Below are positions 1 through 34,237 of a stretch of 34,237 bases of DNA, piece after piece (the stretch's first letter is position 1; each line of letters begins with the position of its first letter). The notes beneath the pieces were generated by a model. It was not told the origin of the DNA and did not search any database. It worked only from the letters and a program-made list of their open reading frames with translations. Source of the DNA: a virus; IMG/VR virus record IMGVR_UViG_3300048832_000151, positions 1 through 34,237 of that record. One strand, written 5' to 3'. The translations under genes were made by a program, and so were the position numbers.

Positions 1-336
1 CAAACGTTTGCAGCCTTCACCATAGTCAGAGCGGCGCGCTCTCACCGAAAGCGTCGCACGCGCCGCGAGATCACCAGAACTGCCTCGCGTCCAGCTGAAA
101 GACAATGAGGCCAAAACGCCGCTTACGATAGGGTCGCCGTCGGCACCATACATTTCACCGAGCGCCTTGCTTGTATGCCCGCGGTATTCACCCATCGCGT
201 CATCGATGGAAAATTGCGTGACGCCAACATCGGCTATTTCGCGACGGATCGCGCACTTGAGCGAATGTGGTCCATAAGTCCTGCGAGCGCATATGCGCTC
301 ACGCAAGATCTCGATTTTCTGATTTTTGGCCGTCAT
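1..336 (-). CDS. Partial gene, possibly ImuA-like SOS mutagenesis protein
   Basis: The frame stays open from an ATG at 336 to the left edge (112 codons), so the 3' end is missing. The start is well supported: GGGGAAGG lies about 5 nt upstream on the minus strand. The product begins MTAKNQKIEILRERI, and a later stretch (FSIDDAM ... ALGEMYGADGD) resembles the ImuA N-terminal region, where a leucine- and arginine-rich helix precedes a D-x-x-L ... GALHE segment. ImuA is an accessory protein of the ImuB/DnaE2 translesion mutasome. The likeness is loose, and the usual RLEG motif is absent. A consensus LexA box with a TACAAT -10 hexamer lies upstream, as expected for an SOS gene. It could equally be an unrelated SOS-controlled gene, host or phage. 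Confidence 0.4.
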   Translation of the reverse strand, partial: MTAKNQKIEILRERICARRTYGPHSLKCAIRREIADVGVTQFSIDDAMGEYRGHTSKALGEMYGADGDPIVSGVLASLSFSWTRGSSGDLAARATLSVRARRSDYGEGCKRL

Positions 337-395
337 CTCGCCTTCCCCAGGAGTCGGACAATCCCCCCGTTAACCAGATGGTAATCCGCGGTTTT

Positions 396-425
396 TATTG
401 TAGCAATGTTCGACGCGCGTTCGAC
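396..425 (-). promoter_or_regulatory. LexA (SOS) box with leftward -10 hexamer
   Basis: GTTC at 408-411, seven bases, then GTTC at 419-422 exactly fits the alphaproteobacterial LexA site GTTC-N7-GTTC. On the minus strand a TACAAT hexamer (396-401) follows directly, so LexA bound here would cover the -35 region of the gene starting at 336. A further TTCGAC word at 441 repeats the pattern 21 bp after the second half-site. The site lies between divergent genes and may also affect the gene at 476. The match is seen; LexA control is inference. Confidence 0.65.
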
Positions 426-475
426 ATTGTATTGCCATAATTCGACGCGACGACGGCTCGCAGATGGAGGCTTCG

Positions 476-718
476 ATGTCCCACTTTACCGGTCCGAATC
501 CCCACGGCTTCGCGCTGGCCGGCGCCTTCGTCGGCGCCGCTGCCAGCCTCGCCGTCGTCGATCTCATCCGCGCGTCGGCTTTCTCCGCAGCCCGCTCCCG
601 CATCCAGCGCGGCATCCGTCACATCGACGCGATGGCCGCCCATCGCGACGCGGCCTACGCCGACGCCGCCCGGCTCAACGCGGAAGCCGACGACATCCTC
701 GCTTCGCTGCTCGACTGA
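476..718 (+). CDS. Small membrane protein of unknown function
   Basis: This 80-residue protein starts at the ATG at 476, which has GGAGG five bases upstream; the in-frame ATG at 464 overlaps that ribosome-binding site and is unlikely. Residues about 13-35 (ALAGAFVGAAASLAVVDLI) form one hydrophobic, alanine-rich membrane segment. The rest is a charged helix, rich in Arg, Ala and Asp, probably cytoplasmic. I do not recognise the family. It is divergent from the partial gene at 1-336 and shares its upstream region, including the LexA box 54 bp before this start, so DNA-damage control is possible. It converges on the leftward gene at 782-1399. Confidence 0.6.
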   Translation: MSHFTGPNPHGFALAGAFVGAAASLAVVDLIRASAFSAARSRIQRGIRHIDAMAAHRDAAYADAARLNAEADDILASLLD

Positions 719-751
719 AAACGAAAAGGCGCGTCGGGAAACCGGCGCGCC
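717..751 (-). terminator. Intrinsic terminator for the leftward gene 782-1399
   Basis: GGCGCGTCGG (728-737) pairs with CCGGCGCGCC (742-751) around a GAAA tetraloop (one T-G pair). On the minus strand the stem is followed by TTTTCGTTTT, which suits termination of leftward transcription 31 bp after the stop at 782. Confidence 0.7.
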
Positions 752-781
752 ATCTCGCACTCTATATACGTCGACTGATCC

Positions 782-1399
782 TCAGATCGTCAGCAGCCTT
801 ACCCGCTCTGTCCGCAGCCGGTTCTCATCAGGCGCGTATTCACGCCGCATCTGTGCGTCGTCGAGCCTTCTCATATACGCCATCGCGGCATTGAGCGTGG
901 CCTCGTCATCCGAACCGCGGGCGGGCTTGCGCAAGCCGTCCGGCGTCCGCCGCCATTTAGCGACGGCCTCGGAATCCCCAGCCGGCGGCAATCCAGCGAT
1001 CACCCGCTTCCCGCCAATATGCTCTCCGAGCCGATCTGACGACGTCGCAGCGACCACCGCGATTTCCGTCCTGGTCAAAGCCCGCAGCCACCCGCGCAGC
1101 TTTTCCGAAATCCGCAGTTCCGACGGCGGTTCGCGACGCGCCAGCAGGTACGACGCCGCGGTTCGGCATGCGGCGCCCGAGGCGTTGCGGTCGGCGGCCT
1201 CCAGGCGCTGGGCCTCCTGGTCGTGCGCGGCGACGATCTGGGCCTGGGCGGCGGCCTCGGCCTCCTGCGCGGCGGCGTGGCCGGGGACCATGGCCATGAC
1301 GAGGTCGAGCGCGGTATCGGCGACGTAGAGAAAGCCTTGCCACGCAAGGGTTAGTGAGCGTTTTAGTCCAGAGGCGATGGCACCTAGCAGTCTGAGCAT
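782..1399 (-). CDS. Hypothetical protein with amphipathic N-terminus and coiled coil
   Basis: This 205-residue protein begins at an ATG with GGGAGG five bases upstream, and an intrinsic terminator follows. Residues about 1-40 are hydrophobic or amphipathic (MLRLLGAIASGLKRSLTLAW ... ALDLVMAMVPG). About 43-75 is an Ala/Glu/Gln-rich probable coiled coil, and the rest is charged. I recognise no enzyme motif. It is leftward and diverges from the rightward cassette that starts near 1534, with a 21-bp inverted repeat between them. Its position beyond the lysis genes suggests an accessory prophage gene rather than a structural one. Function unknown. Confidence 0.6.
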   Translation of the reverse strand: MLRLLGAIASGLKRSLTLAWQGFLYVADTALDLVMAMVPGHAAAQEAEAAAQAQIVAAHDQEAQRLEAADRNASGAACRTAASYLLARREPPSELRISEKLRGWLRALTRTEIAVVAATSSDRLGEHIGGKRVIAGLPPAGDSEAVAKWRRTPDGLRKPARGSDDEATLNAAMAYMRRLDDAQMRREYAPDENRLRTERVRLLTI

Positions 1400-1494
1400 G
1401 ATGTCCTCCCGTGTTGTCAGACCGGAGAGATGGTGTCCTTATGGTCTGCAAGAGGCAACACAACGATTCATATAAAAAATTTCACATACCATTT

Positions 1495-1515
1495 ACGTTC
1501 TCGTCTGCGGAACGT
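1495..1515. promoter_or_regulatory. Inverted repeat, candidate operator
   Basis: ACGTTC (1495-1500) and GAACGT (1510-1515) form perfect arms 9 bp apart, 18 bp before the TTGACA at 1534 and about 95 bp upstream of the leftward start at 1399. The position between divergent genes suits a repressor or activator site. It does not fit the GTTC-N7-GTTC LexA pattern. Confidence 0.45.
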
Positions 1516-1533
1516 CATCACTCGAAAAGAGTA

Positions 1534-1562
1534 TTGACATTGTGAATAGGGTGATACATATT
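1534..1562 (+). promoter_or_regulatory. Sigma-70-type promoter for the rightward cassette
   Basis: A perfect TTGACA (1534-1539), a 17-bp spacer and CATATT (1557-1562) make the best consensus promoter I found in the window. The start site would fall near 1569, just before the Shine-Dalgarno GGAG at 1573. That argues for the ATG at 1584 as the real start of the first gene and against upstream GTG/ATG codons that lie within the promoter. Confidence 0.7.
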
Positions 1563-1583
1563 ATGTCTCATTGGAGTCAAGCG

Positions 1584-1919
1584 ATGCTGATCGAGATCCC
1601 CAACGAAACCGACGCCGACCACCTCGAAGAGGTGAAGGCCGAAATGATCACGCGCGGATCCCCGAAGATCCGAGTCCTCGACGGAGGCGATGTCCTGATC
1701 GCCATTGAGGGATCGCACAGGGTGTCCGCTGCCGCTGCGCTGGGAATCCCGGTAGAGGTCGTCATCATTGACGACGACGATAAAATAGATCTCGACACCC
1801 TTGATTGGGATGACTGCGGTTGGTTTGACGACCGCGTCGTAACGCTCAGAGATTTTGTGGACAGGTTCTGCGTTAATAGGCGAGGAGAGATGGTCGAAGT
1901 AGATGTAGTAAGGATCTGA
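1584..1919 (+). CDS. ParB/sulfiredoxin-fold-like small protein
   Basis: This 111-residue protein starts at an ATG with GGAG seven bases upstream. Residues about 36-63 (DVLIAIEGSHRVSAAAALG, then IPVEVVIID) match the ParB/Srx N-terminal fold, whose hallmark is GxHR followed by an A-x-A-x-x-x-G helix and a beta strand. In that superfamily the GxxR segment binds nucleotide (CTP in ParB, ATP in Srx-like nucleases and kinases). Residues 64-111 are very acidic and there is no helix-turn-helix or dimer domain, so it is not a partition ParB. It is first in a rightward cassette with its own promoter, and a small HTH protein follows 61 bp later. A regulator, nuclease or defence-type role is possible; none is shown. 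Confidence 0.65.
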   Translation: MLIEIPNETDADHLEEVKAEMITRGSPKIRVLDGGDVLIAIEGSHRVSAAAALGIPVEVVIIDDDDKIDLDTLDWDDCGWFDDRVVTLRDFVDRFCVNRRGEMVEVDVVRI

Positions 1920-1938
1920 TCGTTTGCTGACGTCACTT

Positions 1939-1961
1939 ACCGGATCGATACCGGTATTTTG
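1939..1961 (+). terminator. Weak terminator or attenuator
   Basis: TACCGG (1939-1944) pairs with CCGGTA (1951-1956) over a 7-nt loop and is followed by TTTTG. It lies 20 bp after the ParB-like stop and just before the next ribosome-binding site, so partial termination inside the cassette is plausible. The same DNA contains the palindrome ATACCGGTAT (1948-1957), which could instead be an operator. Confidence 0.4.
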
Positions 1962-1980
1962 TTTCCGAGAAGGAGTGATG

Positions 1981-2271
1981 ATGACGCTACCTTTAGATCC
2001 TGTTGACAGATTGTCTGAAGTCTCGGAGCGCCTGTATGGGTACGGTTGGCGCGTGTCCGCTGCCGACGGACTCGATGTTTCCAGGGCGACCATCCAACGC
2101 TGGCTGGCCCGGACGACGCCTCCTCCCGCCGACCTCGACGCCCGTCTCCTGGCCGCCGCCCGCGCCCGCGCCGACGATCTCCGCAGCCGCCTCTCCTCGG
2201 TCGAACATCTCATCGCCGTCCTCGAAAAATCCACCTCATTCACCACCAAAAATCCTCACTCCACGCCCTGA
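1981..2271 (+). CDS. Small helix-turn-helix protein
   Basis: This 96-residue protein starts at the second of two ATGs; AGGAG at 1971-1975 is 5 nt from it and only 2 nt from the first. Residues about 19-41 (GWRVSAADGLDVSRATIQRW) look like a helix-turn-helix with a recognition helix of the SRATIQRWL type. An alanine/arginine-rich helix follows (about 48-80), probably for dimerisation. It is the second gene of the rightward cassette and may regulate it, perhaps at the palindromes nearby. It has no peptidase or ligand domain, so it is not a LexA/CI-type repressor. A Cro-like or transcription-factor role is inference. Confidence 0.55.
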   Translation: MTLPLDPVDRLSEVSERLYGYGWRVSAADGLDVSRATIQRWLARTTPPPADLDARLLAAARARADDLRSRLSSVEHLIAVLEKSTSFTTKNPHSTP

Positions 2272-2319
2272 ACATCCGTTACTTTTCGGGGGTAGTAACG
2301 GGGGGACGAGCGGAACCCA

Positions 2320-2335
2320 GCGTCTCGCGAGACGC
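2320..2335. repeat. 16-bp palindrome GCGTCTCGCGAGACGC
   Basis: Perfect palindrome in the 119-bp gap before the gene at 2391. Its 14-bp core recurs exactly at 3017-3030, inside the end of that gene. Such twin sites are candidate binding sites for a dimeric regulator, for example the HTH protein encoded just upstream. Confidence 0.6.
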
Positions 2336-2390
2336 CCCCAGACGTCCGACGAAATACCGTCGAAGTCGAACATGGTAGGGTAGGAAATCG

Positions 2391-3053
2391 ATGGAACAGC
2401 AGATCCGAAATCGACCGTTTGCGTTCCTTCGGCGTCAGGCTGCTCCCCAGCCGGTCGTCATCGAGAAACCGCGGGAAGCCGTCGCAGTCCAGCCGTCGGC
2501 GAGCGAGCCTCGGCAGAAGTCATACGTCTCGCCGCAGACGACCCGCCGGATCGAATGGCACGCGCGCGGGCCCCAGCCGGCAGCGGCGCCAGCCAAGCCG
2601 ACGGCGAGCGAGCAACGTCATGAAGCCGACGCGTCCCCGGCGCCGACGACGAAGCGGGGCCCGTGGCGACCGCGTGGTGCCGCCAAGCCGGAGGAGCAGC
2701 CGAAGGAAGCCGACGGCAAAGCCTTCGCGAAAGCCTCGATCCTGACGGCCCGCTGCGCGCCCTTCGTTCAGTTTTCCATCCACGGCCCCAATGATGGCAC
2801 CTACGTCCAGTCGGTCCCCCAGGAAATCCGCGTCATGTGTGACCAAGTCCGCGACGCAGAAATCAAAATCCGAGCCGTCGCGGAAGGGCGCGCGCCTGCC
2901 GACCGGCATTTCGACGCCCTGGTCGAAAGCGTCGAGTCCCTGCTCGCCATCCTCGAAGAATGGCGGAAAACCTCGACTTACCGCGTTTCCGGCAGCGTCA
3001 CATGTGACGCCCAATCCGTCTCGCGAGACGCCGCCCAGCGCATCCCGTGGTGA
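2391..3053 (+). CDS. Hypothetical protein with disordered N-terminal half
   Basis: This 220-residue protein starts at an ATG with AGGAAA (2382-2387) upstream. Residues 1-110 are Pro/Ala/Arg/Lys-rich and look disordered. They contain an imperfect internal duplication: ASEPRQKSYVSPQTTRR ... WHARG is echoed by ASEQRHEADASPAPTTKR ... WRPRG. Residues about 115-200 look folded, with a Cys-containing strand (ILTARCAPFVQFSIHGPN) and helices (VRDAEIKIRAVAEG, LVESVESLLAILEEWR). I do not recognise the family. It is the last gene of the rightward cassette and converges on the late operon. A palindrome precedes it and a copy lies in its last codons. Confidence 0.55.
   Translation: MEQQIRNRPFAFLRRQAAPQPVVIEKPREAVAVQPSASEPRQKSYVSPQTTRRIEWHARGPQPAAAPAKPTASEQRHEADASPAPTTKRGPWRPRGAAKPEEQPKEADGKAFAKASILTARCAPFVQFSIHGPNDGTYVQSVPQEIRVMCDQVRDAEIKIRAVAEGRAPADRHFDALVESVESLLAILEEWRKTSTYRVSGSVTCDAQSVSRDAAQRIPW
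3017..3030. repeat. Second copy of palindrome CGTCTCGCGAGACG
   Basis: Identical to the 14-bp core at 2321-2334, here within the last codons of the gene at 2391-3053 (coding SVSRDA). The two copies sit either side of nearly the whole gene, 696 bp apart. Confidence 0.6.
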
Positions 3054-3124
3054 CTCGCGTAATCGCGCAGTGCGCTACTGTTTCAGCACGGTGTCGGACT
3101 GATTTTTGATTTGATTGCCGACGG

Positions 3125-3574
3125 TTAGCAGGTCGATTGCCGGCTGTCCTGGCTCATGACGGCCGAGATGCGGGGCCTGTCGTCCACCCCAACCTGCAAG
3201 ACCTCAAGCGTCAGAAGCATGACGACCCTTGCCGCGGCGTGATGGCGGTGCGGGAGTCCGCTCTCGGGGTCCAGGACGGTGCCGGAGGCGGATGCGCGTA
3301 GATGGCGGAGGGCGGCCCGATAGTCCACGGACCAGTGGCGGGAGGAGTCGAGCCAGTCCCACGACGACCCGTATTTTTCGACGCCGTGCAAAAGGACAGG
3401 ATGGACGACTGATTCAGGCGGCTGGCCGTCCAGGAGGTTCAGGAGGGCGGCCCGCAGGTGGCTGCGGGGATCGCGGCGCCACCAACGCGACAGGTGGACG
3501 AGCGGGATGTCGAGGGGATCGATGGTGTCCCAGGGGATCAAATCGAGACGCGGCTTGGCGGATGATGGCGTCAT
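3125..3574 (-). CDS. DUF5664-like dATP/dGTP diphosphohydrolase family protein
   Basis: This 149-residue protein shows the DUF5664 landmarks in order: KPRLDLIP (7-14), a GVEKYG segment (64-69), W-x-x-x-SRHWSVDYRAALRHL (about 73-92) and LDPESGLPH (101-109) followed by an alanine-rich helix. This all-alpha family is related to MazG and includes MazZ, which hydrolyses dATP/dGTP to monophosphates. The usual Gly-Glu before the DPESG motif is replaced here (SGTVLD), so activity is uncertain. Its ATG overlaps the Rz1 stop by 4 bp (ATGA), making it the last gene of the lysis operon, an odd place for nucleotide metabolism. No PurZ-like gene for a Z-genome is visible. Confidence 0.65.
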   Translation of the reverse strand: MTPSSAKPRLDLIPWDTIDPLDIPLVHLSRWWRRDPRSHLRAALLNLLDGQPPESVVHPVLLHGVEKYGSSWDWLDSSRHWSVDYRAALRHLRASASGTVLDPESGLPHRHHAAARVVMLLTLEVLQVGVDDRPRISAVMSQDSRQSTC

Positions 3575-3837
3575 TGCGCCTGCGCCTCGACTTCCATACG
3601 GACGGCGCCCAGCTTGCTTCGGCAGTCCCTCCCGGCGTCGGCAAGGTCCAGCACGTAGCGGGCGGCTTGTCCCTTCGTGGCCGGGCGCTTCGGCGGCGCC
3701 GGTTCGTCACGGCATTGCAGGAGGGCCGGCGGGACCGTCGTGCGGACGACCTGGATCTGCGGCGCCGTCTGAGGCGTCGTCGTCTGGCATCCGGCCATGG
3801 CCACCGAGACGGCGGCAATGGCGATAAAGCGGGTCAT
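3571..3837 (-). CDS. Rz1-like outer-membrane spanin lipoprotein
   Basis: This 88-residue protein has a lipoprotein signal: MTRF, a hydrophobic stretch, then VAMAGC with Cys17 as the lipidation site. A Thr/Pro/Gln-rich linker follows, then Pro-rich EPAPPKRPATKG and a helix. Rz1 proteins sit in the outer membrane and join Rz across the periplasm to disrupt the outer membrane at the end of lysis. It follows the Rz-like gene with an ATGA overlap and overlaps the next gene the same way. It is longer than lambda Rz1 and lies after Rz, not nested within it. Confidence 0.75.
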   Translation of the reverse strand: MTRFIAIAAVSVAMAGCQTTTPQTAPQIQVVRTTVPPALLQCRDEPAPPKRPATKGQAARYVLDLADAGRDCRSKLGAVRMEVEAQAQ

Positions 3838-4232
3838 CTGCTGGATCCCTTCCTGACGGCGTCGAAAGCACGGTCGATGGCTTCGCCAGCCAAGTCGTCG
3901 GCGCCAGGAGTCGAAGCGACGGCGTCGCGGGCATCCTGCAGGTCAGCGGCAAGCCGGTCGCGCTCGGCGGCCAACTCGGCCACCGCGGCGTCCTGCCGGG
4001 CCTTGGCGTCGGCAAGCTGGCGGACGGCGGCGAGGTTGTTCCGGGCGGCTGCGTCCGAGGCGTCGCGGGCGGACTGGGCCGCGGCGAGGTCAGCGCGAAG
4101 CTGTGCGACGTCGGCGATGTAGTCGCTGGCGGACCAGCCGACGAGGCCGCCGGCAACGAAGAAGGCAGCGGCGCCGATGGCCGCCGTCTTCATGGTGAGG
4201 CTGCCGGGAAGCAATGCGGTGAGGAGGCTCAC
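3834..4232 (-). CDS. Rz-like inner-membrane spanin
   Basis: This 132-residue protein has one N-terminal membrane anchor (about residues 14-32, MKTAAIGAAAFFVAGGLVGW) followed by a long Ala/Asp/Arg coiled coil (about 40-125), the usual i-spanin design. It would be anchored in the inner membrane and reach the Rz1-like partner encoded next. It overlaps both neighbours by 4 bp, so the endolysin, Rz and Rz1 genes are translationally coupled. An in-frame ATG at codon 14 could give a shorter product. Assignment rests on topology, size and context. Confidence 0.72.
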   Translation of the reverse strand: MSLLTALLPGSLTMKTAAIGAAAFFVAGGLVGWSASDYIADVAQLRADLAAAQSARDASDAAARNNLAAVRQLADAKARQDAAVAELAAERDRLAADLQDARDAVASTPGADDLAGEAIDRAFDAVRKGSSR

Positions 4233-4918
4233 GGCTCGTCTCCGTTGACGGCATGCGGGGGCGGCACCGCGAGCTTCGGGCGAAGGAACGACGGCAGCGG
4301 GCGTCCAGCGTCATCCCACCGCGCATAGAGCGCGTACAGGGCCCCAGCGACGATGACGACACCTGTTACGATTCCGATGACGGTCCCGGCGGAGATCTGA
4401 TCGTGCGCCTGCTGCACCTGCCCGAGGGCGTCCTGTGCCGCCGAGAACAGGCCGACGGCACCGGCACCAGCCGCAGCCACGGATCCCTGCGCAGTGCGCG
4501 ACGTCACCATCCGCGTCGGCAACTCGCCGGGGTACTCCTTCCAGGGGAGTTGGAAGTGCGGGGTGTCCTGAAACGACTTCCAGGAGCCGCCCCACTCCAA
4601 CGGGATTCCGAGTTCGCGAGCCGCCTGCATCATGGGCCGGCGGACATCCTCGCAGGCATCCCACAGCGCCCGCCCGCCCTCGATGATGACGATATCAACG
4701 GCGTGGCTGTAGCCGTTCTTCGCGATGACGTGCCGCGAGCGCATCGTTTTGCTGGCGCCCTTGCGGACGTTTTCGCGCTGCTCGGCGATCGTGCGGGCTC
4801 CGTCGATGACCGTGAAGGGTCGATTGGAGATCTCGGCGGCCCGCTCGACGACTTTGATCAAGTCGGGGTGGACGTGCTGCAAGTTCCCGAGCGAGCGGGA
4901 ATTGAGTTGGAAGGGCAT
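4229..4918 (-). CDS. Peptidase M15 endolysin with C-terminal membrane segment
   Basis: Residues 1-130 of this 229-residue protein form an M15 (VanY/L-Ala-D-Glu peptidase-like) domain. The likely zinc ligands are His63 in SRH, Asp75 in HAVDIV and His121 in TPHFQL. These enzymes cut peptidoglycan cross-link or stem peptides. Residues about 140-175 are an Ala/Gly-rich linker, and about 180-202 (GTVIGIVTGVVIVAGALYAL) are a clear membrane segment, followed by a basic, proline-rich tail. The enzyme may thus be membrane-tethered, like a signal-arrest endolysin turned around. No classical holin lies beside it; the coiled-coil membrane protein at 4937-5428 is the nearest candidate. It leads into the spanin genes with a 4-bp overlap. 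Confidence 0.8.
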   Translation of the reverse strand: MPFQLNSRSLGNLQHVHPDLIKVVERAAEISNRPFTVIDGARTIAEQRENVRKGASKTMRSRHVIAKNGYSHAVDIVIIEGGRALWDACEDVRRPMMQAARELGIPLEWGGSWKSFQDTPHFQLPWKEYPGELPTRMVTSRTAQGSVAAAGAGAVGLFSAAQDALGQVQQAHDQISAGTVIGIVTGVVIVAGALYALYARWDDAGRPLPSFLRPKLAVPPPHAVNGDEP

Positions 4919-4936
4919 CGGGGAATCCTTTTCAGT

Positions 4937-5428
4937 TTACGGGGTGGGTGGCGTGGGACCGCCGAGGAATTTGGAGACGGCGGACGTGATGGTGTCGAAA
5001 TTCGACGCGATGAGCGCGACAGCTCCGCTTACAAGGCTGACGACGGCGAGGCCTGCGCGCCCGGCAAGACGACCGGCCCAGGCAACTCCGGCGGCGCGGG
5101 CGCGCGTCGTCGAAATATCCGACTTGAGTCCATCTACGCTGCTGCGGAGCGTGCGCACGTCAGCGTCAAGCCCGTCTACGCGACGGCTCAATCCGTCCAT
5201 CTTTACCGACCCGCGCTCGAACGCGGCGCGATGTTCGGAGTCTTGATCTTTCAGGACATCGAGAGATTTTTCGAGCGCCTCAAACCGACGGTCATTGTCT
5301 GCAGCGTGTCGATCAAGACGCGTGCCGACGTCATCGAGTCGCTCGCGGACAACCCGTACGTCGGCGTGAAGCGGCGCTATCGCCGCAAGAATTTCGGCGA
5401 CCTCGCCGGACTGTCTGCCCCAAGCCAT
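4937..5428 (-). CDS. Coiled-coil membrane protein, possible holin partner
   Basis: This 163-residue protein is taken from the ATG at 5428 because GAGGG lies 7 nt upstream; the ATG at 5434 is only 1 nt from the same site. Residues 1-105 are a heptad-rich coiled coil (RVVRERLDDVGTRLDRH ... VDGLKSDIS). Near the C-terminus, about 118-145, is a hydrophobic segment (GRAGLAVVSLVSGAVALIAS). The plan resembles XhlA-type haemolysin or holin-accessory proteins found with phage endolysins. It lies immediately upstream of the endolysin. Holin function is inference from topology and place; it could instead be a host-membrane or superinfection protein. Confidence 0.6.
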   Translation of the reverse strand: MAWGRQSGEVAEILAAIAPLHADVRVVRERLDDVGTRLDRHAADNDRRFEALEKSLDVLKDQDSEHRAAFERGSVKMDGLSRRVDGLDADVRTLRSSVDGLKSDISTTRARAAGVAWAGRLAGRAGLAVVSLVSGAVALIASNFDTITSAVSKFLGGPTPPTP

Positions 5429-5549
5429 CTTCATTCCCTCTCTGGAATCGAATCACACAGCCCGGCAAGCCGTGAGCGAAAACGGCTGCCGTCCGCGCAA
5501 TTCGCTAGTTTTCGTGGTGTTTGATGCGTTCACCGACGCGCTGAAGGCG

Positions 5550-6911
5550 TCAGGTCGCGAGCGGATAGAATTTTGCGTCCGATAGGTATGTTCCGCCGTC
5601 CGAGACGATGGAGAAATCAGACCACGTCGCGCCGCCGTCTAGCGTCCGCTTTCCGCCGAACACGATGATTCCGTCCGGTCCGTCGAGAGGGAACATGCCG
5701 AGCGATCCGAGACCTGGAACGGCGCACGACGCCACCACGACGCCGCCGGGAGACCTGCGCTCGATTACGTCACCGCGCTGGCCGACGACACCTCCGCGGA
5801 ACGGCAGCAACACAGAATATTGAAGTCCAGACGACGCGGCCACCGGCGGGGCGGCGGCGTTAGAAAACGTCGGCTGGAGGACACCGCCGGATTTCAGTTG
5901 GATGAAATTCCGTGTGTCCGAAAATCCGGATGTGTGCAGGATCTCGACAGGTGTCCACGTCGTAGATCCGATGACCGCGGCAAACGTGTCTGTCCGCACG
6001 TCGCGCCTGACGGACACCGTCCGGCTGGATGACGTCTCGGAGACGACCGAAAGGACCGCCACCTCGTTTTTCGTGACGGAGACCTGGGCGAACATGCCGC
6101 CGGCAACGCGGGCGGCGATACCGACACTTACAACGAGGCTGCGTGCGAGCGGTTCGATGCCGAAACCAACCCATGAAAAATGGCTGTCCGGGATGTCGAG
6201 TTCGGCCAGCGTCTCGTCGAGGCCGATCCGAAACACGCCTGATTTTCGGCCCCACGATTGCGACATGGAAGGCCATTGCCTAACTGAAAACCCGTTGTAT
6301 AGGGGTTGGTAATAACCGTCCCCGGCAAGCTTCCCCTGGGCAGTGAACAGCGTTCCGAGAGCGTCGTCCGGCAGCATGACGAATCTCGGCGTGACGAGGC
6401 CGCTAGCGGAGTCATAATAGGACCCTGAATATGCGGGATAGATCGTGTCACGGACGCCGGTCGTTTTGCTCCACCTGAACAGGTATAGCCCTGCCCCTGA
6501 AAACATTGTGGAGTCGAGGTAAATCCTGTTCGGATTGACTAACGACGCGTTGAACATTCCGGTCCCCTGGATGACCGGATTCAACAGCGCGACTGGCGCC
6601 CGCGAGAAGCCTTTGAGTCCTTTCGATCCAGCCGACCAGTGCTCAGAGATGTGTTGAGATCCCGACAGGCGCAGCAGGCTGACGACGCCGCCGACAGGAA
6701 ACGCGTTCACCGGGGTATTGCGATATGCTCCCTGTGGACCGGTGTAGACGGTGCAGGATGTGTAGCCGCTGTCCCATTTGACAGCACGCACGGCGAAGCC
6801 CTGCGCTCCGTCCGCCGCTGCGTAGCGCCACGCCTCCGCCCAGTCGGTCGATCCGACAAGCAAGGCCTTCCGTCGAATTCCAGCGGAAGGAATAAGTCGG
6901 CGCCCAAACAT
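5550..6911 (-). CDS. Tail-tip or receptor-binding-type protein with one Asp-box
   Basis: This 453-residue protein is beta-rich with many Gly, Ser, Thr and aromatic residues. Near the end is one Asp-box (TLDGGATW, about 423-430), the turn motif found in BNR/sialidase-type propellers and some tail spikes. Only one clear copy is visible, so a full propeller is not shown. It is the last structural gene before the lysis region, a usual place for distal tail proteins. Its ATG overlaps the previous stop by one base. A 115-bp gap follows, containing an imperfect hairpin (5463-5491). Receptor or surface binding is inferred. Confidence 0.6.
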   Translation of the reverse strand: MFGRRLIPSAGIRRKALLVGSTDWAEAWRYAAADGAQGFAVRAVKWDSGYTSCTVYTGPQGAYRNTPVNAFPVGGVVSLLRLSGSQHISEHWSAGSKGLKGFSRAPVALLNPVIQGTGMFNASLVNPNRIYLDSTMFSGAGLYLFRWSKTTGVRDTIYPAYSGSYYDSASGLVTPRFVMLPDDALGTLFTAQGKLAGDGYYQPLYNGFSVRQWPSMSQSWGRKSGVFRIGLDETLAELDIPDSHFSWVGFGIEPLARSLVVSVGIAARVAGGMFAQVSVTKNEVAVLSVVSETSSSRTVSVRRDVRTDTFAAVIGSTTWTPVEILHTSGFSDTRNFIQLKSGGVLQPTFSNAAAPPVAASSGLQYSVLLPFRGGVVGQRGDVIERRSPGGVVVASCAVPGLGSLGMFPLDGPDGIIVFGGKRTLDGGATWSDFSIVSDGGTYLSDAKFYPLAT

Positions 6912-7621
6912 CAGTCGACCTTAGGCTGGTAATTGCGACCGATACGCTCGCCCAACCACGCTCCGGCTCCGGACCCGACACCGGGCGTCCAGTCGAAAAC
7001 GTAGCGGTCGATCACTGGGTTTTTCGGCTCGTCGTACGGGCTGACTAGATCCGTGGGATCGACCCCGTCGGGAAGCCAGTCTGCGCCTAACATCTCCTGT
7101 GACCACAGGATCGACGATTCAGGTGCCGAGAACGACACCTCGACGCCGCCTCCCCGAACCAGCGTGATGACAAGCGACGTCGTCCGGTGACGTGTTGGGG
7201 CACCCTCGTCGGCTGGATTTTCGGAGACGGGAGACTCCAGCGGATGGAGCCCGACGACGACTCCGGTCGATTGGGCGACGACGACCCACCGCGTCGCGAT
7301 TTCGGGGCGGATCGGGACGATGACCGGATTTGCTGCGGTGACGACCGCGCACGTCTCGACCGCGCCGCGGATCTCCAGCCTATGCTGCAACAGCCACCGA
7401 TAGTCGTTCGGCTCGTCGCGCCTCGCCGGCCCCGGCGCGCCGAGCCGGAGCACGGACGGTGCCCGTCCGCCGTCGCCGACGGAAACCCCGTTGTCCGCCG
7501 TCCTGAAAACCGGGTCGGCCTGATTTTCCTCGCTGGTCTGCGCCGCAGAATAGCCGGGCGCCCGCTCCGGTACCGCGGCCAGCGCTCTGAGCTCTCCGAA
7601 AAATCCGTCGTCGCCGGGCAT
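6911..7621 (-). CDS. Tail-associated protein of unknown function
   Basis: The start used is the ATG at 7621 (MPGDDGFFGELRAL), one base after the stop of the preceding gene; 236 residues. Residues 1-75 are low in structure, and about 75-160 look like beta strands (ETCAVVTAANPVIVPI, TRWVVVAQSTGVVVGLHP). A tryptophan- and proline-rich end follows (DRYVFDWTPGVGSGAGAW). No family is recognised. It lies between the baseplate/hub-like gene and the distal tail protein in an unbroken leftward run, so it is most likely a minor tail or baseplate component. Confidence 0.55.
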   Translation of the reverse strand: MPGDDGFFGELRALAAVPERAPGYSAAQTSEENQADPVFRTADNGVSVGDGGRAPSVLRLGAPGPARRDEPNDYRWLLQHRLEIRGAVETCAVVTAANPVIVPIRPEIATRWVVVAQSTGVVVGLHPLESPVSENPADEGAPTRHRTTSLVITLVRGGGVEVSFSAPESSILWSQEMLGADWLPDGVDPTDLVSPYDEPKNPVIDRYVFDWTPGVGSGAGAWLGERIGRNYQPKVD

Positions 7622-7622
7622 A

Positions 7623-9518
7623 TCACTCGGACTCCAGGTCGATCTGTCGTGGGCCAACGAACGCTTGTGTGCAAACACAGTCGATAAGGTGGACGGCCTC
7701 GGAGATGCAGCCGATCGGCTTCAGGTTGATCGTGAAGGATGTCGGGACGTCCTTCACCAGCTTTGTCGGATCCGTGGCGTCTTTGTCGTCCCTGCCGAGC
7801 GAAACGTTGAAATCGTTTGCTTGGACGTAGGCGATCTGGTCCGCAACCCCGTTGACCACCTCAATCGACCGCAATCCGGCCCGCGGCAACGACGCCGGGA
7901 TCTGTGTCGAGAAATCGGACCACTCGATCAGATCCCAGGACGCGCCGGATTGGGTCAGCCCGTTGTCCCCGGCGGACGTCGTATATTGAGCCGCTGCCGG
8001 CTTGAGGTTTGTGCCGGCGCCGGGCGCGACCCGGAGGGTGATCGTCGCCCGGTCCACGCCGTCGCGGGCGGTCCACTTGACCGAATACACCTTCCCCTCG
8101 ACCACGCCGCCCGGCAGGTATTCGGGCGGAGCCTGGACGCGGACTCGGTGCCATGGCTGGATGGCGATCACGTCGTCGGTGAGCGCGCACTCGACAGTGA
8201 CGTCGACACATCTCAAAGAGTGCGCGGCGACGGCCCGCGCCTTGTAGATGCCGGCGACGATTGAGCGCTTCCCGCGGGCCGTCAAAAAATACGATGACGA
8301 CGCCGGATCCGGCAGTGGTGCTGCGCTGGAATCGAGCGCGTCCCAATATGTAAAGTCGATGTCAGATCCGCTATGGTGGTCTTCGTTGCAGGCGTAAACG
8401 CGGCCAGCGTAAAACGCCCGGTCTCCTGCTTGATAGTCGTGATTTTTGAGCCATCCGACGGTGGTGCCGTCGATCTGCACGGACTGCAGCCTGATCGAAA
8501 CCTCTCGGTCGTCCCCGTTGCCGAGTGCGACGTCCTGGCCGGAGACGGGCAGGTAAAACCTGAAAACCTCTCGGCGTTTTTGCTTGATCGACCACCCGAC
8601 AGACAGCGCGCCCGAGAACGTGGTGGATTCCAGCCAGACCTTGCGCGCCAACGGATTTTGCAAATTCGGGTCGGCGACGTAGTTGTAGATGTCAGACGAT
8701 CCGTTGAAGGGGCCGACCTCCGAAACCTCGTCAGCAGCGAGTTCGGAGGCGACAAATCTGTATCCGCTGTTGCCGTCCTTGCCGTCGCCGACGCCCGCGC
8801 CGAGCTTCGGCCATTTGCTCACGAAATCGTCAGGAGTCAGCGTGGCGACGGATCCGCCAAACGCATCAAGCAACGCCTCTCCGATACCGAATTGGCCTGA
8901 GGAAAACTGCGTGAACTGACACTCAAGGCGAAGCGACACCCCGGAAATAGGTGTCTCGACCTCCTCATATCCGACGGCGTCGATATCCTCGTCGGGGATC
9001 TCGATCAGGGGCGCGCCGACGCCGAAAATGTCGGTCAGCACGGCGGCGTGCGTGTAGCGGTCGAACTCGACCGTTGCGCTGAAGCCGTCCAAAATCTCCG
9101 TCGGCTCGTCCAGACGGTCTGGATCGCACAGGAGCGGATCGAAAGCAGGAGTCTCTTTGACCGGTTCGCAAGCCGCGCGCTTCGCCGCCTTCCACCCGAC
9201 CGGCAGGCATTCGAGTTTGAGCGTCAACGTCTCAGATCCGCTGCGCGACGACGGCAGCGCGATCACCCGCCCGCGGGCCCGCGGCGTCACCGTCGAGCCG
9301 TCCTCGGATGATCGCGACAGGATCGCCCACCGCTTGCGCAGCGCCGAAATCGGGCCGGCGGAAAATCGCTCGACCTCCACCGAAAGGACGCAGCCGGCGT
9401 CCTCCACGTGGTCGGCCTCCACGCCGATCACCGTGACGTCACCCGGCACGTGCGCCGCCGGATTGAATTCGACGCCGGGCCCGTCGACCCATGCCAAGAA
9501 CCAGTCCCAGCCGTTCAC
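7623..9518 (-). CDS. Large baseplate/tail-hub-like protein
   Basis: This 631-residue protein starts at a GTG with GAGG about 8 nt upstream. Size, beta-rich composition and position, two genes after the tape measure, fit a siphovirus hub or distal tail protein that forms the tail tip. Residues about 360-395 (WLKNHDYQAGDRAFYAGRVY ... HHSGSDIDFTYWDAL) resemble the W-x-Y-x-x-GD-x-V-x-x-x-G-x-x-Y pattern of type-5/12 carbohydrate-binding modules, common in tail proteins. Residues about 455-510 (IQPWHRVRVQAPPEYLPGG ... KVYSVKWTARDG) look like the hub beta-domain seen in gp27-like proteins. The general tail role is well supported; the hub label is inference. Confidence 0.65.
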   Translation of the reverse strand: MNGWDWFLAWVDGPGVEFNPAAHVPGDVTVIGVEADHVEDAGCVLSVEVERFSAGPISALRKRWAILSRSSEDGSTVTPRARGRVIALPSSRSGSETLTLKLECLPVGWKAAKRAACEPVKETPAFDPLLCDPDRLDEPTEILDGFSATVEFDRYTHAAVLTDIFGVGAPLIEIPDEDIDAVGYEEVETPISGVSLRLECQFTQFSSGQFGIGEALLDAFGGSVATLTPDDFVSKWPKLGAGVGDGKDGNSGYRFVASELAADEVSEVGPFNGSSDIYNYVADPNLQNPLARKVWLESTTFSGALSVGWSIKQKRREVFRFYLPVSGQDVALGNGDDREVSIRLQSVQIDGTTVGWLKNHDYQAGDRAFYAGRVYACNEDHHSGSDIDFTYWDALDSSAAPLPDPASSSYFLTARGKRSIVAGIYKARAVAAHSLRCVDVTVECALTDDVIAIQPWHRVRVQAPPEYLPGGVVEGKVYSVKWTARDGVDRATITLRVAPGAGTNLKPAAAQYTTSAGDNGLTQSGASWDLIEWSDFSTQIPASLPRAGLRSIEVVNGVADQIAYVQANDFNVSLGRDDKDATDPTKLVKDVPTSFTINLKPIGCISEAVHLIDCVCTQAFVGPRQIDLESE

Positions 9519-9522
9519 GGAG

Positions 9523-9993
9523 TTAGACCTCTTCGAAAGTCGCCGTGAAACTCGCGGCGGCGCCCCATTCGTCGTAGCGGACTTCGTAGGACGTCAGGAC
9601 GACGGTCAGGACGGGGCGGTAGACAACCCACACCCGCGAGGCGTCGTCAGCAGCGACGGTGCGCTCGTCGGCGTCCTCATAGCGGACAGACCCCGCGACA
9701 GCCGTCCGACCGAGAGCAACGCCGGCAGTCTGCCGGATCTCGGCGCCGGCATGCACGGTGTATTGGACGTCGGGCCACAGCGTTCCGAAAGCGGGCGCGG
9801 CGACGCCGTCGCCCTCGACGACGTATTCGTATTTGCGGAAGCCGGCGCGCGGGCGCGGACGGTAGACGCCGTTGACGTTGCGGCGACCGGCTCTCGACTC
9901 CGAAATCGGCTTGAGGCTGTGCGTCAGCCCGACGGTGGCGCTCGCCGGCATCGGGACGCCGACGATGGCGAAATCGGTTGTTGAGTCCGTCAT
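9523..9993 (-). CDS. Tail protein downstream of the tape measure
   Basis: The start used is the ATG at 9993, which overlaps the tape-measure stop by 4 bp (ATGA); the ATG five codons upstream would lie inside the tape-measure end. The product has 156 residues, rich in beta-prone and aromatic segments (RKYEYVVEGDG, SRVWVVYRPVLTVVLTSYEV, AAASFTATFEEV). In siphophages this slot usually encodes a distal tail or minor tail protein that joins the tube to the tip. No motif allows a firmer name. Confidence 0.6.
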   Translation of the reverse strand: MTDSTTDFAIVGVPMPASATVGLTHSLKPISESRAGRRNVNGVYRPRPRAGFRKYEYVVEGDGVAAPAFGTLWPDVQYTVHAGAEIRQTAGVALGRTAVAGSVRYEDADERTVAADDASRVWVVYRPVLTVVLTSYEVRYDEWGAAASFTATFEEV

Positions 9994-12605
9994 CGTCCGC
10001 CCTTCCAACGAGGCGCCGTCCCGGTGCGTCCCCTGCGGGCTGACCGAAAAACCTTCGCCATCGCTTTGACGGTGCTTTCGTCGTCCGCGTAGAGGCCAGG
10101 GACGTCGATCCCGCCAACGCGCAAGGCGAACCTGCCTGGGCCGGTCCCGGCGCCGGCCACCGCCGGGACCGGAACGCCGGCAAACGCGGTCGGCGGGAAG
10201 GCGAGCGAATTGAGGGCGTCTACGAAATCGGCCCCGTAGTGCTTGACGGCTTTGGTGGTCAGGACGCCTTCACCGGCTGTCAGCCAGGAGCGCACCCGGT
10301 CGGTTCCGGACGGGCCGGCAACGATGCCGCCGGAGGCGAAGCGCGGGGCAGTGTCCTGGCCGGGTTGCTGGGATGCTGGCTGGTTTGATCCGAAGCCGAA
10401 GAAGGATTTGACGGAATTCCAGGCAGAGGCTGCTCCGGAGGTGATCCCGTCCCAGAGGCGGCTGAACATTCCAGCGATGGAATCTATTATATCGCCGAAA
10501 AAACCAACAAGATTTGGAAAAGCCGAATTAAATGCATCCCATACAAGACTGGCTCCATTTCCAGCGCTTTTGAAAAACCATATAAATTTATCTGCACACC
10601 ACCCTAGTACAGATTTGATTTCGGGCCAGAACTCGTAAACGAGATACGTGGCAAGCAAACCCGCAGCGACAATAGCTCCACCGGCGGCAGTGGCCGCAAG
10701 CCCCGTAAACGACGTCAGCGCTCCGCCAAGCAGTCCGAATGCATTGATTAGGTTGGATATAAACAGTATTCCGCTCGAAAGCGCGGTCATTGATGCAGCA
10801 AACATCGTGACGAGAGTGGCAACAAACGGCAAAAAACCAGTAATAAACAGTATAAACGCGACAACGCCCAACTCTTTCCAATTTTTAAGACCCAATCCCT
10901 TGGCGACTAAATCTGCTATTGTTAGCAATAGGTCGAGTAGAAATCCACCTTGGACAGTGCCAACCCATGCGAATATGCCGATAAAGGCTTTCTTTATCTC
11001 TCCGATAGCCGGTATGATTACATCGCGTGCCTTTCGGATTCCATCTACGACTGGCTGTAGAAATTGGAACTTGTTGCCTTCTCGGATTACGCCACTCGAA
11101 AATGCGTCTCCGATGGCGCGCAGCCCTTCGGCGAGATCGGTGGTCCCGTTCCGCGTAAAATCCGTGATTTCCTCGCGGTTCATGGCGAGGAAAACGGTCA
11201 GTTCGCCCAGAACGTCGAACACGGTTCGAGCGGCGGCGCCGATTTTCGCGGCCCACGGCATCGATTCCGTCGCGACGTCGAGGCCGCGGAATCCTGCCGT
11301 CAGCGACTCGATGGCGTTCGAAACGGCGTGGATCGCTTGCGTCGCCGTAGGGACCTCGCCGCCGTTAATTGTCGTCATGACGCCGACGACGGCTGTACCG
11401 AGCGCGAGGCACGCGACCACGGTCGCGACGACGGCGTCTTTCAGCGGGTAGATCCACGGAGACCTAGAAAATGTTCCTCCCGCCAACACATCGACGATGT
11501 CATAGAGAAGCCCGCGCAGCGTGTCGGCCACCGGGATCAGCGACCGCAGCCACGGCGCGACGACGCCTCCGTAATCTCCGGTGGCCAACGCGGTTATCTG
11601 GCTGGTCACGTCGTCAAGCGTGTCGGCGACGCGGCCTCCCCACGCCGCAATTGTCGCACGTTGCGAATTGAGCCAACGCGCCGTCGCCGCCGACGTAGAA
11701 TTGAAGAACGGCAAGAAACTGCCGAGCAGCGAATACGAGATCCCCTTGAACGCCTCGGTGATCGTCGTGGACGCCTCAAGCCATCCACGCACCCACGCGG
11801 TATCATCACCCGTAAGGTCGGTGCCGAATTTCTGTGACGCGTCGGCGAGGTCATAGATCCCCCAAGCGCCTTTCGAGAGCAGCGGTCCCAACTCGCCGGC
11901 GCTGCCGCCGAGCAGATCCGACGCGGCTTTGGCGCGGACCATGCTGTTCGCGACCTTTGGAAGTTGGTCAGCGAGTTCGAACAGCACCTGGTCGGCTGAT
12001 TTTAGCGATCCGTCGGCATTTCGCGCCGACAATCCAAGCTGAAAAAACGCCTGGGCCGCCGCGCCGCTTTCGTCCGTAGCCGCAGAAAGAACGTTGCCGG
12101 ACAACGTTTTCAATCCGCCGGACAGCGCCTTGACGTCGACGTTGACCTGCCTGGCCGCCGACGCCAACAACGCGAAGCGATCCACGGGAACCGTCGCCGC
12201 ATTCGCGAGGTCCTCGATTTCGACGATGCCTTTTGCCGTCTCGTCGGTCCACCTGTTGAGGGCGACGTACGCCCCAGCGGCGGCGGTCGCAGCCCCGGCG
12301 GCGGCCAGCCCGACAGCCTTGCCGATGCCGGCGACGGCGCCGACGACCGTGCTGACAGTGCTCGAAATCCCTCCGAGCACCGCTCCGATTCCGGACGCTG
12401 CGGTCTGGGCGACGGACACGACGCCTGAGGCGACCGACACCGACGTGGAGACGACCGACGTCGTCGCGCCGGCAGCCGAACGGGCCGCCGAAGTGATGTC
12501 CTGGAAGGCGCGCCGACCGCTGTCGCGGACCTGGGCGAAACCCTTGGCCGCGTCGTCGAATCCGGTGACCCGCAGGCGGGCCGCAATTTGCGGGGAGTCG
12601 GCCAT
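9990..12605 (-). CDS. Tail tape-measure protein
   Basis: At 871 residues this is the longest coding region and follows the tail-chaperone pair, the standard place for a tape-measure gene. The protein fixes tail length and forms a core inside the tube. Residues 1-120 are Ala/Ser/Val-rich with repeat-like small-residue helices. Several membrane-type segments lie at about 530-660 (VAFILFITGFLPFVATLVTM, GGALTSFTGLAATAAGG). The C-terminal part contains FASGGIVAGPSGTDRV, a glycine motif common near the end of tape measures. The DNA for residues about 505-705 (10486-11090) is much richer in A+T than either side, suggesting that this hydrophobic block was exchanged between phages. Confidence 0.88.
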   Translation of the reverse strand: MADSPQIAARLRVTGFDDAAKGFAQVRDSGRRAFQDITSAARSAAGATTSVVSTSVSVASGVVSVAQTAASGIGAVLGGISSTVSTVVGAVAGIGKAVGLAAAGAATAAAGAYVALNRWTDETAKGIVEIEDLANAATVPVDRFALLASAARQVNVDVKALSGGLKTLSGNVLSAATDESGAAAQAFFQLGLSARNADGSLKSADQVLFELADQLPKVANSMVRAKAASDLLGGSAGELGPLLSKGAWGIYDLADASQKFGTDLTGDDTAWVRGWLEASTTITEAFKGISYSLLGSFLPFFNSTSAATARWLNSQRATIAAWGGRVADTLDDVTSQITALATGDYGGVVAPWLRSLIPVADTLRGLLYDIVDVLAGGTFSRSPWIYPLKDAVVATVVACLALGTAVVGVMTTINGGEVPTATQAIHAVSNAIESLTAGFRGLDVATESMPWAAKIGAAARTVFDVLGELTVFLAMNREEITDFTRNGTTDLAEGLRAIGDAFSSGVIREGNKFQFLQPVVDGIRKARDVIIPAIGEIKKAFIGIFAWVGTVQGGFLLDLLLTIADLVAKGLGLKNWKELGVVAFILFITGFLPFVATLVTMFAASMTALSSGILFISNLINAFGLLGGALTSFTGLAATAAGGAIVAAGLLATYLVYEFWPEIKSVLGWCADKFIWFFKSAGNGASLVWDAFNSAFPNLVGFFGDIIDSIAGMFSRLWDGITSGAASAWNSVKSFFGFGSNQPASQQPGQDTAPRFASGGIVAGPSGTDRVRSWLTAGEGVLTTKAVKHYGADFVDALNSLAFPPTAFAGVPVPAVAGAGTGPGRFALRVGGIDVPGLYADDESTVKAMAKVFRSARRGRTGTAPRWKGGR

Positions 12606-12619
12606 GGTGTCGTGTCAGT

Positions 12620-12973
12620 TCACTTGCGCAATACGCCGCCGACTGCCCGCAGCGCGGCGTCGACTTTGGCAGGATCCGGAGGCGGACGGTCGGGCGGTGG
12701 GCCGTCGTCGATATCGACTTTGGCGGCGTCAAGCAGGACGCGCTCGAATTTTTCGAAGCCAGGCGCGTCCGCACCGAAAGCCGCGCGCATCGCGCGGGCC
12801 GTCATGAGCGTCCGCCGGGCCTCATCCTCGTCGAGCCGCTGGCAGGCTCGGTGGAGTTGGTAGGCCGTCATGCGGCGAACGTCGGGAAGGCCCGCAAATT
12901 GGAGTCGGCGGGCCATCTTCTCGATGGCGGACCAGTTCAGGCCGCCTGCGGTTGATCCGCCTGAGCTTTGATC
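12620..12973 (-). CDS. Tail chaperone C-terminal extension made by -1 frameshift (gpT-like)
   Basis: This frame overlaps the end of the upstream chaperone gene in the -1 frame and is open well beyond it. A shift at the CCG-GGG codons (G run at 12973-12976) would join ...KSLPG to DQSSGGSTAGG-LNWSAIEKM and on to the stop at 12620, adding 117 residues. A glycine/serine linker followed by a tryptophan helix is typical of gpG-T-type chaperones of long-tailed phages. Independent starts are poor: the ATG at 12916 has only weak GAGAAG upstream. The tape measure follows 14 bp later. The exact slip site is inferred. Confidence 0.62.
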   Translation of the reverse strand, partial: DQSSGGSTAGGLNWSAIEKMARRLQFAGLPDVRRMTAYQLHRACQRLDEDEARRTLMTARAMRAAFGADAPGFEKFERVLLDAAKVDIDDGPPPDRPPPDPAKVDAALRAVGGVLRK

Positions 12974-13443
12974 CCCGGCAGGGACTTCGCCGCCTGATCC
13001 AGCACCTGATCTATCATCGCGTCGATGGCGATCTCGGCCACCTCGGCGAGCGCCGCGACCTGGGCGGCGCGCTTCTGCCCGGCGATCACCAACAGAGCCG
13101 GGGCCAAGTCCTCCCTCACGAAAGGGCCCAGGCCGTCGTCCCCGACGAAGAGACCGAGGACCGTGCGGACGAAAGCAGCGACCTCCTTGAAGGAGGCCCT
13201 GCGGACTCCGGCTTCGAAATCCTCGGGTTGGTCCTCGACGCAAAGCTTCGCGAGGGCTACGACGGAGCGCCCTCCGGCGGCGAGGCGTGAGCCGCCGCCA
13301 TCGAACAGAATACCGACATCCGGATGCTCTCCGATGAGTTCGGCAAGCTCGATTGCGCCGGGGGCGCGGACGCGGAATTCGTGACCGGAAAACGTGCAGG
13401 TGGCGACGGCGGCGAGCGCGATGCGGGCGGAGATGGCGGTCAT
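12937..13443 (-). CDS. Tail assembly chaperone (gpG-like)
   Basis: This 168-residue protein lies directly between the tail-tube and tape-measure genes and is largely helical after residue 30 (FEAGVRRASFKEVAAFV, LAPALLVIAGQKRAAQVA). The N-terminal part is a small beta region (VATCTFSGHEFRVRAPG). Tail chaperones of this slot coat the tape measure during tail assembly. They are made in two forms by -1 frameshifting, and the overlapping frame here supports that. AGGA about 8 nt before the ATG is the ribosome-binding site. It is separated from the tube gene by a strong hairpin, which may lower its expression relative to the tube protein. Confidence 0.75.
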   Translation of the reverse strand: MTAISARIALAAVATCTFSGHEFRVRAPGAIELAELIGEHPDVGILFDGGGSRLAAGGRSVVALAKLCVEDQPEDFEAGVRRASFKEVAAFVRTVLGLFVGDDGLGPFVREDLAPALLVIAGQKRAAQVAALAEVAEIAIDAMIDQVLDQAAKSLPGIKAQADQPQAA

Positions 13444-13483
13444 GGGGGAGTCCTGTCTGATGATGGTGGATGGCAGATGCGTA

Positions 13484-13507
13484 AAGGCCGGCGCCGTCGC
13501 CGGCCTT
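13484..13507 (-). terminator. Hairpin after the tail-tube gene
   Basis: A perfect 10-bp stem, AAGGCCGGCG with CGCCGGCCTT, closes over a CCGT loop. It lies 17 bp past the tail-tube stop and before the chaperone start. Only three T residues end it on the minus strand, so partial termination or mRNA protection, not a full stop, is likely. Confidence 0.6.
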
Positions 13508-13523
13508 GAATGTCGTCAGGAGA

Positions 13524-14297
13524 TCAGGACTTGAGGTCCTTGATCCACCCCAATCCGGAGCCGCGGTCGATGGCGCCGCCGGTGAACTCCACGCCGGTGA
13601 AATCATCCTGCCCGATCAGCACGACGTCGCCATTGACGGTCGCCTCGACGTAATCGAAGAACAGAAGCTGGTGGTCCTCGGCATCCGTGAGTTCGTGGAC
13701 GAGGACCTGGATCGGCATCGACGAGATGCTGCCGATCTGTGCGCTGTAGCGCTTGTCGGCTTGAGTGATCGCCCCGCGCACCCACGTGAAGATGACGTCG
13801 TCATCCTCGTCAACGGCAGCCGGGAGCTCAAGCATCTGCACGATGCCGGCCTCCGGGCTGACGACTTTGAAATGCGTGCCGGCGGTCCATCCGGCGGCGG
13901 CGACGGCGGAGACGTCGAGATCGCCGAGGTAGACATATTCTCCAACGCGGGCCTTGACGGTTTTCGTTTCGGTTTGACCGTTCGCGGTCGCGGCCTGGGT
14001 GAGCGGGACGCTCGCGCCCATGACGGACAACGCCTTGAAGAAAGGCGTCCTTTGGAAGGGTTTGAAAGTCAGGGTCGCATCGAGCTGGGTGACGCGTTCG
14101 GCTCCCTTGGTACGCCTTCCGACATTCCGCCGATACCTGGTCTTTTTCTCGATGTTGAAGGTGATCTTGCAATCTTCAACGTCACCAGCGGAAAACCAGA
14201 GGTTCTCCGGGTCAGTCGGTTTACGAAGCAGGATCTGAGCGAGCGGGAAGTGGTAGCCATCCTTCCCGTTGATCGCGAGCGCGCCGAATTCAGCCAT
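13524..14297 (-). CDS. Major tail tube protein
   Basis: This 257-residue protein sits between the tail-completion and chaperone genes, the slot of the major tail protein. It is beta-rich (CKITFNIEKKTRY, QLDATLTFKPFQRTPFFKAL, EYVYLGDLDVSAV), as in tube proteins that form stacked hexameric rings. The start is an ATG with GGAG 8 nt upstream, the ribosome-binding site beginning at the stop of the previous gene. A strong hairpin follows the gene, consistent with high mRNA level. No Ig-like C-terminal decoration domain is apparent; the last 60 residues continue the core fold. Confidence 0.75.
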   Translation of the reverse strand: MAEFGALAINGKDGYHFPLAQILLRKPTDPENLWFSAGDVEDCKITFNIEKKTRYRRNVGRRTKGAERVTQLDATLTFKPFQRTPFFKALSVMGASVPLTQAATANGQTETKTVKARVGEYVYLGDLDVSAVAAAGWTAGTHFKVVSPEAGIVQMLELPAAVDEDDDVIFTWVRGAITQADKRYSAQIGSISSMPIQVLVHELTDAEDHQLLFFDYVEATVNGDVVLIGQDDFTGVEFTGGAIDRGSGLGWIKDLKS

Positions 14298-14308
14298 GGT
14301 GTTGTCTC

Positions 14309-14806
14309 CTAGATCGCCGCGTTGAGTTGCGGCAGGGTGTGGGTGGGGTCGCCTTCCACGACGTGGACGGTGACGACGAAAGTCTGCCTGACGACGGCCC
14401 GCGACTCCTTGCCTTCGCCGCTCACAGCGATGGCGCCGTCCTGCCAGAGAGTGCTGTGCGCGAGCGAAACCCCGGCGTCGTCGCGCAGATAAGGATTGCG
14501 CTCGATTTCCCGCCGGATGGAGGCCCCGAGATTGCCGGCGTATCGCCTGACGTCACCGGTCTCAGCCGTCGCCGCGGCGAACAGCACGACGACGAGCGAG
14601 ACGTCGGTCGTCAGCACGCGACGCGGCGGATTCCCGCGGTCGCCCGTCCGCCGCCATGCCGGGCAAGCCACGCGGACATAGGGGCCGCTGCCTTCGGTGA
14701 TGCGAAAGTCGACCTCGGAAAACACGCGGTCTCCGACATTCGGAATCGCGGCTGTCCGGAGGAGTGCGACGACGCGGTCCTCGACTTGCAAATGTACGGC
14801 GTCCAT
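14309..14806 (-). CDS. Tail terminator/minor tail protein U-like
   Basis: This 165-residue protein starts VEDRVVALLRTAAIPNVGDRVF, followed by YVRVACPAWRR and LTTDVSLVVVLFA, then QTFVVTVHVVEG near the end. The order (helix, then strands) and length match the gpU-like tail terminator family, whose ring caps the growing tail and joins it to the head. It lies just upstream of the tube gene, where tail terminators normally lie. Its ATG follows the previous stop by 7 bp without a clear Shine-Dalgarno, so it is probably translationally coupled. Confidence 0.62.
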   Translation of the reverse strand: MDAVHLQVEDRVVALLRTAAIPNVGDRVFSEVDFRITEGSGPYVRVACPAWRRTGDRGNPPRRVLTTDVSLVVVLFAAATAETGDVRRYAGNLGASIRREIERNPYLRDDAGVSLAHSTLWQDGAIAVSGEGKESRAVVRQTFVVTVHVVEGDPTHTLPQLNAAI

Positions 14807-14813
14807 TGTGATT

Positions 14814-15209
14814 TCAGGTTTTCGTCTGGAGGCGGTAGGTCGTCAGCAGACCGTCGGTGACGACGCCTGATCCGGTGCTGCCGACGATGACGTGGGTTTT
14901 CCAGCCGACGACGCGAAAGCGCTGTCCCATGATTTCGACGGGGCCGAGCGCGTCCTCTTCGAGGATGCTGACGTCGATTTCGCATCGCTCGATGTTGATG
15001 CCGACGGTGTCTCTGTCGGCTAGCGTGACGAACGCTTCGACCGGGCCGACGCGCCGGTCCAGCATCGTCACTTGAGTGGTGTGCCTACGGCAGACGCCCA
15101 TGGTCTCTCGGACGACCACCGGATCTGTGCTGGTGTCCAACCGGATGCGGACCGGCTGGCCGAACGCCTGGATGACGGCGTCGGAAACGGCGGAGAAGCC
15201 GGGGATCAC
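14814..15209 (-). CDS. Head-tail joining (neck) protein
   Basis: This 131-residue protein starts at a GTG. The sequence VSDAVIQAFGQPVRIRLD, then VEAFVTLADRDTVGINIERC and MGQRFRVVGWKTHVIVGS, has the length and beta-barrel pattern of gpFII-like head-completion proteins that bind the connector and receive the tail. Its place directly before the tail-terminator gene agrees. There is no clear Shine-Dalgarno before the GTG, 10 bp after the stop of the fibre-partner gene, so it may depend on coupling. Alternatively the original upstream sequence was lost when the fibre genes were inserted. Confidence 0.6.
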   Translation of the reverse strand: MIPGFSAVSDAVIQAFGQPVRIRLDTSTDPVVVRETMGVCRRHTTQVTMLDRRVGPVEAFVTLADRDTVGINIERCEIDVSILEEDALGPVEIMGQRFRVVGWKTHVIVGSTGSGVVTDGLLTTYRLQTKT

Positions 15210-15221
15210 GTTCGCGAGGCG

Positions 15222-15650
15222 TCAGATCTGGATCTGGTAGGCGGCGACGAACAGGTCGTCGACCTGGACGGATGTCAGGCCGAGGGTTTGGGCGAGTTGT
15301 GCGATATAGACGTTGTCTCGCCGAAACTCTGCGGCCTCCGCCCACGCGAGTTGGAGCATAGTGTCGTTGCTTGCGGCAACGGCGGCGTTGGCTTGGTCCA
15401 GGAGTCCGGCTTGCAGGAGCGCGGCCTTGGCGCGGAGCCGTGAGACAACCTCCGGGACGGGCGTCGGAGGAGGTGCTGGCGGAGACCACGTGCCGTCAAT
15501 TCCGCGCGTCCACCCGATCCACGCGTCGGAAGCGGCACCAGCGCGCTCGACGGCATCGTGGCCGTCCTCGATGGACGGCTGGCCGACGACGGCGTTGACT
15601 ACGAGTCCGGAGGCGGAGTCGATGATCAGGTAGGTGGAGGACACACTCAT
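15222..15650 (-). CDS. Tail-fibre partner/assembly-type protein
   Basis: This 142-residue protein overlaps the fibre stop by 4 bp (ATGA). It opens with YLIIDSASGLVVNAVVGQ, then IGWTRGIDGTWSPPAPPPTP, a pattern of many phage proteins encoded just after fibres in which a short beta domain ends in G-W-x-x-x-G-x-W-x-PP. The C-terminal half is helical (VVSRLRAKAALLQAGLLDQA, LGLTSVQVDDLFVAAY). Such proteins act as fibre chaperones or small fibre caps. It forms a two-gene unit with the fibre, placed among neck genes. Confidence 0.6.
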   Translation of the reverse strand: MSVSSTYLIIDSASGLVVNAVVGQPSIEDGHDAVERAGAASDAWIGWTRGIDGTWSPPAPPPTPVPEVVSRLRAKAALLQAGLLDQANAAVAASNDTMLQLAWAEAAEFRRDNVYIAQLAQTLGLTSVQVDDLFVAAYQIQI

Positions 15651-16930
15651 GCCGCGACTCCGTAAAACCGGACGCGAACCTCGCCGCGTCCACCCGCACC
15701 TGACGACAGGCCAGCCTGCAGAAATGCTGCTCCGCCTCCTCCTCCAGGGGCGCCACCTGCTCCGCCGTTTCCGGAGTATGCGGACCCGCCACCGGAGCCA
15801 TATTCTAGATGGTTCGAGGCATCGGCACCCGCTGCGGCATTTGTGGCTGGACCGGCGGTTCCACCTGCGAGCCTATGCGACGTGGCCGCCGCGCTGGCTC
15901 CGCCGCGATCCTGCCCAGTGTTGTAGCGACCCCAACCACCAGCTCCCGGTCCATCGGGAGAGTCTTGGCAATTCAGGCCTACGACGGATCCTGACCGCAT
16001 GATCAGCGGATATTGTGCCTGGCTGTTTCCCCGTCCCCTTAAATAGCCGATTGAGAACGGTGTGAGCGTCGATATCGCCGTAACGTCGGTACCACCTGCG
16101 CCTCCGAGCGCCGCGGCCAGAGTCCCGAACGTGGTGTCACCTCCGGCGTTTCCGTCGGATGTTCCGGTGACTGCGACGCCCCCGGCGCCGATCGTGACGG
16201 GGTATGTACCGGCTAGTTCATTCGGAGCGAAACGGTCCCGGCGAACGCACCCAGGCCACCCGCCTAGGCAATCCCCCGCGGTCGTGGATGCCGAAACACG
16301 CCCACTCCCTCCGCCTCCTATACGCTCTACCTCGACCTCCAGGACCGTCCCGAAAGCTTGCGCCGCTGCGAGCGCGGCGTTGTAGTCCCACGCCGCCGTG
16401 CTCGCTGTTATTCTGGCAGCGTACAGACAGACAATTCTCTTCGTCGGTCCCGCAGGTCCGACGGCGCCGGTGTCGCCTTTCGCTCCGGAGTCACCCTTGT
16501 CGCCCTTTGCTCCAGTATCTCCCTTGTCCCCGGTCCGGGAGATGTTGAGCCATCCTGACGTCCCGTGCGCTGGCAGATTCGGCGATATCACGATCAGGTG
16601 CGCCGAATACTCTACGTATCCCGCCCCCCACGTCGGAGCGCCAGTCAGTTTGACTGTGAACAGCGTCTGCCCTGAAATCCAGCGCAAATAGGTGTGCCAT
16701 GTTGACGCCCCGGAAAAATTCATGAGAGGGCTGACGACTACTCCGTCCGCGGTCCTCGTCGAGAGGCGGATTTTCGTGAGCGCCGTCGCATCGTCGCTGT
16801 CGATGGCGAACTCGCCGTTTCCTGGCGCTCCGGAAAGAGCCGTCGAAAATTTGTACCGCAGGTCGGCGGACTGGACGACGGCGCCGCCGCCTCCACGCCC
16901 TCCGCCGGCATACTGAGACTCAAGCGACAT
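15647..16930 (-). CDS. Tail fibre with collagen-like stalk and glycine-rich tip
   Basis: This 427-residue protein has three parts. Residues 1-130 are a beta-type attachment domain. Residues about 134-162 are collagen-like Gly-X-Y triplets (GDKGDTGAKGDKGDSGAKGD), which form trimeric stalks in phage fibres. Residues about 205-427 are exceptionally rich in glycine (GGGGSGRVSAS, GAGGAPGGGGG, GAGGRGEVRVRFYG). The tip resembles glycine-rich fibre domains and the polyglycine sandwich of T-even adhesins, which present variable loops to the receptor. It starts 4 bp after the previous gene and overlaps the next. It is unusual in lying among head-completion genes, far from the tail-tip genes. Host binding is inferred. 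Confidence 0.75.
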   Translation of the reverse strand: MSLESQYAGGGRGGGGAVVQSADLRYKFSTALSGAPGNGEFAIDSDDATALTKIRLSTRTADGVVVSPLMNFSGASTWHTYLRWISGQTLFTVKLTGAPTWGAGYVEYSAHLIVISPNLPAHGTSGWLNISRTGDKGDTGAKGDKGDSGAKGDTGAVGPAGPTKRIVCLYAARITASTAAWDYNAALAAAQAFGTVLEVEVERIGGGGSGRVSASTTAGDCLGGWPGCVRRDRFAPNELAGTYPVTIGAGGVAVTGTSDGNAGGDTTFGTLAAALGGAGGTDVTAISTLTPFSIGYLRGRGNSQAQYPLIMRSGSVVGLNCQDSPDGPGAGGWGRYNTGQDRGGASAAATSHRLAGGTAGPATNAAAGADASNHLEYGSGGGSAYSGNGGAGGAPGGGGGAAFLQAGLSSGAGGRGEVRVRFYGVAA

Positions 16931-16933
16931 CGA

Positions 16934-17368
16934 TCAGGTCCCCAACGAAATCATCGCGACGACATCCGCCCCGGTGTCGCTGTGAAGCAGCAGCACGTCT
17001 CCGCCTTCGACCCTTAGCACCCGGCTCGCGCACCCGCCCGCGGGAGCCGTCAGGCGGCGCCCGTTCGCCGACAGCCAGTTCCGCAAGGCGGCGTCGGTCA
17101 TCTCGACGGCGTCATGCCCGGACGGCACGGCGGCGTACCAGACCCGTGCGGTGGCCGGCGTGTCCCCGCCGGTCGCGTCGATGTCCAGTTCGACAAGCTC
17201 ACCGTCGTCGGGGACGGCAAGGCGGGTGAAGGAGCCGGCGTCGGTCAGGTCGACGTTGAGCCGCTGGCATTCCGACGACCGTGCGGATGCCGCCGGCAGC
17301 GGGACGATCGTGCCGGCGGCTGAGGCCGGCGCCGTTTTAAGCGCTCGGATCGACATGGCCGTCGTCAC
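16934..17368 (-). CDS. Unknown virion-module protein
   Basis: This 144-residue protein overlaps the preceding stop by 4 bp (ATGA). It is beta-rich (GSFTRLAVPDDGELVELDID, TARVWYAAVPSG, CASRVLRVEGGDVLLLHSD). No family is recognised. It lies between a small head-connector-like protein and the fibre. It could be a head-completion protein or the base to which the fibre attaches. Tight coupling to both neighbours supports a real gene. Confidence 0.5.
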   Translation of the reverse strand: MTTAMSIRALKTAPASAAGTIVPLPAASARSSECQRLNVDLTDAGSFTRLAVPDDGELVELDIDATGGDTPATARVWYAAVPSGHDAVEMTDAALRNWLSANGRRLTAPAGGCASRVLRVEGGDVLLLHSDTGADVVAMISLGT

Positions 17369-17577
17369 TCGGAAACGCGGACGGCGCCGCCTCGTTTGAT
17401 GAGATCCTTGGCGACGTCTTCGGACGCCGTGAAGGTGGTTCCGGCGGCCCTACGCCCCGACTTCGACCAGATCGTCACGGTCGCGATCAGCTTGACGTCT
17501 GAGGACCTCACAGCTTCGGCGTCGTCGATCTTGTCCGTCGTCGCGGACTTGGGATTGGCGTTGGTTTTCTCGGTCAT
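17365..17577 (-). CDS. Small head-tail connector-like protein
   Basis: The start used is the ATG at 17577 (MTEKTNANPKSAT), which has GAGGAC about 7 nt upstream; an earlier in-frame ATG at 17646 lacks a ribosome-binding site. The product has 70 residues: a charged N-terminus, a strand VKLIATVTIW, and then TASEDVAKDLIKRGGAVRV, the helix-turn pattern of small phage proteins encoded after the capsid gene. The name is based on place and size (lambda FI/FII region). It overlaps the next gene by 4 bp. Confidence 0.5.
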   Translation of the reverse strand: MTEKTNANPKSATTDKIDDAEAVRSSDVKLIATVTIWSKSGRRAAGTTFTASEDVAKDLIKRGGAVRVSE

Positions 17578-17662
17578 TTGTCGTCCTCGGTCCTTGTTTT
17601 CGACCCCTGCGCGGGGCCTGACGAAGGTCCCGCGCAGGTCGTTCATGACGAAGCGGATCAGG

Positions 17663-18709
17663 TCAGAGGACGCTGATGGAGAACGAGGCGTTGGGCCGCT
17701 TGGGCACGACCAACGGCGCCGACTGGCACATCAGGATGCGGACGCTCGGATCCTCGATCACCCAGGACTTCGGGAAGATCTCCAAGGCCTGGAGTCCGGC
17801 CCTCTCATCGAGGATGGCGCCATGCGCGCGAACGCCATCGATCTGGTTTTTCGCGATGCCGATCACGGTTCCGCTCGGCAGGATCGGCTTCTCGACACCG
17901 TCCGCCGGGTCGATATACCAGTCGCTGTAGACCCAGAGGTTGAACGTCCCGAACACGCCGACGAACTTGGCCCCCTCGACGTCGGCGAACGTCGCCGGGC
18001 CGAGATTGATCGCGTTGACGCCGGTGAGCTGCGGATAGAGGCCGCCGGCAAGCGTCAGCAACTTCTGGACGTTCGCGTTTTCCTTGAAGACGGCCCAGGC
18101 GTCGGGATCCATCACGATGTCGGTGATCGCGGCGCCCTCCAGCTTGTGGACGCTCTCCGCGGCCTCTTCGATGTCCTTCGCCGGATTGGAGCCGGCGTCC
18201 GACCACTTCAATCCGACCTCAAGGACGATCGTCAGGCCGGCGTTGCGACCGTAGTTGACGATCTTCGTCGCGTACCCTTCTCCCGAGACCGTCACGCGTC
18301 CGAGGCGAAGGGCCTCGGACGCCATCACCTCCAGCCTGCGGACGATGATGTCGTAGTGGTCCGCGAGGACGCGGGCGGCGCGGAGCTGCATCCTCTGGCC
18401 GGCGGTCATCTCCGGGGCTCCGCCGATCTGCTCGCCGAGCGCGCGCTGCAGCGACTTCTCGGGCGTCAGCGGGGTTTTCGGCTTGAGATACGCCGGTTTG
18501 AACTCGACGGTCTCGTTGCCGAGTTCCTCGATCACCTTGCCCTCGACGAGGGGCGAGACGAACGGAGCGATCCGCCTTTTCTGGACCTCGATGTCCACCG
18601 CGACGCTCTCGGTGTCGAACGTGACGACGGACGGAAAGGCGGTGTCCAACAGGAACCTGCGGGTGCGCTTGAGACCCCGCAGGACCCAAGCAGGTATTTC
18701 GTCGACCAA
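17663..18709 (-). CDS. Major capsid protein (lambda gpE family), 5' end out of frame
   Basis: This 348-codon frame carries the gpE-type capsid signature: LKRTRRFLLDTAFPSVVTF, KRRIAPFVSPLVEGKV, then late IGIAKNQIDGVRAHGAI and IRILMCQSAPLVVPKRPN. It forms the icosahedral shell. In this frame the first start is a TTG at 18709 with poor spacing (13 nt) to AAAGGA. The ATG at 18714, 8 nt from that site, is in another frame but encodes MDWSTKYLLG, the expected capsid N-terminus. A -1 shift, or one missing G, at the GGG of 18685-18687 would give MDWSTKYLLGVLRGLKRTRR, which fits the family. The true gene is thus probably 17663-18714 with a frameshift, mutation or sequence error near the start. Confidence 0.85.
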   Translation of the reverse strand: MVDEIPAWVLRGLKRTRRFLLDTAFPSVVTFDTESVAVDIEVQKRRIAPFVSPLVEGKVIEELGNETVEFKPAYLKPKTPLTPEKSLQRALGEQIGGAPEMTAGQRMQLRAARVLADHYDIIVRRLEVMASEALRLGRVTVSGEGYATKIVNYGRNAGLTIVLEVGLKWSDAGSNPAKDIEEAAESVHKLEGAAITDIVMDPDAWAVFKENANVQKLLTLAGGLYPQLTGVNAINLGPATFADVEGAKFVGVFGTFNLWVYSDWYIDPADGVEKPILPSGTVIGIAKNQIDGVRAHGAILDERAGLQALEIFPKSWVIEDPSVRILMCQSAPLVVPKRPNASFSISVL

Positions 18710-18742
18710 TCCATGGTGGTTGTCCTTTCGGGGATGGTCTAT

Positions 18743-18766
18743 GGAAAAAGGGCGCCATCGGCGCCC
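18743..18766 (-). terminator. Terminator between decoration and capsid genes
   Basis: GGGCGCC (18750-18756) pairs with GGCGCCC (18760-18766) over a 3-nt loop, and on the minus strand the stem is followed by TTTTTCC. It starts 10 bp after the decoration stop and 30 bp before the capsid start. Partial read-through must occur unless the capsid gene has its own promoter. Confidence 0.65.
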
Positions 18767-18775
18767 GGCGAATGG

Positions 18776-19441
18776 TCAGGCGCCGATGGCGTCCTTGATC
18801 CAGATCGGCTTCCCGGCGAGCGAGGCGCGCACGCTGGCGGCGGTGTGCCCGGCGCCGTATGTCAGCATCGCCGCGTCGAACTGGCCGCTGACGTAGATGC
18901 TGGTGGCGGTGGCGTCGTCCGTGGCGTCGGTGTCCTCGACCAGGATCCCGTCGGGCACCTCCGATCCGTCGGTGGCGGCGGCGACCGACAGGACGTGCTG
19001 GCCGCTGCCGGCGGCCCTGCTGGCCGTGATGTAGGCGACGTCCCCGACGGCGGTATTGGCGCCGTCCGTCACGGTCACGCCGTGGGCCTTCACACCCCCG
19101 GTCAGGAGCGCGACGAACTTTCCGGTACCATCGCGCAATTCGTACTTCCCGGCGGCGGCCGGGTTGGCGACCGGGGCGACGACGTTGACAACCGAGTAGG
19201 CGCCGAGAACGGGGTTGGTGACCCCTGTGTCGGCGTCGACGGCCACCGTGTGCTTGTTGGCGCCGGCCTGCGTGACTGCGAACGCCCAGGCACCGTACCG
19301 GATTTTCCCGAGCACGGCGCCGCGGGGGAGGTTCTGGCCTTCGGCCAGGGTGATCGGCACGCTCGCGAGCGGATAGTCGCCGGCGACGATGCCTCGGGGG
19401 TCGTACGACGCCCTCGAAAAATCGGGATGTCCAACGGACAT
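18776..19441 (-). CDS. Head decoration protein (lambda gpD-like)
   Basis: This 221-residue protein precedes the capsid gene, as D precedes E in lambda. It opens MSVGHPDFSRASYDP, then YPLASVPITLAEGQNLPRGA and VLGKIRYGAWAFAV, the usual D-family start in which the trimer grips the capsid surface. Repeated alanine-rich strands follow (AYSVVNVVAPVANPAAAGKY). It is about twice the length of lambda gpD, as in many long homologues with an added C-terminal part. A strong GGAGGAGGA precedes the ATG, in keeping with a virion protein needed in hundreds of copies. Confidence 0.8.
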   Translation of the reverse strand: MSVGHPDFSRASYDPRGIVAGDYPLASVPITLAEGQNLPRGAVLGKIRYGAWAFAVTQAGANKHTVAVDADTGVTNPVLGAYSVVNVVAPVANPAAAGKYELRDGTGKFVALLTGGVKAHGVTVTDGANTAVGDVAYITASRAAGSGQHVLSVAAATDGSEVPDGILVEDTDATDDATATSIYVSGQFDAAMLTYGAGHTAASVRASLAGKPIWIKDAIGA

Positions 19442-19484
19442 GTCGGATTCCTCCTCCTATGTAGTGGTTGCGGTGGATCCGGAC

Positions 19485-19991
19485 TCAGGCGAGGCCGGCG
19501 AGCTTGGCGAGAGCAAGCGTCTCCTTGACCGCGTCGTCGCCCCCCTCGGATCCCTGCGGCTTGTCGGCGCCGACGTCAGGGTTGAGACCGGAGAGGCGGG
19601 ACGCGAAGCCGGCGGAGTTTCCGCCGGACGCCTTCGGCGCTTCCTTCAGCGCGGCGATGGCGTCGTTCGCGGAAAGGTTGGTGTGGAGCGCCAGCCTGCG
19701 GGCGAGCGCCTCGCGACCGACGGCCTCTTCGGACTCCAGGATCGCGGCGATCCTTTCGCGGTCGGACTTCGCCGACCGTTTGTCCGACGTAGACGACGCC
19801 GAGGATTTGGACTTGCGGACGTCCGTCTTCGGCTCGTCCTTCTCCTCGTCGGGATCTTCGGTCGTGTCGTCCTCGCACTCCTCGTCGTCCTTCTCCTCTT
19901 CCGGAGGAGTCCCCTCGGCCTTCTTTCCGGCGGCCCGGGTGACCTTCTTCTTTTCTTCCGCGGCGGCGGCCTCGGCGACGTGCTTCGGCAT
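19485..19991 (-). CDS. Nested scaffold protein (Nu3-like) from an internal start
   Basis: Within the protease gene an in-frame ATG at 19991 (MPKHVAEAAAAEEKKK) has GAGAGGA 6-7 nt upstream on the minus strand, a better ribosome-binding site than that of the full gene. The 168-residue product would be the Lys/Glu-rich acidic scaffold segment alone. In lambda, Nu3 is made this way from within gene C and shapes the procapsid before being degraded. Codon context, domain boundary and family precedent agree; production of the short form is inference. Confidence 0.6.
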   Translation of the reverse strand: MPKHVAEAAAAEEKKKVTRAAGKKAEGTPPEEEKDDEECEDDTTEDPDEEKDEPKTDVRKSKSSASSTSDKRSAKSDRERIAAILESEEAVGREALARRLALHTNLSANDAIAALKEAPKASGGNSAGFASRLSGLNPDVGADKPQGSEGGDDAVKETLALAKLAGLA

Positions 19992-20909
19992 GTTCTGTCC
20001 TCTCACTGCTGTCCTGGGCGCCACTGTTGACGGCTTGGCCGGCGCCCCGCGCCCGGAGAGTTCGGCCAAAATGGATTCGTAATCGCCGATCCTGTCGGCG
20101 ATCCCGGTGTTCACGGCGTCGACCCCGATGAAGGTGTCGCCGGCTCCGTAATCAGAGAGCACGGTGCCGAGATCGATGCCGCGGTTGTCGGCGACGGTCT
20201 GCAGGAACACGTTCGCGATGGCGTCGACCTTCTCCTGGACACGCTTCTTCCCGGCGGCGGTCGCGGGGTCGATGTCCTTCTTCGGCGTCTGCGACGACAC
20301 GAACTCGTAGTCGACGATGCCGGCGGCCTCGCGTGCTTTCGACATGTCGGTGATCATGGCGCGGACGCCGAGGCATCCGACCTCGCCGGTCGCCTGCACC
20401 ACGATCTCGTCGCAAGCCGACGCCAACCAATACCCGGCGCTGCAGCACTGCCCGCCGACGTAGGCGGTTATCCGCTTCTCGCCGTCGTCGCGGGCCGACC
20501 GGATCTGCTTCGACAACTCGTCGCACCCGGTGACCTCGCCGCCAGGCGTGTCGAAATCCAAAATGACGGCATCGACGTCCGGGCTGTCGAGGGCGGCGCG
20601 AAACTCGGTCGCCAGCCAATCATAGGATGTCATGCCCGACACCAGCGAGAAGAACGAAGCGTAGCGCGACAACACTCCGTGGACCGGGATGGTGGCGACG
20701 CGGTCGCGGATGGTGACGTTCCAGGTGTTGTCGAGCGGACGACCGATCTTCGCCTCGACGGCCTCCAAGGATTCGTTGCGGCGCAAAGCGATCTCGGCCA
20801 CCGTGCGGAGGGCTCCGTCGGTGATCGCCCACGGCTCGTCAGCCGCCTTGATCAGCGCGCGCAGCGCCGGCTTGCGCGATCCCGCGCGCTTCGTAGCGTC
20901 ACGCCGCAT
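19485..20909 (-). CDS. Prohead protease (S49/ClpP-like) fused in frame to scaffold
   Basis: This 474-residue protein has an S49 protease domain at about 65-285: DFDTPGGEV (118-126) forms the oxyanion strand, and Ser157 in GGQCCSAGYWLAS is the nucleophile. It matures the prohead, as lambda gpC does. The last 168 residues are acidic and helical (EEKDDEECEDDTTEDPDEEK, KSDRERIAAILESEEAVG), typical of scaffold, and have their own start (19991). The head order protease-scaffold, decoration, capsid matches lambda C/Nu3-D-E. It overlaps the portal gene by 11 bp. Confidence 0.85.
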   Translation of the reverse strand: MRRDATKRAGSRKPALRALIKAADEPWAITDGALRTVAEIALRRNESLEAVEAKIGRPLDNTWNVTIRDRVATIPVHGVLSRYASFFSLVSGMTSYDWLATEFRAALDSPDVDAVILDFDTPGGEVTGCDELSKQIRSARDDGEKRITAYVGGQCCSAGYWLASACDEIVVQATGEVGCLGVRAMITDMSKAREAAGIVDYEFVSSQTPKKDIDPATAAGKKRVQEKVDAIANVFLQTVADNRGIDLGTVLSDYGAGDTFIGVDAVNTGIADRIGDYESILAELSGRGAPAKPSTVAPRTAVRGQNMPKHVAEAAAAEEKKKVTRAAGKKAEGTPPEEEKDDEECEDDTTEDPDEEKDEPKTDVRKSKSSASSTSDKRSAKSDRERIAAILESEEAVGREALARRLALHTNLSANDAIAALKEAPKASGGNSAGFASRLSGLNPDVGADKPQGSEGGDDAVKETLALAKLAGLA

Positions 20910-22509
20910 TGGTCATGGTCTCCGGGAGCTTTTCTTCGACCGGCGCCGGCTGCTGCTTCGGTGCCGACGCTTGTGGTACCGGCGTCAATTCAGGAACCCC
21001 GAGCGACTTCACGAAGGTGATTTCGCGGGCCCGCTGCTCCAGCACCTGCCGCCAATCCTTGCCGCGGCGGGCGAGCACGTCTTCGTATGTGTCGAGCCCG
21101 GCGGCGATGTTGGCGATGTCGGCGGAGGATTCCTTCTCCATGTCGATGATCGACATGCCGCGCCCGATCCACCGGGCCCGAGAATAGGCCGCCCATTTGT
21201 CGTAAAAGCCTGGGGCCTCCACGCGCCCGGTCTCGACGGCCTCCTCCAGCCAGAGCAGATAGCAGGGCGAGTGCCACGCCGCGGACAACCAGTCGCGGAG
21301 AGAAGTGAATGTCCTCCACGCCTCCAGCATCGCCGCGCGGGCGCTGCTGTAAGTCGTCCTGGTGAAGTCCTTCAGAAGCAGTTCCCTCGGGATCCCGAAG
21401 CCGGCGCACACGTGCCAGAGGGCGGCCTCGATGAATGCTCCGAACGCCGCGTTCGGCCTCGACGTCGCAAAGCTGGACATCTTCTCGCCGGGGAATAGCG
21501 GAAGGACGGCTCCCATCTTCAGCTTGACGACATGCTCAGCCCGGGCCGACAGGAAGCGTTCATAGGCACCCTCGTCGCCGCCGAACATTTCCTTGATGCC
21601 GGCGATGTCGATCGGCGTCTCGATGAAGGCCGCCACCAGCGCGTTGGCGACGGCGGCCTGGATTTCGGCGAGACGGTATGTCCCGACGCCCTTCAGTTCG
21701 GCGATGATGGATGCGAGCCGAGACACGCCGCGGCTCTGGCCGACGCGATCCGGACGGTAAATGTGCAGGACGCGCCGACGGCCCCAATCGGTGAACGCCG
21801 GGATCCGCTCCCACGTCCATTGATCCACCGTCGCGTCAAACAAGGCGTCCGCCGGGTGCGCTTTCTGGATGTGATAGGCGACCGGTGCGCCGTATTTGTC
21901 GATCTCTATGCCGTCCCTGAGCGTTGCCGTGTTGGTTTTTCCGTTCGGGTTCGACAGCCGGGCAGAGTCAATGAGATGGAGCGCCGTGCCGTATGGCGAC
22001 ATGCGGCTGTCCGGCAGGAAAACAGGAAGCGCCAGCGCGTTTCCGCGGGCGAAGACCTCCCGGAACACCAGCCGCGTCATGCCTGGGCCGGTCAGCGTCC
22101 GACCGGCATGACAGTCGGTCGAATGCCACCACGTACGCCACTCGGACTCGACCTGCAGGCTCCACTCCTCGGCCCACTCGGGCGATTTTCCGAGCGCCCG
22201 CCAGTCCGGTATCGGTCGCAGATCCAGACCGGAGTCGACGACGTTGTCGGTGACGGTGTCGATGCCGGATCTGGCCAGCGGCTCGTTCCGGTCTAGGTCG
22301 AGGGCGCGCCCTTCGATCGTCTCGGCCTCGCCGAACAGGGCGGAGTCCGCCGAGTCGACACCCGGCGTCCAGCGACGAAGCTCCTTGTCGAGCGACGCCG
22401 CGTTCCACTTGCTGTCGCCGTACGCCGTAACCGACGTCTTCCGGCGATCCGACTCGCCGCCAACAACCGGCGCGAGGGCGCGCGCGGCCTTCTTGATACG
22501 CTGCCACAT
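20899..22509 (-). CDS. Portal protein (lambda gpB family)
   Basis: This 536-residue protein has the lambda-type portal layout. N-terminal ALDLDRNEPLARSGIDTVTD introduces the capsid-anchoring part, the middle has HIYRPDRVGQSRGVSRLASI with LAEIQAAVANALVA, and the later part has LLLKDFTRTTYSSARAAMLE, the clip/stem segment. The portal ring sits at one vertex, holds the terminase during packaging and later the neck. Size is normal (lambda 533). It lies between the gpW-like gene and the protease. A C-terminal proline-rich tail (about 505-536) is probably disordered. Confidence 0.9.
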   Translation of the reverse strand: MWQRIKKAARALAPVVGGESDRRKTSVTAYGDSKWNAASLDKELRRWTPGVDSADSALFGEAETIEGRALDLDRNEPLARSGIDTVTDNVVDSGLDLRPIPDWRALGKSPEWAEEWSLQVESEWRTWWHSTDCHAGRTLTGPGMTRLVFREVFARGNALALPVFLPDSRMSPYGTALHLIDSARLSNPNGKTNTATLRDGIEIDKYGAPVAYHIQKAHPADALFDATVDQWTWERIPAFTDWGRRRVLHIYRPDRVGQSRGVSRLASIIAELKGVGTYRLAEIQAAVANALVAAFIETPIDIAGIKEMFGGDEGAYERFLSARAEHVVKLKMGAVLPLFPGEKMSSFATSRPNAAFGAFIEAALWHVCAGFGIPRELLLKDFTRTTYSSARAAMLEAWRTFTSLRDWLSAAWHSPCYLLWLEEAVETGRVEAPGFYDKWAAYSRARWIGRGMSIIDMEKESSADIANIAAGLDTYEDVLARRGKDWRQVLEQRAREITFVKSLGVPELTPVPQASAPKQQPAPVEEKLPETMTNAA

Positions 22510-22518
22510 GTGGTCGGA

Positions 22519-22755
22519 TCAGCCCGCGAAATAGATCGGTCTACGACCGCCGCGCCCGGAGAGGCGGGCGATGTCGTTGCGCAGCTCGGCGATGTAGCGG
22601 TCGAGGCGGCCAAGGTCAGCGGCCTGGAATGTCACCATGGACGTCTGACCGGCGGCTCCAGTCGTGACCTGCTGCTGCCCCTTTCCGGTGACGATGCGGT
22701 GCCGTGCGGCCTCGGCCTCGGCAAGGCGGGAACGTGCGGTTTCGAGTTCAGTCAT
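22519..22755 (-). CDS. gpW-like head-tail joining protein
   Basis: This 78-residue protein lies between the large terminase and portal genes, where lambda has W. It has the helix-strand-helix pattern of the family: TELETARSRLAEAEAARHRI, then GQTSMVTFQAADLGRLDRY and a helix ending RNDIARLSGRGG. gpW binds the portal after DNA packaging and starts tail attachment. Its ATG overlaps the terminase stop by 8 bp. Length is close to lambda gpW (68). Confidence 0.82.
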   Translation of the reverse strand: MTELETARSRLAEAEAARHRIVTGKGQQQVTTGAAGQTSMVTFQAADLGRLDRYIAELRNDIARLSGRGGRRPIYFAG

Positions 22756-24898
22756 CGTCGAGGCCCTTGTATTTCGGCATCGGGATTGTCCTCACGCCGA
22801 CGGTTCCTGCGGTGGTGACGCCGACCTGCGGTCTGTCCGGTTTCCTGACGGGGATGTTCGGACGTCGCTCTTCTTCGACGGTTTCGACGCCGACATGATC
22901 TCCATCCCCGCGCACGGTCACCGGATCGGTCACGCGTCTCTCCTCGGAGGTCTGCCTCGCGACGGCGGCGGCGGCGAGTTGTGAGACGCGCCGTTGCTCA
23001 AGCTCTTCCGCGAACCGCTTTTCGAAGTAGTCGAAATCGGAATCCCGCCAACGCTCGGCGCCGAGGAGAATGGCCGCTGCCCGTGCGTAGTTGTGACAGT
23101 CGAGCGCCTCGACACGGCGACCGCGGATCTGCTCCCACCGCACTCGGGCCTGAGCACCCTTTCGGGCTTCGCGGACCTGACGCTCTCCGGTGAGTTGCTT
23201 GCAGATTTCCTCTGTCGTTTCGTGCGGGAGGCAGACCCATCCTGGCGGAAGCTCAGCACCGTTCTCAGGGCGCTGAATCGCCAAGGCGCCCATCAGTTCG
23301 GCCTTGAACGCCGATACGTTCGCGATGACGACCTTCATGCCGCCGGTGCGCTTGCGCTTGCCGTCCTTGCCGATGTCGTGCGACCAACCCGAGGTGATCA
23401 TCTGGGCGGAACCACGTCCGTCACGACCGATCACACCGCCGATGCGGTCGGTTCCCTGCTCGCGGATCCACTTCCTGACGACAGCCGGCCATTCCGAGCA
23501 GTCGACCAACGCCAGATCAACGCCGAGCGTCACGCCCTCGTAGGCCGCGAGTTCATAGCGTCGGTCGAGGAACGAGCGTAGCGGACGCCACGTCTCCGCC
23601 GAATTGTACGGGCCGTCGATCCGGATCCAGTCGATCAGGGCCCTGCGACGTTCTCGGCCCCAGGCCCAAATCGACGCCTCGACGTGATCCTGCCCGACGT
23701 CTCCTCCTCCGGTCAGCTTCACGAATCCTGGCGGCACGATCTCGCGGGAGTGAGTGCCGCGCCTGGAATAGATGACCTCCCAGTCCGGCGCGTCGGCGAC
23801 GTCGGCGAACGGAAGCGCCAAGACGGTGTTGACGAAAACCCGCTTCTTCTCGATGTCGCCCTCGGCGTCGTCGGATTGTTGGGCGATCTCGTCCCAACCG
23901 AACCAGCCGACTGGAGAATACAGCGACGACAGGTGGAAGCTCTGGTGAGGAGCCTGCTCACGCCCAGGCGTCGTCCTCCATTCGCCTTTCGCCAGCATGG
24001 CCGTTTTGTGAATGGCTTCGACGATACGTTTGCCGCAAACCGGGCACTCATAGTGGACGTCGTCGTAATTTCCTTTCGTCCACTTGAGGTTTTCGAAATC
24101 GAAGGTGATCCAGTGTTCAGACCCGTCGTCATTACGGTGCGGGCATGGCATCCAGTACCGCTGCCGGTTGCCGCCGAGGTACCAGCGCCAGATCACCGAT
24201 GTTCCCTCCGACATCGGAGTCGAGGTCATCAGGATCTTGCGCTTGCTCCGGAACGTCCTTGTGCGAGCGATGGCGAGATCGATCGGCGCGCCTTCGCCAT
24301 CGACGTCGAGCGGAAAACGATCCACCTCGTCGAGGAACAGGTACTGGACCGGCGCCGACCTGAGACCGGGTCCGGAATTCGCTCCGGTCAGGATCAGGAT
24401 GCCGCCGGGAAACTCCTTGAGGAACAAGGTATCAGACTTGTCCTTGGCCTTCCCGCCGGCACCGATCCGAGCCCTGAGTTCAGGACAGTCTGCAATCATC
24501 CCTTCGATACGCTGGCGGCTGGCCCGTTTGACGGTGTCCAATGTCGGCTGCACCATCATCGTCGGGCCTGGGCGTCTGTGAATGATGTAGCCGAGCCAGT
24601 TGTTGCCGCCTTCCGTTTTGCCCAGCTGCGCCCCGGCGCAGAATGCGACGATCTCGGTCGGGTCTCTGGCCGACAGCCGGTCCATGATCGCCCGAAGGTA
24701 CGGCGTCCGTGACGTCCGCCATGGCCCCGGCTCGGCGGCGCCTTTCGCCGACAGGATGCGGTGGCCGTCAGACCATTCGGACACCGTCTCGTCCGGATCC
24801 GGCAGAAGCCCAGAGACCCAGGAGCGCTCGACCCCCGAGAGGTCGAAAAGCTCGTCGTCGGCGTCAGGAGTCGAGCTTGACCGATACGCCAGCGACAC
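22748..24898 (-). CDS. Terminase large subunit (GpA family)
   Basis: This 716-residue DNA-packaging ATPase/nuclease is taken from a GTG at 24898 that overlaps the small-terminase end; an ATG 38 codons upstream would lie deep inside that gene. Walker A-like GAQLGKTE is at 89-96 and Walker B LFLDE at 187-191, followed by a coupling motif MTSTPMSEGT. A GpA-type zinc site has CPH and CPVCG at about 270-305. The nuclease domain starts near LTGGGDVGQDHVEASIWAWG. It cuts concatemers and drives DNA into the prohead through the portal. The gpW-like and portal genes follow directly. GpA-family enzymes usually act at cos sites. Confidence 0.9.
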   Translation of the reverse strand: MSLAYRSSSTPDADDELFDLSGVERSWVSGLLPDPDETVSEWSDGHRILSAKGAAEPGPWRTSRTPYLRAIMDRLSARDPTEIVAFCAGAQLGKTEGGNNWLGYIIHRRPGPTMMVQPTLDTVKRASRQRIEGMIADCPELRARIGAGGKAKDKSDTLFLKEFPGGILILTGANSGPGLRSAPVQYLFLDEVDRFPLDVDGEGAPIDLAIARTRTFRSKRKILMTSTPMSEGTSVIWRWYLGGNRQRYWMPCPHRNDDGSEHWITFDFENLKWTKGNYDDVHYECPVCGKRIVEAIHKTAMLAKGEWRTTPGREQAPHQSFHLSSLYSPVGWFGWDEIAQQSDDAEGDIEKKRVFVNTVLALPFADVADAPDWEVIYSRRGTHSREIVPPGFVKLTGGGDVGQDHVEASIWAWGRERRRALIDWIRIDGPYNSAETWRPLRSFLDRRYELAAYEGVTLGVDLALVDCSEWPAVVRKWIREQGTDRIGGVIGRDGRGSAQMITSGWSHDIGKDGKRKRTGGMKVVIANVSAFKAELMGALAIQRPENGAELPPGWVCLPHETTEEICKQLTGERQVREARKGAQARVRWEQIRGRRVEALDCHNYARAAAILLGAERWRDSDFDYFEKRFAEELEQRRVSQLAAAAVARQTSEERRVTDPVTVRGDGDHVGVETVEEERRPNIPVRKPDRPQVGVTTAGTVGVRTIPMPKYKGLDDD

Positions 24899-25568
24899 CG
24901 GCGAGATACTCTCGGACTTCACGGTCAAGGGCGACACCAAAGGCGTGAGCGTCGATGCCGAATTCGGCGGCGAGCACCGGAGCGGTCCGTGACACCCAGG
25001 CGACGAATCCATCGCGGAAGGTGCGGGCCATCTCGAATGTGCGTGAGGTCACCATCGCCCGGTCGATCAGCTCGCGGGATTTCTGCCCGTTGGCGAGGCG
25101 GCGGGCGCGGATCTTGAGGAGCTCGTTCGCGAACACCGCATCGACGATGGTGGCGTCCGGAACGTCCTCGCCGCGGGCCAGCGCCAACGCCGCCGGTGAA
25201 GGTTCTAGGTCGTCGTCGTGACGTTTGCGCCGCTTCAGCGCTCCGCCGTGACCCTGCGGTTCGAGGTGCTCTTTGACCGGCTCCCCGGCGAGATCTGCGA
25301 AGTCTTCGTCGATCGACTGCGAAACAGGCGGCGCTGCCTTCCGAGTGGAAACCGGATCCTTCTCCGTGGAAACCGGCGAACCCTCCTTCGCCGCATGCTT
25401 GATCGCACTGGCGTTTGGTCTGGTGTTCCGGTCCCATTCCCTGTCCGCCGTCTCCGGATCAATCGTGCCGTCCGGCAAAGTTGTTATCCTGCTTGCCTTG
25501 ACAGCCTTTCGGACGGCGGTGTGCGACACGCCGCGGTGTTGCGCGTATTCGCGCTGGCTCATTCCCAT
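24864..25568 (-). CDS. Terminase small subunit (Nu1-like)
   Basis: Position just before the large subunit and an N-terminal winged-helix-type motif (MSQREYAQHRGVSHTAVRKA) identify a Nu1-like small terminase. It recognises the packaging site and recruits the large subunit. The start is uncertain: ATGs at 25568 and 25562 both begin right before the HTH, while one at 25634 adds a proline-rich segment without a ribosome-binding site. Residues about 60-110 are a charged linker, followed by helices (VFANELLKIRARRLANGQ, FEMARTFRDGFVAWVS). At least 35 bp overlap the large subunit. TGGAAACC repeats lie inside and just upstream of it. Confidence 0.78.
   Translation of the reverse strand: MGMSQREYAQHRGVSHTAVRKAVKASRITTLPDGTIDPETADREWDRNTRPNASAIKHAAKEGSPVSTEKDPVSTRKAAPPVSQSIDEDFADLAGEPVKEHLEPQGHGGALKRRKRHDDDLEPSPAALALARGEDVPDATIVDAVFANELLKIRARRLANGQKSRELIDRAMVTSRTFEMARTFRDGFVAWVSRTAPVLAAEFGIDAHAFGVALDREVREYLAGVAGVSVKLDS
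25346..25374. repeat. Two TGGAAACC words 21 bp apart inside the small terminase gene
   Basis: TGGAAACC occurs at 25346-25353 and 25367-25374, each preceded by G, so GTGGAAACCGG is repeated at 21-bp spacing (two helical turns). It encodes the repeated VST in the linker. A similar pair occurs at 29118-29145. Candidate protein-binding sites. Confidence 0.5.
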
Positions 25569-25592
25569 AGGACTAAAATCCGTCACCCCAGA

Positions 25593-25619
25593 TGGAAACC
25601 GTGGAAACCCCTGGAAACC
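25593..25619. repeat. Three tandem TGGAAACC words upstream of the small terminase
   Basis: TGGAAACC lies at 25593-25600, 25602-25609 and 25612-25619, spaced 9 and 10 bp, one per helical turn. The array sits at the start of the terminase gene, where packaging recognition sites (cosB/pac) often lie. Binding by the small terminase is inference. Confidence 0.5.
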
Positions 25620-25703
25620 CGGTTTTCGGACCATCCGCTAGAAATATGCCGGAATGCCAGAGCCCCCCGATCGACCTATGCCAGGGAAGGACCCGTAATC
25701 TAT

Positions 25704-26306
25704 TTAAGTATTGTTGTTGGATGACACGGAGAAGTGGCGTGCCATCTCCGCGCTAAACGTATTGTATACTACGTCATAGAATGGAAAGCTTGGTTCGTAG
25801 TCAACCTTCTCTACGAAGGTCGCGAGCAGGCTTGCGTTTCCGTCGAGGTCGCGCACCAAAACGCTCACCTCTCCATCGCCTCTGTCCTTAAACCACGCGC
25901 GCCCGCTTGCCATCGCCTCGCGTATGGCTCCCCGAGGCAATCCTCCGTACGCCGTCAACTTCGCTTCAGGGCCAGGCACTGCGAGACCGAGTTTTGATGA
26001 CGTGCCTGGGTCACCAGCTTCAAGCGGTCCACCGGAAACCTGCCGCTCATAGAGCCAGTCGGACTGATCCCTGCGGATGAACACCAGGGAGTCGATACCC
26101 CCGCCGAACTCACGGGCTCGAAAACATCCGAATGCGCGCTGTGTCCACGGAACGGGTCGATCAAACGCGGTCAACGTCTCCGCTTCCAACGCCAAGACGC
26201 AGGACAGTGCAACTGCGTCAAGTGCGTTTGACGCGGCGTCTCTAAGGTTTCTGTCAATTAATGTTGGGTTAATATCGTCCGTTTGCTCAATGGCTATCGT
26301 GAGCAT
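25704..26306 (-). CDS. Morphogenesis-like phage protein of unknown role
   Basis: The start used is the ATG at 26306 (MLTIAIEQTDDINP), with GAGGAG 5 nt upstream; 200 residues. The middle, FDRPVPWTQRAFGCFRARE ... SDWLYERQVSGG, then LPRGAIREAM and AWFKDRGDGEVSVLV, follows the pattern of a phage protein family with F-x-RPTPFTxxAF ... YLxxQIxGG, usually found in neck or minor tail regions. Here it stands before the terminase and apart from other virion genes, in DNA of lower GC content. It may be a displaced completion protein or an accessory gene. The resemblance is from memory and moderate. Confidence 0.5.
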   Translation of the reverse strand: MLTIAIEQTDDINPTLIDRNLRDAASNALDAVALSCVLALEAETLTAFDRPVPWTQRAFGCFRAREFGGGIDSLVFIRRDQSDWLYERQVSGGPLEAGDPGTSSKLGLAVPGPEAKLTAYGGLPRGAIREAMASGRAWFKDRGDGEVSVLVRDLDGNASLLATFVEKVDYEPSFPFYDVVYNTFSAEMARHFSVSSNNNT

Positions 26307-26314
26307 TGGACTCC

Positions 26315-26530
26315 TCACATGAGGTGGCTGAGGAGCCTGACAGAGTGGGGTGTCAACCCGTCTGGACATACCTCTGTCAGGATAGGCTGATTATGCGAGT
26401 CGATTGCGCAAGGGACAAGGCCTTGTTTGTGCGTTGGATTCTTCGGAAATCTGACAACCATTGCGAGATAAGGATTTCGTGCTATATACGTAGTAATACC
26501 GATGTTGCTGACCCGCGGAAATTTCCGCAC
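26315..26530 (-). CDS. Possible small leftward gene, doubtful
   Basis: A 71-codon frame starting at GTG (26530) ends at a TGA that abuts the ribosome-binding site of the gene at 26306. No Shine-Dalgarno precedes the GTG, and its first codons lie within a 14-bp palindrome. An internal ATG (MVVRFPKNPTHKQGLVP) also lacks a ribosome-binding site. The only support is the close stop-start spacing to the next gene. The stretch may instead be the 5' leader and control region of the gene at 26306. Confidence 0.22.
   Translation of the reverse strand: MRKFPRVSNIGITTYIARNPYLAMVVRFPKNPTHKQGLVPCAIDSHNQPILTEVCPDGLTPHSVRLLSHLM
26515..26528. promoter_or_regulatory. 14-bp palindrome GCGGAAATTTCCGC, candidate operator
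   Basis: Perfect palindrome about 210 bp upstream of the start at 26306, next to AT-rich TATATA (26483-26488), which could be a -10 on either strand. The stretch 26307-26842 otherwise holds no well-supported gene. Confidence 0.45.
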
Positions 26531-26754
26531 TTTTGCAACTGAGTCGCAAGCGTCACCTAAGGTTTTGGCAAATAACGTATTTCAGCAGGTTGCGCCCTTG
26601 GAGAGAAAATCACCTTCATGATGTCAAGGGCTTTCTCGCTCTATCTGTTTATTGATGATACCTAAACATAAGAAGGGTACGCTTTTTCTTGTAGCAGGAA
26701 CCGATCGGGCTTGTTACTGTGCAGCCGCAGGGTCGACGAATCGATCCACGTGGT

Positions 26755-26803
26755 CCGCTCCTCACTCACGAGATCTGCCGACATGGTGTCGGCAGAGGAG
26801 CGG
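26755..26803 (+). other. Nested inverted repeats, structured 5' leader candidate
   Basis: CCGCTCCTC (26755-26763) pairs with GAGGAGCGG (26795-26803). Inside it CTGCCGACA (26775-26783) pairs with TGTCGGCAG (26787-26795) over a TGG loop, with an 11-nt bulge on one side. The shared base at 26795 can serve only one stem. The structure ends 40 bp before the small gene at 26843 and would form in its mRNA leader, or it may be a stand-alone RNA. It matches no riboswitch class I know. Confidence 0.45.
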
Positions 26804-26842
26804 CGGGCTCCCCCCGTCACGTGGTATCGAAAGGGATCAGCA

Positions 26843-26983
26843 ATGATTGCTGTTTCGTCGTTATCCTGCCCGATCAACCAGCCGGTGCGCGTTCGCGAAT
26901 ACCGGCGGTTCCGGTACGGCCGCCTGGAGAGTGTCCGGGCGTACTGCCGGCGGCTGCCCAACCAGTGGGTTGGACAGCCGTAA
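26843..26983 (+). CDS. 46-residue basic protein, opposite strand to its surroundings
   Basis: The ATG at 26843 has AAGGGA about 7 nt upstream. The product runs MIAVSSLSCPINQPVRVREY, then RRFRYGRLESVRAYCRR and LPNQWVGQP; it is strongly basic with two Cys residues. I know no family. It is rightward while both flanking gene blocks are leftward, follows a structured leader, and its last codons form the stem of the first of two terminators. Such an isolated unit looks like a phage moron. Alternatively the transcript is a structured RNA and the reading frame is incidental. A promoter could not be identified. Confidence 0.4.
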   Translation: MIAVSSLSCPINQPVRVREYRRFRYGRLESVRAYCRRLPNQWVGQP

Positions 26984-27040
26984 CAGGCGGTTTTTTTCTG
27001 GGACTTGGGGGGCAAGCTTCGGCTTGCCCCTTCTTTTTTT
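26951..27040 (+). terminator. Tandem intrinsic terminators
   Basis: First hairpin: CGGCTG and CCAACC (26951-26963, one mismatch between) pair with GGTTGG and CAGCCG (26968-26980), with T7 at 26991-26997. Second: GGGGCAAGC-TTCG-GCTTGCCCC (27009-27030) with a UUCG-type tetraloop and TTCTTTTTTT, a textbook rho-independent terminator. They end rightward transcription of the unit at 26843. Confidence 0.85.
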
Positions 27041-27302
27041 GCGACTCAATCTTGCATTATCGAGGTTTAAGTATCAAGCGCTAATTCGTGCCTTGAGACG
27101 AATTTACGATTAAATCGGCTTCATAGTTTCAATACGATCTTCGTAAGCATTCGCATCGAATTTACGATTAAATTCGCATTCAAGGGTTCAATTCATTGAA
27201 AATTCTAGAATCAAGAAATTCGAAGCGTTCCACGAACATATCTAAGTCTTTAATTAAAATCGGCGGTTTCAAAATCACAACCTTAGCCTCATCCGGATTG
27301 GA
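27041..27302. repeat. AT-rich gene-free region with 17-bp direct repeat
   Basis: This stretch is far more AT-rich than the rest of the window and has no credible gene. CGAATTTACGATTAAAT occurs at 27099-27115 and again at 27157-27173, 58 bp apart. Shorter AAATTCG/CGAATTT words and AATTCATTGAAAATTCTAG-like AT tracts fill the rest. Repeats plus low helix stability could mark a replication origin, a regulatory region or an older insertion scar. It follows the terminators at 26951-27040 and the end of the leftward early operon. Confidence 0.5.
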
Positions 27303-27923
27303 TCATGCGTCCGACATCGGCACATTTTCGCCGTATCGTTCGTAATTTGGCCTACGGCTTGTAATCTGGTGCCAACCCTGCAATTCCGCGAACAAATCCA
27401 ATGCCTTTCGGCACAGCGTCCCGGTGCGTCGTTGGCCTGTGCCCAGCCGCGCTGCCGCGACGTTGCACGGGATCGCCTCTCCGGCGACAAGCAATGCCGG
27501 TCGATAATCGAGTCCGCGACGTTGGCATGCATCAATCCAACGATTGACGCGCTTGCGGTCGCGGGCGGCAATATCGCTCCACCCCACAGAATTCGGATCG
27601 AACGCACCGCCGACGGACGCATGCATGCGGATCAGATCGACACCACGCAGCCCAGACCGCTCCATCATCCCAGACCTGATCGCCACGCCGGCACTCAACT
27701 GCGCGGGTGTCAACGACATCCTCAGCAGCGGATCGCGGCTCAATTGCCACGGCGTCGCCTGTACCGTCGATGCCGCCGCCTCCTTCTTCTCGCGTACCAG
27801 ACCCACCGCCCGCATCCGGCGCCTAACCGTTCTGGTCGTCACGCAGAAATGCTTGGCGATCTGCTTTTGAGACAAGCCGTCTTGCATGAGTCTTTCGAGG
27901 TCGCCGCGGGAAATCTCGATCAC
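27303..27923 (-). CDS. HTH phage regulator with DUF6456-like C-terminal domain
   Basis: The start used is the GTG at 27923 with GGAG 7 nt upstream; 206 residues. Residues about 8-40 (LERLMQDGLSQKQIAKHFCV, then TTRTVRRRMRAVGL) form a clear helix-turn-helix. The C-terminal part has LTPAQLSAGVAIRSGMME, RVNRWIDACQRRGLDYRP and TGTLCRKALDLFAELQGW, a layout like the alphaproteobacterial DUF6456 domain (L-x-x-x-Q-L ... G-L ... LxxALDxLAxxYG). It is the last gene of the leftward early operon, beside an AT-rich repeat region it might bind. A role as transcription regulator or replication-associated protein is inference. Confidence 0.55.
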   Translation of the reverse strand: MIEISRGDLERLMQDGLSQKQIAKHFCVTTRTVRRRMRAVGLVREKKEAAASTVQATPWQLSRDPLLRMSLTPAQLSAGVAIRSGMMERSGLRGVDLIRMHASVGGAFDPNSVGWSDIAARDRKRVNRWIDACQRRGLDYRPALLVAGEAIPCNVAAARLGTGQRRTGTLCRKALDLFAELQGWHQITSRRPNYERYGENVPMSDA

Positions 27924-27945
27924 GCCGTCGCTCCAAAATAATTCA

Positions 27946-27969
27946 GGCGTCGGGCAGGTGTCCGACGCC
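27946..27969 (-). terminator. Hairpin, weak terminator or attenuator
   Basis: GGCGTCGG (27946-27953) pairs with CCGACGCC (27962-27969). On the minus strand TGAATTATTTT follows. It lies between the interrupted coiled-coil gene (stop 28003) and the regulator start at 27923, so it could reduce expression of the regulator. Confidence 0.45.
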
Positions 27970-28002
27970 TCAACAATAATGGTCAGGCCGGCAAGGCGTG
28001 AG

Positions 28003-28482
28003 CTATTTAGCCGCGTCAGCGGCGCGTCGCCTCGCGAGATCGTCGATTGCTTGTTCGAGAAGATCCCAGCAATCGAAGTTGTCTCCCCGCAATCCCCATC
28101 CGAGTTTTTCGGATATTTTTCCGAGACATCTTTCGGAAATACGTTGAACTCTACGCGCTTGATCGGCGTCCAGATTAACGTCGATGATCTCGGATTTTGC
28201 TGTCTGCAATTCGTTGAAGTATTTATCCTTGAGTGCATATAGTTCTTTGTTATCGAATTCCAGCCGTCTTGTCACACGCTTCAATCTCTCGATTTCTTCG
28301 TCCTTCTCCGCGTCGCCCCTCTCGCCCTCACGCATCCGCACGATCCGCGCCCTGATCGCCTCGTCTCCAAGCGCATCGCGCAGCGTGCCGACCGGCGCCG
28401 TCCCGCTCGCGATCTTCGCCCTGATCTCCTCGATCGCGGCGTTGGTCCGCTAGGCGATCTCGTCCTTGTTCCTGTCCGTCAT
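28003..28482 (-). pseudogene. Coiled-coil gene interrupted by an in-frame amber codon
   Basis: An ATG at 28482 has GGGGAG 8 nt upstream and encodes MTDRNKDEIA. Codon 11 is TAG (28450-28452), after which the same frame runs on (RTNAAIEEIRAKIASGTAPV) for 149 codons to the stop at 28003. The body is a charged coiled coil (DEEIERLKRVTRRLEFDNKE) with a C-terminal segment KLGWGLRGDNFDCWDLLEQA. Later restarts (GTG 28341, ATG 28335) lack a Shine-Dalgarno. CAG to TAG is one transition. The gene is thus disabled, or translated by amber suppression, or wrongly sequenced at that base. Family unknown; it may be an early regulatory or DNA-associated protein. Confidence 0.65.
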
Positions 28483-28520
28483 CTCGTGTTCTCCCCGAAG
28501 GTTTCGGTCTGGTTTCGCAA

Positions 28521-28567
28521 GGCGTCCGGCTGTACCCCGCCCGGCGGCGGACGCCTGTGCCGCCGGG
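28521..28567 (-). promoter_or_regulatory. Mutually exclusive hairpins before the interrupted gene
   Basis: Stem A: GGCGTCCG (28521-28528) with CGGACGCC (28548-28555). Stem B: CCCGGCGGC (28540-28548) with GCCGCCGGG (28559-28567). They share base 28548 and overlap in space, so only one can form at a time. A run of eight G (28565-28572) lies next to stem B. This resembles an attenuator, but neither stem is followed by a U-tract. Confidence 0.4.
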
Positions 28568-28572
28568 GGGGG

Positions 28573-28950
28573 TCAGTAGGTGAACTGGTGAATTACGGAG
28601 AACGGGGCATGGTCCCTCCGCATCGTCTCGATGGAGGCTTGGAAGGCGGCGCCCGCGGCGATGCTCCACCCGCTGACCCATCCGCCATACCCGGGTTCGA
28701 AATCCCCCCATGGCGTCGCCGGGCCGCCGCTGCAGCCGGTGTGGTGGCCATAATCTGTGACGGTCAGATCTCTCGACAGGACGTATCCGTCTCGGTCGAG
28801 GATCTGTTCGAGCGTGATTTTTCCGCCGGGGACGCCTCCGCCGAAAACCTCGACGATCTCGAATTTGTCGTAGGCTCCGATTCCGTCGGCGGCAGCCGCG
28901 GCAAGGACCGCCGCCTTCCATTTTTCGCGTTCGTCGGCTTTGAATTTCAT
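28573..28950 (-). CDS. Unknown early-region protein
   Basis: The start used is the ATG at 28950 (MKFKADEREKWKAAVLAAAA), preceded by GGAAGGA; 125 residues. An N-terminal Lys/Glu/Ala helix is followed by GKITLEQILDRDGYVLSRDL and a glycine/aromatic stretch DYGHHTGCSGGPATPWGDFE, then a helix with SIETMRRDHAPFSVI. One Cys and three His residues could bind metal, but no known motif fits. It lies upstream of the amber-interrupted gene in the leftward early operon. No family recognised. Confidence 0.5.
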   Translation of the reverse strand: MKFKADEREKWKAAVLAAAAADGIGAYDKFEIVEVFGGGVPGGKITLEQILDRDGYVLSRDLTVTDYGHHTGCSGGPATPWGDFEPGYGGWVSGWSIAAGAAFQASIETMRRDHAPFSVIHQFTY

Positions 28951-29063
28951 CGCTGTCGTCCTTCCTTCTCTTGTACGTTTGCTGTCTGAGTGAACCCCCC
29001 GGCCCACCCGGTTCATCCCGCTGGTTTTCGTCGCCTCAACACGCTCGAAAACCGTTGGAATTC

Positions 29064-29327
29064 TTAGATTTCCGATTTCCCCTCCGAACTTCCCTCGGCG
29101 CGGTTGCTGGATTTCGAGTGGAAATCCGGCTCGGCCGAGTGGAAATCGGTGCGTGGTCCGCTGCGACGGCGCGGGGTCACGGAGGCGACGACGGCGGCGG
29201 CCCGGCTGACGTCGAGCGTGTAAGCTTCGGCGATCTGAATGATCGAGTAGCCGGCGGCCCGCGCTTCGCGGATCTCGTCGAGGTCGCTGGGCGTCAGGTA
29301 GCGGTGCGGGGAGACGACGGAGCGCAT
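29064..29327 (-). CDS. Small HTH protein with repeated FHS tail
   Basis: This 87-residue protein overlaps the stop of the previous gene by one base (TGATG). Residues about 12-45 (LTPSDLDEIREARAAGYSII, then QIAEAYTLDVSRAAAVVAS) form a resolvase/GcrA-type helix-turn-helix. The tail contains DFHSAEPDFHSKS, coded by repeats that form the 21-bp-spaced GTGGAAA words on the other strand. It is one of four HTH proteins in this operon. A DNA-binding role is probable; target unknown. Confidence 0.55.
   Translation of the reverse strand: MRSVVSPHRYLTPSDLDEIREARAAGYSIIQIAEAYTLDVSRAAAVVASVTPRRRSGPRTDFHSAEPDFHSKSSNRAEGSSEGKSEI
29118..29145. repeat. Two GTGGAAA words 21 bp apart
   Basis: GTGGAAATC lies at 29118 and 29139, spaced exactly as the GTGGAAACC pair in the terminase gene (25345 and 25366). 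On the minus strand it encodes DFHS here but VST there, so the DNA word is shared in two different reading frames. Confidence 0.45.
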
Positions 29328-30295
29328 CAGACGGACTCCGTGGATGTGAGCATGTCGGCGGTGATGCCGTGCCGGCGGGCGAGGCCCTGGAGTTGGGTCA
29401 GCGCATATTTCTTGATGAGCCGGCGGCCCATGCGGAGCGCCTTCTCGGAGGTGTCCGGATCATTGATGGCAGCCGTGGCCCAATGGCCGCGCTCGCTGTC
29501 GGATTTGCTCCAACCTTTTCCGTTGGAAATCGAGGCCCTGTCGGTGTCGGCGGCGGTCAAATAGACGAGGCAGTCACGGACGAAATCGTCGGTGAGAAGA
29601 CAGTTCGCGTGGGCGTTCTCGGCGGCCTCTTCCATCGAAAATTCGGTGGCGCGCTTCTTCGCGCGGGCCAGCCTGTCGTTGATCTTGTCGGCATCATCGA
29701 AGGTTATGACGCTGCAGGTGTCGAATTTGCCGAGGATGTCAAATCCAACCAAGGCCAACCCGTGCCTATAGATCGCGTCTGAAACCCGCTCAAAAAGCGC
29801 CGCCCGCTCGGAAGGAGAGAGCTCAGCGTTCGCGCGGCGGCGCTTCGCCTCTTCGGCGAGCTTCACGCCTTTCGCGATGTAAGCCGTCTTGCAGATCACG
29901 TCGATCCACCGAGTCAACACCGGATGCGGGCCGAATTTGATGGCCTCGGTGGCGCATTCGACATCCTGAACGATCAGGAACTCGCAAATGTCCTGGAGCG
30001 TGTCTTCAAGGCGTTTGTGCGCGGCCACATCGGCCTCGGCATCGGTCCGCCACCGCTGGCCGCCGTCGTACCGGGGGCGCCAGCGGACGCGCCACGCTCC
30101 GTAGCCGTCCGCGTCGAAGACGGACACACCGATATTGTAGAGGGCCTGCTTTTGCGGGCGGTAATAGCGCCAAAACAACTGCGACGCCTCGCCGACCATT
30201 TCGTCGTCAACGCGTCCGTACGATTTCGTCTGCGTGACCTTCCCGCTCCACGTCACGCCCGGCAACGTCGGCGGCTGTTTCGTTTGGGTCGGCAT
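29327..30295 (-). CDS. Unknown early-region protein, 322 residues
   Basis: The start used is the ATG at 30295 (MPTQTKQPPTLPGVTWSGKV), with GGAAG about 9 nt upstream; longer frames in this direction cross the preceding HTH gene and lack a start. The protein is mixed alpha/beta: an aromatic N-terminal part (ASQLFWRYYRPQKQALYN, GAWRVRWRPRYDGGQRW), a helical middle (SPSERAALFERVSDAIYR) and a C-terminal helix ending LARRHGITADMLT. No motif is recognised. Its place among HTH and nuclease genes suggests an early DNA-related or takeover function, but this is not shown. It is coupled to the small HTH gene after it. Confidence 0.55.
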   Translation of the reverse strand: MPTQTKQPPTLPGVTWSGKVTQTKSYGRVDDEMVGEASQLFWRYYRPQKQALYNIGVSVFDADGYGAWRVRWRPRYDGGQRWRTDAEADVAAHKRLEDTLQDICEFLIVQDVECATEAIKFGPHPVLTRWIDVICKTAYIAKGVKLAEEAKRRRANAELSPSERAALFERVSDAIYRHGLALVGFDILGKFDTCSVITFDDADKINDRLARAKKRATEFSMEEAAENAHANCLLTDDFVRDCLVYLTAADTDRASISNGKGWSKSDSERGHWATAAINDPDTSEKALRMGRRLIKKYALTQLQGLARRHGITADMLTSTESV

Positions 30296-30390
30296 CTTCG
30301 CGGCTTCCGGCTGGTGATCTTGTGATTTTGCCCGCCGCCGGATCTGGTTGAGTCCGGCGGCGGGGAGGATCGTGGTGGTGGTCCGGCAGG

Positions 30391-30828
30391 TCAGCCGGCG
30401 GACGACGCCGCAGGTCCATCGTCGGACGGCGGCGGCGCGGGGCGGCGGCGGGTCCACGCCTTTCTGGGCGGGAGGCCGGCCTTCCTGGCGAGCCCGCAGA
30501 CGGTGCCTTTCGTGACGCCGTAGGCCGTAGCGATATCCTCGACGAGTCCGCCGGCCTCGTACTCGGCGACGATGGCGTCGCGCGTGGCCATCGAGGTGAC
30601 GTTGCGGCGGATGATCGGGCCGGAGGTGGACCCGCCGTCGTCGTGGATCGACGCCTCGTAGACACCGGAAATCGCGCGGGGAGACAGGATCTCGACGACG
30701 TGGCGCCCGGGCCAGAGGAGATGGCCGATGAAATCGGCAACGACGTCTCCCGGAGGGACCGCGGCCCACGGCGGGAGGGCGATGGTCTTCTCGACGGAGT
30801 CGTCAATGCGGTAGGTGATCTCGGTCAT
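30391..30828 (-). CDS. GcrA-like helix-turn-helix protein
   Basis: This 145-residue protein overlaps the previous gene by one base (TGATG). Residues 1-75 are a beta-rich domain (ITYRIDDSVEKTIALPPWAA, RHVVEILSPRAISGVYEASI). Residues about 80-120 (MATRDAIVAEYEAGGLVEDI, then ATAYGVTKGTVCGLARKAGL) match the N-terminal HTH of GcrA, the alphaproteobacterial cell-cycle regulator that binds sigma-70 and methylated DNA. The basic, proline-rich tail is disordered. Phage copies of such domains may redirect host transcription. GcrA-type function is inference from the motif only. Confidence 0.55.
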   Translation of the reverse strand: MTEITYRIDDSVEKTIALPPWAAVPPGDVVADFIGHLLWPGRHVVEILSPRAISGVYEASIHDDGGSTSGPIIRRNVTSMATRDAIVAEYEAGGLVEDIATAYGVTKGTVCGLARKAGLPPRKAWTRRRPAPPPSDDGPAASSAG

Positions 30829-31292
30829 CAGGCGGCCCTCTTGCTGGTGTTCCGGCGGTTCCGACGACGGAGTCCGTGAGCGATCGCCACCTCAGAAACG
30901 GTGGTGTCGCTCACGCCAAGGGCGGTGGCGATCTCTCCAATCCGCTCTCCGGACGCGTACTTCCTCAGGATGGCGAGCCGCTGCGAGTTGGTGAGCTTCC
31001 TCCAACCGCGCGTGGACTTCCTGGTCCGCTTGACGGCGGGCTCGGTCGAGTAGGTCGTCGTCGTGGGCGCGGAGGCGGTCGACGGCGCCGGGGGCTGCGT
31101 GGCGGTGGCGGAGAAGAGGTCGCGGGCCGGCGGCGGCGTGACGTAGCCGTCGTTGAGCGGGTGGAAGATGCGGACGCGGCGGGGCTCCGACGGCAGCTTC
31201 CCAACGACGATAGCCGGCGCGGGGGCCGGGGGGGTGATCGGCTGCTTCCGGTACCCGGAGAACAGCCACAAAATGGCTTCCTGCAGTCTCAT
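30828..31292 (-). CDS. HTH protein with proline-rich linker
   Basis: The start used is the ATG at 31292 (MRLQEAILWLFSGYRKQPIT), with AAGGA 8 nt upstream; 154 residues. An N-terminal helix is followed by a Pro/Ala/Thr-rich region (about 20-95), then a C-terminal helix-turn-helix: LTNSQRLAILRKYASGERIG, then EIATALGVSDTTVSEVAIAH, with an Arg-rich end. It heads a pair with the GcrA-like gene (1-bp overlap). A transcription-regulator role is likely; no ligand or peptidase domain. Confidence 0.55.
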   Translation of the reverse strand: MRLQEAILWLFSGYRKQPITPPAPAPAIVVGKLPSEPRRVRIFHPLNDGYVTPPPARDLFSATATQPPAPSTASAPTTTTYSTEPAVKRTRKSTRGWRKLTNSQRLAILRKYASGERIGEIATALGVSDTTVSEVAIAHGLRRRNRRNTSKRAA

Positions 31293-31392
31293 GTGAGTTG
31301 TTCCTTGCCAGCCGGGGGGAATCTGGCGGGTTACGTCCCGGCTCGCGCCCTCGACGTAGACGTCGTCAAGGGCGCTGGTCGGGGCGACGCCG

Positions 31393-31719
31393 TCAGGCGG
31401 CGGGGTGCCAAATCTTGGACAGCGGCAGGACCGGACGGCGGCCCTTGTTGGCGACGTCGGGGAGATCCCAGCCGCGGCTGGTGTAGTACTCGGCCCTGTC
31501 GACGATCTTGAACCCACCGTTCTCCCCGCTGACCAGCAGCCGGTCCTGGTCCCAGGACCAGATGCGGTCGGTATTCGGCGGCTCGTAACCGCCGAACGTC
31601 GGCAACGCCGCGATGTCGACGCCGAGGTCGTAGAGGTCCTTGTCTCTCGCGGCGTCGAGGGCGTTGGCCAACCCGTCGAGGGAGGTGGCCTTCATGATGG
31701 AGCGTCTGGTCTTGGTCAT
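31393..31719 (-). CDS. Unknown small early protein
   Basis: This 108-residue protein is taken from the ATG at 31719 (MTKTRRSIMKATSLDGLANA) because GGAGGA lies about 7 nt upstream; a second ATG eight codons in is possible. It contains LYDLGVDIAALPTFGGYEPP, TDRIWSWDQDRLLVSGENGG and RAEYYTSRGWDLPDVANKGR, a compact alpha/beta protein rich in Trp. No family is recognised. It is probably the first gene of the leftward early operon, about 70 bp downstream of the repeat-bearing region at 31782-31810. Confidence 0.5.
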   Translation of the reverse strand: MTKTRRSIMKATSLDGLANALDAARDKDLYDLGVDIAALPTFGGYEPPNTDRIWSWDQDRLLVSGENGGFKIVDRAEYYTSRGWDLPDVANKGRRPVLPLSKIWHPAA

Positions 31720-31781
31720 CTGCAGTCTCCTCCGGCTGTCCGCTGCCGGGCGCGTCCGCGTGGTCATCACGCTGGGTAAAA

Positions 31782-31810
31782 TAGTCAATCTGATTTTGTT
31801 GGTAGTCAAT
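31782..31810 (-). promoter_or_regulatory. Repeated TAGTCAAT, candidate promoter/operator of early operon
   Basis: TAGTCAAT occurs at 31782-31789 and 31803-31810, 21 bp apart. On the minus strand each contains TTGACT, a good -35, followed by AT-rich sequence, though the -10 is weak. The site is 63 bp upstream of the start at 31719 in an otherwise gene-free stretch (31720-32086). Two same-face sites suit co-operative repressor binding. Confidence 0.4.
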
Positions 31811-31897
31811 ACGAAAGTCATGCTGCCCAAATCCCGACATATTTGCCGCAAACGACCTTCGAGGAAATCCCGTGACCTGCCGCTATCCTCCGCTTCC

Positions 31898-31916
31898 GCT
31901 TGAACGCTGTTCAAGC
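31898..31916. promoter_or_regulatory. 19-bp inverted repeat, candidate operator
   Basis: GCTTGAAC (31898-31905) and GTTCAAGC (31909-31916) are perfect arms around GCT, in the gap between the early operon start and the nuclease gene that ends at 32087. The rest of 31720-32086 shows no gene. Confidence 0.45.
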
Positions 31917-32086
31917 CCGATGAATCCTTGCGCCACAACAACTGCGGCGATTTCCGACGGGATTGGCGAGAACTATTGCAGACGATGAATCCCACAGGTA
32001 ATCGTCCGTCCGCGGTCGAGCTGACGGGATAGAGACGGGATTTGTGTCGGGGGTCGGTCTGTGGTGGTGCGCCGGCTGGCGGGGTC

Positions 32087-32542
32087 TTATCCGATGGCGC
32101 CCCAAGCCCGGAGGACGGCGAGGGCTTCGTCGACACCGTGGGCGACGGCGCGCGGGCACGGGGGAGGCAGGGAGGCCAGCCAGGCGGTTTGGGCGGGCGA
32201 TAGGCGGCCAAGGGCGCGGCCTGTCGTCGAGCGCTCACGCTTCAATTCGAGGGCGTGCAGGACGCCTTCCGGCGAGATCAGGATGATGTCGCTGATCCCG
32301 GCGACCATCCCCTGCTGTTTGAGCCTTCGCTGCTGCCGGTGCGACCTCTGGCCCTGCGATGGCGTCGACCACCAAATCCACCCTGGCCGCAGGCACAGCC
32401 GCAGCACCTCTGCGACGGCGGCATGCACCGGGTCCTCGTGGCTCTCCATCCGCCGCCGTGGCCTCGGTGGATTCGGCAGGACCGATTTCTGAGCGGCCCC
32501 GACGGATTTCCGAGATGTGAGCCAGGAGGACGGCCAGCCCAT
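32087..32542 (-). CDS. VRR-NUC domain nuclease
   Basis: The frame has 151 codons from an ATG at 32542, 5 bp after the exonuclease stop; an ATG at 32449 (MESHEDPVHAAVAEV) right before the domain is an alternative. Neither has a good ribosome-binding site. The VRR-NUC (PD-D/E-x-K) core is clear: Gln/Gly/Arg-rich helix, GISD with Asp85, ALELK with Glu99 and Lys101, then LSPAQTAWLASL. Phage members are structure-specific endonucleases, some resolving Holliday-type junctions. Next to a DEDD exonuclease it probably serves replication, recombination or host DNA breakdown. Confidence 0.75.
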   Translation of the reverse strand: MGWPSSWLTSRKSVGAAQKSVLPNPPRPRRRMESHEDPVHAAVAEVLRLCLRPGWIWWSTPSQGQRSHRQQRRLKQQGMVAGISDIILISPEGVLHALELKRERSTTGRALGRLSPAQTAWLASLPPPCPRAVAHGVDEALAVLRAWGAIG

Positions 32543-32547
32543 CGACG

Positions 32548-33612
32548 TCAGGCCGCAGCGGGGGTGGGGACGGTGGCGAGCAGGTCGTCGAGGGGGTCGG
32601 AGTCGGGGGGGGTCGAGAGGTCGGCAGGCGGGGCGGCTTGAGCCGATACAGGCTCATTTTCGACGGAGTGAGCCGGATGAGGCTCAGTGCCGGCGTCGGC
32701 GACGGTCGATAAAATGTCGGACGCAGCAGACGACTGGACGAGACCGGTTGAGATGCGCAGCGCCTCGATATCGGAGGAGAGCGGGTCGAGGAACTGGATC
32801 CGGCGGTGGACGGATCGGACGAGCCTGACATCATCACCGTTATAGTAACTGACGAGGTCGAGGCGACCGGAAGCGACGAGTCCGGCGACATCAGATCCCT
32901 TGGTCGGTGGGACTGGGATGCGGAGCTTGGCGGCGAGGCGTTTGAGGCCGATCCTTCCATTCTTGCCGCTGAACGCCACCATCGTGTCAACAGCATCCTT
33001 GCTCCACGGCGCCGGGTCGACCGGCCACCAGGTCGGCGGGCGGACACCGAGGATGATGCTGCGCTGCCGGAGAAGCGGAAGATCGAATCCGATGATGTTG
33101 TGCCCGACCGGTATGGCAGATCGGCTCTCTCCGGCGGCGTCGGAAATTGCACCCCAAAACGCCTCCAGCAGCCTCTCTTCGGCGCGCACGAGACACTCAA
33201 AACCGAGGTTGCGGATATCGATTACCTCATTGCTGGTGTCGATAAATTGTCCGACGTGGGCGGCGACAACCTCACCCTCTCCGACGGCGAGCGCCAACGA
33301 AACGACATGCGCGTCACACGTTGACAGCGCCGTTGCCTTGACCGCTTCAGAGAATGCGTCTTCCGCTTTTCGAATTCTCTCTTCCAGATCCGCTTGAGCG
33401 CGAAGCTTTCGAGCCTCAATGTCTTGCTGGATTTTGATCGGATCGCGAAGGTTAGCCGCCGGGCGGATTTCCGGAAGGACGGCGTTGTTGGCGGGGTGGA
33501 GGTGTTTTTCGGCGATCTCGTCGAAGACCGCCGGGTCGCGCGACGGGATCGTCTCGGCGTCGATGTACAAAAACGGCAGGTCGGCTGGTTCGTCGCGGCG
33601 AAAGGCGGGCAT
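32548..33612 (-). CDS. DEDD-family 3'-5' exonuclease
   Basis: This 354-residue protein has the DnaQ/PolB-exonuclease motifs: Exo I YIDAET (Asp18, Glu20), Exo II GHNIIGFDLPLL (Asp177) and Exo III SYYNGDDVRLV (Tyr257, Asp261), so it is of the DEDDy type. Residues about 60-95 are an extra charged helix inserted between Exo I and II, and 310-354 are a disordered Pro/Asp-rich tail. No polymerase domain is attached. It acts on single strands or 3' ends in phage replication or recombination. The ATG has GGAG about 9 nt upstream. The VRR-NUC nuclease follows directly. Confidence 0.78.
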   Translation of the reverse strand: MPAFRRDEPADLPFLYIDAETIPSRDPAVFDEIAEKHLHPANNAVLPEIRPAANLRDPIKIQQDIEARKLRAQADLEERIRKAEDAFSEAVKATALSTCDAHVVSLALAVGEGEVVAAHVGQFIDTSNEVIDIRNLGFECLVRAEERLLEAFWGAISDAAGESRSAIPVGHNIIGFDLPLLRQRSIILGVRPPTWWPVDPAPWSKDAVDTMVAFSGKNGRIGLKRLAAKLRIPVPPTKGSDVAGLVASGRLDLVSYYNGDDVRLVRSVHRRIQFLDPLSSDIEALRISTGLVQSSAASDILSTVADAGTEPHPAHSVENEPVSAQAAPPADLSTPPDSDPLDDLLATVPTPAAA

Positions 33613-33648
33613 GGCGGTCGTCTCCGGCTGTGGGTGGCGGAGACATGA

Positions 33649-33951
33649 TTATGTGGGGTTGGCCGGCAAGCCGTGATCGGAATTCGTCGCGGAAGTCCTG
33701 CGGGCGCGGCGACGGGCAGTCAGGAGTACGTAGCGCGTCTGTTCAGGATGGAATCCGAGAGCGTGCAGCCGGTCGAACATGCCGTTGAGGATTTCTACGG
33801 CTCCTGGCGCAGCCAGGACCTCTGGCGGAGCCTCGGCGACAGCGTCGAGCAGCGCCCTGGCGACGTGTACCGGCTCAGGCCGCCCGAGTTCGGCACCACG
33901 GCGCCTCCATGCCCGCGTCCTCAGTCTCGATGATTTACTGGAACCGGCCAT
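33649..33951 (-). CDS. Unknown small early protein, 100 residues
   Basis: The ATG has GGGAGA 8 nt upstream. The sequence is basic at both ends (SSKSSRLRTRAWRRRGAEL, TARRRARRTSATNSD) with a helical middle (VARALLDAVAEAPPEVLAAP, ILNGMFDRLHALGFHPEQTR). It may bind nucleic acid or a partner protein. It is the first gene of the leftward nuclease operon. No family recognised. Confidence 0.5.
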   Translation of the reverse strand: MAGSSKSSRLRTRAWRRRGAELGRPEPVHVARALLDAVAEAPPEVLAAPGAVEILNGMFDRLHALGFHPEQTRYVLLTARRRARRTSATNSDHGLPANPT

Positions 33952-33964
33952 GCGCTGTTCTCCC

Positions 33965-34140
33965 GCAGGATCCTACCCATGCGTCATGGTCCTATGGGAT
34001 CCTGCAAGAGACGAGCTGCGGGTCGACGGCAGCACCGTGCGGGACGGCTCTTGCCGTCACGTCACGGTGCGTGTTCCAATGAATAGCACCATAATACCAC
34101 TTCCTTTCTTCCTTCTTCTTCTAACGTAGATCTCTACGTT
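33965..34140. promoter_or_regulatory. Three inverted repeats upstream of the nuclease operon
   Basis: GCAGGATCC (33965-33973) with GGATCCTGC (33997-34005). GCACCGTG (34032-34039) with CACGGTGC (34063-34070), enclosing ACGGC-TCTT-GCCGT (34044-34057). AACGTAGA (34123-34130) with TCTACGTT (34133-34140). No T-tract follows, so they are not ordinary terminators. The stretch holds no gene and would be the leader or control region of the operon starting at 33951. Confidence 0.45.
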
Positions 34141-34162
34141 CTAGGCCGTGGTGACGATTTAA

Positions 34163-34237
34163 CTATTTGAGCCAGATGGCGATGGCGGCGAGTTTGACGA
34201 AGCCCATGAAGGTGGCGAGCAGCTTGTCGTAGCGGGT
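34163..34237 (-). mobile_element. IS5-family transposase, C-terminal end
   Basis: The last 24 codons and TAG of a leftward gene are present: TRYDKLLATFMGFVKLAAIAIWLK. This is the conserved C-terminus of IS5-family transposases, where R-Y-D-K-L-x-x-x-F precedes a hydrophobic end. The rest lies beyond the window. A CTAG at 34141-34144 just outside is the kind of short target duplicated by IS5-type elements, so the element end may be near 34145, but the terminal inverted repeat cannot be checked. Confidence 0.75.

Follow-up and report, generated by a model that had tools for sequence, protein, structure and literature searches.

The window analysed here is an IMG/VR virus record (IMGVR_UViG_3300048832_000151) of 34 kb (34,237 nucleotides). 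In it, leftward packaging genes for the large and small terminase subunits precede a minor-tail-like gene (25704-26369), also leftward, whose product matches phrog_1924 (minor tail protein). A rightward (+) unit at 26741-27040 comes next, and beyond it lies another leftward gene, at 27303-28238. An earlier note on this DNA, made from the letters alone, had described a unit on the strand opposite to both neighbours, and that is the arrangement found. The unit as a whole has a predicted fold of -152.9 kcal/mol (z -6.06), and its features are collected in Table 1. Scanning of the window gave no convincing sigma-70-like promoter upstream of the unit, and the DNA of 26400-27300 had no similarity to sequenced phages. 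On the 3' side of the unit, an AT-rich stretch at 27098-27178 carries GAATTTACGATTAAAT twice at a spacing of about 60 nt, possibly an operator or origin-like element.

Table 1. Features of the rightward unit, in window coordinates
Feature	Position	Strand	Basis
P1 5' arm, outer leader stem	26741..26753	+	MFE fold, pairs with 26817-26824 and 26826-26830; counterpart of covarying P1 in relatives
P2 (26755-26763/26795-26803, 3' end GGAGCGG) around hairpin 26774-26783/26787-26796	26755..26803	+	Perfect repeats, MFE fold
P3 hairpin CGGG-CUCCC-CCCG, immediately 3' of GGAGCGG	26804..26816	+	MFE fold; aligned to P3 of models R2/R3
P1 3' arm (26817-26830) into Shine-Dalgarno AAAGGG (26830-26835)	26817..26835	+	Sequence, fold
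46-aa gene, phrog_21154 family, predicted Arg-rich beta-hairpin protein	26843..26983	+	Profile matches, AlphaFold2
13-bp hairpin at 3' end of coding sequence, closing just 5' of the stop codon	26951..26980	+	Repeats, fold
Candidate first terminator: CAGGCGG (partner CCGCCTG, 26920-26926), then seven T	26984..26997	+	Sequence, fold; weak local site 26976-26992
Canonical intrinsic terminator (second): 11 pairs, then C and T7	27007..27040	+	Terminator scan; stem 27007-27032

Nested perfect inverted repeats had been claimed for the leader, and three pairs of arms are present, all without mismatch: an outer pair CCACGTG/CACGTGG (26746-26752/26818-26824), a middle pair CCGCTCCTC/GAGGAGCGG inside it (26755-26763/26795-26803), and an innermost pair TCTGCCGACA/TGTCGGCAGA (26774-26783/26787-26796). 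For the leader the predicted fold has -49.9 kcal/mol (z -3.79), and none of 200 shuffled sequences did equally well. The exact P2 repeat, used as a pattern in viral contigs, occurred at 22 places, all unrelated. The 3' end departs somewhat from the earlier description, in which two strong terminators closed the unit. The second, with its stem at 27007-27032 and U-run, is canonical, whereas the first is weaker than claimed. It is either a weak local stem (26976-26992) or, with pairing at long range, CCGCCTG/CAGGCGG (26920-26926/26984-26990) ahead of a run of seven T. Between the hairpin at 26951-26980 and the 3' arm at 26984-26990 sits the TAA stop codon (26981-26983), so that its supposed merging with a terminator stem holds only loosely: it adjoins both stems but lies just outside the hairpin.

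The open reading frame at 26843-26983 encodes MIAVSSLSCPINQPVRVREYRRFRYGRLESVRAYCRRLPNQWVGQP, with 9 Arg and 2 Glu (net charge about +7), and the Shine-Dalgarno sequence AAAGGG is situated 7 nt 5' of the ATG; the short basic protein with a good ribosome-binding site, 46 codons long, is thus as first described. Its product matches phrog_21154 (E 3.6e-5; residues 13-40 on profile positions 19-46 of 47), as do all 37 aligned relatives, and a profile of 215 relatives from which the window had been left out matched the window peptide at E 7.8e-18, with no other significant match. In alignment A1 the invariant positions are V, Y, R, G, E, V and R, and the window peptide fits the core V-x-V-x2-Y-x-R-x-R-x-G-R-x-E-x-V-x2-H-x-R save for a Y at the nearly invariant H34. 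AlphaFold2, run on the same alignment, predicted four short strands with a mean pLDDT of 80 and a core near 95; a search of the PDB with this predicted structure gave no significant likeness, and the family had no match in Pfam, NCBIfam or PDB. Judged by this sequence conservation, the frame is a real, conserved gene, and its product a new member of a known, uncharacterised family. A tblastn search with the window peptide gave no match, for which the low-complexity filter is the likely cause, and a limited search of the literature for the PHROG number or the peptide motifs found nothing.

An IUPAC pattern of the peptide core, searched in IMG/VR and GTDB genomes, returned more than 100 loci (a lower bound), most of which encode proteins of 28-60 aa with the same terminal motif. 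In Proteobacteria and Bacilli, relatives are found on prophages, on plasmids and in genomes, mostly without annotation, and their named hosts include Bradyrhizobium, Azospirillum, Sinorhizobium, Pseudomonas, Xanthomonas, Burkholderiales and Lysinibacillus; the Bacteroidales peptides, with a longer N-terminal part, are look-alikes. By eye, the peptides closest to that of the window (SCPINQPV...) are those of Bradyrhizobium, Beijerinckiaceae and Sinorhizobium, which makes a host of the Rhizobiales type likely for the phage. Prompted by a control match, we also searched eight E. coli K-12 prophage regions, and no family member was present in them. In four loci (L065, L066, L292 and L330) the peptide gene is present as two divergent copies, which in L065 and L066 are separated by about 300 nt.

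The earlier note had offered a structured non-coding RNA as an alternative to a protein-coding gene, and the comparison does not support this reading in place of the gene. The leader and the whole unit do have very stable folds, and the 3' part resembles the suhB (E 1.6e-4) and SorY (E 1.7e-3) sRNAs in Rfam, both below the gathering score and mostly through the terminator; we judged these sub-threshold matches to be terminator-driven. However, the peptide is conserved over several bacterial classes (the E 7.8e-18 given above), while the nucleotide sequence has no phage match. Because the reading frame is conserved, and the RNA structure in the relatives is the 5' leader of the peptide, we regard an RNA product with an incidental reading frame as very improbable.

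Stems P1, P2 and P3 form a three-way junction in the leaders of about 35 relatives. Within the 100 nt 5' of the start codon, the 3' side of P1 carries the Shine-Dalgarno sequence, a long P2 ends in GGAGC, and a short P3 is closed by GG..CC. Over 688 kb, a covariance model built from 5 sequences (R1) had 25 matches, of which 23 or 24 lay immediately 5' of a peptide gene, and it was extended to models R2 and R3, from 23 and 30 sequences. The covariation search with homologous sequences that the earlier note had proposed thus revealed compensatory changes, with 25 of 26 leader pairs changing on both sides in the R2 and R3 alignments. Paired cells made up 91.5% and 89.5% of these alignments, compared to about 68-70% in shuffles, none of 500 of which was as good, although the alignments were fitted to the structure and the pair counts are flattered accordingly; sliding the pair partner abolished the covariation signal. 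Homologues with conserved stems and with a conserved peptide, the lack of which was to count against the unit, are therefore both found among the relatives.

Outside its building set, R2 gave 17 matches in 90 sources, 11 of them directly at a leader, window included; one match off the peptide, at 2615-2730 of L219, was inspected and judged to be chance. R3, using the RNA alone, gave two matches below 1e-6 in 240 alphaproteobacterial genomes, with the peptide on the 3' side of both, and one of the two was a previously unseen genome (G076). In 347 genomes of the order to which L116 belongs, it yielded one further match (3.7e-4), which had no peptide and was taken as chance, whereas the peptide profile was positive in 13 of the same genomes. 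R3 therefore misses most leaders of this order, several of which appear by eye as a stem around two hairpins. Rfam gave no match at gathering score for the leader or the unit, and a structured-RNA survey that was checked for the leader yielded none; the leader is an RNA class with no Rfam entry, and a limited search did not find it in the literature.

Other kinds of leader recur as well. Gammaproteobacterial-type relatives (L226, L231, L249, L277, L296 and others) have GGGCAA(N)nAAACCCTCCA and then a hairpin in which the Shine-Dalgarno sequence TGGAGGG is paired. The Bacteroidales look-alikes (L095, L107, L172, L180 and others) have their own consensus, CCGAGGGGAGGTACTGAAACA...GTTCTT(T)ACA, before the longer peptides. 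In L228, L237, L242, L253, L257 and L288, a leader of the type GACGATAGCAGA...GCGAGTCCATAACTGCCGA stands before peptides of the form CPIVRPVHVCAYTRMRRG.

The window leader scored only 14.3 bits (E 0.17) and 14.8 bits (E 0.07) against the models when the whole window was searched, ranking second to a chance site within the structural genes. This weak score, together with a stretch between the P2 arms that departs from the consensus, is what could be expected if the window and the relatives had just the peptide in common, and the window leader were a stable structure unrelated to theirs. We consider that rather unlikely, since the held-out leader was matched at the exact expected place and strand, as the second best site in the 68 kb searched. 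It also keeps the P1-P2-P3 order directly 5' of the start codon, both in the MFE fold and in the model alignments, and its GGAGC ... CGGGCUC ... CCCG run was aligned to the models. A match at this fixed position is unlikely to arise by chance, at about 1 in 1000 by our own estimate, which is uncorrected for the leader's unusual stability. On these model alignments, the window leader is probably a divergent member of the three-way-junction class.

The genomic setting of the relatives was compared with that of control genes from the same loci. A terminator lay 3' of the gene in 62 of 146 relatives, compared to 7 of 129 controls (42% vs 5%), the median z of the leader was -1.75 as opposed to -0.36, and promoter-like sites were found in 17% and 4%, respectively. 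Pairing of the Shine-Dalgarno region over all relatives hardly differed from that of the controls (0.66 vs 0.63, p 0.2), leaving a general occlusion of this site across the family unsupported. The same applies to the idea that the gene usually opposes both of its neighbours, which it does in 31 of 144 relatives; its orientation is close to random, unlike that of ordinary phage genes. The neighbours are genes of immunity, integration and cargo zones, among them integrases, repressors and ImmA/IrrE proteases (Peptidase_M78), as well as candidate defence genes such as the AAA_13 component of the candidate system PDC-S06, RmrA, BstA and PrrC-like genes. Because of these terminators, structured leaders, promoter-like sites, cargo neighbours and the near-random orientation, we conclude that the relatives behave as an autonomous cassette.

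The earlier note had suggested a moron encoding a tiny effector. A moron coding for a tiny protein is well supported by the mobile-element distribution of the peptide family, its absence from records with related terminases, the terminators, the leaders and the neighbours, and the effector role is putative. As to function, the favoured guess is that the protein binds nucleic acid and serves in defence, exclusion or regulation. In the window, the unit has its own terminator and lies between modules, and seven records with related terminases, fragments among them, gave no match to the phrog_21154 profile; synteny based on the terminase reached distant phages only, which lack the gene. Given the coding conservation, the covariation in relatives, the terminators and the cargo setting, we think it likely that the unit is a moron, a cargo cassette in which the leader controls translation of a predicted Arg-rich beta-hairpin microprotein. 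Such a gene would have been inserted between the late and early modules of a tailed phage; its transcription would run counter to that of both neighbours and stop at terminators of its own, and its product would be a 46-residue microprotein of the phrog_21154 family. Its 5' leader of about 100 nt is predicted to fold as a three-way junction. Because the outer stem ends at the Shine-Dalgarno sequence, leader folding probably sets translation initiation, whether through a switch, an RNA-binding protein or the product itself. The microprotein may in turn bind nucleic acid and take part in prophage-host or phage-phage interactions.

Were the product itself responsible, the unit would be an autogenous regulator, with the Arg-rich beta hairpin binding its own leader junction (the conserved GGAGC beside P3 closed by GG..CC) and shutting off its own translation; the peptide may also bind similar host or rival RNAs. 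The co-occurrence of leader and peptide, the net charge of about +7 with the beta-hairpin model, and the conserved stem and loop of P3 agree with this, but other relatives have quite different leaders, which is unexpected for a fixed RNA target, and we hold autogenous control to be a possible but doubtful explanation. A metabolite- or stress-sensing, riboswitch-like leader with the peptide as its effector seems improbable: a covarying three-way junction with conserved loop letters 5' of the start codon would suit it, yet Rfam gives no match, the leader type differs within the peptide family, and no ligand can be proposed. We tentatively raise the possibility, itself unlikely, of an undescribed RNA-microprotein module of mobile elements, in which the three-way-junction leader senses a host or phage signal and controls a tiny Arg-rich beta-hairpin protein; in conflicts between phages, or between phage and host, this protein would act on nucleic acid or on ribosomes.

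Among known systems, phrog_21154 is the family to which the window peptide belongs, although the entry has no assigned function and does not cover the structured leader. The best structure match, not significant, was H0092 of phage VT2-Sa (UniProt Q9KXF6), with 41% identity over 27 columns and rmsd 1.5. The peptide-family motif is present in AMBK_50 of Salmonella phage vB_SosS_Oslo, which, unlike the window unit, is placed between cI and N in a lambdoid phage; both proteins are annotated as hypothetical only. A 5' leader that is structured, covaries and ends at the ribosome-binding site recalls ribosomal-protein leaders and riboswitches by analogy, but no Rfam family matches the leader, and we do not claim membership.

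The finding holds up, and reaches further than the window's letters alone could show. Annotation nearly always overlooks this widespread peptide family: besides the 13 of 347 sampled genomes of one order, one lineage of the family is present in 232 of 5426 complete E. coli genomes, with no annotated feature at any of the 12 places listed, and there are 123 plasmid records with the gene, unannotated in all 30 listed. A covarying leader RNA, absent from Rfam, accompanies the peptide in many phages, and if that leader is regulatory and the protein active in host or phage conflict, the unit would be a compact RNA-controlled cargo module. On enterobacterial plasmids the peptide gene is convergent (tail to tail) with an AAA ATPase gene, with HEPN, hsdR-named or DUF4145 genes nearby. 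A convergent 730-aa AAA ATPase recurs in L033, L055, L056, L058 and L297-L299, and AAA_13 proteins near the peptide genes match the candidate defence system PDC-S06.
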